From NCBI RefSeq assembly GCF_000756655.1, contig NZ_ARXU01000006.1:1-64000 (forward strand): 64,000 nt of DNA, read 5' to 3'. Below the pieces are notes generated by a model, which made no database searches, had not been told where the DNA came from, and saw nothing but the letters and a program-made list of their open reading frames with translations. The stretch comes from Alcanivorax jadensis T9. Lineage in GTDB: Bacteria > Pseudomonadota > Gammaproteobacteria > Pseudomonadales > Alcanivoracaceae. Numbering within the stretch: position 1 is the first letter of the stretch; the number at the start of each line of letters is the position of its first letter. The translations under genes were made by a program, and so were the position numbers. Shown here in pieces: positions 1-64,000 of this stretch.

Positions 1-22
1 CGGGGAGTTTTTCAGAGGCTCC

Positions 23-652
23 TTAACTATTTTTCATCACTCCACGCAGTGCCACCAGCACCACCTCATCCACCACACCCTGCCGCTGTGCCGGCGTTTC
101 CGAGTCGCGGGGCTGGTACCAGTTGATTACCGAGTTCATGGCGCCGAAGACGGGCTTGATGGACATCTTCGGTCGTGCTGCACGCATGGTTCCATTGGCG
201 ATGCCCTCTTCCAGCACGGTCAGGAACAGGCCCTCGCAGCGCTTGCGACGCTCCTGCAAGCGCTCGAGCTGGGCACGCTGGGCCTCGGTGGTGCTGCTGC
301 GCAGCAACATCTGCACCGCTTCCGAAACGGTACGCTGGTAAGGCTGAGTACGGATCAGGGTGCGCACATAGCAGCGGGCCATTTCCGTAAAACGTTCCGG
401 AGCAGGAAGATCGGAACCGACCACCGGTTCCAGCTCTTCAAAAAGCGCGTCCATGGCCCGGTGATGGATCTCGAAGAAAAGCTGCGCCTTGGAATCGAAG
501 TAGTGATACACCATCCCCTTGGTCGCAGAAAGACGCCGGGCAATGTCATCAATACTGGTGGCATTGAAACCCCTCTCCATAAAACAGAGGGCCGCCGCAT
601 CGAGAATCGCATCACGGGGATCGGTAAGCAGGGCTTCACTTTGTTCTGGCAT
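23..652 (-). CDS. TetR/AcrR-family transcriptional regulator
   Basis: A 209-residue one-component repressor. The N-terminal helix-turn-helix is clear (about residues 20-65: ILDAAALCFMERGFNATSID, then IARRLSATKGMVYHYFDSK), followed by a diverged ligand-binding helical domain. I chose the ATG at 652, which has an AGGAG a few bases upstream, over an in-frame TTG at 664. It is divergent from the MaoC/SDR/thiolase genes, so an acyl-CoA or lipid-like effector is a reasonable inference from context only. A half-site ACATACC lies in the shared promoter region. The specific ligand is unknown. Confidence 0.85.
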   Translation of the reverse strand: MPEQSEALLTDPRDAILDAAALCFMERGFNATSIDDIARRLSATKGMVYHYFDSKAQLFFEIHHRAMDALFEELEPVVGSDLPAPERFTEMARCYVRTLIRTQPYQRTVSEAVQMLLRSSTTEAQRAQLERLQERRKRCEGLFLTVLEEGIANGTMRAARPKMSIKPVFGAMNSVINWYQPRDSETPAQRQGVVDEVVLVALRGVMKNS

Positions 653-834
653 GGTGCTCCTCAATCACGGTGCAGACCAATTTTATCGGAAAATAGTGAC
701 ATACCCGGGGCCCCTCACCATTGACCCTCCCGCACAGCAGTGGCGGAATTCTCGCCCTTCATGGCGCTTTTCACCCTTTACGGCCAGTTACGCCACCCCC
801 ATACTGATATTTTTGAAATAATATTCTGAAAATA

Positions 835-850
835 TGGCGCGTTCGCGCCA
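835..850. promoter_or_regulatory. Inverted repeat before the MaoC gene
   Basis: TGGCGCG-TT-CGCGCCA is a perfect 7-bp-arm inverted repeat 17 bases upstream of the MaoC start, just after AT-rich sequence that could hold a -10 element. It could be an operator for the divergent TetR regulator or a 5'-UTR hairpin. No binding evidence is available from sequence alone. Confidence 0.35.
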
Positions 851-867
851 CTATTAGGGAGAGCCCC

Positions 868-1338
868 ATGAGCAGAGCGCAGATTACGATTGAGGAACTG
901 CAGACAAAAACCGGTGAAGCTGTGGGCGTGTCCCAATGGCGCACCGTGGACCAGCAGCGCATCGACGGCTTTGCTGAGTTGACCGAAGATCCCCAATGGA
1001 TCCACACGGACCCGGCACGGGCCGCAAAGGAAAGCCCTTTCGGCGCCACCATCGCCCACGGCTTCCTGTCCCTGTCGCTGCTGTCCGCCATGGCCATGGA
1101 CGTGCTGCCCACCATCAAGGGCCAGGAAATGGGCATCAACTATGGCTTCGACAAGGTGCGCTTCATGAACCCGGTGCGCGAGGGTAGCAAGGTGCGCGGC
1201 AAATTCACCCTGCTGGAAGTGAAGCAGCGCTCCGATAAAGAATGGCAACTGCGCCATGGTGTGGAAGTGGAAATCGAAGGACAGGATAAACCCGCTCTGA
1301 TCGCCGAATGGCTGAGCCTGGCGATTGTACCAGCTTGA
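868..1338 (+). CDS. MaoC-family (R)-enoyl-CoA hydratase-like protein
   Basis: A 156-residue single hot-dog protein of the MaoC dehydratase family, the usual length for stand-alone PhaJ-like hydratases. The hydratase signature is visible as D-P-Q-W-I-H (about residues 46-51) with the following FGATIAHGFLSLSLL segment. Family members hydrate trans-2-enoyl-CoA to (R)-3-hydroxyacyl-CoA in the cytoplasm. It has a good ribosome site (AGGGAGAG) and is followed by an SDR and a thiolase, so together the three could perform successive beta-oxidation-type steps. The exact substrate cannot be read from sequence. Confidence 0.85.
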   Translation: MSRAQITIEELQTKTGEAVGVSQWRTVDQQRIDGFAELTEDPQWIHTDPARAAKESPFGATIAHGFLSLSLLSAMAMDVLPTIKGQEMGINYGFDKVRFMNPVREGSKVRGKFTLLEVKQRSDKEWQLRHGVEVEIEGQDKPALIAEWLSLAIVPA

Positions 1339-1352
1339 TTTAACAGGCCGCT

Positions 1353-1550
1353 GTAGGAGCGTCGCTCGCGGCGCGATAACCGAACCCAGAATCAAAAGCC
1401 TTTTCACCACAGAGCATACAGAGTACACAGAGCACACCGAGGAAACCTGTCTTTTCCTCAGTGATCTCTGTGCCCTCTGTGGTAAGTCCGCCTTTCAGGT
1501 TTTGGGTTTATGCACTTCGTTCCGGTTCGCGCCGAGAGCGACGCTCCTAC
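1353..1550. repeat. Nested palindromic intergenic repeat (REP arms around a CACAGAG palindrome)
   Basis: This fills the 250-base gap between the MaoC gene and the SDR. The outer arms at 1353-1376 and 1527-1550 are inverted copies of the GTAGGAGCGTCGCT-type REP unit that recurs at 19.9, 34.5, 42.2 and 44.6 kb. Inside, 1404-1486 is an independent palindrome of short direct repeats: ACCACAGAG and ACAGAG units on the left, CTCTGTG units on the right. A further pair (AACCGAACCCA and TTTGGGTTT) lies between the two levels. Confidence 0.85.
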
Positions 1551-1588
1551 AAAAGGGTATTTGATGAAGATTATTGGGAGAGAGAAGC

Positions 1589-2509
1589 ATGACAATCCGT
1601 TTTGATAACCAAGTAGCCATCGTCACCGGCGCCGGTAACGGCCTGGGAAAATGCCATGCGCTAGAGCTGGCGCGTCTGGGCGCCAAGGTCGTGGTCAATG
1701 ACTTCGGCGGTGCTCGCGATGGCAGTGGTGGTTCCAGCGAAGCTGCCGAGCAGGTAGTGGCTGAAATCCAGGCCGCCGGTGGTGAAGCGATTGCCAACGG
1801 CGCCGATGTGTCCAGCCCGGAACAGGTGGACGCCATGGTGAAACAGGCCTTGGACACCTGGGGCCGCATTGATGTGCTGATCAACAACGCCGGCATCCTG
1901 CGCGACAAGAGCTTTGTGAAAATGACCCAGGACGACTGGGACAAGGTGGTCGCCGTTCACCTGACCGGCTCCGAAATTTGCACCAGGGCAGTATGGCCAA
2001 TCATGCGCGAACAGGGCTACGGCCGTATCGTCATGACCACGTCCACATCCGGCCTGTACGGCAACTTCGGCCAGGCCAACTACGGGGCCGCCAAGATGGC
2101 CGTGGCCGGGCTGATGAATACCCTGTGTATTGAAGGGGAAAAATACGACATCAAGGTCAACTGCATTGCCCCCACTGCCGCCACGCGCATGACTGAAGAC
2201 CTGATGCCCCCGGAAGTGCTGGCCATGCTGGAGCCAAAGGAAATCACCCCGGCAGTCTTGTTCCTGTGCAGTAACAAGGCGCCGACCCACCGCATCGTAT
2301 TGGCAGGCGCCGGCTGCTACGCCATGGTTCGCCTGATGGAAAGCGAAGGCGTCTACCTGAATGAAGACGAGCGAAATGTGGATGGCGTCGCCGCCCACTT
2401 CGCACAGATTGGCAACATGGACAACGCCCGGGAAATTCTCGCCGGCGGCGACCATGTCACCAAGATTCTCACCAAGGCTGCCCAGGCCAAAGGCATCAAG
2501 CTGGGTTAA
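1589..2509 (+). CDS. Short-chain dehydrogenase/reductase (3-hydroxyacyl-CoA/17-beta-HSD4 type)
   Basis: A 306-residue NAD(P)-dependent oxidoreductase. The Rossmann glycine motif TGAGNGLG lies near residue 14, NNAG follows further on, and the catalytic Ser plus YGAAK (Y-x-x-x-K) are present. The C-terminus is about 50 residues longer than a minimal SDR, as in the dehydrogenase domain of peroxisomal multifunctional enzyme type 2. The start is the ATG at 1589, preceded by GGGAGAGAGA, rather than a TTG at 1574. It probably oxidises a 3-hydroxyacyl-CoA between the MaoC hydratase and the downstream thiolase; the substrate is inferred from context. Confidence 0.88.
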
Positions 2510-2586
2510 ACGCAGCAGCTGATCAACCGGCTGCAGGCAAACTCCTTCAGCGAGACATCGACCGAATATCAATCTGGAGAGGCATC

Positions 2587-3789
2587 ATGAGAGAAGCCGT
2601 CATCGTTTCCACCGCCCGCACCCCTATTGGCAAAGCCTACCGGGGCGCCTTCAACGACACTCAGGCCCAGGCGCTGGGTGGCCATGCCATCAAACACGCC
2701 GTGGAGCGCGCCGGCATCGACCCGGAGACTATTCAGGACGTGATCATGGGCGCCGCTCTGCAGCAGGGTAGCACCAGCGGCAACGTGGCCCGCCAGTGCG
2801 CCCTGCGTGCCGGCCTGCCCACCAGCGTGTCCGGCATGTCCATGGACCGTCAGTGCGCCTCCGGCCTGATGGCCATTGCCACTGCCGCCAAGGAAATCAT
2901 TGTCGATAAAATGGACGTGGCCGTGGCCGGCGGCCTGGAGTCCATTTCCCTGGTCCAGAACGACAAGATGAACACTTTCCGCGCCGCCGATCCGTGGCTG
3001 AAACAGCATCGCCCGGACATCTACATGTCCATGCTGGAAACCGCCGAAATCGTCGCTGACCGCTACAACGTATCTCGCGATGCTCAGGACGAATACGCCT
3101 ACCAGTCCCAGATGCGCACCGCCACTGCCCAGCAAGCCGGCAAATTCGATGACGAAATCGCCCCCATGACCACTGTCATGAAAGTGATGAACAAGGAAAC
3201 CAAAGAGGTTTCCGATCAGGAAGTCACTCTGGGCAAAGACGAAGGTAATCGCCCGCAAACCACCCAGGAAGGCCTGCAATCCCTGCAGCCGGTCTTCAAG
3301 GGCGGACAGGAGGTTCAGGAAGGCCGCTTCATCACCGCCGGTAACGCGTCCCAGCTATCCGACGGCGCCAGCGCCTGCGTGCTGATGGAAGCTGCAGAGG
3401 CCGAACGACTGGGCCTGCAACCGCTGGGCGCCTACCGGGGCATGGCTGTGGCCGGCTGCGACCCGAACGAAATGGGCATCGGCCCGGTGTTCGCGGTACC
3501 CAAGTTGCTCAAGCGCTTTGGCCTGACCGTGGACGATATCGGCATCTGGGAGCTCAACGAAGCCTTTGCCAGCCAGTGCCTGTACAGTCGCGACCGCCTG
3601 GGCATCGACCCGGAGAAATACAACGTGAACGGCGGCGCCATTTCCATCGGGCACCCCTACGGCATGTCCGGTGCCCGCATGACTGGCCACGCCCTGATTG
3701 AAGGCAAGCGCCGTGGCGTTAAATATGTGGTTGTCACCATGTGCATTGGCGGCGGCATGGGTGCCGCTGGCCTGTTTGAAGTGTTCTGA
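2587..3789 (+). CDS. Acetyl-CoA acyltransferase (thiolase)
   Basis: A 400-residue full-length thiolase. The nucleophile Cys lies in MDRQCASGL (about residue 91), the [10 protein letters not shown] histidine motif near 355, and the C-terminal catalytic Cys in [15 protein letters not shown]. It cleaves 3-ketoacyl-CoA with CoA. It sits 77 bases after the SDR with a good ribosome site (GGAGAGGC), so the two are likely co-transcribed, and a strong terminator follows. It is distinct from FadA at 47.2 kb and may serve a different acyl chain or ring-derived substrate. Confidence 0.92.
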
Positions 3790-3812
3790 TTTCTGTCTCT
3801 GACTTCCCCTTC

Positions 3813-3839
3813 AGGGCGCCACACGGCGCCCTTTTTTTA
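3813..3839 (+). terminator. Rho-independent terminator after the thiolase gene
   Basis: AGGGCGCC-acac-GGCGCCCT is a perfect 8-bp stem followed by a run of T, 24 bases after the thiolase stop codon. Confidence 0.9.
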
Positions 3840-3909
3840 TCTTCACGATCAGGGACCATTGCCAGGCAAAGTCTTGCTGTGGTTTTCTGCTATGGAATTC
3901 TTTAGAAAA

Positions 3910-3925
3910 TGTGTCAAAGCTCACA
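3910..3925. promoter_or_regulatory. CRP/Vfr-like site upstream of the DUF1302 gene
   Basis: TGTGT-CAAAGC-TCACA matches the CRP consensus TGTGA-N6-TCACA in nine of the ten conserved positions. It lies about 400 bases before the DUF1302 start in a 480-base intergenic region that also holds the palindromes at 3957 and 4124. The spacing to the promoter is unknown. Confidence 0.4.
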
Positions 3926-3956
3926 AATGCCACTAAAATGAAACCACCTTTTATTT

Positions 3957-3971
3957 GTTACCCTGGGTAAC
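3957..3971. promoter_or_regulatory. Perfect palindrome GTTACCC-T-GGGTAAC
   Basis: A 15-base perfect palindrome in AT-rich sequence upstream of the DUF1302 gene with no T-run, so an operator is more likely than a terminator. The binding protein is unknown. Confidence 0.35.
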
Positions 3972-4123
3972 GAATTCCCACGAACAGTAAACACCACCTT
4001 CAGTATCGTTTCTTTTACTCGGTTTTAAATCACGAAAACTCCATAAAAAATACCGCACTTATTCCAGTAACAGGCCTTTCTCTCCCCATTTTCCCTCAAC
4101 TTCGACCTTGGTCCGTCTTGACC

Positions 4124-4141
4124 ACATACCCGTCGGTATGT
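4124..4141. promoter_or_regulatory. TetR-type operator ACATACC-CGTC-GGTATGT
   Basis: Perfect 7-base arms with a 4-base spacer. The same arms, with a 3-base spacer, occur at 53091-53107 immediately upstream of another TetR gene in this window, so the half-site ACATACC is probably a true TetR-family recognition sequence. It lies about 180 bases before the DUF1302 gene. Confidence 0.55.
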
Positions 4142-4318
4142 ATGAATTGAATCCGAATCATCGCTTTTCGAAATCATTGTCCAAAAAAATGAAAGGCGAG
4201 GATCAGGATTTTAACGCCCGATGGGACCGGGCGTGACAACAAGTGCGCTACAACAACGTTCACAACAACAAACGGAATTTCTACCCGGCTCATCACTGGG
4301 TAGTGGGAGAGCAAAATA

Positions 4319-6085
4319 ATGCGAAGCAAAGCGATCGCTGTTGGCTGCAGCAGTGCCCTGGCTCTGGGCCTGCTGACAGCCGCAGCCCCGGCCATGGCTG
4401 GCGAAAAACAGTTCAATGAAGACGTCAGCGTCAAATGGAACCTGAAAGCCTCCGTGGGCGCTATTTCCCGTATGGAGTCTGCCCGCAAGGAAAACCTGTT
4501 TGCCGGTGATACCCCCGGCGGCACCTCCGGTTCCGCCGTCTCCGACGACGGCAACCTGAACTATGATGGTGGCGAAGTGGTGTCTGCCGTTGCCAAGGCA
4601 GTGGGCGACGTCAACCTGCAGTACAAGAATTATGGCCTGTTTGTGCGTGCCAAGGGCTGGTACGACTATGTGCAGAAAGAGAAGGATGTCCCTCACGGCA
4701 ACTTCCCCAATGAATTTGTCGGCGGTGAACCGCTCAGCGATGACGGCTTTGATCGCAACTCCAAATTCCAGGGAGCCACCTTTCAGGATGTCTTTGTCCA
4801 CGGCACCTTCCAGGTCAACGAACAGCCTCTGAAACTGAAAGCGGGTCGTCAGACTTTGCTGTGGGGGCGCAGCCTGTATTCCCGTGGCTCCCTCAGTTCG
4901 CTGAACGCCATCGACCTGGCCGCCCTTCATCGTCCTGGTGCCGAGTACACCGAGTTCCTCAAGCCCGCAGGCATGGTGACCGCCGACTACAAGTTTACCG
5001 ACCGGCTCTCCATGAAGTCCTTCTACCAGTATGAGTGGCGGGCCGCGAACCTGGATGGCTGTGGCACCTTCTTTTCCACCCTCGACAACACCGCCGTCGG
5101 CTGTAACGCCACCTTCTCCAGCTCAGTGATCATTCCCAACAAGACCGCCTATGAAAATGGCGTCTACATTCCACGCCGGGACGAAAAAGAGCCGGATGAT
5201 GGCGGCCAATACGGGCTGAAATTCGACTATGCCTTCCCAAAATCCAAGGCCAAGGTGGGCGCCTACTTCCTGAACTATCATATGCGTCTGCCGATCTACT
5301 CGGTGACCAAGGAAGACAGCCCGCTGGCGCAGGGGATTACCGCTGGCAACGACATCGCCTACTTCTATGAATACCCGGAAGATATTCAGGTGATCGGCCT
5401 GACCGCCGACAAAACCTTTGAGGGTGTCGGCAATCTGGCCATGAACCTGAGCTACCTCCCGGATATGCCAGTCCAGATCAACACCCCGGATCTGACAACC
5501 GCACGGGTGCTGGAAGCCAATGGCGTGCCGGCAGCGGCCGCACAAGGGTTTGCCACCGTTCCCCAGGACACCATTGACTACGTCTACGGCTCCGGCAACG
5601 AAGTCACCGGCTTCCAGGAGTTCGATATTCAGCGTGCCGAAGTGACCTTTACCACGGTCATCCCCAAATTGCTGGGGGCACAGAAAACCATCGTCTCAAC
5701 TCAGATAGGCTCGGAATTCATCTCCGACCTGCCGGATCAGGAAGACATGCGCTTCCGCCGCCACACCAACTTCGGGGTTGGCGAGCTGGGTGAGGACGGC
5801 TATGTAACTGACTTCAGCTGGGGTTACCAACTGACGCTCAAATCCACCTATGCCAACGTCATTGGCCCGGTAGCGCTGACCCCGTCGCTGACCATGAAAC
5901 ATGGCGTGGAAGGCTACTCCAGCGATGACGCACTGCAAGAAGACGAACGCAGCCTGGGTCTGGGCGTGGGCATGAGCTACAAGAAACTCAGCGCCGACCT
6001 GTCCTACACCACTTATAACGATGCCAAGTACAGCGTGGTCAACGACCGGGATTATCTGTCCCTGAGCACCACCTACAACTTCTGA
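4319..6085 (+). CDS. DUF1302-family outer-membrane/envelope protein
   Basis: A 588-residue protein with an N-terminal Sec signal peptide (cut after ...AAAPAMA, about residue 27). Alternating aromatic/hydrophobic strands run through it to a C-terminal ...LSLSTTYNF ending in Phe, typical of beta-barrel proteins. I recognise the DUF1302 family, commonly found beside lipid, steroid or long-chain acyl degradation genes and thought to aid envelope handling of hydrophobic compounds. The start follows GGGAGAG. It has its own upstream regulatory region and is followed by a lipoprotein gene. Transport function is inferred from family and context. Confidence 0.8.
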   Translation: MRSKAIAVGCSSALALGLLTAAAPAMAGEKQFNEDVSVKWNLKASVGAISRMESARKENLFAGDTPGGTSGSAVSDDGNLNYDGGEVVSAVAKAVGDVNLQYKNYGLFVRAKGWYDYVQKEKDVPHGNFPNEFVGGEPLSDDGFDRNSKFQGATFQDVFVHGTFQVNEQPLKLKAGRQTLLWGRSLYSRGSLSSLNAIDLAALHRPGAEYTEFLKPAGMVTADYKFTDRLSMKSFYQYEWRAANLDGCGTFFSTLDNTAVGCNATFSSSVIIPNKTAYENGVYIPRRDEKEPDDGGQYGLKFDYAFPKSKAKVGAYFLNYHMRLPIYSVTKEDSPLAQGITAGNDIAYFYEYPEDIQVIGLTADKTFEGVGNLAMNLSYLPDMPVQINTPDLTTARVLEANGVPAAAAQGFATVPQDTIDYVYGSGNEVTGFQEFDIQRAEVTFTTVIPKLLGAQKTIVSTQIGSEFISDLPDQEDMRFRRHTNFGVGELGEDGYVTDFSWGYQLTLKSTYANVIGPVALTPSLTMKHGVEGYSSDDALQEDERSLGLGVGMSYKKLSADLSYTTYNDAKYSVVNDRDYLSLSTTYNF

Positions 6086-6145
6086 GAAGGCAAGGACACC
6101 GCAGGCTGCCCCCAGTGGCCTGCCAAACAGAATGAGGATGGAACG

Positions 6146-6766
6146 ATGAGAAAAGTGAAATTTGCCATGGTGGCCCTGTTCGCTGCACTACTCGCGGCCT
6201 GTGCCACCGGCTACCACGACACCCGTATGGTCAACACCCAGACCGGCGTAGAAAAAGAACCCCAAGGTCCCTACCAGTCACTGGTGGTGGGGGTTCTGGT
6301 AGAGCATGAACTGCGTGCCCACCTGGAAAACGCCATTGTCGCCAAGTTTGCCGAACAGGGTATCCAGGCCACCGCCGCCCACACGGTTTTTGGTGACAAA
6401 GGGATTGAAGGTAAAAGCCGTGACTATTTGGCGCAACGCATGAAGGAAAATAGCTTCGACAGCGCCCTGGCGATCCACCTGGAAGAGCAGCGCACCGAAA
6501 CCCTTGAAGTCAAAGGTGACCCGGGGACGGCCGTACCGGTCGCCGGCACCATGACCATGCGCCCTCAGGTGTTCAGCGACGACTTTTTCGTGAATGAGGA
6601 CATCTATGTGGTTCGGCTGGACCTCTGGGATGTAGACCAGCAAGCGATTATCTGGCAAGGCAACACCGTCAGCTTCAACACCGGCGGCTTCAAGGGCCTG
6701 GAAAAGGGCGCAGGCCACTTCGCCCAGGTCATCACCAACGCCATCGGCAAGGCCGATATCTTCTGA
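6146..6766 (+). CDS. Putative lipoprotein of unknown function
   Basis: A 206-residue protein with a type II signal peptide and lipobox LAAC (Cys at residue 19), so it should be a lipid-anchored envelope protein. The residue after Cys is Ala, which favours the outer membrane. The ribosome site is GAGGATGG. It follows the DUF1302 gene by 60 bases and ends at a terminator, so the two form a likely operon. I do not recognise the mature domain; it is a mixed alpha/beta-looking sequence with one long charged stretch. Confidence 0.75.
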   Translation: MRKVKFAMVALFAALLAACATGYHDTRMVNTQTGVEKEPQGPYQSLVVGVLVEHELRAHLENAIVAKFAEQGIQATAAHTVFGDKGIEGKSRDYLAQRMKENSFDSALAIHLEEQRTETLEVKGDPGTAVPVAGTMTMRPQVFSDDFFVNEDIYVVRLDLWDVDQQAIIWQGNTVSFNTGGFKGLEKGAGHFAQVITNAIGKADIF

Positions 6767-6800
6767 TCCTGTTTTCTCCTTGATTGTCTCCACCTTCCTT

Positions 6801-6824
6801 GCCCACTTCGGTGGGCATTTTTTT
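6801..6824 (+). terminator. Rho-independent terminator after the lipoprotein gene
   Basis: GCCCAC-ttcg-GTGGGC with a stable tetraloop, followed by ATTTTTTT. Confidence 0.9.
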
Positions 6825-6897
6825 GCCTTGTCCTGTCACGATCCTGTCATGCCGACCCGGCATATTGACCACCTATCAAGGAGAGAGGCTCGCCCTC

Positions 6898-6926
6898 TTG
6901 CTTCTGACGGGCGCCATCGCTAGGCT
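6898..6926 (+). promoter_or_regulatory. Candidate sigma-70 promoter for the aromatic leader/DAHP synthase operon
   Basis: TTGCTT, a 17-base spacer, then TAGGCT, placed about 30 bases before the leader peptide start. Each hexamer is only a moderate match; position is the main support. Confidence 0.35.
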
Positions 6927-6954
6927 TGAGAACTGAATTCAAAGAGATTTCACC

Positions 6955-7065
6955 ATGAACGCAGCCCTGCACAATCACGGCATCAATGCAGACCGCAACC
7001 CGGTCGGCACGGTTGTGCCCGCTGCCTTCTATTATGGGTATTGGTTTAGCCGCTCGCGCGCCTGA
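6955..7065 (+). CDS. Aromatic amino-acid leader peptide upstream of DAHP synthase
   Basis: A 36-residue ORF with a ribosome site (AAAGAG, 7 bases before ATG). It ends MNAALHN...PAAFYYGYWFSRSRA, with six of seven consecutive residues aromatic (Phe25, Tyr26, Tyr27, Tyr29, Trp30, Phe31). All three end products of the shikimate pathway are represented. Its stop codon sits inside a stem, and a terminator follows before the DAHP synthase gene. This is the layout of ribosome-stalling attenuators such as trp and phe leaders. Function is inferred from codon content and position. Confidence 0.8.
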   Translation: MNAALHNHGINADRNPVGTVVPAAFYYGYWFSRSRA

Positions 7066-7143
7066 CCGTTACCCAGGCGCGCCCGCTACGGGACGCCTGC
7101 CGAATCATGAAAACCCCGGTCGGTATCCCGCCCGGGGTTTTTT
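7056..7143 (+). promoter_or_regulatory. Candidate transcription attenuator for DAHP synthase
   Basis: Three hairpins can be drawn. Stem 1:2 pairs 7056-7064 with 7074-7082 (GCGCGCCTG/CAGGCGCGC, 9 bp). Stem 2:3 pairs 7074-7079 with 7094-7099 (CAGGCG/CGCCTG), with an inner CCCG-cta-CGGG. These two exclude one another. A terminator follows at 7114-7143 (CCCCGG...CCGGGG then TTTTTT). A ribosome stalled on the aromatic codons (7027-7047) would free segment 2. I do not see segment 3 overlapping the terminator stem, so the coupling step is unresolved. Confidence 0.6.
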
Positions 7144-7189
7144 ATTGCCCGATAAATACCGAAACACCGCACCACAGAGGACAAACACC

Positions 7190-7285
7190 ATGTATCGATA
7201 TAGCCAGCACCACAAAGAATCGCGATTTAGCCAATGGCAAAGCCCGCTCCAGCGAACACTACGATCGAATCACGCGCGACGGTAA
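7190..7285 (+). CDS. Second small ORF between the attenuator and DAHP synthase
   Basis: A 31-residue ORF starting MYRYSQHHKESRFSQWQ, with ribosome site AGAGGA 8-9 bases before the ATG. It ends 26 bases before the DAHP synthase start. It is basic and also contains Tyr, Phe and Trp codons near its start (Y2, Y4, F13, W16), so it may be a second regulatory uORF or a small protein. No signal peptide or membrane segment is present. I do not recognise it. Confidence 0.4.
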   Translation: MYRYSQHHKESRFSQWQSPLQRTLRSNHARR

Positions 7286-7311
7286 TGCGCACAGAACAGT
7301 AAGGAACGACC

Positions 7312-8352
7312 ATGCAACAGACACAGAGCACCACTACCCCCGCCGACACCAGTCCGCGCCGCAGCTTGCCGCTGCCCTCCCCCACCGTGCTGCGTGATCG
7401 CCTGCCGGTGGACGTCCGGCTGGCAGCACAGATTCAGGCACATCGCCAAACCGTACGCGATATTCTCAATGGCACCGATGACCGCCTGCTTGTTATTACT
7501 GGCCCCTGCTCGCTTCACGACCCGAAAGCAGCGCTGGAATACGGCCATCGTCTGAGCGAACTGTCCCGTCAGCTGGACGACAAGGTCTTCCTGGTAATGC
7601 GCGCCTACGTGGAAAAGCCACGCACCACCGTGGGGTGGAAAGGCATGCTCTACGACCCACACCTGGACGGCAGCAACGATATCGCCACCGGGCTGAACGT
7701 ATCCCGCCACCTGTTGCTGGACCTGGCACGGCTGGGACTGCCCCTGGCCACCGAACTGTTGCACCCCATGGCCGCCGACTACCTGGGCGACCTGCTCAGC
7801 TGGGCAGCCATCGGCGCACGCACCACCGAATCCCAGATCCACCGGGAAATGGTCAGCGGCCTGTCCATGCCCGTGGGCTTCAAGAACGGCACCGATGGCA
7901 GCATTGATGTAGCGAGTGACGCCATGGGCGCCGCCGAGCATCCCCACACGCATCTTGGCATCGATGACAACGGCCACAGCGCCCTGCTACAGACAGCGGG
8001 CAACCCGGATACCCACCTGGTACTGCGCGGCGGGCATCAAGGCCCCAACTACGATGCCGACAGCATTCGCACTGCCGTCGACGCCCTGCAGGCTAAAGGC
8101 CGCAACCCGCGACTGATCGTGGACTGCAGCCACGCCAACAGTGGCAAAGATCCACTCAAGCAACCGGAGGTGCTGAACGATCTGCTTGAACAGCGGCGCA
8201 AGGGTGAAAAACATATCGCCGGTGTCATGCTGGAAAGCCATCTTCAGGACGGCAAACAGCCCCTGCAGAAACCCCTGCAGTACGGCCTCTCCATCACCGA
8301 TGGTTGCCTGGGTTGGGACAGGACGGAACAGTTACTCTGTGGTATCGACTAG
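7312..8352 (+). CDS. 3-deoxy-7-phosphoheptulonate (DAHP) synthase, class I (AroF/G/H type)
   Basis: A 346-residue enzyme of normal length for the metal-dependent type I-alpha family. It condenses phosphoenolpyruvate and erythrose-4-phosphate, the first step of the shikimate pathway. Recognisable motifs are GPCSLHDPKAALEYGHRL (about residue 65), RAYVEKPRTTVGWKG (about 97), GARTTESQ.HREM (about 170) and GFKNGTDGS (about 187). Ribosome site GTAAGGAAC. Which paralogue (Phe-, Tyr- or Trp-sensitive) cannot be read here; the upstream leader with Phe, Tyr and Trp codons suggests transcriptional control by all three. Confidence 0.93.
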   Translation: MQQTQSTTTPADTSPRRSLPLPSPTVLRDRLPVDVRLAAQIQAHRQTVRDILNGTDDRLLVITGPCSLHDPKAALEYGHRLSELSRQLDDKVFLVMRAYVEKPRTTVGWKGMLYDPHLDGSNDIATGLNVSRHLLLDLARLGLPLATELLHPMAADYLGDLLSWAAIGARTTESQIHREMVSGLSMPVGFKNGTDGSIDVASDAMGAAEHPHTHLGIDDNGHSALLQTAGNPDTHLVLRGGHQGPNYDADSIRTAVDALQAKGRNPRLIVDCSHANSGKDPLKQPEVLNDLLEQRRKGEKHIAGVMLESHLQDGKQPLQKPLQYGLSITDGCLGWDRTEQLLCGID

Positions 8353-8470
8353 AGCGGCCCACGGAAACGAACCTGGCAGAAAGATTGATCCGAATCACGA
8401 CACCGGCGCTTATTCAGTAAAGGCGGCGGTGCCGTGATAATGTCTACATAACAGACAGGAGACCTTCATC

Positions 8471-8569
8471 ATGACTCTGGAACAACTGATTACCGCTTTC
8501 GTGCTGTTCCTCTGCGGCATTGCCGTGGTGGCATTTATTGTTTATCTGAAAAATCAGTCAAACAAATGA
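8471..8569 (+). CDS. Small single-pass membrane protein
   Basis: A 32-residue ORF, MTLEQLITAF... then a continuous hydrophobic segment to YLKNQSNK, with a strong ribosome site (ACAGGAGACC). A short acidic N-terminus, about 20 hydrophobic residues and a lysine-containing C-terminus suggest a one-span inner-membrane peptide. It lies alone between the DAHP synthase gene and pbpC (which points the other way). No family recognised. Confidence 0.55.
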   Translation: MTLEQLITAFVLFLCGIAVVAFIVYLKNQSNK

Positions 8570-8761
8570 TAAGAGGCTTTTGAGACCAGCAGTCAAACCG
8601 CTGCTTGCCCCTATAAACCCCGATACCGTAAATGCGACGCTTTACGCTCTTGCACGACTTTTTGTGGACTCCACATACCGAATACTCATACCAGCCCCCG
8701 AGCTACCGAAATCAAATAAAACTTTCCGTATACCCACCCACTGTCCTGTAATTAAAAGCGC

Positions 8762-11095
8762 TCACTTCCCCAGCACCTTGAATCGATGACGTAATCGAAA
8801 CCCCTGATCATCCACCAGCGTCAGCGTATGCCAGCCGGGTTCAGCGATGATGGCCTGTTCATGGAAGTGACGGGTCTTGCCGAGAAAACGATCGTCCAGA
8901 TGCCAGAACAGCTCTGCCTGGCTGCGCTGATGGACCGCGCGGAAAACGGCGCGGCCCAAGCGACCATTCAGCTCCACGGGGATGTAGATAGCGGTGCCGG
9001 CATGGGGGTAAACCAGCGCCATGGGCGGTTCGCTTTGCATGGCACGGGCGCCAGCCACACAGTCGGCCCGCCAGGCCGGCAAAGGCCGATAGCCGGGATG
9101 ATGACGGCGATAGAACCAGGCCTGGGCCGGTGGCAGTACGAACCAGTCCCGATGCTGCATCTGACTCACTGATTCACACTGACTGTGCACCCGTTGGCCG
9201 TTGGCATCCAGGTGCACGCGGATATGGTGTGGTGTGACGGTCTGAAAATGGCTCTGTCTCGGAGCCCACTGGTCCACGGTCTCGCACCGCCCCCCAGCCA
9301 GGTAGCCATCATCGGCACAGACCTGCACGGTTTTCAGTTCGCCCAATGGCGGCTGCGGCCATGGCGCAGTGCCCAGCAGGCTGAACACATCCAGCATCAG
9401 TGGTGCAGCCGTCACTGCCCCGCCGAGGGACGGGGCCGGCTCGCCGTTGCCGTTGCCCGCCCACACACCCACCGTGTATTGCCCATTACTGCCGATGGCC
9501 CAGGCATCGCGCAGGCCGTAGCTGGTGCCGGTTTTCCAGGCTATCGGCTGACTGGAGGTGAACAGTCGCCACTGTTGTGCCGTGCCTGGTCTGGCGACCT
9601 CCCGTAAGGCCTGCAAGGTAAGCCAGGCGGCGCCCGGGCTGATTGCCACTCCCGGCACCGCCCCGGGTTGCGCCCCTGTTAGTGTCCGCACTGATTCAGG
9701 GGCCAGTCCATTGGCGCTGGCCATCATCTGCGCATAAATTGCGGTGAGTTCATCCAGCCGCCCTTCTGCCCCACCGAGGATCAGGGTGAGCCCGTAGTCT
9801 TCTGCGCTACGAAACAGGGTGGTCATGCCCAGGCGCTGTAGTTCGCTATGAAATCGCCCCAGCCCGTAGTCCTTCAACATACGTACCGCGGGAATGTTCA
9901 GTGACTGGCTCAGGGCCTGGTGCGCAGGCACTGCCCCCCGATAGCCGTGATCAAAGTTTTCCGGGCTGAAACCGCCATAGTTGGTGGGCAGATCCGGCAC
10001 CAGGGTGCCGGGCAGCAAACGCCCGTCATCCAGCATCAACCCGTACAGCAAGGGTTTGAGGACGCTGCCGGTGGAACGGGGAGCGCTGGCGATATCCACC
10101 GCTGCCCCGTATTCCGCAGGGTCGCCATGGGAGACGTTGCCCACATAGGCGCGGGTTTGTCGTTGCTGATGATCAATGACCACCACCGCCACGTTATGGA
10201 CCCCATCGCGGGCCAACCGCCGACCGTGCTGCCGGGCCAATTCCCTGACCCGCCGTTGAAGGTCCGCATCCAGCGTTGTGGTCAGTAGCCGTCCCGTGGA
10301 AGTCTTCGAGAGAGTGTTCAGCAAGTGAGGGGCCAGCCCCGGCAGAGGCCTGGGCGCGGCAGGTAAAGGCTCCATTAACGCCAGCCGCAGGTCTGCATCT
10401 GCCATGGAACCCTGACGGTGGAGGTGCTGCAGCAAGGCATTGCGCTTGGCCAGCAGACGTTCGCGATTACGACCCGGATGGATCAGCGAAGGCGAATTGG
10501 GTAGCACTGCCAGCAGGGCCGCCTCCGCCCAGCTCAAGGCTCCGGGTTCGCGGCCAAAATAACGCCAGGATGCGGCACGCAAGCCGACTATGTTGCCACC
10601 GAAAGGAGCCCAGCTGGCGTAATGGACAAGGATCTCCGGCTTGCTGAAGTGCCACTCCAGCTGCAATGCCAGTAGCGCCTCACGGGCTTTTTCGGTGAGA
10701 GTCCGCGGCGGGTCGTCACGCAGCAGCCGAGCCAGCTGCATGGTCAGCGTAGAACCGCCACTGACCACCCTTCCCGCCTCCAGGTTCAGGCGCATGGCCC
10801 GGGCGATGGCCAGCGGATCAATGCCCGGGTGCCGGTAAAAGCGCTTGTCTTCGAACAACAGCAGTGCCTGTTCGTATTTGTCCGGCAGCTGTGCCACCGG
10901 CACGAAACGCCACTGCTGATCCTCGGCAATCCGGGCATCCAGCAGGCGGCCGTGGCGATCCAGCATCAAGGTGGCGTAGGGCGTGTTATCCAGCCGCTCA
11001 GGCAGCGGCCACCATTGCAGGGCCGCCAGCATCAGTAGCAAAGCAAGCAACAAGCCTGTCAGAAGAAATCGTCTTTTTCGGTATTGTCGCTTCAT
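8762..11095 (-). CDS. pbpC: Penicillin-binding protein 1C
   Basis: A 777-residue bifunctional peptidoglycan synthase. An N-terminal membrane anchor precedes the GT51 glycosyltransferase domain (EDKRFYRHPGIDPLAIARA and GGSTLTMQLARLL). The transpeptidase domain has STGSVLK (SxxK), SLN (SxN) and KTGTSYGLRDAW (KTG). A C-terminal all-beta extension is typical of PBP1C. The ATG at 11095, directly before the Lys/Arg-rich anchor, is the likely start; an in-frame TTG at 11137 is weaker. The usual partner, an alpha2-macroglobulin-like gene, is not adjacent on the sequenced side. Confidence 0.92.
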   Translation of the reverse strand: MKRQYRKRRFLLTGLLLALLLMLAALQWWPLPERLDNTPYATLMLDRHGRLLDARIAEDQQWRFVPVAQLPDKYEQALLLFEDKRFYRHPGIDPLAIARAMRLNLEAGRVVSGGSTLTMQLARLLRDDPPRTLTEKAREALLALQLEWHFSKPEILVHYASWAPFGGNIVGLRAASWRYFGREPGALSWAEAALLAVLPNSPSLIHPGRNRERLLAKRNALLQHLHRQGSMADADLRLALMEPLPAAPRPLPGLAPHLLNTLSKTSTGRLLTTTLDADLQRRVRELARQHGRRLARDGVHNVAVVVIDHQQRQTRAYVGNVSHGDPAEYGAAVDIASAPRSTGSVLKPLLYGLMLDDGRLLPGTLVPDLPTNYGGFSPENFDHGYRGAVPAHQALSQSLNIPAVRMLKDYGLGRFHSELQRLGMTTLFRSAEDYGLTLILGGAEGRLDELTAIYAQMMASANGLAPESVRTLTGAQPGAVPGVAISPGAAWLTLQALREVARPGTAQQWRLFTSSQPIAWKTGTSYGLRDAWAIGSNGQYTVGVWAGNGNGEPAPSLGGAVTAAPLMLDVFSLLGTAPWPQPPLGELKTVQVCADDGYLAGGRCETVDQWAPRQSHFQTVTPHHIRVHLDANGQRVHSQCESVSQMQHRDWFVLPPAQAWFYRRHHPGYRPLPAWRADCVAGARAMQSEPPMALVYPHAGTAIYIPVELNGRLGRAVFRAVHQRSQAELFWHLDDRFLGKTRHFHEQAIIAEPGWHTLTLVDDQGFRLRHRFKVLGK

Positions 11096-11154
11096 GGGCT
11101 GGCAGGCAGAGGGAGATACCGAAAGCCTACTCAACAATAAGGAAAGGGTCGACC

Positions 11155-11187
11155 GAACAAAAAAACGGGCGCATTAAGCGCCCGTTT
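11155..11187 (-). terminator. Terminator after cysH
   Basis: Read on the minus strand: a 10-bp stem AAACGGGCGC/GCGCCCGTTT (11163-11187) with a 5-base loop, then a T-run (11159-11165). It ends the cysH transcript 20 bases past its stop. Confidence 0.85.
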
Positions 11188-11206
11188 AGCGTGGTTCCGG
11201 AATAAC

Positions 11207-11917
11207 TTAAAGGTGAAGGCCGCACTCGGTCTTCTGCTGGCCTTTCCAACGACCTTCGCGGCCTTCGCCCTTGAAGGTACAGTGGCTGCAGCCGATAGAG
11301 TTATAGCCTTCCGCCACCAGCGGATGGAACGGCAGATCGTGTTCTTCGATATAGCTATCGCGCTGTTCCTTGGTCACGTCGATCATGGGATTGAACTTGA
11401 TCATCCCGCCACGCTCTTCGAATACCTGCAGCCCGGCGCGGTGCTCGGTCTGCCAGCCCATCAGGCTGGAAATCCACAGGTCGTAGTTTTCCTTGGCCTC
11501 ATCCAGGGGATTCACCTTGTTCACCTGGCAGCACAGGTCCGGATCGGATTCCCACATGCGGTTTTCCAAAGACACCTGATGATGGTCCGGGTCCGGGGTC
11601 ACATCAATGACGGTCAGGCCAAAGCGCTCCACCAGGTAGTCCTTGTACTTGAGTGTTTCCTCAAAGTGGTAACCGGTATCGATGAAATGCACCGGCTGCT
11701 CGGGACGGATGCTGGAGATAATATGCAGGAAATACGCAGAGGTAGCCGCAAAGGAAGAGGTAATCATAATGCGCTCGGGGGAAAAATCCTCAAACACGCG
11801 CGCGATACGCTCTTCAAAACTCAACGGACCATAGACACGATTCAAGTCTGACAAGGCTTCTTTGGACAAGCCGGCAGTGTTATCTCCGAAACGTGTAATA
11901 AGCTGTGCACTACCCAT
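11207..11917 (-). CDS. cysH: Assimilatory adenylylsulfate/phosphoadenylylsulfate reductase
   Basis: A 236-residue PP-loop-type reductase that makes sulfite from an activated sulfate in cysteine biosynthesis. It carries the paired cysteines of [4Fe-4S] forms, LCCQV near residue 129 and GCSHC near 210. The C-terminal catalytic Cys is in TECGLHL. In this family the four Fe-S cysteines are the hallmark of enzymes that use APS rather than PAPS, so an APS reductase is the better prediction. The N-terminal nucleotide-binding segment (SSFAATSAYFL) is present. Transcribed alone, with an AT-rich upstream region. Confidence 0.92.
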   Translation of the reverse strand: MGSAQLITRFGDNTAGLSKEALSDLNRVYGPLSFEERIARVFEDFSPERIMITSSFAATSAYFLHIISSIRPEQPVHFIDTGYHFEETLKYKDYLVERFGLTVIDVTPDPDHHQVSLENRMWESDPDLCCQVNKVNPLDEAKENYDLWISSLMGWQTEHRAGLQVFEERGGMIKFNPMIDVTKEQRDSYIEEHDLPFHPLVAEGYNSIGCSHCTFKGEGREGRWKGQQKTECGLHL

Positions 11918-11997
11918 GATCTACAGCACCTCAAAACAGGAATTGCGAGTGCCATGATAGGGAGTTAGCGAAGAAGATAAAGGAATATATGGTGATA

Positions 11998-12024
11998 CTT
12001 TTATAACCTTTAAGAATATAAAAG
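11998..12024. promoter_or_regulatory. AT-rich inverted repeat upstream of cysH (CysB-like)
   Basis: CTTTTATA-N11-TATAAAAG, perfect 8-base arms, about 80-105 bases before cysH. CysB recognises degenerate AT-rich dyads at this sort of distance, so the assignment is plausible but rests on position and composition. Confidence 0.35.
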
Positions 12025-12093
12025 ACAGCCTGTGATCGCACCGAGAGCCCGGACTACTCGCCGTCTCCCCGGTGCAACCCGGCATTTCCTCTC

Positions 12094-12606
12094 TCAGAAC
12101 TTGTAGTTAAGTCCCAGCCCAATCAGTTCCTGAGTACCGAAGTCATTATCCACCAGACGCAAATACTCCAGACTCATGCTGATGTGCTTTTCCATCCCTA
12201 GGTCGAAGCCACCACCGTAGGAGGCACCGTCGTCACGCAGGGTTTCGCCATTGAAGTCATTCTCAACATAGCTGTAACCCCCGATCAGATACGGACGGAC
12301 AGGGCCTGCTAGCGGTGGCGTCAGCCGGGCATACACGCCGTAGTGAAAGTCATTCTCCACCTCCACGCCGCGGTAGGAATCATCACCGAATGCCTTACCG
12401 GCATGAACCTCGGCGCTAATCAGCTCGTGCAGTACCATGCCACCACGCAGTGTCAGACCGGTGAGAGTCACATTGCTGACCGAGCCACGATCTATGTTCA
12501 GCATATTGACCTGGGCACCAGTGTAAAACTCAGCCTGTGCCGCCGTGCCGGCCAACAACATCCATGCTACGAGCGTTCCGCGAACAATTCCGGTTCTTTT
12601 CAACAT
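12094..12606 (-). CDS. Small outer-membrane beta-barrel protein
   Basis: A 170-residue protein with a signal peptide (cut after ...GTAAQA, about residue 25). Alternating strands such as GLTLRGGMVLHEL and SMSLEYLRLV lead to a C-terminal ...LIGLGLNYKF ending in the Phe recognised by the BAM machinery. It resembles the OmpX/OmpA-like eight-strand barrel superfamily (outer membrane protein beta-barrel domain). No substrate or adhesin motif is visible. Ribosome site AAGGAGAGC. Transcribed alone. Confidence 0.8.
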   Translation of the reverse strand: MLKRTGIVRGTLVAWMLLAGTAAQAEFYTGAQVNMLNIDRGSVSNVTLTGLTLRGGMVLHELISAEVHAGKAFGDDSYRGVEVENDFHYGVYARLTPPLAGPVRPYLIGGYSYVENDFNGETLRDDGASYGGGFDLGMEKHISMSLEYLRLVDNDFGTQELIGLGLNYKF

Positions 12607-12798
12607 TCAGCTCTCCTTGGTTTTTCTTATCAGTCCCATCGTGGACGAAATCCACCCACCTATTGAAACGGTCATAGCGTAAAAAGGAAAGTGCCGAGGA
12701 CAGCAGGATCTTTGACTATCGATTACCGGTGATACGCGATGAATGACGATCGCCACACATATTTACACAACTTAACAAAAGGCAAGGAACGGATACTC

Positions 12799-12892
12799 AC
12801 AGGTTTGTCGGACCTGTCAGGTGCCATGCGCGATGACCCGATACGCCATGGCACAAAACTGCCCTCTGACATTCATGCAGGGGGGCATGAAT
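12799..12892 (+). promoter_or_regulatory. Three consecutive hairpins upstream of the DUF4168 gene
   Basis: Perfect arms in order: ACAGGT/ACCTGT (12799-12804, 12812-12817), GTGCCATG/CATGGCAC (12821-12828, 12847-12854) and ATTCATGC/GCATGAAT (12871-12878, 12885-12892). The last ends 4 bases before the ribosome site AAAGGAG. None has a T-run, so this looks like a structured 5' UTR or stacked operators rather than a terminator. Confidence 0.5.
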
Positions 12893-12911
12893 ACGCAAAG
12901 GAGACTGATCT

Positions 12912-13322
12912 ATGAAAAAGCCAATAACCGCCATGGCCGCACTGCTGTTTACCAGCGCTCTGACCGCCACCGCCATCGCACAGCAGCCTGGCACCACCGG
13001 TGCCCCGCAACAAGGCGCTCCGCAGACCCAGAACATGCCTCAGCAGCAGAACCTGCCGGATGCTTCCGACTTTTCCGATTCGGATCTGGATGCATTTGTT
13101 GCCACCCAGAAAGACATGGCAGGGATTCAGAAAAAGTATTCCCAGAAGCTGCAAGCCAACCAGGACAAGCCCAAGAAAGCCATGGAGGTTCAGCAGGAAG
13201 CCCAGCAGAAAATGGTGGAAGCCGTGCAAGACAACGGCCTGGAACTGGAAAAATACAACCAGATCGTCCGTCTGGCGCAGTATGATGCGGACTTCCGCGC
13301 CAGCCTTCAGGCAAAATTGTAA
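12912..13322 (+). CDS. DUF4168 domain secreted protein
   Basis: A 136-residue exported protein. The Sec signal peptide is cut after ...ATAIA (about residue 23), a Gln/Pro-rich linker follows, then a helical DUF4168 domain (about 52-136). The domain shows DLDAFVATQKDMAGIQKKYS and the closing IVRLAQYDADFRASLQAKL. The function of DUF4168 is not established. It has a strong ribosome site and an unusually structured leader. Confidence 0.8.
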   Translation: MKKPITAMAALLFTSALTATAIAQQPGTTGAPQQGAPQTQNMPQQQNLPDASDFSDSDLDAFVATQKDMAGIQKKYSQKLQANQDKPKKAMEVQQEAQQKMVEAVQDNGLELEKYNQIVRLAQYDADFRASLQAKL

Positions 13323-13340
13323 TCGTAGGCCTGAAGACAA

Positions 13341-13370
13341 AAAACGCCGGCTGATGCCGGCGTTTTTTTT
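13341..13370. terminator. Bidirectional terminator between the DUF4168 gene and the TonB receptor
   Basis: AAAACGCCGGC-tgat-GCCGGCGTTTT followed by T8 on the plus strand and by a T-run on the minus strand. It serves both convergent genes. Confidence 0.9.
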
Positions 13371-13380
13371 GCACAAACCA

Positions 13381-15333
13381 TCAGAAGTTCATGGTTACGC
13401 CCAGCCAGTAACGCCGGCCATCTTCCACATAGCCATACTCATCCAGCAAAATTGTCTTGTCGGTGAGGTTATAGATGCCAGTGTTCAGTTTCGCCTGCGG
13501 TGACAACCGGAACCCCAGCCCCGCATCCACCAGCGTACTGGACGGCGCGATGATGGCACTACTGGAAGGCCCGGTAGTCGGCTGGCTTTCCTCTCCGCGA
13601 TAGCGCACCGTTGCCCAGGGCGATACGGTGTCCGTGGCCTGCCAGTTGGCCTGCAGACTGGCCAGATGTTCCGGCAACTGGTTCAGCGGTTCCCCTTTGT
13701 ACTCCCCGGATTTCTGCTCGGAATCCGTATAGGTATAACTGAGACTCAGTGTCAGCACTCGATACAGTGTGGACGACAGGGCAGCTTCTACCCCCCGGGT
13801 TACCGCTTCGTCCACGTTGACCCGATAGGTAGGATCAGCGCCGAACTGATTGGCACCGTCGGTGCAAATAGCAATCGGGCAGGCAATGCGGGTAATCTTG
13901 TCTTCAAAATCATTATGGAAAACGGTGACGTTCGCCATCAGGCTACGCCCGGCATTGAAGTACAGCCCCAGCTCCTTGTTTACTGACGTTTCCGGTTCCA
14001 GATCCGGATTGCCGTAGATATTGCCACCACGACTCACCTGCCCCCAGTCCGGGGTAATTTCACGCAACGAGGGAGAACGAAAACCGGTAGACACCCCCCC
14101 TTTCAGGGTCCAGCGAGGACTGAAGCCCCACACGCCATACAGTCGCGGACTGAAGTGACTACCAAAATTGTCATCGTCATCCAGCCGTGCCCCGGCGGTG
14201 AGCGAGAAAGTATCAGTCAGCATCCATTCGTCTTCTGCGAACAGCGCGTATTTTGCGGTATCGATACGGGTTCGTTCGGAAATCCGGTTGGAGGTCTTGT
14301 CGGAGAGCGCTTCCTCAATAAAGTCCGCGCCCATGGTGACCCTGTGATTACCCAGCGGCATGACCAATGACGATTTCGCCGTGGTGTTGGTGATCACCAT
14401 CTCGCGGTTTTCGTTTTCCGCCCTTTCCCGTTGCACATAGGTATCAGAGGTTCCTATCGCCCAGCGCCCGGTATGGCTCAGCGAGAAGGCTTCGCGGCTG
14501 CTGCGATTATCGGAATCTGTACAGCCACCACGACAATCGGTGGCCGGGGCGCTGTAACCGACCAGCGAACGACGACGCTGGTCCACCTGGCTGGCCTCCA
14601 GCACAAGGTCATGATCCTTGCTGGGCGTCACCGACACCTTGGCAGTCAGGTTCTTCAGGGATTTTTCTTCAAAGCCGTTTTCAAACAGATCCTCTTCCCG
14701 GTCCTGGAAGCGACCGTAAAGCTGTAACCCCACCAGCCCTTCCTTGAGGGGGCCGTTGAGACTGAAATTACCCTGCTTGATATCCCCGGATCGGGAATCA
14801 TCCTGAATGATGGTGTCCAGCTGCACTGAACCACCCCATTCATCGGCCACCTTGCGGGTGATGATGTTAACGACCCCACCAAGAGCATCGGAACCGTACA
14901 GGGTGGACATGGGCCCGCGCACCACTTCGATCCGCTCAATGCTTTGCAAGGGCGGCAACCAGTCCTGCTCGAAACCGGCGCTGCCGTTGGGGCGGGTTTC
15001 GCGGGTGGAGACGCGTTTGCCGTCGACGAGGATAAGGGTGTACGACGAAGGCATACCACGCATGACAATATCCGTGCCGCGATCACCGGAACCGCCACCG
15101 GTCACAACGACGCCGGGAATATCCCGCAAGGCATCGGTAGCATCCTTGTAATAGCGCTGCTCGATCTGCTCCCGGTTGATTACGCTAATGGAAGCCGGAG
15201 CATCTTCCACCTGCTGGGCGTAGCCCCCCGCAGTCACCGAAATCTGGCCAAGCTCGTGGCTGTCCTGCTCTGCCCAGGCGATACCGCTGGTCACCAGCAA
15301 AACCAGCCCCAGGTTCCCCAAACGCATTCCCAT
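13381..15333 (-). CDS. TonB-dependent receptor (FepA/CirA/PfeA type, catecholate siderophore)
   Basis: A 650-residue outer-membrane transporter. The signal peptide is cut near AWA|EQD, the TonB box is around QISVTAGG, and the plug domain has PGVVVTGG, LVDGKRVSTRETRPN and VRGPMSTLYGSDALGGVVNIIT. A 22-strand barrel ends in the C-terminal ...YWLGVTMNF. The plug sequences resemble enterobactin/colicin I receptors. It lies directly downstream, on the same strand, of a two-component system arranged like pfeR-pfeS-pfeA of Pseudomonas, which supports a ferric-catecholate role. Substrate is inferred. Confidence 0.87.
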   Translation of the reverse strand: MGMRLGNLGLVLLVTSGIAWAEQDSHELGQISVTAGGYAQQVEDAPASISVINREQIEQRYYKDATDALRDIPGVVVTGGGSGDRGTDIVMRGMPSSYTLILVDGKRVSTRETRPNGSAGFEQDWLPPLQSIERIEVVRGPMSTLYGSDALGGVVNIITRKVADEWGGSVQLDTIIQDDSRSGDIKQGNFSLNGPLKEGLVGLQLYGRFQDREEDLFENGFEEKSLKNLTAKVSVTPSKDHDLVLEASQVDQRRRSLVGYSAPATDCRGGCTDSDNRSSREAFSLSHTGRWAIGTSDTYVQRERAENENREMVITNTTAKSSLVMPLGNHRVTMGADFIEEALSDKTSNRISERTRIDTAKYALFAEDEWMLTDTFSLTAGARLDDDDNFGSHFSPRLYGVWGFSPRWTLKGGVSTGFRSPSLREITPDWGQVSRGGNIYGNPDLEPETSVNKELGLYFNAGRSLMANVTVFHNDFEDKITRIACPIAICTDGANQFGADPTYRVNVDEAVTRGVEAALSSTLYRVLTLSLSYTYTDSEQKSGEYKGEPLNQLPEHLASLQANWQATDTVSPWATVRYRGEESQPTTGPSSSAIIAPSSTLVDAGLGFRLSPQAKLNTGIYNLTDKTILLDEYGYVEDGRRYWLGVTMNF

Positions 15334-15460
15334 CTTCCTTATCTCCTCAATAACATCGACAACATGACCAGAGCCCCGGCGCCATTTCTGGCAACCAGGC
15401 GCTGATCCCCCCGCAAACGCGGCATAAAGCCGCCTAAGGAATTAATGAACATTATTCACT

Positions 15461-15479
15461 GGTGATGATATTGATTCTT
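15461..15479. promoter_or_regulatory. Weak Fur-like box upstream of the TonB receptor
   Basis: The minus-strand sequence matches the 19-base Fur consensus at about 12 positions by my count. It lies roughly 130 bases before the receptor start, in the gap between receptor and kinase. Marginal alone; supported by context. Confidence 0.35.
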
Positions 15480-15505
15480 GTTTGCATATAAAGGAGATTT
15501 ACAAA

Positions 15506-16846
15506 CTATACAGCCGCCGGCAATCGCAGATGGACCCGCAGCCCAGGGTCGGCGTTTTCTGCCCACAGTTGGCCGCCAAGCCACTGCACGGAGCGAAAGG
15601 CAATGCTCAACCCCAGCCCGAAACCACTGTTGCCGGCACGGGCACTGTCTAGACGGACGAAAGGTGCAAAGATGTCTTCCAGACGATTCGCAGGCACACC
15701 TGGCCCCTGATCAGTGACCCACAGGTGCCACCAGTCCCCCTCCCGGGTTCCTGACAGGGAAATCCGCCCCTCCGCCGGAGAATAACGCACCGCATTGCGC
15801 ACCAGATTTTCCAGTACCTGGGCCAGCGCATTGAGATTACCGCGGACCTGCGCATCGGCAGGAAGATCACAGGGAAAGCGTGACTGGAGCCAGCCACTTT
15901 CGAAGGCGGCGTTGTCGCTCACCACATCCCAGAGGGCCAGTAACGAGATCGGCTCCTGCCCACCGTCACCGGATTCCGTATCCTGCCAACCCAGGGTAAG
16001 CGTATCGTTGACCAGGGTACGCATCTGCACCAGCTCACGCGCCACCCGCTGCCGTAGCCCCGCCTCATCCAGATCACTCTCCAGCGCCACCGCCAGACGA
16101 CTGAGTGGCGTGCGTAGCTCATGGGACATATCGTTGAGAAGCTGCCGCTGGGTGGCCAGCATAGCCGACACCTGCTCGGCCATGTGATTGACACTGCGAG
16201 CCACATCGCCGAATTCGTCACGACGGTGGCTCAGCGAGGGCTGAACCCGGGCCTGCGGATCATCCTTGAACTGCAGCACCTGATGCTGCAATTCCCGCAG
16301 CGGCACACGCACACGCCAGAACAGCAGCAGCCCCAGTATCAGTGCCACCAACGCTGGTAGCCCCACCATCAACAAAGACTTCCAGAGTGGCCAGTCCTGG
16401 CCGGGCATGTAACGGGGCGGGAGTTGCATCACCAGACTGCCCTGCTCCGGGCTTTTGGGGAAAGGGACACCGATATAGGGCATGGAGCGATAGCGAAAAC
16501 TCATCCGCCATTCCAGACCCCGTTGAAACCGCAGGCCGGCCCGTTCTGATTCCGTCAGGGGAATACCACTGAGTGACTGATCATCCTGGCTGACTACCAT
16601 GATGTTACCGGGTTCGCGATCACCCATGGCAGCAATCCAGTGCTCTACCCCCGCTGCACCGTTCTCCAACCAGGCCTGCTCTGCATCGGCGGCATAACCG
16701 CGCAGGGCGCTTTTTGCCTCGTCGCTGAGCAACAGGGCACGGCTGCTGAGAGTACGGTTGAGCCAGTCGCTGAGCGTCACGGTGCACACCGCCGTCACCA
16801 TCAGCAGCAACGCCAGCCGCCACAACAGAGAATGTCGCCCCAGCAT
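15506..16846 (-). CDS. Sensor histidine kinase (PfeS-like)
   Basis: A 446-residue inner-membrane kinase. TM1 lies in residues about 5-25, then a periplasmic sensor loop, TM2 near 165-185 and a HAMP domain. The H-box is NDMSHELRTPLSRLAVALES, the N-box NLVRNAVRYSP, and the G-boxes DQGPGVP and GFGLGLSIA. The start is the ATG at 16846, overlapping the response-regulator stop as ATGA, so the pair is translationally coupled. Gene order regulator-kinase-TonB receptor matches pfeRSA; sensing of a ferric siderophore is inferred. Confidence 0.88.
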   Translation of the reverse strand: MLGRHSLLWRLALLLMVTAVCTVTLSDWLNRTLSSRALLLSDEAKSALRGYAADAEQAWLENGAAGVEHWIAAMGDREPGNIMVVSQDDQSLSGIPLTESERAGLRFQRGLEWRMSFRYRSMPYIGVPFPKSPEQGSLVMQLPPRYMPGQDWPLWKSLLMVGLPALVALILGLLLFWRVRVPLRELQHQVLQFKDDPQARVQPSLSHRRDEFGDVARSVNHMAEQVSAMLATQRQLLNDMSHELRTPLSRLAVALESDLDEAGLRQRVARELVQMRTLVNDTLTLGWQDTESGDGGQEPISLLALWDVVSDNAAFESGWLQSRFPCDLPADAQVRGNLNALAQVLENLVRNAVRYSPAEGRISLSGTREGDWWHLWVTDQGPGVPANRLEDIFAPFVRLDSARAGNSGFGLGLSIAFRSVQWLGGQLWAENADPGLRVHLRLPAAV

Positions 16847-17556
16847 CACAGGTGCTCGGTGATCAGGGTATATCCCTGGCCCCAAACGGTGCGAACAGAG
16901 GATTCCGGCGCGCCGGCATCCCGCAACTTGCGACGCAGATGGCTCACATGCAGGTCCAGGCTGCGATCGTGGCGACCACAGCCCCGGTACAACACCGTCT
17001 GGTAAAGGAAGGGTTTGCTCAATACCTGGTCATGGTGCTCCAGCAGCACCTGCAGCAAACGAAATTCCGTGGTGGTCAGCCCCAGGTCACGCTGGCGATA
17101 ACAGGCAGTCTCGGACGGCTCTTCCAGAACCAATCCACCTACCGAATTCGACGACACCATCCGGTGTCGCTCCATGCTGACCCGGCGCAGCACCGCCTCT
17201 ACCCGCACCGCCAATTCCGCCATGCTGAACGGCTTGGGCAGATAGTCATCCGCCCCGCCGATCAGCCCCTGAATCCTTGCCTGCTCATCGCCAAGAGCAG
17301 ACACCACGATCACCGGCACCGGGCTCCTGTGGCGAAGCTGGCCCAGCAACTCCAGGCCATTCAGCCCGGGTAACAGAATATCCAGCAATACCAGATCAAA
17401 GTCGCCGGAGGACGCCGCCGCCAGCCCCAGGGTGCCATCCGCACAGAGGGTGACCTGGTATCGGCGCTCGGACAGGAAATCATGGAGATGCGCACTGAGC
17501 ACAGCATCATCTTCGATGACCAGCAAACGGGAGGGAATTTGGGCAACAGCATTCAT
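16846..17556 (-). CDS. OmpR-family response regulator (PfeR-like)
   Basis: A 236-residue regulator. The receiver domain has the acidic pair EDD, the phospho-acceptor Asp in LVLLDILLPG, and the Lys in YLPKPF. The C-terminal winged helix has TTEFRLLQVLLEH and the closing SSVRTVWGQGYTLI. The ATG at 17556 is preferred over a TTG at 17586, because a palindrome lies between them. It is predicted to activate the adjacent TonB receptor gene when phosphorylated. Confidence 0.88.
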   Translation of the reverse strand: MNAVAQIPSRLLVIEDDAVLSAHLHDFLSERRYQVTLCADGTLGLAAASSGDFDLVLLDILLPGLNGLELLGQLRHRSPVPVIVVSALGDEQARIQGLIGGADDYLPKPFSMAELAVRVEAVLRRVSMERHRMVSSNSVGGLVLEEPSETACYRQRDLGLTTTEFRLLQVLLEHHDQVLSKPFLYQTVLYRGCGRHDRSLDLHVSHLRRKLRDAGAPESSVRTVWGQGYTLITEHL

Positions 17557-17561
17557 TCGCG

Positions 17562-17580
17562 AATGATAGAAATTATCATT
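17562..17580. promoter_or_regulatory. Palindrome AATGATA-GAAAT-TATCATT upstream of the response regulator
   Basis: Perfect 7-base arms around 5 bases. It is AT-rich and contains Fur-type ATTATC-like hexamers, a few bases before the regulator's start and between two divergent iron-related units. A Fur site or autoregulatory box. Confidence 0.45.
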
Positions 17581-17660
17581 TAACAAATCCAGAATTATTT
17601 GAACTTAATTCACTTCCACCAGCACCCCTTACATTCTTTACACCCTTACGGCTGTTTAAA

Positions 17661-17679
17661 AATAACCATTCTCATTACC
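17661..17679. promoter_or_regulatory. Fur box upstream of the PepSY operon
   Basis: AATAACCATTCTCATTACC matches the 19-base consensus GATAATGATAATCATTATC at 13 positions by hand count. It lies about 35-55 bases before the operon's start codon. Confidence 0.6.
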
Positions 17680-17715
17680 ATCCCTGCCACCGAAATATGC
17701 CGAGCCCTTTCCGTG

Positions 17716-18321
17716 GTGAACAAGAAACGCAAAGCCTTCTGGTTGAAACAGCTCCACCAGTGGCACTGGATTACCTCGGCCCTTTGCCTGATCAGTCTGC
17801 TGCTGTTCAGCATCACCGGGATCACGCTTAACCACGCCAGTGCCATCAGCGCCGACCCGACTATCCGGGAACAGGAAGCCTCCCTGCCCGCCCCTCTACT
17901 GGAAGCACTGAGTCTTCACCAGGAGGGCCCCCTACCCGTTCCGGTGCGCGACTGGCTGGACCAGGAGATGCAGATCCGCACCGGTGACAAGACCGCCGAA
18001 TGGTCGGCCGGGGAAGTCTATCTGGCCTTGCCACGGCCCGGCGGAGACGCCTGGCTGGCCATTGATCTTGATGATGGCTCGGTGCTGGCCGAGCAGACCG
18101 ACCGGGGCTGGATCGCGTTTTTCAACGACCTGCACAAAGGTCGTCATACCGGCATCGCCTGGTCCTGGTTTATCGACATCTTTGCCGTGGCCAGCCTGCT
18201 GTTCTCGCTCACTGGTCTGGGGCTGATGATGCTTCATGCCAAACGACGCCCGGCCACCTGGCCGGTCACCCTGGCCGGGCTGGTGCTGCCCTGGCTGCTG
18301 ATCGTGGTTTTCATGCATTAA
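17716..18321 (+). CDS. PepSY-associated TM protein
   Basis: A protein of about 201 residues with a GTG start (17713 or 17716), chosen because upstream codons run through the Fur box and the only earlier start is a TTG. TM1 follows KKRKAFWLKQLHQWHWITSA, then a periplasmic region and two C-terminal membrane segments. The WHWI and DLHKGRHTG motifs are typical of PepSY_TM proteins. Such proteins often accompany TonB receptors and are thought to help reduction or release of ferric siderophores at the inner membrane. First gene of a three-gene operon. Confidence 0.75.
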   Translation: MNKKRKAFWLKQLHQWHWITSALCLISLLLFSITGITLNHASAISADPTIREQEASLPAPLLEALSLHQEGPLPVPVRDWLDQEMQIRTGDKTAEWSAGEVYLALPRPGGDAWLAIDLDDGSVLAEQTDRGWIAFFNDLHKGRHTGIAWSWFIDIFAVASLLFSLTGLGLMMLHAKRRPATWPVTLAGLVLPWLLIVVFMH

Positions 18322-18334
18322 CAAGGACAGCCCT

Positions 18335-18823
18335 ATGCGTTTACTTCCTCTCGCACTGTTTTCCCTGCTGGCCAGTTACGCCAGCGCCGACACCTTCCAG
18401 GTAGAGGTAGAAGTCCCCCGGCTGCGGGTGGCGGAATACCACGCCCCCTACGTGGCCTTCTGGGTGGAAAACGCCGACCGCAGCACCATCGTGCCTCTGG
18501 GTCTGTGGTACGACGATCAGGAAAAGTGGCTCAAGGATATCCGCCAGTGGTGGCGTCGCACCGGCCGGGGCCAGCAAAAGCCCTATGACGGCCTCACCGG
18601 CGCCACCCGCAGCCCCGGCAAGCACCAAATGGATTTCAGCGAGTTGCAAAGCCTGCAGAAACTGCCCGCGGATGAGTACCAATTGGTAGTCGAGGCCTCC
18701 CGTGAAGTGGGCGGCCGGGAAGTAGTACGCCTGCCTTTCCAGTGGCCGGCCAGCAACCACCAGCAACAACAGGTTAACGGTACCAGTGAGCTGGGCACCG
18801 TCACGCTCAGCGTAAGACCCTGA
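18335..18823 (+). CDS. DUF2271 periplasmic protein
   Basis: A 162-residue exported protein. The signal peptide is cut after ASYASA, then a beta-rich DUF2271 domain with FWVENADRSTIVPLGLWYD and DGLTGATRSPGKHQ, the family's characteristic D-A-x-T-G-A-T-like segment. It starts 13 bases after the PepSY gene and is followed 29 bases later by the DUF4198 gene. Function unknown; the trio is repeatedly seen next to iron-uptake receptors. Confidence 0.8.
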   Translation: MRLLPLALFSLLASYASADTFQVEVEVPRLRVAEYHAPYVAFWVENADRSTIVPLGLWYDDQEKWLKDIRQWWRRTGRGQQKPYDGLTGATRSPGKHQMDFSELQSLQKLPADEYQLVVEASREVGGREVVRLPFQWPASNHQQQQVNGTSELGTVTLSVRP

Positions 18824-18852
18824 AGCCCAATAAACTGAAAAGGATAAGCGCC

Positions 18853-19653
18853 ATGAACATCACGCTAAAACGCATCGGCATGCTATCGCTACTGGCAATG
18901 GCTCTGCCGGCCCAGGCTCACAAACTCTGGCTGCTACCCAGCCACACCAGTGTCTCCGAACCGCAATGGGTCACCGTGGATGCCAGCATTTCCAACGAAA
19001 TCTTCGGCGTGGAACGCGCCTACCCGCTGGACTACCTGGAAGTGAGCGATCCTGATGGGCAGGCCGCCACCGTGGAGAACCGGCTCGAAGGACATCGTCG
19101 CAGTGTCTTCGATGTGAAACTGAACAAACCCGGTAGCTACCGTATCGCCGTGGCCAAACCCGGTTATTTTCTGATGTACCAGGTGGATGGTGAGCGGAAA
19201 CGTGCCCGCGGCATGGATGCGGACAAGCTGCTTGCCCAACTGCCGGACAATGCCAGCGACGTAACACTGAGCGAAGTCCATAACCGCCTGGAAACCGTAG
19301 TTACACTGGGCGCTCCGACCGCCATCGCACCTACCGGTAAAGGCATGGAACTGGAAATGCTCACTCACCCCAACGATCTCTACGCCGGTGAAACCGCACA
19401 ATGGCGGTTGCTGGTGGACGGTGAACCAGCCTCTGGGGTGGAAATGGAACTGGTCCCCGGTGGCACCCGCTACCGCGACAGCCAGGACAACTGGACTGTG
19501 ACCAGTGACGACAATGGCATGCTGTCCATCACCTGGCCCCAGGCCGGCCGCTACTACCTGGAAGCCGCCAGCTCTGATGACAAGGTCAGCAACAAGAAAG
19601 CCGATCAGCGGCGGCTGCAGTATCTGGGGACGGTGGAAGTGTTGCCGATGTGA
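18853..19653 (+). CDS. DUF4198 periplasmic protein
   Basis: A 266-residue exported protein. The signal peptide ends LPAQA|HKLW, followed by the HKLWLLPS opening typical of DUF4198 proteins, then beta-sandwich-like repeats including EMLTHPNDLYAGETAQWRLLVDG. Related proteins are linked to metal uptake in the periplasm. Third gene of the Fur-box operon. Ribosome site AAAGGATAAG. Confidence 0.8.
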   Translation: MNITLKRIGMLSLLAMALPAQAHKLWLLPSHTSVSEPQWVTVDASISNEIFGVERAYPLDYLEVSDPDGQAATVENRLEGHRRSVFDVKLNKPGSYRIAVAKPGYFLMYQVDGERKRARGMDADKLLAQLPDNASDVTLSEVHNRLETVVTLGAPTAIAPTGKGMELEMLTHPNDLYAGETAQWRLLVDGEPASGVEMELVPGGTRYRDSQDNWTVTSDDNGMLSITWPQAGRYYLEAASSDDKVSNKKADQRRLQYLGTVEVLPM

Positions 19654-19734
19654 AGAGAAGCGCTGCAAGCTACAACGCGGTAGGGGCCGAGCCTGACGGC
19701 CCGTACCCTGTCCGCGATATTATCCCTAATGCTT

Positions 19735-19939
19735 CTACGAAGCCGCTGCAGGAACGTAGCGTAGCGGAGTAACGACCGTAGGTCGCCCCGAAGGGTGAGC
19801 GTAGCGAATACGGAGCTTGGGCCGCGAACCTTGCGCAACAAGGAAATCGTCCGCAGGACGATCAGGGATCCCAGAGCTCGAGAGATTCCGTTAATTAGCC
19901 ACCGTAGAGCGCTAATCGCGCCGCCAGCGACGCTCCTAC
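19735..19939. repeat. Mosaic of REP-type palindromes in the 350-base gap before pdxJ
   Basis: 19738-19807 carries AAGCCGCTGCAGGAACG...AGCGTAGCGGAGTAA, a small hairpin CGACCGTAGGTCG, then CCCGAAGGGTGAGCG. The same module is inverted at 42070-42146 with a different hairpin centre. 19916-19939 is an inverted copy of the GTAGGAGCGTCGCT REP unit. No gene is visible in 19654-20003. Confidence 0.7.
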
Positions 19940-20003
19940 AGCAGCTTTGTACAGATGACGAAGTCCTGCAGCTTTCCGACGTTTTCCGATCCAACGCTCC
20001 TAG

Positions 20004-20735
20004 CTAGCGGTTAACCCCGTCAAGCAGATCCCGCATTGTGCGCACCGCGTCATCCAGCCCGGACATCACGGCCCGGGCGATGATGCTGTGGCCAATGTTC
20101 AGTTCGTTGATGCCGGGAATAGCGGCGATGGGCAGAGTGTTGTGGTAATGCAGACCATGGCCGGCGTTCACCACCAGGCCTTGCTCCAGCGCATAGGCAA
20201 CACCATCTCGAATTTTCGCCAGTTCCTGCTGCTCGCTGGCCGGGTCCGTCGCATCGGCGTAATGGCCGGTATGAATTTCGATGGTGGGCGCACCACATTC
20301 CCGGGCGGCACGGATTTGCGCCGGGTCCGCATCGATAAACAGGGACACATCAATGCCCGCCTGCCCCAGGCGCTGGCAGCACTGGGCAATCCACGCCTGG
20401 TTACCCACCACGTCCAACCCACCTTCTGTGGTCAGCTCTTCGCGCTTTTCCGGCACCAGGCAGCAATGGGGCGGCTTGATGCGACAGGCAATGGCGACCA
20501 TTTCCTCGGTGGCAGCCATTTCCAGGTTCATGCGAGTCTGCAGGGTCTGCGCCAGCAGCTCCACGTCGCGGTCATTGATGTGGCGGCGGTCTTCGCGCAG
20601 ATGCACAGTAATTCCATCCGCCCCCGCCTGCTCCGCTACCAGCGCAGCCTGCACCGGCTCCGGATAACGGGTGCCACGGGCCTGGCGCAGGGTGGCGATG
20701 TGATCGATGTTAACGCCGAGCAATACTCTGGACAT
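20004..20735 (-). CDS. pdxJ: Pyridoxine 5'-phosphate synthase
   Basis: A 243-residue TIM-barrel enzyme that condenses 1-deoxyxylulose 5-phosphate with 3-amino-2-oxopropyl phosphate in vitamin B6 synthesis. Family motifs are [17 protein letters not shown] (N-terminal), [33 protein letters not shown] and the C-terminal HGLHY and NIGHSI. The ATG at 20735 follows GAGGAA. Last gene of the lepA-to-pdxJ run; a repeat-filled gap separates it from recO. Confidence 0.95.
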
Positions 20736-20750
20736 GGAATTCCTCAAAAA

Positions 20751-20971
20751 ATCAGCTGCAAGTTACAAGCTTCAAGCTACAACGCGAGTCAGTTTTGTGC
20801 CAATCGAAACTGTCTGTGCTCCGCGCTACCAAAATCTGTTCGCCGTGCAAGCATGGGCTCCTACAAAACCATACACCTTAGAAAAAACGGCTGGAAAAAT
20901 GCATCATAAACCGTGACAAAGGGGCCACAGAATAGCTTCAGCCTGGTTTGCGTTGTGGCTTGTAGCTCATT
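20751..20971. repeat. Repeat-derived gap between recO and pdxJ
   Basis: No gene is seen. AGCTGCAAGTTACAAGCTTC and the following AAGCTACAACGC (20754-20786) face an inverted counterpart GCGTTGTGGCTTGTAGCT near 20951-20968. In between is a GTGCAAGCATGGGCTCCTAC unit, again related to the REP families here. Similar AAGCTACAACGCGG occurs at 19668. Confidence 0.45.
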
Positions 20972-20973
20972 AT

Positions 20974-21636
20974 TCATTTCTCACGAAACAGCTCACGGCT
21001 TTTCAGAGGTTTGTCCCCCAGGTGCGGGGCCAATAACACCCGGCACAGGTGGAGGGCGGTTTTACGGGCTGACGGTTGCCAGTCGCCGTTGACGATGGCC
21101 AGTAAGTCGTTGCCGTGATAACCCTCCTGGGCGGGCAACAGGCCCTGCTGAGGATCCAGCAGGTAGTATCCGTCTGGGCGCAATGCCTCGCCGTGAATAT
21201 CGTACCCCAGTGCGATGCCGTAGCCCATTTCCTCCACCAGTCCCAACTCGAACTGCCGCAGGGCCACATCCAGCCATTGCCCTTCCGCCAGCGCATTGAG
21301 CGCCTGTTCGTAAAGCGGCCAAAGCTCCGGGTGTGGGTCGTCCCGATGCAACAGACGGGTCAGGAGTTCGTTCAGATAAAAGCCGCAGTACAGAGGCTTG
21401 CCTTGCAGGGCCAGGCGCGGGCCACGAGGTTCGCAGCCACGAAAGCTGTAAAGTTCGCCGGCGCTTTTCAGTTCGATCCACAGGGGAGTAAAGGGTGCCA
21501 ACAACGGATCCTTGCGACCGCCTCGCACCACCGCCCCCACACGGCCCAGCGCGGGCACAAACAGCTCCACGATCAGGCTGGTGTTGCGGAAGGGCCGGCG
21601 GTGTAACAGCCAGGCCGGTTGCAGGGTGGGGTTCAC
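20974..21636 (-). CDS. recO: DNA repair protein RecO
   Basis: A 220-residue RecO, which loads RecA with RecR in the RecFOR pathway. N-terminal OB-fold (PAWLLHRRPFRNTSLIVELF), then VVRGGRKDPLLAPFTPL and the helical YCGFYLNELLTRLLHRDDPHP. The start is a GTG, with AGGAG placed about 9 bases upstream. That ribosome site lies exactly at the end of a 7-base tandem repeat (21649-21690). The position between era and pdxJ is conserved in gammaproteobacteria. Confidence 0.93.
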   Translation of the reverse strand: MNPTLQPAWLLHRRPFRNTSLIVELFVPALGRVGAVVRGGRKDPLLAPFTPLWIELKSAGELYSFRGCEPRGPRLALQGKPLYCGFYLNELLTRLLHRDDPHPELWPLYEQALNALAEGQWLDVALRQFELGLVEEMGYGIALGYDIHGEALRPDGYYLLDPQQGLLPAQEGYHGNDLLAIVNGDWQPSARKTALHLCRVLLAPHLGDKPLKSRELFREK

Positions 21637-21648
21637 GGGAAAAGCTCC

Positions 21649-21690
21649 TAGCTTCTAGCTTCTAGCTTCTAGCTTCTAGCTTCTAGCTTT
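21649..21690. repeat. Heptanucleotide tandem repeat (TAGCTTC x5 plus one imperfect unit)
   Basis: Five perfect TAGCTTC units and a final TAGCTTT lie immediately upstream of recO. On the coding strand the repeat (GAAGCTA) runs straight into the recO ribosome site. A related but irregular AGCTCGTAGCTATAAGCTCG follows at 21735-21754. Confidence 0.9.
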
Positions 21691-21758
21691 CAGGATGGTG
21701 CTTCGCATAAAGCCAAACACAATGTTTTTCTAGCAGCTCGTAGCTATAAGCTCGTCGC

Positions 21759-22667
21759 TCAATTCCGTTCGTCATAACCAAGCGAGCGCAACGCCCGCGC
21801 GTCGTCGGACCAGCCAGCCTTGATCTTCACCCACAGATTCAGCATCACCTTGCGATCAATCAGGCGTTCAATGTCTTCCCGTGCCTGAGTGCCGATCTGC
21901 TTGATACGGTCACCACCGTCACCGATGAGAATCTTTTTCTGGCCACGACGCTCCACCAGGATCGCCGCAGAAACTTCGGTGACACGGGGACCATCTTCCC
22001 ACATTTCCACTTCCACGCTCACCTGATGGGGCAGTTCCTGGCCCAACTGGCGCACCACTTTTTCACGAATAATTTCTGCCGCCATGAAGCGCAGGCTGCG
22101 GTCGGTGAGCTGATCTTCGTCGTACCAGAACTCCCCTTCCGGCAAGCGCTCGACCAGCGCCTTTTCCAACTCCATCAGGTTCTGTTCCTTGAGCGCCGAC
22201 ACCGGTATCACCGCATCAAAGGGATAACGCTCGGTAAGCGCTTCAATGTGTGGTAGCAACTGGGCCTTGTCATCCAGGCTGTCCACCTTGTTGATGATCA
22301 GCAGCACCGGCATTTCCGGATGTGCGGGCAACAGCGACAGCACGTACTCATCACCCGGCGTCCACTTGAGACCATCCACCATCATGCACACCACATCGAC
22401 GCCACTGAGCGTGGAGACTGCAGCTTCGTTCATGGCTCGATTAAGCGCCCGCTCCTGACCGGTATGAATGCCAGGGGTATCGGCAAAGATAATCTGATAG
22501 TTGTCACGGGTATGGATACCGTGAATACGGTGACGGGTGGTTTGCGGCTTGCGCGAGGTAATGCTGACCTTCTGCCCGATCAGGTGATTCATCAGGGTAG
22601 ATTTACCCACGTTGGGCCGCCCAACGATGGAGATCATCCCGCAACGGGTCGGTGTTACGTCAGTCAT
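21759..22667 (-). CDS. era: GTPase Era
   Basis: A 302-residue essential GTPase that binds 16S rRNA during 30S maturation. G1 GRPNVGKST, G3 DTPGIH, G4 NKVD and G5 SALK are all present. The C-terminal KH domain contains ILVERRGQKKILIGDGGDRIKQIG in segments. It overlaps the rnc stop by a few bases, so it is translated together with rnc. Confidence 0.96.
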   Translation of the reverse strand: MTDVTPTRCGMISIVGRPNVGKSTLMNHLIGQKVSITSRKPQTTRHRIHGIHTRDNYQIIFADTPGIHTGQERALNRAMNEAAVSTLSGVDVVCMMVDGLKWTPGDEYVLSLLPAHPEMPVLLIINKVDSLDDKAQLLPHIEALTERYPFDAVIPVSALKEQNLMELEKALVERLPEGEFWYDEDQLTDRSLRFMAAEIIREKVVRQLGQELPHQVSVEVEMWEDGPRVTEVSAAILVERRGQKKILIGDGGDRIKQIGTQAREDIERLIDRKVMLNLWVKIKAGWSDDARALRSLGYDERN

Positions 22668-23346
22668 ACTGCTGCTCCAGCCAGCTCAGGACAGTGGCCG
22701 CGACCTGCTGTTCGGCCTTGCGGCGACTGGCTCCCTGGGCCTTGAAGGTTTGTTGCATCTGCTCCAGTTCACAGGTCACTTCAAAGGTCTGCGTGGGAGC
22801 GAGACCCTCCACCTGAGTGACCTGGTAGGTGGGCAATTCGAATTTGCGGGCCTGCAGCCATTCCTGCAGGCGGGTTTTAGCGTCTTTCTGGGCACTCTGC
22901 GGGGTGATGATCTGCAGCCGTTCATCAAACCAGTCCAGCACCACTTCCCGGCAGGGCGCCTCGCCGCCATCCAGCAGGATGGCACCGATTATCGCTTCCA
23001 GAGAATCAGCAAGAATGGAATCGCGGCGAAAACCACCACTTTTCAGTTCGCCACCGCCCAGTACCAGATAATCTCCCAGGCCCAGCTCCCGCGCCACCAA
23101 GGCCAGGGTCTGGCCCCGCACCAGGGACGCCCGCATCCGGGTGAGTTGCCCTTCTGCTGCATCCGGGAAGCGCTCAAACAAGGCAATGGAAATGATCTGC
23201 CCGAGCTGGGCGTCACCGAGAAATTCCAGGCGTTCGTAGTTACGGTGGCGGCTGACACTGCGATGGGTCAGTGCCAGTGCCAGCAATTCAATATCATTGA
23301 AACGATAGCCCAGCCGGGCCATCAACCTGTCGAGATCATTATTCAC
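22660..23346 (-). CDS. rnc: Ribonuclease III
   Basis: A 228-residue double-strand RNA endonuclease for rRNA processing. The catalytic signature ERLEFLGDAQLG, the DSLEAIIGAILLDGG segment with the second acidic cluster, and a C-terminal dsRNA-binding domain ending GASRRKAEQQVAATVLSWLE are all present. It overlaps DUF4845 and era by a few bases on either side. Confidence 0.96.
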   Translation of the reverse strand: MNNDLDRLMARLGYRFNDIELLALALTHRSVSRHRNYERLEFLGDAQLGQIISIALFERFPDAAEGQLTRMRASLVRGQTLALVARELGLGDYLVLGGGELKSGGFRRDSILADSLEAIIGAILLDGGEAPCREVVLDWFDERLQIITPQSAQKDAKTRLQEWLQARKFELPTYQVTQVEGLAPTQTFEVTCELEQMQQTFKAQGASRRKAEQQVAATVLSWLEQQYD

Positions 23347-23723
23347 TGGCGAACGTCTTTGCTGAACTCGTCCTGAAAGGTCATCACGATACTGACGTTG
23401 TAGAACATAGGTTCGCGAACCTCGTAATCAGTACTGATTTTAAGGATCCCGCTATCCTTGCTGATTGTAAGATCGTTGGCGCTGATCACATTAACTTGGT
23501 TGATTTTAAACCGTTTTCTCAGGGCTTCGCGCACTTCATTGGGTGACATTAACGCGGTCTTGCTATCCTGCATCAGGGACTTGATTGATGAAGATATTGT
23601 GTTGTGTTCCATGTAGGCGGGCACCATCCGCAGAGCTGCCGTACCCAATACAACGGCAACAAGCAGAATCACTGCCCAGCCAATCATTGAAATCCCGCGT
23701 TGTTGTGATGGCATTGTCATCAT
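23343..23723 (-). CDS. DUF4845 membrane protein
   Basis: A 126-residue protein. One N-terminal membrane segment (GISMIGWAVILLVAVVLGTA) leads to a small periplasmic domain ending ...IVMTFQDEFSKDVRQ. DUF4845 proteins are conserved between lepB and rnc in many beta- and gammaproteobacteria; the function is unknown. The start lies 2 bases after the lepB stop; three in-frame ATGs (23723, 23720, 23714) are possible. Confidence 0.85.
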   Translation of the reverse strand: MMTMPSQQRGISMIGWAVILLVAVVLGTAALRMVPAYMEHNTISSSIKSLMQDSKTALMSPNEVREALRKRFKINQVNVISANDLTISKDSGILKISTDYEVREPMFYNVSIVMTFQDEFSKDVRQ

Positions 23724-23725
23724 TG

Positions 23726-24520
23726 TTAGTTCGCCTCCACCTTGTCTATGGCGCCATTACGAGAAAAACTGGGTATCGAGAAGATCGGCTTCCAGTGCAT
23801 CCAGATCAGGAAAGCCTCCCCCACTACCAGCTCTTCCGGGACTATACCCCAGAATCGGCTGTCGTTACTGTTATCCCGGTTGTCGCCCATCACAAAGTAG
23901 GCACCTTCCGGGACTTGCCATTCACCTTGAGTCCGGCTCTGTGGCACTTTGCGGCCGGTGAAGGGGTTAATCTTGCCTTCCTGCCATATCAGGTGACGGC
24001 TATCACCGAGCTGCTCTACATACTCGCGCCGCCAGGCGCCGGAGCCTTCCCACTCCCGTGCCAACTCACGCGTCACCGGCTCGCCATTGACCGTGACCAC
24101 GTTATCTTTGACCTGCACGCTATCACCAGGCAGCCCAACCACTCGTTTGATGAAGTTCTGGCTGCGATTTTCCGGAAATTTGAATACCAGAACATCGCCA
24201 CGCTGGGGCTCGCCGGTCTCGACAATCTTGGTGTTGGTCACCGGCAGGCGCAGGCCGTAAGCGAATTTGTTCACCAGAATGAAGTCGTTCACCTGCAGGG
24301 TCGGCAGCATGGATCCGGACGGGATGGTAAATGGCTCAATGATGAAGGAGCGAATTACCAGCACAACGAAGAAAACGGAAATCAGGGAATTAGAGGTTTC
24401 TACCGCCCCTTCCACACGCCCGCCTTTCTGCTTGAGCTTAAAGATCTTGTCGATCACCCAGACCGAAACAGTGAACAGCAGCGCCAGGGAAAGCCAGAAA
24501 CCAATATCGATATCCATCAA
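23726..24520 (-). CDS. lepB: Signal peptidase I
   Basis: A 264-residue inner-membrane protease that removes Sec and Tat signal peptides. Two N-terminal membrane spans, the catalytic Ser in PSGSMLPTL (about residue 91), and the general-base Lys in KRVVGLPGD. The C-terminal [14 protein letters not shown] box is intact. Start overlaps the lepA stop. Confidence 0.96.
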
Positions 24521-26316
24521 TCATCCACCTTGAGTACTGCAAGGAACGCTTCCTGGGGGATTTCCACATTCCCCACCTGCTTCATGCGCTTCTTACCTTC
24601 TTTCTGTTTCTGCAGCAGCTTTTTCTTACGCGATACGTCACCGCCGTAGCACTTCGCGGTCACGTTCTTGCGCAACGCCTTGACTGTCTGGCGGGCGATG
24701 ACCTTGTTGCCGATGGCCGCCTGAATAGCCACATCGAACATCTGCCTCGGCACCAGTTCCTTCATCTTTTCGCACAGAGCCCGGCCACGATAGGCGGACT
24801 GGTCCAGGTGACAGATCATTGCCAGAGCATCCACCTTGTCACCGTTGATCAGTACATCCACCCGCACCAGCTTGGTGGCTTCAAAGCGCTCGAAGGCATA
24901 ATCCATGGAGGCAAAACCCCGACTCACGGACTTGATGCGGTCGAAGAAATCCAGCACCACTTCGGCCATGGGAATGTCGTAGGTCAGCGCCACCTGTTTG
25001 CCCAGATACTGCATGTTGATCTGTGAGCCCCGGCGCTCCACGCACAAGGTAATCACATTGCCCACAAACTCCTGGGGAACCAGGATGTTGACGCGGGCGA
25101 TGGGCTCACGGAATTCCTCAATTTTGTTGGCGTCCGGCAGCTTTGAGGGGTTATCCACGTAAAGCACGCTTTCATCGACCTGCATGATTTCATAGACCAC
25201 CGTGGGGGCGGTGGTGATCAGGTCCAGGTCGTATTCGCGCTCCAGGCGCTCCTGGATGATCTCCATGTGCAGCATGCCCAGAAAGCCCACCCGGAAACCG
25301 AAGCCCAGGGCATCGGAGGTTTCCGGTTCATAGAACAGCGAGGCATCGTTGAGGGTCAGCTTGGCCAGCGCATCACGAAAGTCTTCGTAATCATCGGCAC
25401 TGACCGGGAACATGCCCGCATAGACCTGCGGCTTCACTTTCTTGAAGCCCGGCAGCGCCGGCACATCCGGGGTCTTGGCAAGGGTCAGGGTATCGCCCAC
25501 CGGCGCGCCATGAATATCCTTGATGCTGCCGCTCACCCAGCCCACTTCCCCGGCTTCCAGGTGTTTGGTCTCGGTCCGTTTTGGCGTAAAGATGCCGAGC
25601 TGATCCACCACATGGGTCTGGCCGGTGGATTTCACCAGAATCTTGTCACCCTTCTTCAGGCGGCCATGCTTCATACGCACCAGGGAAATCACACCCAGAT
25701 AGTTGTCGAACCAGGAATCAATGATCAGCGCCTGCATATTCCCTTCCCGCTCGCCTTCCGGGGCGGGAATGCGCTCCACCAGCTGCTCCAGCAGGTCATC
25801 CACGCCAACCCCGGTCTTGGCGGACACCCGGCAAGCATCGTGGGCATCCAGGCCGATGATCTCTTCGATCTCGTTGATCACCATATCCGGCTCTGCCTGA
25901 GGCAGGTCAATCTTGTTGAGCACCGGCAGCACTTCCAGGTCCTGCTCGATGGCGGTGTAGCAGTTGGCCACCGACTGGGCTTCTACGCCCTGGGCCGCAT
26001 CCACCACCAGCAAGGCCCCTTCACAGGCAGACAGGGAACGGGATACCTCATAGGAGAAATCCACGTGGCCCGGGGTATCAATGAAATTCAGCTGGTAGGT
26101 TTCCCCATCCCGGGCCTTGTAATAGAGCGTCACGCTCTGGGCCTTGATAGTGATGCCCCGCTCACGCTCCAGCTCCATGGAATCGAGCACCTGCTCTTTC
26201 AGCTCGCGCTGGGTCAGCCCCCCGCAGACCTGGATGAAGCGGTCCGCCAGGGTGGATTTGCCATGGTCGATGTGGGCGATGATGGAGAAGTTGCGAATAT
26301 TCTTGATGTCAGTCAT
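24517..26316 (-). CDS. lepA: Translation elongation factor 4 (LepA)
   Basis: A 599-residue translational GTPase. G1 [10 protein letters not shown]3 DTPGHVDF and G4 NKIDLP precede EF-G-like domains, ending in the LepA-specific C-terminal domain ([24 protein letters not shown] in part). It acts on stalled or back-translocated ribosomes. First gene of the lepA-lepB-DUF4845-rnc-era run. Confidence 0.97.
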
Positions 26317-26439
26317 AGGGCCTGTTGCACAAAAGAGGGTTGCCGGGAAAACGGCACGCAGTGGGGCGCGATTCTAGCCTGAACGGGAGGGGGTTGCACG
26401 GGGGTTGGTGATCCTGGGCCCACCAGGGCATCAGGAGCA

Positions 26440-26479
26440 CTTGCATGGGAAGGGGCCGAGGCCCGATTCGCCATGCAAG
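26440..26479. repeat. Nested hairpin between mucD and lepA
   Basis: Outer arms CTTGCATGG/CCATGCAAG and an inner GGGCC-ga-GGCCC hairpin. No T-run. The 186-base gap contains no gene. Confidence 0.6.
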
Positions 26480-26502
26480 CATAGCTCCAACAACAGTCAG
26501 CC

Positions 26503-27951
26503 TCAGGGCAGCTTGATGGGCAGGAAACGGGGGTTGCCGTTCCGGTTGATCAGAGCGGCAACGGTGCCGCTCTCGGGCAGGCCCGCCACCACCTCACTGA
26601 AGGATTCCGGGTCATTCACCGCTTTATTGTTCAGCGTCACCAGAATATCCCCACTGGCAATGCCTGCCTTCGCGGCGGGGCCGTCCCCCACCTCGGCGAC
26701 GATCACCCCGGCTTTCAGATCCAGGCGGCTCAGTTCGGCGGCGCTGGCAGCGCGCACTTTCAGCCCCAGGGCATTGGCGCCATCCGGCGCAGCCTGGCCG
26801 GCAGCACCACGCAGGGCCATCTCCGGGTCGTCCGGCAGCAGGCCGATAGTCACTTCCAGTTTCTTTTCCTTACCGTCACGAATGACCACCATGTCGGCAT
26901 CCGTTTCCGGTTTCACCCGACCAACCCAGCGAGGCAGCTCGGAGGAGCGATAGATGGTTTCGCCGTTGAACGAGACAATGATGTCACCGGCCTGGATACC
27001 GGCCGCCTCAGCGGGGGAGTCTTCCAGCACCTGGGAGACCAGCGCCCCTTTCGGCTGATCCAGCCCGAAAGATTCCGCCAGATCACGATCCACTTCCTGA
27101 ATCAGCACCCCGAGCCAGCCACGGCTAACCTTGCCGTACTCCTTGATCTGGCTGACCACATCCATGGCCATATCAATGGGAATGGCAAAACTGACCCCCA
27201 TATAGCCGCCGGAGCGACTGAAAATCTGGGAATTGATGCCCACCACTTCACCACTCAGGTTAAATAGCGGGCCGCCACTGTTGCCCGGGTTGATGGCCAC
27301 ATCGGTCTGAATAAAGGGCACATAGCTGTCATTGGGCAGGCTGCGGCCCTTGGCGCTGACAATCCCGGCGGTGACACTGCTGTCAAAGCCGAAAGGCGCA
27401 CCGATGGCCAGCACCCACTCGCCGACCTTGAGATCGTCGGAGGAGCCGATATTCACCACCGGCAGATCTTCACCGTCCAGCTTCAGCAGAGCCAGATCGC
27501 TCTGTTCGTCGGCGCCGATCAGCTCGGCCTTCAGCTCACGGCGATCCTGCAGACGTACAATGATTTCATCCGCCTCGGCCACCACATGGTTATTGGTCAG
27601 TACATAGCCATCCGCGGAAATGATGAAGCCGGACCCCAGTGAACGGGCCTCTCGCTCCTGCGGCATGGAGGGCACGCCCTCTTCACCGCCGAACTGTTCA
27701 AAAAAGCGACGGAATAATTCCGGCAATTGATCAAGCTGATCGCGAACAGATTCTTCACTCTGACGAGTAATGGTGCTGATATTCACCACCGCCGGGCCTT
27801 CTTTCTCCACCAGGCGGGTGAAATCCGGCAGGCCCGTTACCAGCGGTTCCGCCCGCTCCTGGGAGGCCTTGCCATCCGGCTCGGCACAGGCCACCAACAG
27901 GCTCGTGAAAATCACCAGACACAGTGTCGCCATTCGCTGAAATCCGCTCAT
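26503..27951 (-). CDS. mucD: MucD/DegP-type periplasmic serine protease
   Basis: A 482-residue HtrA protease. The trypsin-like domain has the triad His in LTNNHVVAEAD, Asp in QSDLALLKLDG, and Ser in NPGNSGGPLF; two PDZ domains follow (about 285-375 and 400-480). The N-terminus ends in LLVACAEPDG, which fits a lipobox (LVAC) as well as an ordinary cleavage site. It closes the sigma-E operon and would degrade misfolded envelope proteins. Ribosome site AAGGAGAG. Confidence 0.93.
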   Translation of the reverse strand: MSGFQRMATLCLVIFTSLLVACAEPDGKASQERAEPLVTGLPDFTRLVEKEGPAVVNISTITRQSEESVRDQLDQLPELFRRFFEQFGGEEGVPSMPQEREARSLGSGFIISADGYVLTNNHVVAEADEIIVRLQDRRELKAELIGADEQSDLALLKLDGEDLPVVNIGSSDDLKVGEWVLAIGAPFGFDSSVTAGIVSAKGRSLPNDSYVPFIQTDVAINPGNSGGPLFNLSGEVVGINSQIFSRSGGYMGVSFAIPIDMAMDVVSQIKEYGKVSRGWLGVLIQEVDRDLAESFGLDQPKGALVSQVLEDSPAEAAGIQAGDIIVSFNGETIYRSSELPRWVGRVKPETDADMVVIRDGKEKKLEVTIGLLPDDPEMALRGAAGQAAPDGANALGLKVRAASAAELSRLDLKAGVIVAEVGDGPAAKAGIASGDILVTLNNKAVNDPESFSEVVAGLPESGTVAALINRNGNPRFLPIKLP

Positions 27952-27963
27952 TGGGCTCTCCTT

Positions 27964-28440
27964 TTATTTTGCAGGCTGCACCACAACCGCCTGGCAACCG
28001 TCGTCCCCGGATGTCACCAGATACGGCTGATAAGCCCGATTATGGCTCGCGCTTCGGCTCAGTACACGGTTGATGACAAACCCCAACACCAGGCCGCCCA
28101 TGCCAAACAGGGCCGATGCATCAAATGCCGTCACCGGCAGCAACGTCCCCAGCACAGCCCCGCCGACCAGAAGAGCCAGCGGTAGGCCATAGACCCACAG
28201 GGCGCCACGCATGAGCGCGCCTTCCGGCAGTGCCAGTTGCACCGTATCGCCGACCTGATGAATCTCACGGGAAGAAACAGGAACACGCAGGTGGGCACGC
28301 TGCCCGCTCTGCTGTTGATTGACAAGATGGTGGCCGCATCCGGCCTTGGCCTTACAGGCGCCGCAGGTTGAGGCACGCACAGTCTCAACCCAGATGGCCT
28401 CGGCTTCCACCGCTACCACTGTGCCCTGCTCCAGCAGCAT
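27964..28440 (-). CDS. rseC: RseC/MucC-type sigma-E regulator
   Basis: A 158-residue inner-membrane protein. The N-terminal cytoplasmic part has the cysteine cluster typical of RseC (TCGACKAKAGCGHH), followed by two membrane segments (about 85-105 and 112-130). In RseC relatives these cysteines are linked to Fe-S or redox function. Its start overlaps the mucB stop by one base. Confidence 0.88.
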   Translation of the reverse strand: MLLEQGTVVAVEAEAIWVETVRASTCGACKAKAGCGHHLVNQQQSGQRAHLRVPVSSREIHQVGDTVQLALPEGALMRGALWVYGLPLALLVGGAVLGTLLPVTAFDASALFGMGGLVLGFVINRVLSRSASHNRAYQPYLVTSGDDGCQAVVVQPAK

Positions 28441-29405
28441 TACGGTTGACTATCCCTGACGCTGATGCCATCGATCACGCGCAGCGCCGTACTCTGCGGC
28501 ACTTCACCGACCAGGGTCACCAGATAAACACCGCTGGGGGCGGCCAGGCGGCGGCTTACCGCTACCGTAGGTCCAACCCGGCTGACACCCTCTTCCACGC
28601 TGTTCTCGCCAATGGCTTCCACGAACACCGTAAAGGCCGCCAGGCCATCACTGAAACCACGGGCCGCCACCGGCGCGCGATCCGTTGCCGCCTGCCGCCA
28701 ATCCTGCTTCATGGCCCGGAAACCGGCCGGTAACCACTCAGGGGTAACCGCCAGTTTCATGGAAGGGTGAGACTCGGCCACCGGGGCCAGTGCCTTTTCA
28801 TGGCGAGCTTCCGGCACAGCGAAATGGTCGAGGCCCAGCTGCGGCGACAAGGTGAGAGTGACAAATTCCACCCGCTCCAGGGCGACACCACTCCCATCCA
28901 CGATTTCGGATTTGAGCAGCAGGCGGGATTCCTGATCCAGCCACAGACGATAACCGTAACGATGGGTATCCAGCGGCGCCACCCGCATGCGCGTGGCATG
29001 ACGGCCCGCTACCCGGCCATCGCCATCCACCAGGATGTTGTACTGTTCCGGCAGATCACTGGCCAGGCGATCACCCAATGCCAGGGGGCCGGCTTGCTGA
29101 CTATTAAGACGGGTGAGACTGCGATCCGGGTGCAGACAGAGCACCTCATCGCCACGGCGAATCACTTCCACCAGGCGCCCATCAAGATGGGTCAGGCGCT
29201 GGTACTGTCGACCATCGATAACCGCATGGCTGACTTCCATGGTGCTGATCTCAGCACCGAACTGGTAAAGAAAGCGACCGGTGTAATTCAGGGAACGGTT
29301 GGCCTCGGCCATGGCCTGGAGCTGGTTGTGCGCCGACGAATCATCCGCCAGCGCCACCAGGGGCGTACAAAGAGACAGGGAAAGAGCGAGTACGCGCAGC
29401 ATCAT
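28440..29405 (-). CDS. mucB: RseB/MucB periplasmic sigma-E regulator
   Basis: A 321-residue exported protein (signal peptide cut near ALA|DDS). Two-domain RseB fold: lipoprotein-like large domain (RSLNYTGRFLYQFGAEISTM) and C-terminal domain (LPAGFRAMKQD, PSGVYLVTLVGEVP). RseB shields the anti-sigma factor from DegS cleavage and releases it on sensing lipopolysaccharide or lipoprotein defects. It follows mucA by 3 bases. Confidence 0.93.
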   Translation of the reverse strand: MMLRVLALSLSLCTPLVALADDSSAHNQLQAMAEANRSLNYTGRFLYQFGAEISTMEVSHAVIDGRQYQRLTHLDGRLVEVIRRGDEVLCLHPDRSLTRLNSQQAGPLALGDRLASDLPEQYNILVDGDGRVAGRHATRMRVAPLDTHRYGYRLWLDQESRLLLKSEIVDGSGVALERVEFVTLTLSPQLGLDHFAVPEARHEKALAPVAESHPSMKLAVTPEWLPAGFRAMKQDWRQAATDRAPVAARGFSDGLAAFTVFVEAIGENSVEEGVSRVGPTVAVSRRLAAPSGVYLVTLVGEVPQSTALRVIDGISVRDSQP

Positions 29406-29408
29406 CCG

Positions 29409-29975
29409 TTAGCGGGCTCCACTGCGTGCGTCCATGCTGACCAGGCGAGCAAAAGGCATCATCCCCTGGCCACTGTTGCGGGCCGCAAACTCGCTATGCC
29501 GCAGCAGCATGTCATTGCCACGGGGCTGGACCTGAGCTGCCGGTGTCGCCACTGGAGTGGTGCCATTAAAAGACCGGGATACCAGCGACGCCTCCGCAAA
29601 CGGACGGCTCATGCGACTATCCTGGGCCGACGCCATCACCGGCGCAGCACCGGTAGACTGGGTTGCCTCCCAGCTCTGCCAGCCCACCACCGTAGCCGCA
29701 GCCACGGACGCGGCCACCGCCAGGCGGCTCACGCTACCCAGCCAGGCCGGACGTCGCGACGGCGCCTGTTCCGCAGCCAATGCCGCAGACAGGCTGGCGT
29801 TGAAGCCCGCCGGCACACTCGTGGATGGCTGCTTATGCATCACATCCCGAGCAAGCTGCCAACGAGACAGTGCATCCAGATCGGCATTGTCGATATCACG
29901 CATTACCCGACGGGTTTCCAGCTCGCTGGTTTCCCCATCAAGGAAAGCAGACAGTGTTTCCAGGTCCCTGCTCAT
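29409..29975 (-). CDS. mucA: Anti-sigma-E factor MucA/RseA
   Basis: A 188-residue single-pass inner-membrane protein. The cytoplasmic sigma-binding domain is MSRDLETLSAFLDGETSELE, then one membrane segment (LAVAASVAAATVVGWQ) and a periplasmic tail. The ATG at 29975 has AGGGTGAG upstream, only 4 bases after the sigma factor stop. It holds AlgU/RpoE inactive until proteolysed. Confidence 0.93.
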   Translation of the reverse strand: MSRDLETLSAFLDGETSELETRRVMRDIDNADLDALSRWQLARDVMHKQPSTSVPAGFNASLSAALAAEQAPSRRPAWLGSVSRLAVAASVAAATVVGWQSWEATQSTGAAPVMASAQDSRMSRPFAEASLVSRSFNGTTPVATPAAQVQPRGNDMLLRHSEFAARNSGQGMMPFARLVSMDARSGAR

Positions 29976-29979
29976 ACAC

Positions 29980-30564
29980 TCACCCTTTGTCGCCACGCTG
30001 GGAGCCCAAAAGCGGGCGCACAGCTGTATCAATTGCTTCCCGGGCCCGGAAGATGCGGGAACGAACAGTTCCCACCGGGCATTCCATTACCGCCGCGATG
30101 TCCTCATAGCTGAGACCCTCGAATTCACGCAGGGTCACGGCAGTTTTCAGTTCATGGGGCAGCTCTTCGATGGCTCGATGGATGACTGCCTCCAGTTCCT
30201 GTGACAACACGAGGGACTCCGGGGTTCCAATCTCGTGCAGCATTTCTGCACCGGCGTACTGCTCTGCCTCGGCGGCATCCAGGTCAGAGCCGGGCGGCCG
30301 CCGACCGGCGGCCACCAAATGGTTCTTGGCGGTATTCACGGCAATACGATAAAGCCAAGTGTAAAAGGCACTATCACCCCGGAAACGGGGCAAGGCACGC
30401 CAGGCTTTAAGAAAGGCTTCCTGGGCCACGTCCTGCACTTCATCCGAGTCACGCACATAGCGGCTGATCAGGGCGAAAATACGCTGCTGATATTTACGCA
30501 CCAGCACTTCAAAGGCACGCTGATCGCCGGTTTTGGCTTTTTTGACCAACTCTTCGTCTGACAC
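29980..30564 (-). CDS. rpoE: RNA polymerase sigma factor RpoE/AlgU
   Basis: A 194-residue ECF sigma factor. Region 2 has RYVRDSDEVQDVAQEAFLKAW and region 4 has LPHELKTAVTLREFEGLSYE. The start is a GTG preceded by GGGGGAT. It heads rpoE-mucA-mucB-rseC-mucD, the envelope-stress operon. Upstream lies a sigma-70-like promoter overlapped by an 18-base perfect palindrome. Confidence 0.95.
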   Translation of the reverse strand: MSDEELVKKAKTGDQRAFEVLVRKYQQRIFALISRYVRDSDEVQDVAQEAFLKAWRALPRFRGDSAFYTWLYRIAVNTAKNHLVAAGRRPPGSDLDAAEAEQYAGAEMLHEIGTPESLVLSQELEAVIHRAIEELPHELKTAVTLREFEGLSYEDIAAVMECPVGTVRSRIFRAREAIDTAVRPLLGSQRGDKG

Positions 30565-30593
30565 CGATCCCCCGGATCTTTCGCGAAACGCGG

Positions 30594-30623
30594 ATATAAG
30601 GCAATGACTGAAATTTCAGTCAA
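30594..30623 (-). promoter_or_regulatory. rpoE promoter overlapped by a perfect 18-base palindrome
   Basis: On the minus strand: TTGACT, an 18-base spacer, then TTATAT. The palindrome TGACTGAAATTTCAGTCA (30605-30622) covers the -35 element and most of the spacer, so a bound protein would block RNA polymerase. The protein is unknown. Confidence 0.5.
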
Positions 30624-30700
30624 TTAAAGCAGGCCATTGTAGCAGGTGTGAGGGTCGCGGCTATACTATAGGGCCGCTTTACCGCCCTTTTCACATTGCT

Positions 30701-30714
30701 TGAACATTTGTTCA
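30701..30714. promoter_or_regulatory. Palindrome TGAACA-TT-TGTTCA before nadB
   Basis: Perfect 6-base arms, 19 bases upstream of the nadB start codon and downstream of a TATACT -10-like box (30662-30667). Candidate operator; no regulator can be assigned. Confidence 0.35.
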
Positions 30715-30733
30715 GGCGCTCTAAGGATTGTTC

Positions 30734-32329
30734 ATGGCCACCTTCCGACACGATGTACTCATCATTGGTTCCGGAGCCGCAGGATTAACTACCGCCCTGC
30801 GCCTCCCTGATGATTGCCGGATCGCCCTGTTATCCAAAGGCGAGCTGACCAGCGCCAGCACCTACTACGCTCAGGGCGGTGTCGCTGCGGTGCTCGATCA
30901 GGAGGATTCCCTGGAAAGCCATGTGGCCGATACGCACGTGGCCGGGGGCGGCCTGTGCCATGACGATGCGGTGCGTTACACCGTGGAAAACGGCCCCGAT
31001 GCGATCCGCTGGCTGATTGATCTGGGAGTCGACTTCACCCGCCTGGCCGGCAACAACGAGGGGTCCCTGCCCTATCACCTGACCCGCGAAGGCGGTCACA
31101 GCCATCGGCGCATCATTCACGCCGCCGATGCCACCGGCAAGGCCATCTCCGGCACCCTGATCGACCAGGTGCGCAACCGCCCCAATGTCACCCGCTTCGA
31201 ATACCGGGTGGCGGTAGATCTGATCCTGCAGGAGCATAACGGCGAAAAACGTTGTTGTGGCGCCTATGTGCACAATATCGATACCGGCGAAACCGATGTC
31301 ATCCTGGCCCGCGCCGTGGTGCTGGCCACCGGCGGCGCCTCCAAGGTGTACCTTTATACCTCCAACCCGGACGTGGCCACCGGCGACGGCATCGCCATGG
31401 CCTGGCGTGCCGGCTGCCGGGTGGCCAACATGGAATTCATGCAGTTCCACCCCACCTGCCTGTACCACCCCAAGGCCAAGAGCTTCCTGGTCACCGAGGC
31501 CATTCGCGGCGAAGGTGGCCACCTGCTGCTGCCCAGCGGCGAGCGCTTCATGCATCGCTTTGACGAGCGCGGCGAACTGGCCCCCCGGGACGTGGTGGCC
31601 CGCGCCATCGACCATGAGATGAAACGCCTGGGCGCCGACTGCCTGTACCTGGACATCAGCCACAAGCCGGCTGATTTCATCATCGAGCATTTCCCCACCG
31701 TCTACGCCAAGTGCCTGCAACTGGGCCTGGATATCACCCGCGACCCCATGCCGGTGGTACCCGCCGCCCACTACACCTGCGGCGGCGTGATGATCAACGA
31801 AACCGGCCAGACCGACCTACCCGGCCTCTACGCCATCGGCGAAACCAGTTTCACAGGCCTGCACGGCGCCAACCGCATGGCCAGCAACTCCCTGCTGGAA
31901 TGCATGGTCTACGGCAAGGCCTCCGCCGAACACATCGGCGCCACCCTGGCCGGCGTACCGGAACCACGCGAGCACAAGGAATGGGACGAATCCCAGGTCA
32001 CTGATTCCGATGAGGATGTGGTGATCAGCCACAACTGGGACGAGCTACGCCGCTTCATGTGGGATTACGTGGGCATCGTGCGCACCGAAAAACGCCTGCA
32101 GCGCGCCCAGCACCGGGTGGACATGCTGAAAAGTGAAATTGCCGAGTACTACAGCAACTACCACATCAGCAACGACCTGCTGGAACTGCGCAACCTGGTC
32201 GTCATCGCCGAACTAATCATCCTCTCCGCCATGCAACGCAAGGAAAGCCGGGGGCTGCATTTCATGCGTGACTTCCCGGGAGTGAATGACGAGGCGGTGG
32301 ATACGGTGCTGACACCGCCAATCAGTTGA
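30734..32329 (+). CDS. nadB: L-aspartate oxidase
   Basis: A 531-residue flavoenzyme oxidising L-aspartate to iminoaspartate for NAD synthesis. FAD-binding [18 protein letters not shown], the [12 protein letters not shown] loop, the active-site region [11 protein letters not shown]-like with [15 protein letters not shown], and [26 protein letters not shown] are all present. The ATG at 30734 follows CTAAGGA. Its last codons (ATC AGT TGA) merge with the left arm of a palindromic repeat element. Confidence 0.96.
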
Positions 32330-32489
32330 CATTTGATAGTGGACAGTTGACAGCTAAAACCCGCGATTGAGATTTCCTGTTTCAGAACGCAAGAGGCCGC
32401 GCCCAAACGGTGGACGCGGCCTCTTGCGTTTCAAATTCCACCCATTCCGTATCGCGCCGCTGTCAACTGCCCACTATCAACTGTCAACT
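32324..32489. repeat. Nested palindromic element, copy A
   Basis: Outer arms 32324-32353 and 32460-32489 are inverted repeats matching at 28 of 30 positions. The core is a perfect 16-bp hairpin, AACGCAAGAGGCCGCG (32386-32401) with CGCGGCCTCTTGCGTT (32415-32430). The left arm supplies the nadB stop codon and the right arm the ygfX stop. It fills the gap between the two convergent genes. Confidence 0.9.
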
Positions 32490-32879
32490 ATGTTTCCTGT
32501 TGGTCCACAGCCACTGATAAAACGGCTGTAATTGCTCCCGAGGGGCCTGATCGTCGAACAGGTGCAGCCAGCCTTTGGGGGTCTGGATGGCCATCCAGGG
32601 GCCAGCGCGCAATACCCGGCGGGGGCTTTCCAGTTCCTGCCAGTGGCGGCCGATGAGGGTAAGGCGTTGTTCGTGAAGTTCCATCTGGGCAAGCTGGACA
32701 GGCTGCCATCTCCGGACCAACAGCGGCAACGCCAGCAGCATCAATGCCGACGTCCACCAAGGGATTTGCGCCAGCAAAATCGCCGGGGCCACCGCCGCCA
32801 TCGCCAGCCAGCGAATTCTGGCGGGATAGCGAGAGGGGTTCAGCTCAACCTTTTTTCGCGGAGACCAGAGCAAGGACAT
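32484..32879 (-). CDS. YgfX/CptA-type membrane protein
   Basis: A 131-residue protein. The basic N-terminus (SPRKKVELNPSRYPARIRW) is followed by two close membrane segments (LAMAAVAPAILLAQIPWW, LMLLALPLLV) and a cytoplasmic tail with RRVLRAGPWMAIQTPKG and ending near YQWLWTNRKHS. This is the YgfX layout, and it overlaps the sdhE homologue as in many gammaproteobacteria. In E. coli YgfX (CptA) has been described as a membrane toxin-like partner of SdhE. The ATG at 32879 is chosen because earlier codons lie in the sdhE frame region. Confidence 0.75.
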   Translation of the reverse strand: MSLLWSPRKKVELNPSRYPARIRWLAMAAVAPAILLAQIPWWTSALMLLALPLLVRRWQPVQLAQMELHEQRLTLIGRHWQELESPRRVLRAGPWMAIQTPKGWLHLFDDQAPREQLQPFYQWLWTNRKHS

Positions 32880-33105
32880 GCCGTACATACTCGCGCAAGG
32901 CCGGGTCCTGTGGCTCACTGCGGCGAGTAAACCACTCGAACATGTCAGCATCTTCACAGGCGAGCAGTTTCGGGAACCAGGCCTGATGTTCCGGCGATTC
33001 ATTATCGAAGTGATCGTCCAGATAGGCGAACAGCACCACCTCCGCCTCCGAGGCCCCACGGCGGCACTGCCAACGATATTGACGTTTCAGGTCATCATGA
33101 CTCAT
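32845..33105 (-). CDS. sdhE: FAD assembly factor SdhE (YgfY)
   Basis: An 86-residue helical protein with QYRWQCRRGASEAEVVLFAYL; the RRG motif is needed for flavinylation of succinate dehydrogenase SdhA. Normal length. It overlaps the ygfX gene by 35 bases, suggesting coupled translation. The flavoprotein gene nadB faces it across the repeat element. Confidence 0.9.
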   Translation of the reverse strand: MSHDDLKRQYRWQCRRGASEAEVVLFAYLDDHFDNESPEHQAWFPKLLACEDADMFEWFTRRSEPQDPALREYVRHVLALVSAKKG

Positions 33106-33329
33106 TACTGCATTATCCTGATCAGAAATTGCGGCACCACGTTCCGCGCCGTATGCGCATTATCCAACACCTGCCCTACTGACTCCAGCAGCAAACCCCG
33201 ACCCCAAAAAAATTGCCAGTGACCGCAAATTCCTGCTTCATAGAGCCACGCTGCGGACCTGGATTCAGGTACCATGTCCGATGATTTTTCGTTTCTATCG
33301 CAAGCACACCGAGCAATAACAGGAGCCCC

Positions 33330-34268
33330 ATGAGCTGGTCCGATTTCATTGCCGCCCAGGCCTTGGCCATCAGTGCCGAGACTCCCTACCTCAGTCATTG
33401 CGACCACCTGGCCGTGATCCGCGCCCATGGCGAAGAGGCCGGCCATTATCTGCAGGGCCAGGTGTCCTGCGATCTGCGCGAAGTCGATCAACAGGGCCAC
33501 CGCAACGGCATGCACTTGACTCTCAAAGGCCGCGGCCTGGTCAGTGCACGTATCGTCCGCGATGGCGACGACTACCTGCTGCTGTGCCCTGCGGAGCTGA
33601 GCGAAGCGGTGATCAAGGCATTGATGAAATACCGGCTGCGCGCCAAGGTGGAATTCAGCGTGGACCAGGAACTCGTGGTGCTGGGTCTGGCTGGCAATTT
33701 ACCCGCCGGTGCCCCCGATCACGGCAACAGCGCCGAGACCGATCAAGGCCTGTGGTTGCGCTATCCCTTTACCGATCATGCCTTGCTGCTCGTCAAGCAG
33801 GACAACGCCGAGCAGGTCTGGCAGACCCTGGCCGCTGATCGGGCCACCACGGGCGCCAACGGCTGGCAGCTCGCCGACATCGACGCTGGCGAAGGCATGG
33901 TCTACCCCGGTGCGCAAGACCTGTTCCTGCCCCAGGTGCTCAACTACGACGTCACCGCCGGGGTGAACTTCAAGAAAGGCTGCTACACCGGCCAGGAAGT
34001 CGTCGCCCGCATGCACTTCAAGGGCAAGCTCAAGCAGCGCATGCAGCGAATCAACTACAGTGCCGATGTGGACCTGACACCGGGCGAAACCCTGCGCGAC
34101 AGCAACGGCAAAGCCGCCGGCGAAGTAGTCAGCGCCGCCCGCACCTCACAGGGCGGCGCCGCTCTGGTGGTGCTGCGAAAAGATACCGATGGCGTGCTGT
34201 TCCGGGAAGAGCTGGCGCTGGACAGTCAGCTTGGGGCGCTGCCTTATTCGTTGCCCTGGAAAGAGTGA
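33330..34268 (+). CDS. ygfZ: Folate-binding protein YgfZ
   Basis: A 312-residue GcvT-like protein involved in Fe-S cluster assembly/repair and tRNA modification. The diagnostic motif KGCYTGQEVVARMHFKG (about residues 213-229) with its Cys is intact. Ribosome site AACAGGAGC. Divergent from sdhE/ygfX. Confidence 0.93.
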   Translation: MSWSDFIAAQALAISAETPYLSHCDHLAVIRAHGEEAGHYLQGQVSCDLREVDQQGHRNGMHLTLKGRGLVSARIVRDGDDYLLLCPAELSEAVIKALMKYRLRAKVEFSVDQELVVLGLAGNLPAGAPDHGNSAETDQGLWLRYPFTDHALLLVKQDNAEQVWQTLAADRATTGANGWQLADIDAGEGMVYPGAQDLFLPQVLNYDVTAGVNFKKGCYTGQEVVARMHFKGKLKQRMQRINYSADVDLTPGETLRDSNGKAAGEVVSAARTSQGGAALVVLRKDTDGVLFREELALDSQLGALPYSLPWKE

Positions 34269-34273
34269 GACTT

Positions 34274-34373
34274 CAATTAATAGTTAATAATGGATAGCTG
34301 GCGCGAGCCGGCTTTTCTATGGCTGTAAACGCAAGAGGCCGCGCCCAGGCATTGGGCGCGGCCTCTTGCGTTG
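34274..34373. repeat. Nested palindromic element, copy B (right outer arm missing)
   Basis: Core of perfect 19-bp arms (34329-34347 and 34355-34373) with a 7-base loop. A left AT-rich arm (TCAATTAATAGTTAATAATGG) directly follows the ygfZ stop. No complementary right arm is seen. Confidence 0.8.
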
Positions 34374-34465
34374 TAAAGCAGGGAAAACCGGTCAAGTAGG
34401 ATGCACTGAGCCTAAGGCGAACTGCACCCTACGGAAACCTGGATCGGCGCAGCCCTTCCCTTTCC

Positions 34466-34531
34466 GTAGGAGCGTCGCTGGCGGCGCGATTGCAGCATTG
34501 ACCACAACACATTGCGCCGCAAGCGACACTC
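34466..34531. repeat. REP unit with degenerate inverted partner
   Basis: 34466-34489 is a plus-oriented GTAGGAGCGTCGCT REP unit. 34512-34531 (TGCGCCGCAAGCGACACTC) is a degraded inverted partner, adjacent to the peroxidase stop codon. Confidence 0.7.
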
Positions 34532-34538
34532 TGCCTTG

Positions 34539-36032
34539 TTAAAGAGTGGACTGAGCCTGCAGCCGCAATCCATCCGGGTCGGAGATGGTGTTGTCCGGAA
34601 TCCATTTGGCCATGCAATCCCGATCTTTCACACACGGATCGGTGAGTGTCTCCAGGAACGCCAGCAACTGATCCACCTGCTCATCACTCAACACCGCTTC
34701 CGGCAGCTGTGACTTGCCCGCCAGTCGCAGGCTGGCCAACTGGTCCAGTGCCTTCTGGGTATTGGCTGTCATGTTGCTCACCTGCACGGCAGGGTCCAGC
34801 TGGCTGAAATCAAAGTTGTCGATGGCCTGCTGCGGATTCAGGTGATGGCGCACCACGGCTTCCAGCGAGGTATAACCACCAGCATGCCCCCAGGGACCGG
34901 TTTCGGTCACGTTGAGGAGGTGTGGCGTGCGGAAAGCGTATTTGTCGTCGGCATCACCGGTTTCCCGGAAACGACCAAAGTCTTCACTGCCATCCGGACC
35001 ATCACCCTTGCCGCGGCCCACCTGCGGCATTCCCACCACATGGAACTGTTCGTCGGTCAGGAAATCACCACTGTGGCAACCCGCACAGCCCGCGCCGCCT
35101 TGCTCCTTGCTGTTATAAAACAACAAGGCGCCACGCTTGGCCTGATCGCTGATCGCCTGTAGATCCCCTTCCCGGTAAGCTTTCCAGGGTGAGTCGATCA
35201 GCACCTGAGAGTTCTGGTAGCTGGCGAGCGCCTCGGCGACATTGTCATAGGTGATCAGGGTATTTGCATCCGCTGCCGGTTGCTCAAACCCATGACGGAA
35301 CGCATCCAGCCATTGATTGGTTACTAGCGCGAGCTCAACATCGCTGCCACGCAACCGCTGCTCAAGGTGGGTACGCAACGCGGCATTATTATTGCCAGCC
35401 TCAAAGCTGAAACCGCGCATTTCCTCCGGGGATGTTACCGGGAAACGAGCCTGAGCTATGGAGAGGTTGGCTCCTGCATCCGGGTCCGCCACTCCAAAGG
35501 CGCTGTCTGGCGTGCGGATGCCTCCACCGGCGCCATTCAGGCCGGCAGTCTTGTCCAGGCTCTCTACCCGGCCGTCGTGAAACAGCACTTCATCGTAGAA
35601 AACGATATTGAACGTGGAAGGCGCATTACGTGGCACAGTGGGCCCGCCATCAAAATGCGTTCCGGTGCTTAAATGCAGGCGCCCTGGCCCCAATAAGTCC
35701 GGCTGAACTGCTTCCACGCCAATTGACAGGGAAAGATCATCACCGCCACCCAGCATGGGGTGGTGACAGGAAACACAAGCGGAATCCAGATCTCCCCCCA
35801 GGCCCTTGCTAAAGAAAAGCTGCATGCCCAGCTGCGCCTTGGGCGACGCAATATCCGGTAGGCTCCGGCCCACACTCGGGTCGCCACTGATTCCCTGCTG
35901 CTGTGCTACTGCGGCCACTCGCTCATCCAGCGTTGGCTGGAAACGCGCTTTGTCATTACTGTCACCACCACAACCACCAAGCAGCAACAGACACGCCAGT
36001 ACCCCACTGACCTTCCATGGACTCTGTATCAT
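34539..36032 (-). CDS. Di-haem cytochrome c peroxidase / MauG-family lipoprotein
   Basis: A 497-residue exported di-haem protein. The lipobox LLGGC (Cys about residue 21) predicts a lipid anchor. Two haem c sites: CVSCHH (about 85) and CAGCH (about 320), with conserved elements such as GGTRTPDSAFG-like and RTPHLLNVTETGPWGHAGGY. It probably reduces peroxide with electrons from cytochrome c, or modifies a partner as MauG does. The ATG at 36032 directly follows GGGGAAAGGG; an upstream TTG is less likely. Longer than typical CcpA because of an N-terminal and loop insertion. Confidence 0.85.
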   Translation of the reverse strand: MIQSPWKVSGVLACLLLLGGCGGDSNDKARFQPTLDERVAAVAQQQGISGDPSVGRSLPDIASPKAQLGMQLFFSKGLGGDLDSACVSCHHPMLGGGDDLSLSIGVEAVQPDLLGPGRLHLSTGTHFDGGPTVPRNAPSTFNIVFYDEVLFHDGRVESLDKTAGLNGAGGGIRTPDSAFGVADPDAGANLSIAQARFPVTSPEEMRGFSFEAGNNNAALRTHLEQRLRGSDVELALVTNQWLDAFRHGFEQPAADANTLITYDNVAEALASYQNSQVLIDSPWKAYREGDLQAISDQAKRGALLFYNSKEQGGAGCAGCHSGDFLTDEQFHVVGMPQVGRGKGDGPDGSEDFGRFRETGDADDKYAFRTPHLLNVTETGPWGHAGGYTSLEAVVRHHLNPQQAIDNFDFSQLDPAVQVSNMTANTQKALDQLASLRLAGKSQLPEAVLSDEQVDQLLAFLETLTDPCVKDRDCMAKWIPDNTISDPDGLRLQAQSTL

Positions 36033-36144
36033 CCCTTTCCCCAAAAGTGTGATTTATTGCATATTGTTTGCGGGCTGATTTTTTACCAAACCCACACAAT
36101 AAACAAGGCATTTATAAAAATTCACAGCAATGAGGTCGAAGGGG

Positions 36145-36303
36145 TCTAGTTATTAGTGAGCAGTGAATAGCCCGCAGCTCGGTCGTAGCAGTAGCCACAA
36201 ACGCAAGAAGCCGCGCCCAAACACCGGACGCGGCCTCTTTGCTGTACGAACCATGAAAACCCGGATCGCGTCGTTATCAATTACCCATTATCAACTATCA
36301 ATT
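36145..36303. repeat. Nested palindromic element, copy C (diverged)
   Basis: Core AACGCAAGAAGCCGCG and CGCGGCCTCTTTGC, with mismatches and a single-base insertion. Left arm 36145-36170 and right arm 36273-36303 are only partly complementary. The right arm encodes the last codons and the stop of the downstream enoyl-CoA hydratase-family gene. Confidence 0.75.
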
Positions 36304-37403
36304 GCCTCCAACGGGTGCTTCGGTGCCGGGCACTCGAAAAAACCATCAATGTATTCTCTCGGCACATCGTTGACGCTGCGATGGCGGAAGCCGGGGCTGC
36401 CATCCTTGTCGATCAGCAGGGCGCGCACCCCTTCACGGAAGTCACCGTGCAGGGAGCACTGCACCGCCAGGCACCATTCCATGCGGAAAATATCGGCCAG
36501 GGACAAATAGGTGGAGCGGGCCAGCTGCTCCCAGACCAGGTGTGCGGTTTGCGGGCAGCCGCGTTCCAGGTTACCCAGCGCCTTGTCCAGCCAGGCATCA
36601 CGATCCTTGGCGCTGAGCAGCTGCTCCACCACCACTGGCAGACTCTCGCCATCGCACAGGCGATTGATCTGCGGCAGGTGGTCGATCAACGGTTGATTCA
36701 GCTCGCTCATGTCCGCGGCCTGTTGTTTGAACAGGCGATAGAGCACGGCCCGGTTGTCGGTGGCGTCATCGGCAAAGTCCTGCTCCGCCAGTGCCGCCAG
36801 CAGGTTATCCGCATCGCCATCCACCATCCGGTCGGCCATGCCGATTTCCACAGCCTCACGGCCATTGATGTGCACACCGGTCAGGCCCAGAAACAGCCCC
36901 ACGCGACCCGGCAAACGATTCAGGAACCAGCTGCCGCCCACATCCGGAAACAGGCCGATGGTGATTTCCGGCATGGCCATGCGTGAACGCGGAGTTACCA
37001 GACGGAAATCCGCGCCCTGCAGCAGCCCCATGCCGCCGCCCATGACAATGCCATCACCAAACACCACCACCGGAATCCGGCTGGTGTGGATACGATAATC
37101 CAGGGCATATTCCTCGGCGAAATACTGCTCGGTGAAGGGGTTTCTGCCCTGCCCCGCATGTTTCACCATGGACTTGTGCATCTGTACGATATCGCCCCCG
37201 GCACAGAACGCCTTGCCACCAGCCCCTTCCAGCCAGATCGCCACCACATCGTCACGCTGCTCCCATTCGTCCATCTGCTTGCTCAGGACCTGAATCATGT
37301 CCAGGCTCAGGGCATTGAGGGCTTTGGGGGCATTCAGGGTGGCCCGGGCGATCACACGGCCGCAGCGGGTCTCGATTTCGGAAAACAACACGCAGTCAGA
37401 CAC
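36291..37403 (-). CDS. Enoyl-CoA hydratase/isomerase family protein, 3-hydroxyisobutyryl-CoA hydrolase-like
   Basis: A 370-residue crotonase-fold enzyme. The length and KAFCAGGDIVQMHKSM, GIVMGGGMGLLQGADFRL and MPEITIGLFPDVGGSWFLNRLPG resemble 3-hydroxyisobutyryl-CoA hydrolases of valine catabolism rather than short hydratases. Its C-terminal AIDS and stop lie in a palindromic repeat. Alone between a peroxidase and ung; substrate not certain. Confidence 0.82.
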   Translation of the reverse strand: MSDCVLFSEIETRCGRVIARATLNAPKALNALSLDMIQVLSKQMDEWEQRDDVVAIWLEGAGGKAFCAGGDIVQMHKSMVKHAGQGRNPFTEQYFAEEYALDYRIHTSRIPVVVFGDGIVMGGGMGLLQGADFRLVTPRSRMAMPEITIGLFPDVGGSWFLNRLPGRVGLFLGLTGVHINGREAVEIGMADRMVDGDADNLLAALAEQDFADDATDNRAVLYRLFKQQAADMSELNQPLIDHLPQINRLCDGESLPVVVEQLLSAKDRDAWLDKALGNLERGCPQTAHLVWEQLARSTYLSLADIFRMEWCLAVQCSLHGDFREGVRALLIDKDGSPGFRHRSVNDVPREYIDGFFECPAPKHPLEAIDS

Positions 37404-37416
37404 AACAACTCCATAA

Positions 37417-37576
37417 AGCAGTGAATAGTTAATAGTGAACAGTTAACAGCGCGCGGGCTAGCGTCGCTGATGTTCATAGCCAAGAGGCCGCGCCAACATT
37501 CTGGGCGCGGCCTCTTGGGCCGAGAAACAACAGAACCTCCCGCGAGCTATTCACTGTTAACTGTTCACTATTAACT
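37417..37576. repeat. Nested palindromic element, copy D
   Basis: Perfect 23-base outer inverted repeat: 37427-37449 with 37554-37576. Perfect 15-bp core hairpin: CCAAGAGGCCGCGCC (37480-37494) with GGCGCGGCCTCTTGG (37504-37518). The arm sequence differs from copy A, but each is complementary within its own copy. The right arm supplies the ung stop codon. Confidence 0.9.
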
Positions 37577-38263
37577 GATTGTCCAGTCGATGGCCGTCTT
37601 GCCCTGTTGCAACAGGTACTGATTCGCGCGGGAGAAGTGCCCGCAACCAAGGAAGCCCCGGTGGGCGGATAACGGCGACGGGTGTGGGGCGGTGAGCACG
37701 CAGTGCTTGTCGCGGTCGATCAGCTTGCCTTTCTTCTGGGCATGACTACCCCAGAGCAGAAACACCAGCCCTTCCCTTTCCCGGTTCAGGTGCTCGATGG
37801 CCTGGTCGGTGAACTGCTCCCAGCCCTGCTTCTGGTGAGAGGCGGCCTGGCCGGCTTCCACCGTAAGCACCGCATTGAGCAGTAGCACGCCCTGCTCCGC
37901 CCAGTGAGTCAGATTGCCATGGGTCGGTATCTCGATACCCAGGTCCCGATGAATTTCCTTGTAGATATTGACCAGCGACGGCGGGGTTTTCACACCACGC
38001 TGCACGGAAAAGCACAGGCCGTGAGCCTGATCCGGGCCGTGGTAAGGGTCCTGGCCCAGGATCACCACCTTTACCTTGTCGAAGGGCGTCAGGTTGAAGG
38101 CGTTGAAGATATCCGGGCCGGGCGGAAACACGGTTTTCCCGGCCTGCTTTTCAGCGGCCAGGAAAGCCCGCAACCGGGCCATATAGTCCTGCTCGAACTC
38201 CCCGGCCAGGTGCTGCTTCCAGCCCGGCTCCAGCTGTACGTTCTGGGCGCTGCTGTCAGCCAC
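37571..38263 (-). CDS. ung: Uracil-DNA glycosylase
   Basis: A 230-residue family 1 enzyme removing uracil from DNA. The water-activating loop [20 protein letters not shown] and the C-terminal [17 protein letters not shown] are intact. Its start overlaps the upstream TetR gene stop by 8 bases. The last codons (ATC AGT TAA) lie in repeat copy D. Confidence 0.96.
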
Positions 38264-38924
38264 GGGGCAACAACTTGTCCAGCAGGTTACACATACGAGC
38301 CTCCACGAACTCCTCGGAGATTTTTTCCGGGTGCACCAGCAAACGCTGCTCGATGGACATCATCGCCATCAGAATCAGCTCTGCATCCAGGCGGGGATTG
38401 CTGCTGCCAAACAGTTCCGTGGCGATCATCAGGCTTTCCAGCTGCTGATGCAGGTACAGATCCGCCAACTCACGCAGGCGGCTGTCCATGATCGCTTCCT
38501 GCATGAACGCCTGCTCCGCCACCAGATGGCCACGGCGGGTGTTCAGCTCTTCAACGATAAAGGCCGCCATCATCTTGCCCATCATATCGATCAGGCGCTG
38601 ACGTTCTTCGGCATCGGCGAGACTGTCACGGGAAAATTGCGACAACAGGGCAAAGGCCCGCTCCTTGAACGGCTCGATCACATCCTTGAGCGCTCGTTCG
38701 GCGAACAGGGTGAAGGTATCGGCGATCAGGTCGGAGATATCTTTGAAGTAGTAGGTGGTTGCCGACAAAGGCACATCCGCCTCACGGGCCACGGCCCGGT
38801 GACGCACTGCGCGGATACCCTCTTTGACAATAATATTCAGCGCGGCTTCGAGAATGGCCTGACGACGCTGTTCACTGCCGGCGCGGCGCGCTTTTCTTCC
38901 CTGGTATTGAATTGCACTACTCAT
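38256..38924 (-). CDS. TetR-family transcriptional regulator
   Basis: A 222-residue regulator. HTH domain about residues 18-65 ([40 protein letters not shown]); the C-terminal helical domain contains [14 protein letters not shown]. The ATG at 38924 was chosen; the upstream in-frame extension is Pro/Arg-rich and not conserved-looking. It overlaps ung, so the two may be co-transcribed. Target unknown. Confidence 0.82.
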
Positions 38925-39039
38925 GGACACAGTCAGCCTTTGTTGATTCAGCCCGGTACTCCCCCTCGGGGGATGTGTTGTGTCGCTCTCCCACCTTGCT
39001 ACCCGCAAGCCGGGGCACAAACCGTGCCCCAAATCAGCC

Positions 39040-40539
39040 TTAACGCCCCTGGGGACGCATATGCGGGAACAAGATCACGTCCCGAATGGACGGTGAATCC
39101 GTAAACAACATTACCAGCCGGTCGATGCCAATGCCCTCACCGGCTGTCGGCGGCAGGCCATGTTCCAACGCGGTCACGTAATCCTCGTCGTAGAACATGG
39201 CTTCATCATCGCCGGCATCCTTTTCCGCTACCTGCTGACGGAAACGCTCAGCCTGGTCTTCCGCATCGTTCAGCTCCGAGAAGCCGTTGGCGATCTCGCG
39301 GCCACCCACGAAGAACTCAAAACGCTCGGTGACGAACGGATTATCGTCCATACGACGGGCCAGCGGCGACACTTCCGTGGGGTACTCGGTGATGAAGGTC
39401 GGATCTTTCAGACGGTGCTCCACCGTCTTCTCGAAGATCTCGATTTGCACCTTACCCAGGCCGTAACCATCCTTCAGCGGAATCCCCAGTCCCTCGGCGA
39501 TAGCGCGGGCCCCGTCCAGGTCCGCCAGCTTCGCCGGGTCGATATCCGGATTAAAATACAAAATCGAATCGAAAACCGTTATACGGGTAAAGGGTTTACC
39601 AAAATCGTACACATCACCCTGATAACTTACCTGGGTGGTACCCAGCACGTCCTGGGCCAGCTTGCGCAGCATTTCCTCGGTCAGGTTCATCAGGTCGTGG
39701 TAATCACCATAGGCCTGGTAGAACTCAAGCATGGTGAATTCCGGATTATGACGGGTGGATAGCCCTTCATTACGGAAGTTGCGGTTGATTTCGAACACCT
39801 TCTCGAAACCGCCTACCACCAGGCGCTTGAGATACAGTTCCGGCGCGATGCGCAGGTACATGTCCATATCCAGGCTGTTGTGGTGAGTAATGAAGGGGCG
39901 CGCGGTGGCGCCACCGGGAATCACCTGCAACATGGGGGTTTCCGCTTCCACGAAATCCTTTTCCACCAGGAAGTTGCGGATACCCGCCACCATCTTCGAG
40001 CGGATCTGGAAGGCCTTGCGGGTCTCTTCGTTAACGATCAGATCCACGTAGCGCTGACGGTAGCGAGCTTCGGTATCGGTGAGGCCCTTGTGCTTTTCCG
40101 GCAGCGGACGCAGTGCCTTGGTGAGCAGCAGGTATTCATCCATCATCACGTACAGGTCACCCTTGCCCGATTTGCACAGGATGCCTTTCACACCAACGAT
40201 ATCGCCCAGATCCCAGTGTTTGGTGTCTTTCTGCACGTCCTTGGAGGCATAAATCTGAATGCGCCCGGACATGTCCTGCAGCACCTTGAAAGCCTTGCGA
40301 TCAAGCATCATGCGGCCGGCAACAGCGACCTGAATGTTCTTCTCAGCCAGCTCTTCCTTGCTGAACTCGCCATACTGCGCCTGCAGGTCGGCGGCCAGGA
40401 AATCACGACGGAAGTGATTGGGGAAGGCATTGCCCGCCTCACGCAGGTCGGCCAGTTTGGCGCGGCGCTCGGCGATCAGGCGATTTTCGTCCTGAGACGC
40501 TTCCTGGGAATCAGTCTGTGTCTGTTGCTCGTCGGCCAT
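39040..40539 (-). CDS. lysS: Lysyl-tRNA synthetase (class II)
   Basis: A 499-residue class II synthetase. The N-terminal OB-fold ([13 protein letters not shown]) binds the anticodon. Motif 2 is seen in [22 protein letters not shown] (in parts) and motif 3 in [21 protein letters not shown]. Follows prfB as in E. coli recJ-prfB-lysS. Confidence 0.97.
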
Positions 40540-40636
40540 CGGGTTACCTTAATTCGGTCTCTCGCCTGCCTGCTGGCAAGGCTGATGCTGCTTGTGTTAA
40601 TACAGCGGGGACCCTCTGGGGCCCCGCTTCCCGGAA

Positions 40637-41753
40637 TTACAATCCTGCTTTCAGGGACGCTTCGATAAACTGATCCAGCGCGCCGTCCAGTACCTGCTGG
40701 GTATTGTGGCTCTCTACGCCGGTGCGCAGATCCTTGATGCGGCCATCATCCAGTACATAGGAGCGGATCTGGCTGCCCCAGCCAATATCCGACTTGTTGC
40801 TTTCCTGGACCTGCTTTTCCGCGTTGCGGCGCTGCATTTCCACTTCATAGACCTTGGCCTGCATCATCTTCAGGGCCTGGTCCTTGTTCTGGTGCTGGCT
40901 TCGCCCGCTCTGGCACTGGGTCACCAGGGTGTGCTTCTCGCCGCCCTCGTCGGTGTAATCATAAGTCAGGCGCACCGCGGAATCGGTCCTGTTAACGTGC
41001 TGGCCACCGGCACCGGAGGCCCGGTAGGTATCCACCCGCATGCTGCCCACGTCGATATTCACATCGATATCGTCGTCCACTTCCGGGGACACGAACACCG
41101 AGCTGAACGAGGTATGGCGGCGGCCGCCGGAATCGAACGGGCTCTTGCGCACCAGCCGGTGCACGCCGGTTTCGGTACGTAGCCAGCCGTAGGCGTACTC
41201 ACCTTCGAAACGGATGGTGGCAGACTTGATGCCGGCCACATCGCCGGCGGAGGCTTCCACCAGCTCGGTCTTGAAACCGTGGGCCTCGCCCCAGCGAAGG
41301 TACATACGCAGCAGCATCTCGCCCCAATCCTGGGCCTCGGTGCCACCGGACCCGGCCTGGATATCCAGGTAGGCGTTACAGGCATCCATCTGCCCGGAGA
41401 ACATGCGACGGAATTCCAGATCCGCCACCATCTTCTCCAGCCGCTCCAGCTCGCTTTCCACTTCCGGCAGGCTGTCTTCGTCGCCCTCTTCCACCACCAG
41501 CTCCAGCAGGCCGGAGGTGTCTTCTACCCCCTGGGAAGCGTCGTCGATGGTCTTGACGACCAGCTCCAGCTGGGCGCGTTCCTTGCCCAGGCCCCGGGCA
41601 TAGTCCGGGTCGCTCCAGACATCCGGGTTTTCAAGCTCGCGCTCGACTTCGGTCAGACGTTCACTCTTCTGATCGTAGTCAAAGATACCCCCTAAGCGCT
41701 TCGACGCGCTCAGACAGGTCGGAAAGATGGGTTCGCAGCGGATTGACTTCCAT
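40637..41753 (-). CDS. prfB: Peptide chain release factor 2, with programmed +1 frameshift
   Basis: The gene starts at ATG 41753 ([20 protein letters not shown]), reads 24 codons, and meets an in-frame TGA at 41679-41681. The preceding CTTAGGGGGTATCTTTGAC is the classical prfB shift site: an internal Shine-Dalgarno AGGGGG, slippery CTT, then TGA C. Reading continues in the +1 frame ([10 protein letters not shown]...) to give about 371 residues. Domain 3 has the GGQ motif in [20 protein letters not shown]2 thus autoregulates: low RF2 favours the shift. Confidence 0.96.
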
Positions 41754-41884
41754 TACGTCTCTCTAGAATCAGTACTTGGCAGAATTGATACGCGGAAAAC
41801 AGCGCAGTCTAACGGTTTGCGGGTTAGCTGACGAGGGGCGGCACCTCCGCCTTCGCCGCAGGAGCGCGGCCCGCACGTTTATAA

Positions 41885-42179
41885 CGAAGCCGCTGTAGGA
41901 GTTCCTCTTGAGGGACGAACCACGCGTCAGCGTGGAAATCATCCACAGAGCCTACCCCAGATTCGGTTCGGAGTAGCAGAGCAACCCGGGCCTCCAGAAT
42001 GATCAGGTGACGCCCGCATCGGCTGTCTCCTCGCCAGGGCTCGGATTCGTCCCTCAAGAGGAGTTATTCGCTTCGCTCACCCTTCGGGCCGCACGGAAAT
42101 GCGTGCTTTACTCCGCTACGCTCCGTTCCTACAGCGGCTTTGTAGATGTCACGGATCGCGCCGCCTGCGACGCTCCTAC
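41885..42179. repeat. Large imperfect palindrome between prfB and the DUF7352 gene
   Basis: GAAGCCGCTGTAGGAG and CTCTTGAGGGACGAA on the left (41886-41919) are inverted at 42046-42063 (TTCGTCCCTCAAGAG) and 42127-42142 (TCCTACAGCGGCTTT). 42070-42146 is an inverted relative of the module at 19738-19807. 42156-42179 is an inverted REP unit. No gene is seen in 41754-42195. Confidence 0.7.
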
Positions 42180-42195
42180 AAGGAAGCTGGCCCGA

Positions 42196-42480
42196 TCAGT
42201 CTCTCAACTCGTAGACGTGGTGAGCCTCGCCCTTCATGTTATCGATGGTGGTACCGATATAGCGGGCATTGTTGGGAATGCCGGAACCGGTGGTGAACAC
42301 CTTGAAGGTGCGCACTTCTTTGGGGGTGTCGATCACGGTGTCCGCGTCCACTTCCACCCACATGAAAATCACCGCTTCCTGGGGGATGTAATCCACCCGC
42401 AGTACCTTGCCTTCTTCGGGCAGGCGCAGCTCCTGCACCTCGTTGACCACCTTCAGGCGGTGCTTGTGTATGGTCTTCAT
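42196..42480 (-). CDS. DUF7352-like hypothetical protein
   Basis: A 94-residue cytoplasmic protein, MKTIHKHRLKVVNEVQELRL to GEAHHVYELRD, with a strong ribosome site GGAGGGG. Beta-rich with VLRVDYIPQEAVIFMWVEVD. I recall related small proteins in bacteria and phages under DUF7352; the function is unknown. It interrupts the usual recJ-prfB neighbourhood, flanked on both sides by repeat elements. Confidence 0.65.
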   Translation of the reverse strand: MKTIHKHRLKVVNEVQELRLPEEGKVLRVDYIPQEAVIFMWVEVDADTVIDTPKEVRTFKVFTTGSGIPNNARYIGTTIDNMKGEAHHVYELRD

Positions 42481-42687
42481 TCGAGTCCCCTCCGTTAAGG
42501 ACACAACACGACGGTGGACGATAGCCACCCCGCGCAGTCAATGCCGGCACGGCCTTTTGGGCCGCACCCTGGTAAAACAGGCGCCCGATAGTGAGCGCGA
42601 GGCGCAATGCTAGCAAAAACCGGGGCCGCCGACAGCATTGTCGACAATTTTACGAGGAGGCAGGGTGCGCCAGATCAAACCCCACCC

Positions 42688-42765
42688 GTTGGAGCCTTGC
42701 TCGCAAGGCGAAAAGCGAGCCCAGGCGAGCCTCCGACGCGTTCGCCTTGCGAGCAAGGCTCCAAC
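42688..42765. repeat. Perfect 25-base inverted repeat
   Basis: Arms 42688-42712 and 42741-42765, beginning GTTGGAGCCTTGCTCGC and its complement, with a 28-base loop. No T-run in either direction. It occupies the 340-base gap downstream of recJ; the rest of 42481-42818 shows no gene. Confidence 0.85.
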
Positions 42766-42818
42766 GATGACTGGGGTAATCAGGGTAGCCCGGATAGCTA
42801 CGGTGGCGGTTGGCAGCG

Positions 42819-44543
42819 TTACAGCGTAATCAAATGCTCGAACAGCAGCTGCGGGTTACGCTGGCCGCGGAATTCGTTCACTTCCAGGCGGTAAACGCCA
42901 CGCACCCGGCTGATGCGCTTGGGCAGGGTCTCCACCGGCACATTGAAATGGATGGCATCGATGATGCCGCTGACGCCGGGCAGGCCCAGGGTCAGCTTCA
43001 GGTGGCGCTCGCCGACGATGCGGTGCTTGAGCACCTCGAATTCGCCGTCGAAGCTCGGCGCCGGAAAGCCCTGCCCCCAGGGGAAGCGGTGGCTGAGCAG
43101 TTCCGCGTTGGCCAGGGACAGCTCGTGGTCATCCAGCTCGCCATCGGTCTCCACCACCTTCTCCAGTGCCTTGGGCGACAGCAGCTCGCTGACCGCCTTC
43201 TCGAAGGCCACCTTGAACTGGTCCAGCTTGTCCCGCTCCAGGGACAGCCCCGCCGCCATGGCGTGGCCGCCGAACTTGCTCAGCAGCCCCGGGTTGGCGG
43301 TGGCCACGGCATCCAGGGCATCACGCAGATGCAGACCGGGGATCGAGCGGCCGGAGCCTTTCAGGGTGCCGGGCTGTTGGGCCGGGGCGAAGGCGATCAC
43401 CGGGCGGTGGATGGCTTCCTTTACCCGTGAGGCGAGAATGCCCACCACCCCTTCGTGCCATTCCTTGCCATACAGGCACAGCCCCGCCGGCAGATTCTCC
43501 GGGTTCAGCCGCGACACCTCGATCATGGCCGCATCGCGCATGCCGTGTTCGATGGAGCGGCGCTCGCGGTTGATGGTGTCCAGCTCCTGGGCCATCTCCA
43601 GGGCTTCGGCATCGGTCTCCGCCAGCAGGCAGGCAATGCCGTGGGTCATGTCCGACAGGCGCCCCGCCGCGTTCAGGCGCGGGCCCACCGCAAAGCCCAT
43701 GTCCGCCGCCAGTGCCCGGTTGGGGTCGCGACCAGCCACCTGCAACAGCGCGCGGATGCCCGGGCAGCCCTTGCCGGCGCGGATGCGACGCAGGCCCTGC
43801 TCCACCAGCACCCGGTTGGCATCGTCCAGGGACACCACGTCCGCCACCGTGCCGAGCGCCACCAGGTCCAGCAGGTCGGTGATCGGCGCCGTGGGCGTGA
43901 AGCCCTGCTCGCGCAGGGCGCGTTGCAGGTCCATCAATAAATAGAAGGCGACACCGACACCGGCCAGATTGGCGGCAGGGAAATCCTCGCAGCCCGGCAG
44001 GCGCGGGTTCACCAGGGCATCGGCCTCGGGCAGGGTGTCACCGGGCAGGTGGTGATCTGTGATCAGCACCTTGATACCCCGGGCGCGGGCGGCAGCTACA
44101 CCATCCACACTGGCGATGCCGTTATCCACGGTAATGATGAGGTCCGGCTGGTACTGCTGCTGGGCCAGCTCGACGATGGCCGGCGACAGGCCATAGCCAT
44201 ACTCGAAGCGATCCGGCACCAGGAAATCCGGGCGCGGAAAGCCCAGCAGCTCCAGCCCACGCACCATCAGGGTGGTGGCCGTGGCCCCGTCCGCGTCGTA
44301 GTCGCCGACAATACAGATACGCCAGTGGTCGGATCGCCCTTGTAACAGCAGCTCCACGGCCCCACGCAATCCTGTGAAGGACGATGGATGGGGTAAGCGC
44401 TTGAGCGCCAGATTCAGCTGCGCCGGGTCGTCCACGCCCCGCCCGGCCAGAATTCGCGCCAGCAATGGCGGCACATCCGGCCAATCCGGTGTATGCCGCG
44501 GGCGGCGGGTAATGGCGGGCAGGCTGAGTTTGTCTACGGGCAT
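42819..44543 (-). CDS. recJ: Single-stranded-DNA-specific exonuclease RecJ
   Basis: A 574-residue DHH-family 5'-3' ssDNA exonuclease. Motif I IVGDYDADGATAT, VDNGIAS, the DHH motif LITDHHLPGD, NPRLPG and the DHHA1 signature KFGGHAMAAGLSL are present. Acts in RecF-pathway recombination and mismatch repair. Upstream of prfB/lysS as in other gammaproteobacteria. Confidence 0.96.
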   Translation of the reverse strand: MPVDKLSLPAITRRPRHTPDWPDVPPLLARILAGRGVDDPAQLNLALKRLPHPSSFTGLRGAVELLLQGRSDHWRICIVGDYDADGATATTLMVRGLELLGFPRPDFLVPDRFEYGYGLSPAIVELAQQQYQPDLIITVDNGIASVDGVAAARARGIKVLITDHHLPGDTLPEADALVNPRLPGCEDFPAANLAGVGVAFYLLMDLQRALREQGFTPTAPITDLLDLVALGTVADVVSLDDANRVLVEQGLRRIRAGKGCPGIRALLQVAGRDPNRALAADMGFAVGPRLNAAGRLSDMTHGIACLLAETDAEALEMAQELDTINRERRSIEHGMRDAAMIEVSRLNPENLPAGLCLYGKEWHEGVVGILASRVKEAIHRPVIAFAPAQQPGTLKGSGRSIPGLHLRDALDAVATANPGLLSKFGGHAMAAGLSLERDKLDQFKVAFEKAVSELLSPKALEKVVETDGELDDHELSLANAELLSHRFPWGQGFPAPSFDGEFEVLKHRIVGERHLKLTLGLPGVSGIIDAIHFNVPVETLPKRISRVRGVYRLEVNEFRGQRNPQLLFEHLITL

Positions 44544-44554
44544 GAATGACCAAT

Positions 44555-44726
44555 GGATAGTGGAGAATTGATAATTGAGAAGGAAAGACAGCCCTCTCCC
44601 ACACGGGGAGAATAGGGCCGGATTCCAGCACCATTCTCATCCCGCCGTAGGAGCGGCGCTCGAGCCGCGAACCTGCTCGCGATGGCCCAGCCAGAGAGCT
44701 TCGCGCCTCAAGCGGCGCTCCTACAG
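44555..44726. repeat. Palindromic elements upstream of recJ and fadB
   Basis: ATGGATAGTGGAGAATTGATAATTG (44555-44578 region) resembles the outer arm of the 32-38 kb elements. 44646-44660 and 44711-44726 form an inverted pair (GTAGGAGCGGCGCT/AGCGGCGCTCCTAC) of the REP type. The rest of 44727-45035 holds the fadB promoter region: TATACT at 44874-44879 and short GC hairpins, no gene. Confidence 0.6.
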
Positions 44727-45035
44727 AAAACAGACCGGCAAGTCTGCCACGCCGCACCCGGAACAGCACCATCACAAGGAGCAAGTGTTGAAATTTTCAC
44801 CAACCGCCACCCATCCACCGAGCCCACGACCAATTAGTCACAAATTGGGGCTAAAAAAGTCATTCACCTTCCCTATACTTGCGGGCCTACAAGTTTCGTT
44901 GTTTATGTAAGCAAACACTCACATGAAAATGCTAGTGGCTTATATAAGTAGCGCCGCCTCCCCCATTTTCGGGGACCGGGGCAATACCAAAGCGGCCTAG
45001 TTAGCCGCGTACTTTGGGACTGGAGAGCAGAAGCT

Positions 45036-48385
<3,350 letters not shown>

Positions 48386-48479
48386 CGCCTGATGCCCGAA
48401 GCCTGACGCCGGACGCGCTCCGGTGTTCAGGCCCGGAGCCAATTTCCGGCCCTGCCCCACAAGGGCGGGATTGGGAACA

Positions 48480-48509
48480 AAAAACCCCGGCTACCCGCCG
48501 GGGTTTTTC
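48480..48509 (+). terminator. Terminator of the fadBA operon
   Basis: AACCCCGG-ctacccg-CCGGGGTT followed by TTT, about 95 bases after the fadA stop. Confidence 0.85.
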
Positions 48510-48573
48510 TTTGTTAGGGTCCTGTTTAGCAGTTATACGTCCTTCCATAAAAATACAATAAGCATAATCTCAC

Positions 48574-49248
48574 ATGCCCATTAGTTATCACTACGAAGAC
48601 AGACACTTAACCGTTTACGGCAGCAGTAACAACATCCGCCAACATATCGTCACTCTTTCCATCATTACTCTGGCTTCTCTTTTTACTGGGTGGATGCTGC
48701 TTAACAAGCCATTTAAAGACGATGACAGAATGTTTTTTATAGCAATGTACTACAGTTTTTGCTTTCTCATCGTACTGTTTCGCTCCCCCCAGCACGTTAT
48801 TATTTATACCAAGCCAAGCAACAACAACCTAAACATCCGCGGTAACTTCAAAGAAGGAGTCGAACACCAGGAAGGCCCTGCCGAGGACTTCTCTTTCCAT
48901 ATTGGCGATCAGTATTTGACGTTTGAATTCAAGGACAAGAAGCCACTTACACTAGACAAAGGAAAGTTCAGTAAAAAGGGTCAAAACCTGATTGTTTCCG
49001 CCATTGAGAAAGCCCCTACATTAAGCCCTGAGAGCTTCAATCAGTGGCTATCAAGGGAGGGCCTTAATTTCAGAACAGTCAAAAAATCCCTTAACCCGCC
49101 GGACTATTTAGCCACTATGGACGATTACGCTATTTATTATAGATTTTCCGAAACTAGCTCTTATCTCATCTGGCAAAGGGTGTATTTTGGAATATGCGGC
49201 AGTGTCATAGGAATGATAAGCCTGATCGGGGCAGCCACGCACAGCTAA
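48574..49248 (+). CDS. Hypothetical membrane protein
   Basis: A 224-residue protein, more AT-rich than its neighbours. Two close membrane segments (HIVTLSIITLASLFTGWMLL, FFIAMYYSFCFLIVLF) lead to a cytoplasmic or periplasmic domain with FHIGDQYLTFEFKDKKPLTL. A third hydrophobic stretch closes the protein (VYFGICGSVIGMISLIGAA). No recognisable family. The ribosome site is weak. First gene beyond fadA in the accessory stretch; the base composition suggests acquisition. Confidence 0.6.
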   Translation: MPISYHYEDRHLTVYGSSNNIRQHIVTLSIITLASLFTGWMLLNKPFKDDDRMFFIAMYYSFCFLIVLFRSPQHVIIYTKPSNNNLNIRGNFKEGVEHQEGPAEDFSFHIGDQYLTFEFKDKKPLTLDKGKFSKKGQNLIVSAIEKAPTLSPESFNQWLSREGLNFRTVKKSLNPPDYLATMDDYAIYYRFSETSSYLIWQRVYFGICGSVIGMISLIGAATHS

Positions 49249-49283
49249 GGTCAAGCTATGACGCCCTTTTGTTTGGCTACAGA

Positions 49284-49795
49284 ACATCTCAAGCTGGGAC
49301 ACCCATAACTTTATACCGCCGAATGCCTCAACCCTCACCAGTAAATCAGAGTCAGATCCCTTTTGGCTTCATAGCGGGGTTATACACCCCTTCCCAGTCC
49401 GTTCTGTATTTCCTTCAGCAGCTCCGCAGGGCTCGCCGCTCCGTTCCGCTTCTCGCAATGTAGCGCGGATAAATGCTACTTCACGAGCACCTTCCTTCTA
49501 ACGCAACTTGCACTAACGGATAATCTCACGCACCACTTCACGCAGACGCCCATACAATTTAGTAGCATAGATCCGCACATGAGGGGGAAAACGCCGCTCC
49601 TCTGGCTACAAATGCAGTGGGGGTACGACGTGTCACCCAGTGAGACTTGTTAATATCGCGCCCGGAGCACGGCCACCTCATTGCTGATCCATGGCCCCCG
49701 GATACGGACCTTACGGGCAGCCACACATCAGCCAACAACCATCAGATCCGCAGGAGGTCTGCCAAGTTGTGTGAGTCCTGTTGTTCGTGGTTGCT
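49284..49795 (-). pseudogene. Relic of a REP-associated Y1 transposase element
   Basis: AGCTGGGACACCCATAA (49292-49308) matches the downstream end of the intact element at 59.7 kb. 49600-49690 aligns with the intact transposase 5' end (ACAAATGCAGTGGGGGTACG against CAAATACAGTGGTAGTACGG). 49680-49795 aligns with its upstream flank (TGCTGATCCATG, ACCTTACGG, CAACCATCAGATC, GGAG.TCTGCCAA, GTCCTGTTGTT). Most of the coding part is deleted and no long reading frame remains. Confidence 0.7.
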
Positions 49796-49894
49796 GTCCG
49801 CTACGCAGGCAGCGTAGTGTTATCAAAACTCATCAAGTCAGTGGGTCCAACTCCAGGGAAGGTCACCCTGGACAAGCAGCGAGGTCGCTCATTA

Positions 49895-50869
49895 ATGGAT
49901 GCTTACAGTTCCCGGTTGGAATCACTGAATGCTCTAAAAAATACCGCAGGAAAAGTCCGCACTGTGGGCTTTGAGCTTGAGTTCTCCGGTATTACATTCC
50001 GCGATACCGCCCGCGTGGTGCGCGATAAGTTCAACGGAAAAGTGACAGACGAAACCGCCGCGGAAGTGTGTGTGCAAACCGATCACGGTGATTTCAATGT
50101 CGAGCTCGACTGGGATTTTCTCAAGACCATGGCGGCCAACGCGGGCGAGACGGTGGAGGAACTGCTGCACCCGCTGTCAAAGGCGGCAGAGCTGCTGGTG
50201 CCCGTCGAAGTGGTGTGCCCGCCACTGCCCGTCACATCGCTGCATATACTTGACGATCTGGTCGAGGCGCTGCGCAAGGCCGGCGCAAACGGTACCGAAG
50301 AATCATTGATTGCGGCCTACGGCGTGCATATCAATACGGAAATTCCGGCACTGGATGCGCCCACCATTCACCGTTACCTGCGCGCGTTCGTGCTGCTGCA
50401 GTGGTGGCAGGTCGAGGCCAACGATGTCAACCTGGCAAGACGGATCAGCCCTTACATCGACTTGTTCGAGGAGTCATATATCAAGGTCCTGCTGACGCGA
50501 GAGGCGCCGGATATCAATACCCTGATCGACGATTATCTTGAGCATAACCCCAGTCGCAACCGCGCGCTGGACATGCTGCCCCTGTTTGCCGAAATCGATG
50601 CTGACCGTGTTCGCGCCACTGTCGATGACGCGAAAATCAAATCACGGCCGACCTTTCATTACCGATTGCCCAATTGCCAGATTGACGACCCGCAATGGAG
50701 CCTCGCATCCTCCTGGATACGCTGGTGTCGGGTTGAACAACTCGCCAACGACGACGCCTCGCTCCAGCAGCTGGGCGATGAATTCCTGGCCGCGGACAGG
50801 CCGCTGATTGGTGTGGATCGTGGCGCTTGGGTGAAAAGGATATCCCGATGGCTGGACGACCCCACATAG
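49895..50869 (+). CDS. Putative amidoligase (GS-like fold)
   Basis: A 324-residue protein of the putative amidoligase family, recognised by GKVRTVGFELEFSG near the N-terminus and YGVHINTEIPAL mid-protein, as in glutamine-synthetase-like COOH-NH2 ligases. Such enzymes join an amine to a carboxylate using ATP. The upstream in-frame part (to 49781) lies in the transposon relic, so I chose ATG 49895. It overlaps the next gene, a glutamine-amidotransferase-like hydrolase; this pairing is documented for the family. The product is unknown. Confidence 0.75.
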   Translation: MDAYSSRLESLNALKNTAGKVRTVGFELEFSGITFRDTARVVRDKFNGKVTDETAAEVCVQTDHGDFNVELDWDFLKTMAANAGETVEELLHPLSKAAELLVPVEVVCPPLPVTSLHILDDLVEALRKAGANGTEESLIAAYGVHINTEIPALDAPTIHRYLRAFVLLQWWQVEANDVNLARRISPYIDLFEESYIKVLLTREAPDINTLIDDYLEHNPSRNRALDMLPLFAEIDADRVRATVDDAKIKSRPTFHYRLPNCQIDDPQWSLASSWIRWCRVEQLANDDASLQQLGDEFLAADRPLIGVDRGAWVKRISRWLDDPT

Positions 50870-51531
50870 GCGTTACGGGCAACCACCGTCGCTGGGCGCC
50901 GGCCTGGTGGTGCACGGCGCTGGCATTACGCCTGTGCGGTGCGGTTCCCCAACGCATTTCGGTTGATCATCCGTGGCAGGGGGCGCCGCCGGATGCACTG
51001 GTGATCGGTGGCGGTAACGATATCAGCCCGGAGCATTACGGCGGTGAAGTCGATGCCAGGGTCAAGCTCGATCCAGAACGAGACACACTGGAAATCGAAT
51101 GGATTCGGCACGCGCTGAAACACGGCATCCCCATGATTGGCATATGCCGCGGGGCGCAACTGATCAACACCGTCCTCGGCGGCACCCTGCACAATGACAT
51201 CCGCCATATTCGCCGTCTGACCTACAACCGCCCCGGGCTGCTGCCCACCAAACAGGTCTGGCTCGAACCCGATTCCCGACTCGCCCACATCACCGGCAAG
51301 ACCAAGCTCCGCGTCAACAGCCTGCACCATCAAGCCGTAAAGCGCCCGGCCGAGCCCCTACGCCGTACCGGCTGGGATCTGGACAAGATCACCCAGGCCA
51401 TTGAGCCCACCGACAATATCCCTGTCCTCGGCGTCCAGTGGCACCCTGAATACATGATCTACCTGCGGTCACAATTCAGGATCTTCCACTGGTTGGTGGA
51501 CAATGCACGGGATCGATCACCCCAGCCTTGA
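50848..51531 (+). CDS. Class I glutamine amidotransferase-like / gamma-glutamyl hydrolase (PuuD type)
   Basis: A 227-residue GATase1. The nucleophile Cys lies in MIGICRGAQLINTVLGG, and the catalytic His/Glu in VQWHPEYM. The conserved VIGGGNDISPEHYGG is typical of gamma-glutamyl-GABA hydrolase-like proteins. The ATG at 50848 has AAGGA upstream; the gene overlaps the amidoligase by 22 bases. It probably supplies ammonia to, or hydrolyses an amide made by, the amidoligase. Confidence 0.85.
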   Translation: MAGRPHIGVTGNHRRWAPAWWCTALALRLCGAVPQRISVDHPWQGAPPDALVIGGGNDISPEHYGGEVDARVKLDPERDTLEIEWIRHALKHGIPMIGICRGAQLINTVLGGTLHNDIRHIRRLTYNRPGLLPTKQVWLEPDSRLAHITGKTKLRVNSLHHQAVKRPAEPLRRTGWDLDKITQAIEPTDNIPVLGVQWHPEYMIYLRSQFRIFHWLVDNARDRSPQP

Positions 51532-51620
51532 TAGGGACATACAGGGTGAACAATGAGCGGGGTTACACTCGCGCTGGTAGTGGATTGATGCACGGGGCCG
51601 CTCCCCAAGACAGACATCGC

Positions 51621-52274
51621 TCAGGCGCGAGAAGGAAACACCACCATATCATCGCTCTCCCGCCATACCGGCAGCTTGATCATGGTTTGCAGAAAGAGTG
51701 GGTGCGCCAACCAGTGCTGTAACCACCGCTGCAGATTCGGGTAAGGCAGCTGGCCAAACACATCGCGATCAACATGGGCGAATTGGCGGACAAACGGCAT
51801 AACACCAATATCCCCGATGCTCGGATCATTCCCAAGCAGGTAAGGACTTCTCTCAAGCAACGTCTCCAAGACCTGCAGAAAAGCCTCTCCTCGTTGCCGA
51901 TACTCTGTCTGAGTCATCTCAACATGGCGGTCCGCGTATTTATAGCGGTCCAGCCAGTGCTTGAACTCGTTATCGTTTTGCTCAATCAGCGCATTCGCCT
52001 GATCCAGGATCGTGGCGTCTAACAGCCCTTGTGGATCCTGCTGCTCAAGCGCCCACACCATGATGTCCCGGCTTTCTTCAATCACAGCACCATTGGCAAG
52101 CCGCAACACAGGCACGGTGCCTTTCGGGCTTATCGCCAGCATTTGCGCAGGCTTGTTTTTCAGGGTCACCTCCCGCAGCTCAACCTGCAACCCAGCGAAC
52201 AACACGCCCAGGCGGGCGCGCATGGCATAGGGGCAGCGCCGAAAGGAATACAGACAATCAAATGAGGCCGTCAT
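51621..52274 (-). CDS. Glutathione S-transferase-like protein
   Basis: A 217-residue GST. The N-terminal thioredoxin fold has CLYSFRRCPYAMRARLGV (a CPYA redox-type site) and SPKGTVPVLRL (cis-Pro), then an all-helical C-terminal domain. The CPY motif is like glutaredoxin 2 or the omega/beta-related GSTs, so thiol transferase activity is possible. Convergent with the GATase gene. Confidence 0.85.
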   Translation of the reverse strand: MTASFDCLYSFRRCPYAMRARLGVLFAGLQVELREVTLKNKPAQMLAISPKGTVPVLRLANGAVIEESRDIMVWALEQQDPQGLLDATILDQANALIEQNDNEFKHWLDRYKYADRHVEMTQTEYRQRGEAFLQVLETLLERSPYLLGNDPSIGDIGVMPFVRQFAHVDRDVFGQLPYPNLQRWLQHWLAHPLFLQTMIKLPVWRESDDMVVFPSRA

Positions 52275-52486
52275 AGCGATACTTCACAACTGAACCAGGG
52301 GTGTATTTGCGCAACGGGGAACCGGTATTTCTGCTCACCGCCAAAAGGGTTATCGATGAACGCAGCCCACAGGGTGCGCGCAGGGAAAGGATGCTATTGA
52401 AGCCGCGCCCCGCCTCGATGCATCGCAATGTCGTCTTGTGCGCCAGTCTGGATACTGGCTAAAAAGGGGTTTATGTCATAACGCCC

Positions 52487-53074
52487 CTATGCCCGCATCC
52501 CCCCCAGAAAGTCCGCGATCAATGTCTTCATATCTTGCAAGGTATAGTCATCCGGCGAGGACGCCAGATTGATGGCGGCCTCAACCAGGACGCCATAAAT
52601 CATGCTGTTAAGCAGATTGCGGGGATAAGGTTTGAGCCACCCGCCGTCCTGTAGGCGTGAAATGGTGCGAGCCAGCGTGCCCATGGTGTAGCTGCTATCA
52701 ATGTCACGCCATGTCTCCCAGCCGAGAAAGGTGATCACCTCCTGAAGCGGCATGGTGTGGCGTCCATTGCTCACCACAAAGTCCAGGAAGGTGTCGCAAA
52801 GCCGCAAGGTATCATCCCAGGGGTTATCGGTTTCAGGCACAGCCCCCACCGCCTCGGCAACCCACTGCGCCTGGAGCTGATAACAGGCGATTAACACCTC
52901 TTTCTTACTGCTGAAATAGTAGTAAACAGCACCCTTGGTCATGCTGACTTTTTCAGCAATACGATCAATAGACGTCCCTGCATAGCCGTGCCTGGCAAAC
53001 AGTTCCAGTGCCTCTTGAATGAGGGTGTCGCGCGTTTCTTCCGCGAATTTTGGTGTGGGTGATTTGACTGACAT
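52487..53074 (-). CDS. TetR-family repressor with tandem operators over its start
   Basis: A 195-residue regulator. HTH domain about residues 12-58 (LIQEALELFARHGYAGTSID, RIAEKVSMTKGAVYYYFSSK). The ATG at 53074 has no Shine-Dalgarno and lies inside a palindrome, so it may be translated leaderless. It is divergent from the DUF1272/hydrolase/thioesterase genes and almost certainly controls both itself and that operon. Related to fatty-acid-type repressors by its HTH, but the ligand is unknown. Confidence 0.87.
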   Translation of the reverse strand: MSVKSPTPKFAEETRDTLIQEALELFARHGYAGTSIDRIAEKVSMTKGAVYYYFSSKKEVLIACYQLQAQWVAEAVGAVPETDNPWDDTLRLCDTFLDFVVSNGRHTMPLQEVITFLGWETWRDIDSSYTMGTLARTISRLQDGGWLKPYPRNLLNSMIYGVLVEAAINLASSPDDYTLQDMKTLIADFLGGMRA

Positions 53075-53107
53075 ACCAAGAGTATGTCATACATACCGCC
53101 GGTATGT
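53070..53107. promoter_or_regulatory. Tandem TetR operators
   Basis: Two palindromes with the same half-site: GACATAC-CAAGA-GTATGTC (53070-53088) and ACATACC-GCC-GGTATGT (53091-53107). They sit between the repressor start and the divergent operon. The second matches the site at 4124-4141. Confidence 0.75.
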
Positions 53108-53140
53108 AACTCTCATTAGAATGCCCAACGAGCCTCAACC

Positions 53141-53368
53141 ATGCTGAAGATGAAGAAAAAATGTGAGCGCTGCACCGCGCCGCTGCCTTTGGACGGGGAG
53201 GCTCTGATTTGCTCGTTCGAATGCAGTTTCTGCGCGGGGTGTAGCGCCGAGATGGATCACATCTGCCCAAACTGTGGTGGCGAACTGCACCTGCGCCCTC
53301 CCCGTGTCATTACGCCCATACAGGCGCTGACAAAACGGCTTACAGGAGGCGGAAACCGTGTCCGCTAG
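53141..53368 (+). CDS. DUF1272 small zinc-ribbon-like protein
   Basis: A 75-residue Cys-rich protein: KKKCERCTAPLPLDGEALIC, SFECSFCAGCSAEMDHICPN and CGGEL. The multiple CxxC pairs suggest bound zinc, as in the DUF1272 family. Function unknown. Its end overlaps the start of the hydrolase gene, so they form an operon. Confidence 0.88.
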   Translation: MLKMKKKCERCTAPLPLDGEALICSFECSFCAGCSAEMDHICPNCGGELHLRPPRVITPIQALTKRLTGGGNRVR

Positions 53369-54239
53369 CTCCCGGTGGGAACATTGCCCCGACGGTACCG
53401 CGCTGGAATATGTCGAACACAGCGCGGACCGGGCAGCGCCATACCAAGGCGTCATCCTGATTGCCAGCGCACTCGGCGTGCCCGCCAGGTTCTATCGCGC
53501 GTATGCCAATTTCATGGCCATGAAGGGTTTTACTGTCCTCAGTTTTAACTATCGAGGTATCGGCCTGTCCGGCCAACAGGCTGATCCGGATGTAATCCGC
53601 CTGGCACAGTGGGGCAGCCAGGATCTCGACACCATGATCGGCAAGGCAACGAAGATCGCGGGCAGCAGCCCCGTTTATCTGGTCGGCCATAGTATTGGCG
53701 GGCAACTGGTAGGTCTGGCAAAGCGCGCGACTCAGTTGAGCGCAGTGATCTTTGTCGGCGCATCGTTCCCTTACTGGAGCCGCGGGCCTCTCGCGTATCG
53801 TCTCAAGCTATTGAGCTTTTATTACTGTCTGGTACCGATACTTGGCCGCCTGCACGACCCCTTCCCTGCTCGCGCACTGGGGCTTTCCAATGCCGATATG
53901 CCTAGCCGGTTGCTTAGAGACTGGGCCGAGTGGGCTTCGCAAAAAGAGTATCTGCTATCCCCACGCTTTCATCTCAATGCCAAACAGGCCTACAGCGAAC
54001 TGAGTCTTCCCGCCCTGGCGTTTGAATTCGCGGATGATCACATCGCTCCCAAAGCGGCGACACAGAAGCTATATGACAGCTACCCGAGCCTGCAGATCGA
54101 CGTGCGGCGCAAGCCGGCGGCCAAGCCGGTAATCGGCCATATGGGGTTCTTTCGGGAGAGCTGTGGTCACCCTTTCTGGGAAGAACAACTGGCCTGGATG
54201 GCCAACAAGGAACCCGCCATCGCCAGCCATAGCGGTTAG
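53358..54239 (+). CDS. Alpha/beta hydrolase (serine aminopeptidase/lipase-like)
   Basis: A 293-residue hydrolase with GTG start and an excellent ribosome site (AGGAGGCGGAAACC). Nucleophile elbow GHSIGG (about residue 115). LIASALGVPARFYRAYANFM and VLSFNYRGIGLSG are typical of the fold; a late His in PVIGHMGFF probably completes the triad. Overlaps the DUF1272 gene by 11 bases. Substrate unknown; the TetR neighbour and thioesterase suggest a lipid or ester. Confidence 0.85.
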   Translation: MSASSRWEHCPDGTALEYVEHSADRAAPYQGVILIASALGVPARFYRAYANFMAMKGFTVLSFNYRGIGLSGQQADPDVIRLAQWGSQDLDTMIGKATKIAGSSPVYLVGHSIGGQLVGLAKRATQLSAVIFVGASFPYWSRGPLAYRLKLLSFYYCLVPILGRLHDPFPARALGLSNADMPSRLLRDWAEWASQKEYLLSPRFHLNAKQAYSELSLPALAFEFADDHIAPKAATQKLYDSYPSLQIDVRRKPAAKPVIGHMGFFRESCGHPFWEEQLAWMANKEPAIASHSG

Positions 54240-54327
54240 TGGCCTTGCGCTGCAGGGCTTGCCTCAGAGAGCGGAACAATGAATGCCGAGGGATTCCCCG
54301 GCCTTAAACATACCAAGGGGTTATACG

Positions 54328-54783
54328 ATGTCGAACATGGTAAGCACCATGCAAAGAGCCGAACAATGGCCACTAGGGAAGCAGTTCATTCAGCTGGCCA
54401 TGCGCTGGATGGTGCCCTTCTCTGCCAGCATAAAACCGGAGCTGGAGATTCTGGAAACAGGCCATACTCGCGGGCGAATGCGTGACCGACGCGCCGTCCG
54501 CAACCACCTCTCCTCGATTCATGCGGGCGCCCTGTTTACCCTTGCCGAGACAACGGGCAATCTCGCCCTGATGAGCATCACCCCCGATAATGGGCGCTGG
54601 ATCGTTACCGGCATGGATATCGAATACCAAAAAAAGGCACGCGGCGTGCTGATTGCAGAAACGATCCTGGGGGAGCTGGACTGGTAAAGCAGCCACGAGG
54701 TTCGGGGAGAAACCCGTATCTTTGATGAACAGGGGGATACGGTTGCCAAGGCTGAACATCGCTGGCGGGTTTCGCCCCGCTGA
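54328..54783 (+). pseudogene. DUF4442-type thioesterase with an in-frame stop codon
   Basis: A hot-dog thioesterase-like reading frame (NHLSSIHAGALFTLAETTGN and WIVTGMDIEYQKKARGVL). ATG at 54328 with AAGGGG upstream. Translation would stop at TAA 54685-54687 after GELDW. The same frame continues SSHEVRGETRIFDEQGDTVA to a TGA at 54781-54783, giving normal family length. So the gene is interrupted by one nonsense codon, or makes a 119-residue product without the last strand. Confidence 0.7.
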
Positions 54784-54884
54784 TAGCGCGCCACATCTTC
54801 GGCGATCTACAAAAACCTACCGGACACCCATGCATGGAGAATCAAGGCTGCCAATGCCTGAATGGATGGGTGTCGTGTTGTTTC

Positions 54885-55082
54885 TTACTTCTGGGTGTTG
54901 GGCGCCTTGCAGGTGGAAATACCGAACGGCAGATAGGCCGGACACCAGCGGGTGGTGCCGGTGAACAGCGGGATAAGGCCGATGGCACCCCACCAGCTCT
55001 GGAATACCACGCCCAGGGCGATGATCGCCACACCCGCTACTAATCGCAGAGTACGATCTGCGTTACCCACGTTGGGTTTCAT
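54885..55082 (-). CDS. DUF2892 inner-membrane protein
   Basis: A 65-residue protein, MKPNVGNADRTLRLVAGVAI..., with two short membrane spans and ...CPAYLPFGISTCK. This is the YgaP-C-terminal-like DUF2892 family, often linked to rhodanese or sulfur/arsenic functions. Ribosome site AGGAGG. Confidence 0.85.
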   Translation of the reverse strand: MKPNVGNADRTLRLVAGVAIIALGVVFQSWWGAIGLIPLFTGTTRWCPAYLPFGISTCKAPNTQK

Positions 55083-55198
55083 GACAGCCTCCTTTTTGAA
55101 TGCTTATTTTTTGAGTCTGTCCTTATTCCTGCTGGCGGGTATTGATCCAGGTCAGGAAATCCCGTCAGCCTCTCTGCCAATTGGTGGGAATCCTGAGC

Positions 55199-55450
55199 TT
55201 AGAAATTAACGAAACGTTCGCTGAACAATCGCTGCCAGTGGCCCAGGCCAGGACCTGACGCTGCTGGACAAGATAGAACGGAAAGGAAGCCAAACCGGCC
55301 TGGCCACCATATGTATCAGCTTGGGTCAGTGTATTGCGACCATGATCGAGCGGGCGTGATACACGCCGAAGCCTGATGCGGGACGCGCTCCGGCGGTCAG
55401 GCTGAGGCAGATTTCTGGTCATGCCTTACGAGGGCGAGACTGAAAACAAA
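55199..55450 (+). pseudogene. Degenerate partial copy of the fadA 3' end
   Basis: 55202-55240 translates as EINETFAEQSLPV, like Fad[14 protein letters not shown]. After an internal deletion, 55258-55359 translates in frame to TLLDKIERKGSQTGLATICI... ending IERA and stop, against Fad[21 protein letters not shown]...IERV. The similarity continues past the stop (GCCTGATGCGGGACGCGCTC) for about 90 bases. So it came from a fadA-plus-downstream segment. Confidence 0.85.
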
Positions 55451-55582
55451 AAGGTGTCACTGCGCCACAAAAAACCGTTAACTGAAATACTCCATTTAGT
55501 TTTTAGAAAACGCATGGGAATTTTTAAGCATTCGCGCCGCTTTTTTCACGCTTCCAAGATTCCGGTATTTTTTCATTAAGTA

Positions 55583-57820
55583 CTAACGATATACTTTCAT
55601 TAATGCAGAAAGCGGATGAATCAGTTCAGGAATAAGTTCCTCGTAAGGAGCCCACTTCGCGACCGAGGTTTTGTAAATCGGCTGCCGTACCTGGGTAATA
55701 CTCGCTGTTCTCACTAACCGATCTGATTCATAAAACTTGAGACAGGCGTCATCCCAAGGCAAACCAATGTGCTCCAGCAACTTCCGCGAACCACTTTCCT
55801 GATCATCAATCAGGACTTCATAATCCGCATTCATGAACCCGTCCGGGCAAACGTTTTGCCAATGGGCCATCATTTCTAGGTAACCCTCAAACCTGGCGAC
55901 AAGATGCTTAATATGACATGCCCACCGGATCATGCCGAACTGTGTCTGCCAGCAAGATATTGCCACGTCACGCATATCCCTGCGTGCATGAATAATACTG
56001 GCATTGGGAAAGAGTAACTTGATCCACCCCACATTCATGTAGTTGTCCGGCATTTTGTCCACGACATAGCGAACGCCTGGTTTGTTCGCTTTTTCAATCT
56101 GCTCCCGGAGAGAGGTCAGATACTCCTCTGCAACCCGGTGCAGCAAATCACTGTCCGGTTCAGTAAGGGAGCGCTTTTTGGCTTCAGCATGACCAAGAGA
56201 GAATTTTTCGGCGTAGAGGTGCTGATATGCCTGAAGCGCAATCACTGCATAATTACGCTCGCCAACACCCAGTACACTCGGGTGTCGAGCCATGATCTGC
56301 TCAGTCAGGGTTGTTCCTGAACGCGGCATGCCGACAATGAATACAGGCATGTCAGAAGAGTGACCAATCTGCTGACCTGTCTCGATTAACTGCCGGGTAA
56401 AGAGTTGCTTGTTGGTAGCAACAACCTGCTGATGTGAGTCCTGTTGATACTCCCAACCCTGCCGGACCCTGGATGCCCATTGGAAGCGATTCGCTTCCGC
56501 CATATGGGCCACCGCACTGGAGAAATCCTTGTTGCCCGAGTAATAGTAAGATAACGCACTGTGCAGCGACCCTTTGGCGCCATCGGGTAGTGCATCCTTT
56601 TCCAGAAGCTCATGGGCTTTTTGCACATGAGAGGCCTCCAGGGAGGATTTCTTCAACGTAGCCAGCCCGCTGATCGCACCAATGCAATCCTCCTGCTCAG
56701 CAAGCGCCTGCCGGAAGCAAGCATCGGCCCCCTCCATATTCCCTGAAGAAGAAAGAATACCGCCCATTTTGCAGTAGAGGCTGGCTTGCTGGGGAGCAAG
56801 TGCACTGGCTTTCTCAAGACATCGTAAGGCCTCATCCGCCTCCCCTTCATTCCAGTAAAGATCCGATAAGGTCACCCAGTACTGGGGAAGAGAGGAAAGC
56901 GACTCAGCGTTCTCATTCAGTAACGCGATACCCTGGCCATGCAAATCATGTTTATCCAGACATTGAGCCATGCCCAGGATGGCCACAGGCAACGACGAAT
57001 CCAGGGATAGCGCCTTGTTGAACCAGCTGGACGCCTCTGAATGATCACCAATATTGAGGTAGTTGTTACCAATAGCCGTGAGCAATTCCGGGTGTTCCGG
57101 TTTTTTTTCAAAGGCGGATGCGAATGTATCCATCCCCTCTTCATAACCCTCTTCCGCAATATGGGCTCTGCCTAACGCAATATAGGCATCGATATTGTCT
57201 GGATTTTTTTCTATTGCCTTGCGCGCTGCCTCTTTAACCTGGCCGTGATGCTGCAGATTCAAATGCATCAGTGTCAGATTATTGTTGGCTCTTTCATCAT
57301 CCGGGTTGATGGTAATGGCACGCTTATAAAGCTGTATCGCCTTGCGCCAGTTTCCCAATGAGCGCTCGGCGTCAGCCAAACCGGAAATAACCGTTGAATT
57401 ATCCGGAGCCAGAGAAGCTGCTTTTGAAAAGGCTTCCTTGCACTCTAAAAATGATTTTTTCTGATAGTGGCAACTACCAAGATTGATTAACGCCTGGATA
57501 TTAACCGGCACAATGGCAAGCACCGCAAGATAGGCCTGAGTGGCGGCATCCATTTTTCCCAAACGTTGATATGCAACACCTAAATTCAGCAGGACATTAA
57601 GGTTTTTATCATCGAACCCAAGCGCAACTTCCAGCTGTTGAACTGCTTTTCCATTTTCCTGGGCTAGCAATGAATGCAAACCGGAAAAGTAGTGGGCCTC
57701 TGGTTTGTCAGGAAAGCGAAGCATGAACTGTTCAGCCAGTTCACCCGCCTGCAGCAGATCGCCCGCTGACAACGCGTTGATGAGTTTCGATTTAGACTGA
57801 GAAAAAGAAGGGTTAGACAA
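55583..57820 (-). CDS. TPR-repeat sulfotransferase
   Basis: A protein of about 745 residues. The N-terminal two-thirds is a run of tetratricopeptide repeats (for example NLGVAYQRLGKMDAATQAYL). From about residue 490 there is a sulfotransferase domain: the PAPS 5'-phosphosulfate loop FIVGMPRSGTTLTEQI and the 3'-phosphate-type region IHARRDMRDVAISCW. It would transfer sulfate from PAPS to an unknown acceptor. No ATG is nearby; TTG 57820 has AGGA six bases upstream (TTG 57826 is the alternative). Last gene of a three-gene set with a secreted protein and an STN protein. Confidence 0.85.
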   Translation of the reverse strand: MSNPSFSQSKSKLINALSAGDLLQAGELAEQFMLRFPDKPEAHYFSGLHSLLAQENGKAVQQLEVALGFDDKNLNVLLNLGVAYQRLGKMDAATQAYLAVLAIVPVNIQALINLGSCHYQKKSFLECKEAFSKAASLAPDNSTVISGLADAERSLGNWRKAIQLYKRAITINPDDERANNNLTLMHLNLQHHGQVKEAARKAIEKNPDNIDAYIALGRAHIAEEGYEEGMDTFASAFEKKPEHPELLTAIGNNYLNIGDHSEASSWFNKALSLDSSLPVAILGMAQCLDKHDLHGQGIALLNENAESLSSLPQYWVTLSDLYWNEGEADEALRCLEKASALAPQQASLYCKMGGILSSSGNMEGADACFRQALAEQEDCIGAISGLATLKKSSLEASHVQKAHELLEKDALPDGAKGSLHSALSYYYSGNKDFSSAVAHMAEANRFQWASRVRQGWEYQQDSHQQVVATNKQLFTRQLIETGQQIGHSSDMPVFIVGMPRSGTTLTEQIMARHPSVLGVGERNYAVIALQAYQHLYAEKFSLGHAEAKKRSLTEPDSDLLHRVAEEYLTSLREQIEKANKPGVRYVVDKMPDNYMNVGWIKLLFPNASIIHARRDMRDVAISCWQTQFGMIRWACHIKHLVARFEGYLEMMAHWQNVCPDGFMNADYEVLIDDQESGSRKLLEHIGLPWDDACLKFYESDRLVRTASITQVRQPIYKTSVAKWAPYEELIPELIHPLSALMKVYR

Positions 57821-57879
57821 GTGCAATCCTGAAAAAGGAAGCCACCCGAGAGTGGCCTCCTGGTCATGATGGAACGGGA

Positions 57880-58926
57880 TCAGACACGACGTCTGCGAGA
57901 TACACCCAGGGCCGCGATCAATGCCATAAGAGCGGCGCCAGCACTGCCACCGCTACTGCTACTGCTGCCTGTGCGGGCAGCTACTTCTGCTGCTTTGGGC
58001 AACGCATAGTTGACAACACGGCTACGCTCAGTATTGCTCAAACCTACTAGCAGACCGGCGGAGCTCAATGCGCTACCAGATTCATAATTTGACTCAATGG
58101 CGCTGGCGTCAGTAATACTCTTCGACATTTGATGAAAAACAACAACACTACGGCTCTCACCGGCAGGGATCGTAACGGTGTAATCAATATCGTAGTCGGA
58201 GGTATCAAGATCCACCACTGTCGTATCTACCGTTGATCCTTCCCCAGAGATACCCGTTGTAATAACTGGATCACCGTTAGCGCCATCCACAAGGTCATCG
58301 GAAATGGTAACCCAGGTGTCTGTGCTATCAACGGTCTGGTCATCATTACTGGTATTAATAATACCGCCCTGACCATCGGAGCCCCAGTTTCCATAAATCT
58401 GGAAAGTCACCGACTGCTCAATAGCCCCTTTATTCGTTACGGTAAAGAGGCCCCGTGTAACGGGATCATCTTTCAGGAAGGCCCACTTGATGCTCGCATC
58501 AAGATCTGTATCAATATCCACATTGGTACCAGCATCGATCTGGTAATCGGTAATAACTGCATCAGCACCTACCGGATCAAACCAATTACCATTAACCCCA
58601 AGCCCCAGCACACCGTCATAGGCATCACTGTAGGAGTAGCAGTTCCAGAACGTAGTTACCGAAGTGGTACATGAAGCCGTCTTGCCGATAGCCCCTTCCG
58701 AAATACTGGAGTAAATATCGGTAATAACTGAAGAATTACTGCCAGAAAAATAGAAACCATGCGCCCAATCCTTGTTTGCGTCATGGAAAGTCAGATACCC
58801 CTCATCGGTGCCGGTCCAGGATGTCTTCACCCCGGCACGGGCAGATGATGCCATCATCCCCACAAGCCCTGCACCTGCCACCATGGAGGCACCAGCCATC
58901 CCTTTTAGTCTTTTGAAACTACTCAT
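57880..58926 (-). CDS. Secreted protein with GlyGly-CTERM-like sorting signal
   Basis: A 348-residue exported protein. Signal peptide (cut after ...SSARA, about residue 32) and a beta-rich Asp/Thr/Ser/Tyr-rich body. The C-terminus is a Ser/Gly linker (GSSSSSGGSAG), a short hydrophobic helix and SRRRRV. That tripartite tail is the GlyGly-CTERM pattern processed by rhombosortase. Acidic Tyr-containing stretches such as DTSDYDIDYTVT are present. Strong ribosome site GAGGGGAT. No catalytic motif seen; perhaps a surface or biofilm-associated protein. Confidence 0.7.
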   Translation of the reverse strand: MSSFKRLKGMAGASMVAGAGLVGMMASSARAGVKTSWTGTDEGYLTFHDANKDWAHGFYFSGSNSSVITDIYSSISEGAIGKTASCTTSVTTFWNCYSYSDAYDGVLGLGVNGNWFDPVGADAVITDYQIDAGTNVDIDTDLDASIKWAFLKDDPVTRGLFTVTNKGAIEQSVTFQIYGNWGSDGQGGIINTSNDDQTVDSTDTWVTISDDLVDGANGDPVITTGISGEGSTVDTTVVDLDTSDYDIDYTVTIPAGESRSVVVFHQMSKSITDASAIESNYESGSALSSAGLLVGLSNTERSRVVNYALPKAAEVAARTGSSSSSGGSAGAALMALIAALGVSRRRRV

Positions 58927-58984
58927 TTTATCCCCTCACAATGTTTGTAGTTGGTTCCATTCACTTGCTGATACCCCGAAGGGG

Positions 58985-59503
58985 CTATATACGACCAGAA
59001 CGTTTCGCTGCTCGCTCAAGCCGTTTTTTCTCGCGCTTTGACTGCGCTTTATCTTTGTTGAATTGCCGCCTGGCCTTGCGCTCCCAATGCACGCCCGCCT
59101 CTTGAATTGAAGCCTCATCTCGCTCAGTCCCGCTGGATGGAAAAAAAATCACCGTCGCTATTGCGTTAGACCCCAAAGCTGACTTCTTCCAGCCTGTTAT
59201 CATGCTCAACGATTGCTCCCGGGCAATTTTTTCCAGGGCGGATTCAAGAGTGCGATTTGAAATAGAAAAGGAGACGGGCTTGTCTACTGCGGGGGAAACA
59301 TCGACAGCAATACCCGAAGCCGCAGCGACCTGTGCCATAACCTGGGAGAGGGGCTGATCAATGGCTGTAACGTAAATGCTGCCTTCATGCATATAGACAT
59401 CGCTGTCTCCAGCCCTAGATAACTCAGAACAAAGCAAAACAGCGAAAATTGACAAGAGAGGCACCCCTGACCTCAATGTTGCCTTTACCCCAACCCCCTT
59501 CAC
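58985..59503 (-). CDS. STN-domain exported protein
   Basis: A 172-residue protein with GTG start and AGGAGG seven bases upstream. Signal peptide (cut near LSRA|GDS), then an STN (secretin and TonB N-terminus) domain with ITVTAIDQPLSQVMAQVAAA-like YVTAIDQPLSQVMAQVAAASG and PVSFSISNRTLESALEKIAR. A basic C-terminal tail follows (ARRQFNKDKAQSKREKKRLE). STN domains act as docking parts of secretins or receptors; here it stands alone, without a barrel. Heads the cluster with the secreted protein and sulfotransferase. Confidence 0.75.
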   Translation of the reverse strand: MKGVGVKATLRSGVPLLSIFAVLLCSELSRAGDSDVYMHEGSIYVTAIDQPLSQVMAQVAAASGIAVDVSPAVDKPVSFSISNRTLESALEKIAREQSLSMITGWKKSALGSNAIATVIFFPSSGTERDEASIQEAGVHWERKARRQFNKDKAQSKREKKRLERAAKRSGRI

Positions 59504-59744
59504 ACTGCGTCCTCCTGACACAGGGCGACCTTCCAATCCAGCATTCCCCAATGAATGCCGGTCAAGTCACCAGCCTACCCGCCCATATTTTACATTCTTT
59601 TACCATAATCTATCATTTTTGCAACATATGTCACAAAAATAGCTTTTCCCTCCATCTAAATAGCAGAAGCTTCTCACTAAAGCAGCGCACCCAATCAGCT
59701 CAAGCTAGCAAGCTAGGACACCCATTGATAACCACACCAACACC

Positions 59745-60731
59745 TCACCCCAGTGCACAGGCAGCGTTTTGCCCAGCAATCCAGCGCCGGCCTGTGGCTT
59801 CAGCAAAGGCTCTGACCCTCGCCAGTGGGCCAATCGCCAAGGGAGTGCGTTGTTTTCGGGGCGTCATGTGTTTCAGCCATGCCCGCTCATCGATCCCAAG
59901 TCGATCAAGGATGCCGGCGGCAGCACCATTAATAGCCCCACGCTTGTCCGCACGCAGGGCTCTGCCAGTGGCATCCACCAGCTCCAGATAATCCATCAAC
60001 CGGATGCGGGAGACCGTGGTGTCGTCGTCACTTTCTATGTGCTCGGCGTCCACCAGAGGGAGAAGTATCGGAGCTGTCTCAGCTGATGGCTGATTCAGTA
60101 CGGCACCGCTGCGTTGTTGGAAGGAGGTGTAATCTGACGTTTCCGGGGTGGCTGCCATACCTGTCCGCACCGGATTAAGATCCACGTAGGCCATACAGCT
60201 GAGTAGGGCTTTCTCATCCAGTAGGGCCTGGCTCTTGTAACGCCCTTCCCAGAAGCGGCCCTTGCAGCCGTCTTCCTCGTTGGCCCGGCGGGCCAGATGC
60301 TCATTCAGGCAACGCATAAACCAACCCAGGTCATACAGCCGGGAGCGCCATTCCTCGACAATCTCCAGCGCCTTCAGGGTTTCTGCCTCGCCGGTCTCGT
60401 CACGCAACCAGCGCTGCACCTGTGGCGGCCCGGAAAACAGCTGCATCCACTGCGCCGCCACTTCCCGTTCCGACCAGCTTTCTGCCTGGCCCCGATCCAC
60501 CCTCAGCACCACATGGGAGTGATTGGACATCACCGCATAGGCACACAGATCAATCGCAAACACCTCAACCAGCGTCGCAAGACGCTCCACCACCCACTGC
60601 CTGCGGTGCTCATAATCCTGGCCAGAATAATGATCACGCCCACACAGGAAAGCCCTGCGTACACAACGGCAAATACAGTGGTAGTACGGGGTTTCATCAA
60701 GAGAAACCTGCTGATAACGCGCTCGGGTCAT
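59745..60731 (-). mobile_element. REP-associated tyrosine (Y1, IS200-like) transposase
   Basis: A 328-residue Y1_Tnp protein. The HUH motif is seen as SNHSHVVLRV (His-x-His) after CAYAVM, with Tyr in the following helix region; FWEGRYKSQALLDEKALLSCMAYVDLNPVRTG is the family hallmark. Single-copy TnpA_REP (RAYT) enzymes of this kind mobilise or process REP palindromes. Ribosome site AAGGAGG. GGACACCCATTGAT (59717-59730) and ATTGATGGGTGTCC (60827 and again 60855) form inverted ends. A relic of the same element lies at 49.3-49.8 kb. Confidence 0.88.
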
Positions 60732-60826
60732 GGTCGCCTCCTTGCTGATCCATGACTCAAACCATACTGACCTTACGGACAGCTCACTATCAGACAGCAA
60801 CCATCAGATGCGTAGGAGATCTGCCA

Positions 60827-60916
60827 ATTGATGGGTGTCCTGTTGTTGTCTTGATTGATGGGTGTCCTGTTGTTGTCCTTGTTGTTGTCCTGCCTGTTGT
60901 TGTCCTGCTGTTGCCG
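60827..60916. repeat. Tandem repeats upstream of the REP-associated transposase
   Basis: ATTGATGGGTGTCC followed by TGTTGTTGTC occurs twice, then shorter TGTTGTTGTCC units decay to TGCTGTTGCCG. ATTGATGGGTGTCC is the inverse of the element's other end. Confidence 0.85.
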
Positions 60917-61165
60917 AATAACGAGGAGTTGAGCCAAACGGTCAGACGCTGGCGCCAACCATTAGCGGGGACGGAAGAAGACGAGGCCTGCATGAAACAT
61001 CACCCAACGAGATAAAAGCCGCGAGTATACCTGATCTGTTTGTGGGGGGTTGATAGCATACGGTGGCGAAGGCAGGTAGTTGGCGGGGGCCCCAGCGTTT
61101 CAGGCATTGGAGTGGCGCACGGGACAAGACCTGATCCAGAGTCCCGTGAGCCCGGATTCACGCGT

Positions 61166-61207
61166 CAAATCTTGAATCAAGATTTGGGAAATGGGAGACC
61201 TGACCCT
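61166..61207. repeat. Hairpin plus inverted-repeat end flanking the hydrolase/AraC pair
   Basis: CAAATCTTG-AAT-CAAGATTTG is a perfect 9-base hairpin (61166-61186). It runs into GGGAAATGGGAGACCTGACC (61186-61205), which is found inverted at 63129-63150. The gap 60917-61338 has no gene. Confidence 0.75.
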
Positions 61208-61338
61208 CGTGTTCCCTCTGCACAAGCACTAATTCAAACAGCAAAAAGCTCGTTGTAACAGCACCCACTTGATCTCTCTGCGCAGGCGCTGCCACCGTTC
61301 CAGCTTGTTTGAAAGCCTTTTAAGCCTGAGCTGACGTT

Positions 61339-62190
61339 TTATTCGCTGACGAAATTGGTCATTAGCTCAGCGCAACGCTGCGGTGCTTCCATCATCAACA
61401 AATGGCCTCCGTGCTCAATATGGTGTTGCGCGGGCTGATAACGCTGAATGAACTTGCGGCCCTTTGCCACAGAAAGCACCTGATTATGCTTACCCCAAAT
61501 CACCATAGCCGGGGGCATACCGTTACTGGTTTTATCTAATTTCTCAAAACCAAAACCAAGAAACACCTGCTCCCCTAATGCCATAAGCGTGTCAGCATTG
61601 CTGGGCTGACGGAATCTGTCGGCTAGCTGAGTACGCAAACGCTCAGACACCATGCCTGCCGCTTTTATCTGAAATCCCACAACAACGCTTCTGCCCCATT
61701 CACGCTGCGTAACCAGCCGAGAAAACCCTTGCATAACACGTCGCCCAAACGCCGTTGTTAGCACCCGCGCTGCCGTGCGGCTACCCAGTGCCAGCGTGCT
61801 GCTGGTGAGCACATTAAACAGCACCAGTTTCTCTACGCTCCGCGCACCAGGCTTTCTTTCTGCATCCTTACGCGCAAAGTGAATGGCCGCCGCAGCGCCA
61901 ACACAATTGCCCACAAGGACCACCTTGTCCAGGGTTAGCTGATCAATAACGTCAGCAATCACATCGGCGTAAATATCGAGTGCTCGACCTTCTTGCATCG
62001 CCGCCGATTCGCCATACCCCAGCCAATCAATAGCGGTAATCCGGTAACGGCTTTCCAGCTCCTTGGTCACAGGCTCCCAAATACTATGGTCTGTGCCGCC
62101 ATTGTGCAGCATGAGCAAATGCGGCCCATTGGGATTTCCCAATTGGGTGTAAGCAACGCGGCCATGTCGTGTTGTAAGACGATGCATCAC
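61339..62190 (-). CDS. Alpha/beta hydrolase with a Cys nucleophile elbow
   Basis: A 283-residue hydrolase. LLMLHNGGTDHSIWEPV is the oxyanion-type HNGG region and AIDWLGYGES the usual second motif. The elbow reads VGNCVGAAAAIHFARK: Cys where Ser or Asp is normal (about residue 95). MVIWGKHNQVLSVAKG and the HGGHLLMMEAP His complete the fold. Cys nucleophiles are known in dienelactone hydrolases, so activity on an unusual ester or lactone is possible. Transcribed after the AraC gene. Confidence 0.85.
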   Translation of the reverse strand: MMHRLTTRHGRVAYTQLGNPNGPHLLMLHNGGTDHSIWEPVTKELESRYRITAIDWLGYGESAAMQEGRALDIYADVIADVIDQLTLDKVVLVGNCVGAAAAIHFARKDAERKPGARSVEKLVLFNVLTSSTLALGSRTAARVLTTAFGRRVMQGFSRLVTQREWGRSVVVGFQIKAAGMVSERLRTQLADRFRQPSNADTLMALGEQVFLGFGFEKLDKTSNGMPPAMVIWGKHNQVLSVAKGRKFIQRYQPAQHHIEHGGHLLMMEAPQRCAELMTNFVSE

Positions 62191-62301
62191 TGATCTTCCC
62201 CGTTATTTCAATCATGCAACTGTAGCGAAAGGGGGTAAAAGTAGGCTTGTATGGATTGTGTGTGTTTCTTTAATACTTGTCTGAAAGAGCGAGCCCAAAC
62301 G

Positions 62302-63093
62302 CTAGGTGAAGCTCATGGCTACCGTGCCTTCCATAAGAAGGCTCGGCGAAAAGCCTGTGATGGCCGTTACCGCTTTACTAAAGTGCGCTAAATCGTAAAA
62401 GCCTGCAGCATGTGCCGCATCTGTGAGGGTAGCTCCGAGGGCGAGTTCAGGAATGCTCTTCCACAAACACACGCTGCGAATATATTCCAAGGGGCTGCAA
62501 AGAAGATATTGCTTGAACAAGGCATTCAAGCGCGACACCGACACATGCACAGAATCAGCAAGGGCCGCCACCGACAATTCATCGAACCCGTGGGCCTCCA
62601 CCAGCGCCATTGCCTGCGCTACTCTCGGATCATAATTAACCGCTTCAGGCTTTGGGTTCAGCACTGTAATAATATCGTCGAACAAAACCTGCGCTTCTGC
62701 CACATCAGCCAACTGCCCAAAACGCGGCTGGCAAAGCGCCTGAATGGCAGAGAGCTCGTCAGCATTAAGCAAGCGCCCCACGGGGTTGCCTATCGCCTGT
62801 AATAAAGCAGGGTAAGCCTCGCTGGTAATGAAGGCATCAACGGTGGTTGTCGCCCCTGGCGCATGCATAAAAGAACGAGGCGCGGCAGGCCCAACAATGG
62901 CACCCATTAGCTTCACCTCGTTGTCTGCCCGACCGCGAACGCTAAATGCTTCGTCGTTAGCTACCAGCACAGTAGCAGACAAGCGACGATACGGTGACGC
63001 ACGGCGATCCAGTTCAAACGATGGCACTTGACGCAAAAAGCAGCGTGGCCAGATATACACGCCAGCACGATCCGTATCGGATTTTGCAGACAT
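62302..63093 (-). CDS. AraC-family transcriptional regulator
   Basis: A 263-residue regulator. The N-terminal ligand domain resembles a cupin-like AraC sensor. The C-terminal double HTH has LSVAALADSVHVSVSRLNALF (first HTH) and AHAAGFYDLAHFSKAVTAIT with GFSPS (second). Upstream of and co-directional with the hydrolase, so probably its activator. The pair lies between inverted repeats. Confidence 0.88.
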   Translation of the reverse strand: MSAKSDTDRAGVYIWPRCFLRQVPSFELDRRASPYRRLSATVLVANDEAFSVRGRADNEVKLMGAIVGPAAPRSFMHAPGATTTVDAFITSEAYPALLQAIGNPVGRLLNADELSAIQALCQPRFGQLADVAEAQVLFDDIITVLNPKPEAVNYDPRVAQAMALVEAHGFDELSVAALADSVHVSVSRLNALFKQYLLCSPLEYIRSVCLWKSIPELALGATLTDAAHAAGFYDLAHFSKAVTAITGFSPSLLMEGTVAMSFT

Positions 63094-63128
63094 AACGCCT
63101 CCATCAAGAAAAGCATTGGGGGTTAGGG

Positions 63129-63150
63129 ATCAGGTCTCCCATTTCCCATC
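63129..63150. repeat. Inverted copy of the 61.2-kb repeat, overlapping the helicase stop
   Basis: GGATCAGGTCTCCCATTTCC matches, inverted, the sequence at 61186-61205 with one or two mismatches. It encodes the last helicase codons and stop. Confidence 0.7.
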
Positions 63151-64000
63151 AAACCTCCCCACAAACCAATTCCCTCCGCTCCCCGTCAACAACAACTGCT
63201 CCCTCGCCCTTGTCATCCCCACATACAACAATCGCACCTCGCTCTCCAGATTCTCATCGTCATCCCTCAACCCTCCCAACCCCGCCAGTACCACGGTATC
63301 GAATTCCAGCCCCTTGCTGCTCTGCCGAGTGAGTAGCGCGATGCGCTCGGCATTGGCGTCGTAGGCTTTCTTGCTGGCGTTGTCTTTCAGCCAGGCATGG
63401 GGAATGTTTTCCCGCTTGAGAGCCCGTTGCAGGGTGTCGGCTTGCCAGGTGTAGCCGTAGATCACCGCGATGGTGTTGAGCGGCTGGCCGTTCTGGTGCC
63501 ATTTGCGAATACAGCGGGCGATGTAGTGGGCTTCGTCGTTGAAGGTGTCGAACTTGCGGAATGCCGGGGGCGGGCCGCTGGCGCCTGCCATTTCCGGGGC
63601 GATGAGGGGGATGTGGTCGTCGTCGGCGTCTTGGGCTTGCAGGAAGTCCTTGGCGAAATCGTAGGCGTAGCTGAGGATTTCGCGGGTGTTGCGGTAATTC
63701 AGTTTCAGAATGGTGGTACGGCCACGGGCCTGGATGCCCGCGCTGGACAGGGGGAACTTGAGGCTGCGTTTTTTGTAGATGGACTGGGCATCGTCGTAGA
63801 GCAGCAACAACGAGTTGGTGTCCGGGTCGATCATCTGCACGACCAGCGCCAGCCAGTCCTGCTCGAAGTCGTGGCCTTCATCGATCATGACCGCGCTGTA
63901 TTGAGCGCGGGGGATCTGGCCCTTGTCCACGGCCTGAATGACGGTCTCCACCTGCCGCTCCCAGGGTTTTAATTCGGGCGGGGCGGGGATCAGATCCACG
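63130..64000 (-). CDS. UvrD/Rep-like DNA helicase, C-terminal part (runs off the window)
   Basis: At least 289 residues of a superfamily 1 helicase, 5' end beyond position 64000. Visible: motif II variant MIDEGHDFEQDW, motif III-like LLLYDDAQSIY, motif IV LNYRNTREIL, motif V SSKGLEFDTVVLAG and motif VI LLYVGMTRAREQLLLTG. The Walker A (motif I) would lie outside. A GTG at the very edge is unlikely to be the start. ATP-dependent unwinding in DNA repair is the family role; the exact paralogue is unclear. Confidence 0.85.
   Translation of the reverse strand, partial: VDLIPAPPELKPWERQVETVIQAVDKGQIPRAQYSAVMIDEGHDFEQDWLALVVQMIDPDTNSLLLLYDDAQSIYKKRSLKFPLSSAGIQARGRTTILKLNYRNTREILSYAYDFAKDFLQAQDADDDHIPLIAPEMAGASGPPPAFRKFDTFNDEAHYIARCIRKWHQNGQPLNTIAVIYGYTWQADTLQRALKRENIPHAWLKDNASKKAYDANAERIALLTRQSSKGLEFDTVVLAGLGGLRDDDENLESEVRLLYVGMTRAREQLLLTGSGGNWFVGRFDGKWET

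Follow-up and report, generated by a model that had tools for sequence, protein, structure and literature searches.

A candidate ribosome-mediated attenuator reading phenylalanine, tyrosine and tryptophan codons ahead of DAHP synthase in Alcanivorax and related bacteria

The leader region that precedes a type I DAHP synthase gene in Alcanivorax jadensis T9 is very probably a ribosome-mediated transcription attenuator of that gene, operating as an OR gate over the supply of phenylalanine, tyrosine and tryptophan. The region lies in the 64,000-nucleotide stretch analysed here (positions 1 to 64,000 of contig NZ_ARXU01000006.1, hereafter the window), and its terminated transcript would be the RNA that is catalogued in Pseudomonas as the sRNA P15. 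If true, this would provide a function for an RNA that has long stood on Pseudomonas sRNA lists, and a single cis element would add up the signals of all three end products where the aromatic pathway begins.

The leader 1 open reading frame (ORF) encodes the peptide MNAALHNHGINADRNPVGTVVPAAFYYGYWFSRSRA, with an AAAGAG that ends 8 nt upstream of the ATG, and is separated from the DAHP synthase gene by 246 nt. A first-pass annotation of the DNA had drawn attention to this 36-residue leader, its ribosome site and its Phe-Tyr-Tyr-Gly-Tyr-Trp-Phe block, and the block proves to be singular: among 455 ATG-started ORFs of 15 to 60 residues in the six frames of the window, only leader 1 packs at least six aromatics into seven residues and has Phe, Tyr and Trp all among them. 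The T-run terminator and the downstream DAHP synthase of that annotation are likewise borne out, as detailed in Table 1. At the sequence level the region thereby holds the parts of an attenuator, namely a leader ORF with start codon and Shine-Dalgarno sequence, a run of end-product codons, and an intrinsic terminator in front of the gene. The 122 nt from 7024 to 7145 fold more stably than all of 200 dinucleotide shuffles (z -4.1). A terminator-like site at 6800-6817 stands behind the ORF upstream of leader 1, no promoter match was found in the window between 6500 and 7500, and the leader peptides tried matched no family in Pfam or NCBIfam. The same genome carries a second DAHP synthase, 52-54% identical to that of the window, and the same scan found no aromatic leader within 600 nt of this paralogue.

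Table 1. Features of the DAHP synthase leader region of A. jadensis T9, in window coordinates
Feature	Position	Strand	Basis
Shine-Dalgarno-like AAAGAG of leader 1	6941..6946	+	sequence
Leader 1 ORF, 36 aa, ending ...AAFYYGYWFSRSRA*	6955..7065	+	C-terminal block kept in relatives
Sensor codons Phe-Tyr-Tyr-Gly-Tyr-Trp-Phe	7027..7047	+	ORF scan and conservation in relatives
Segment A, GGGTATTGGTT	7036..7046	+	39-nt fold 7036-7074 joins it to the B region (A:B), -17.5 kcal/mol; window only
Segment B, GCGCGCCTG, 3' end of leader 1 ORF	7056..7064	+	B:C -18.7 kcal/mol; swap test z -6.8
Segment C, CAGGCGCGCCCG; partner B or D	7074..7085	+	folding and swap test
Segment D, CGGGACGCCTGCCG; partner C (leading to termination) or E (antiterminator)	7089..7102	+	C:D -15.0, D:E -16.9 kcal/mol; swap tests
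Segment E, covering the loop of the terminator hairpin and the inner part of its 5' and 3' arms	7117..7130	+	folding and swap test
Predicted intrinsic terminator hairpin (E:F) and T-run	7109..7142	+	-22.0 kcal/mol
Match to Rfam RF00627 (Pseudomonas sRNA P15)	7023..7138	+	59.9 bits, below gathering score of 70
Shine-Dalgarno GAGGA of leader 2	7177..7181	+	sequence
Leader 2 ORF, MYRYSQHHKESRFSQWQSPLQRTLRSNHARR*, second aromatic leader, between terminator and gene	7190..7285	+	relatives; coding constraint unsupported in Alcanivorax
Type I DAHP synthase, proposed controlled gene	7312..8352	+	Pfam DAHP_synth_1, E 9e-80

Folding of the window leader yields five helices, from A:B to E:F, at the energies listed in Table 1. 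The two mutually exclusive stems noticed at first pass are probably B:C and C:D, and the antiterminator D:E lies further downstream than it had been drawn. It was proposed there that the antiterminator does not overlap the terminator stem and that the switch may work in an unusual way. Neither point is retained, as D:E, with its twelve pairs and two mismatches, occupies the inner arms and the loop of the terminator, so that the layout is the usual one of the his type, with three linked helices B:C, C:D and D:E. Two shorter antiterminators were set aside on the way to this helix: a pairing of GACCG (about 7064-7068) with CGGTC, dropped because GACCG is missing from L005 and other loci, and CCGA:TCGG alone, superseded by the longer D:E helix.

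The pairing of D with E can be followed by eye in relatives, where GGGTTGCC faces GGCAACCC (L066), CGTGCTGCC faces GGCAGCACG (L070), CGGACGCC faces GGCGTCCG (L028) and AGACTGCC faces GGCAGTCT (L079). A swap test compared the pairing energy of segments from the same lineage with that of segments exchanged between lineages, using 20,000 permutations and 30 of 33 cluster representatives at less than 85% identity; the segment boundaries were set by script and are possibly a base or two off. Matched segments paired better than mismatched ones for D:E (-19.3 vs -16.1, z -7.1), for B:C (-23.2 vs -19.1, z -6.8) and for C:D (-17.8 vs -15.4, z -4.7), in each case with 0 of 20,000 permutations reaching the matched value. 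The three representatives left out of this test and of the ribosome-position folding (L029, L062 and L070), whose terminators had been wrongly cut by the script, did not alter the outcome of the swap test when included, with 0 of 20,000 again for all three helices. Control pairings that the model does not predict gave weak values: z -1.7 for B:D (1006 of 20,000, borderline), -1.5 for B:E in both orientations and +1.3 for C:E. The covarying stems that the first-pass annotation had proposed to look for are found in the comparison across families, and do not rise above shuffles within alignment A1, which is made up mostly of the window's own family and in which the segments are nearly invariant: two-sided changes there affect 2 pairs, a number reached by 153 of 500 shuffles. 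Mutually exclusive helices that would couple the position of the ribosome to the terminator are present in the cross-family comparison, covariation in A1 alone being not significant.

The effect of the ribosome was modelled by taking the first free base to be 13 nt past the start of the A-site codon, and by setting a ribosome stalled on the last aromatic codons against one that has arrived at the stop codon. A stall raised D:E by more than one pair in 25 of the 30 representatives (106 of 140 elements) and lowered it in one, leaving five representatives in which it fails to bring such a rise, while C:D fell by more than one pair in 27 representatives and rose in one. For the window, B:C has nine pairs when the ribosome stalls at Tyr 7033, Tyr 7039 or Trp 7042, and seven, mixed with four of C:D, when it stalls at Phe 7045; once the RNA has reached 7130, D:E has 12 pairs for Tyr, Trp and Phe stalls alike. 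A stall at any of the three amino acids is therefore predicted to favour antitermination. With the ribosome at the stop codon, C:D is present from 7098 to 7125, D:E appears briefly (11-12 pairs) at 7130, and C:D and E:F stand together at 7138. Folding with and without a ribosome over the sensor codons, as the first-pass annotation had proposed, accordingly agrees with the switch as far as 7130. At the full-length equilibrium of 7138 it agrees only in part: the terminator prevails for the Tyr stalls (nine pairs of E:F, none of D:E), the Trp stall is mixed (E:F 6, D:E 4), and the terminator loses for the Phe stall only (E:F 1, D:E 10). Because the terminator prevails at 7138 with Tyr stalls and D:E forms briefly with the ribosome at the stop, the window switch needs a kinetic argument, and we infer that it is kinetic, with the his-type pattern appearing in the model along the path of transcription and not at the full-length equilibrium. 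Without a ribosome the window leader ends as C:D and E:F at 7138. This state is mixed across families: D:E is ahead of C:D in 48 of 140 elements, and the mean over the 30 representatives also favours D:E.

These results are consistent with the following mechanism. A ribosome would translate leader 1 while RNA polymerase transcribes the leader, and scarcity of any one of the charged tRNAs for Phe, Tyr or Trp would stall it within the sensor codons, with its leading edge leaving B free, or nearly so, to pair with C. The B:C helix would in turn leave D free to pair with E, the terminator would come too late, and the gene would be read. When all three amino acids are plentiful, the ribosome would reach the UGA at 7063 and cover B, C would pair with D, E would pair with F, and transcription would stop at the T-run. 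The terminated product would be P15, whereas the read-through RNA would include leader 2, which is probably a further control point.

The association of leader and gene extends well beyond Alcanivorax. A DAHP synthase match was obtained in 56 of 57 related genomes. Of 30 loci examined, 29, the window among them, have the leader, and their synthases share 57% or more identity with that of the window; the remaining locus (L030, synthase 53% identical) is without a leader. Searched against 390 genomes of the order, an RNA model built from 28 of these 29 leader loci gave matches with E up to 1e-3 in 104 genomes, a large share of which are weak. Seventy of its loci were examined, including 15, with the window, that had already been in the first set, and in 63 the synthase is preceded by an aromatic leader. 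The other seven (L092-L097 and L099), all with E of 1e-6 or weaker, are without a synthase and were taken as chance matches. A scan of named genomes with a leader DNA pattern returned at least 119 loci; the 80 matches listed with their taxa belong mainly to Pseudomonas and Stutzerimonas, with Alcanivorax, Halotalea, Denitrificimonas and two other Gammaproteobacteria also represented. The synthase stands behind the leader in 113 of the 119 matches listed (76 of the 80 given with their taxa), and at the other six the sequence ends 26-552 nt past the leader.

The conserved aromatic peptide that the first-pass annotation had called for in related genomes is borne out: F, Y and W occur within the densest ten residues of the leader in all 143 non-redundant elements, the window included, in a set pre-selected for a seven-residue stretch with three or more aromatics of at least two kinds. 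These 143 derive from 203 elements at 206 synthase loci, the three loci without a counted element being L030, L209 (little sequence) and L067 (leader present, terminator missed by the script). Leader types vary by family and all three amino acids are retained: the window's family and f21 have FYYGYWFSRSRA and blocks like it, f37 has SYWYWFSPGVPGG or FYGYWFSHGVPLADA, f20 has FFWWFGYGFYFSQNPGRP and f39 has YWYFGYGYFSQEP. We take f21 to be the Pseudomonas family, as its leaders are identical to those at named Pseudomonas loci. Elsewhere in the class, where the 29 best synthase loci were scanned at one per family, two were flagged, L230 and L235, the former having no T-run and not being leader-like. 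At L235, which belongs to another order, a DAHP synthase leader that contains RFYRWYYF, with a GTG start and an intrinsic terminator, is seen on the minus strand at about 2600-2700, behind a gene with a GroEL-like C-terminus; this locus gave no P15 match at E up to 0.01.

At the Rfam gathering threshold nothing is found in the window, and at a permissive threshold the match to RF00627 appears (E 1.1e-11), running from the sensor codons to the terminator and falling short of the gathering score. That score is passed by 10 of 20 sources, which comprise all eight f21 loci together with two loci of the window's family (L020 and L026); the ten that stay below it are L001, L028, L061, L064, L070, L079, L081, L091, L098 and L100. 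Further scores under the threshold are 68.0 for Halotalea L149, 61.4 for Alcanivorax L134 and 40.2 for L066. P15 is named among the sRNAs of Livny et al., has been on Pseudomonas sRNA lists since at least 2008 (PMC2375449), and was suspected at an early stage to be a cis element, namely a riboswitch (PMC2527527). We infer that RF00627 describes the same element and that P15 is the terminated leader. The Rfam entry differs from this account in being typed as a gene, and it mentions no leader peptide, link to DAHP synthase or switch.

P15 could instead be a stand-alone trans-acting sRNA, as catalogued, with the ORF and the neighbouring gene incidental. The Rfam typing would fit this, as would the P. 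fluorescens SBW25 study of 2017, which places P15 among ncRNAs with no assigned function whose level rises in the absence of hfq (PMC5627042). We consider it very improbable nonetheless, as the linkage of peptide, terminator and DAHP synthase, broken among the 119 listed loci only where the sequence ends too soon, persists across families despite differing RNA sequence, a conserved helix competes with the terminator at the 3' end, and the earlier suspicion of a riboswitch already pointed to cis. Gene linkage speaks for a cis role of P15. In another reading, a metabolite or a protein binds the same stems and the ORF is secondary. The strong conservation of the segments behind the ORF in the window's family is what such a leader might show, but across families the sequences of the stems change while pairing is kept, and it is the aromatic codons that form the constant part, which makes a riboswitch or a protein-bound leader hardly credible.

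A closer competitor accepts the attenuator and holds that it mainly serves one or two amino acids, the other aromatic codons being tolerated for RNA structure or too weak to matter. Relatives hardly vary in their DNA from the GGG at 7036 onward, and some of the codons may accordingly be there for the sake of RNA structure; the full-length fold of the window favours D:E more on a Phe than on a Tyr stall; and AroR of C. glutamicum, in the account available, is reported to respond to Phe and not to Tyr. Set against this are the occurrence of all three kinds of residue in each of the 143 elements, even in leaders as different as FFWWFGYGFYF and YWYFGYGYF, and the predicted formation of D:E in the window on a stall at Tyr, at Trp or at Phe while the terminator is still incomplete. 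A switch serving fewer than three amino acids is consequently possible and rather unlikely, and we continue to prefer a three-amino-acid attenuator.

Beyond the attenuator, the interval between terminator and gene has a bimodal length, of 19-72 nt at 20 loci or 147-271 nt at 121, with two of the 143 unmeasured. A second leader, defined by a Shine-Dalgarno sequence and F, Y and W within 16 residues, occurs in 119 of the 121 long-gap loci and in none of the 20 short-gap loci. The two long-gap exceptions are L012, whose leader is without Phe, and L107, for which this script finds none though inspection of the pattern-scan loci did. Among long-gap representatives it is present in 25 of 25, against 0.57 expected from dinucleotide shuffles. 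Typical forms are MYRY...RFSQW in the window, YYRYDWRFS in Pseudomonas and YYGYWRFSE in f37. Both leaders of the window contain the Phe-Ser codons TTT AGC (7045-7050 and 7226-7231), and these recur nearly letter for letter in leader 1 across the families seen and in most copies of leader 2 (CGATTTAGC). For 49 Pseudomonas copies of leader 2, pN/pS is 0.70 over the ORF and 0.55 over codons 1-22 (other frames 1.15 and 0.82). For 13 Alcanivorax copies it is 0.97 over the first 13 codons, so that coding by leader 2 is unsupported by this measure in the window's genus.

Behind leader 2, an H-type pseudoknot is found at nearly fixed spacing, about 12 nt past the start of the leader 2 Phe codon, in f37 and Halotalea (16 distinct sequences) and in a Pseudomonas group (35). 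It occurs at those of L061-L077 that have leader 2, at L149, and in Pseudomonas at L050 and L053 among others, and one example reads CGGTCGG-(8)-GCCACC-T-CCGACCG-(10)-GGTGGC. Swap tests support both stems, with z -7.9 for the first and z -3.9 for the second, and both carry compensating changes; 31 of the 35 Pseudomonas sequences leave one position of stem 1 unpaired, and 2-3 of the 16 leave three positions of stem 2 unpaired. No counterpart was seen in Alcanivorax. Also in the Pseudomonas loci shown, for example L050 and L053, a CGAACAC recurs shortly upstream of the leader 2 stop, and a G+C-rich hairpin lies right before the ribosome site of the synthase.

Two simple modes of action were considered for leader 2 and rejected. 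It does not carry an intrinsic terminator of its own, five T's past its start being present in only 4 of 120 loci and in each of these within the first 35 nt. As a translational attenuator that masks the ribosome site of the synthase it fares little better, since the mean predicted openness of this site barely shifts between the ribosome-free and the stalled state: from 0.59 to 0.64 in 13 Alcanivorax loci (with a rise above 0.05 in 3), from 0.50 to 0.51 in 55 Pseudomonas (6), from 0.45 to 0.52 in 16 f37 and Halotalea (8) and from 0.48 to 0.55 in 36 others (19). Because of these single loci that rise by more than 0.05, leader 2 may exert a weak effect on the ribosome site in some lineages. We regard as evenly balanced the wider proposition that in much of the order of Pseudomonas and Alcanivorax DAHP synthase is governed by two serial aromatic leaders. 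P15 would be the three-amino-acid attenuator, and leader 2 would be made only on read-through and would sense the same amino acids, acting neither by a second intrinsic terminator nor, as the folding suggests, by simply hiding the ribosome site, with several lineages using a conserved pseudoknot just past the Trp-Arg-Phe codons. If true, this would provide an example, conserved over many loci, of one leader peptide following another, and such a tandem would be new as a layout.

Ribosome-mediated attenuation is itself classical. The trp and pheA attenuators of E. coli each read mainly one amino acid and control a terminal branch; the window element likewise would place aromatic biosynthesis under ribosome-mediated attenuation, but at the first common step. 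The attenuator of the enteric his operon is built from alternative helices linked in series, of which ribosome stalling promotes the second and the fourth, so that the terminator is kept from forming. The proposed switch follows the same logic, with B:C and D:E on a stall and C:D and E:F otherwise, and its ribosome-free state fits the his pattern in the window and is mixed in other families; his reads one amino acid whereas the window element would read three. A close counterpart is reportedly the AroR attenuator of aroF in Corynebacterium glutamicum, described by Neshat et al. in 2014. A multi-aromatic leader before DAHP synthase is accordingly already on record, which takes that part of its novelty from the first-pass proposal of an attenuator for Phe, Tyr and Trp; the conservation of the codon block across families supports an attenuator-like leader. 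The passages on AroR describe a Phe-Tyr-Phe leader before the DAHP synthase gene aroF that responds, according to a review, to Phe and not to Tyr (PMC4046766, PMC11802643), and the trp and pheA attenuators are also named there (PMC11802643). AroR and leader 1 are alike in description in placing consecutive aromatic codons ahead of DAHP synthase and in ribosome stalling that raises, or would raise, transcription; the AroR passages name Phe and Tyr, and not Trp. Searches of an open-access library gave no recognisable account of a DAHP synthase attenuator in this order or of P15 as an attenuator. As far as these searches show, what is new in the present element is its three-amino-acid version, its spread in the order, its proposed identity with P15, its antiterminator and its second leader.
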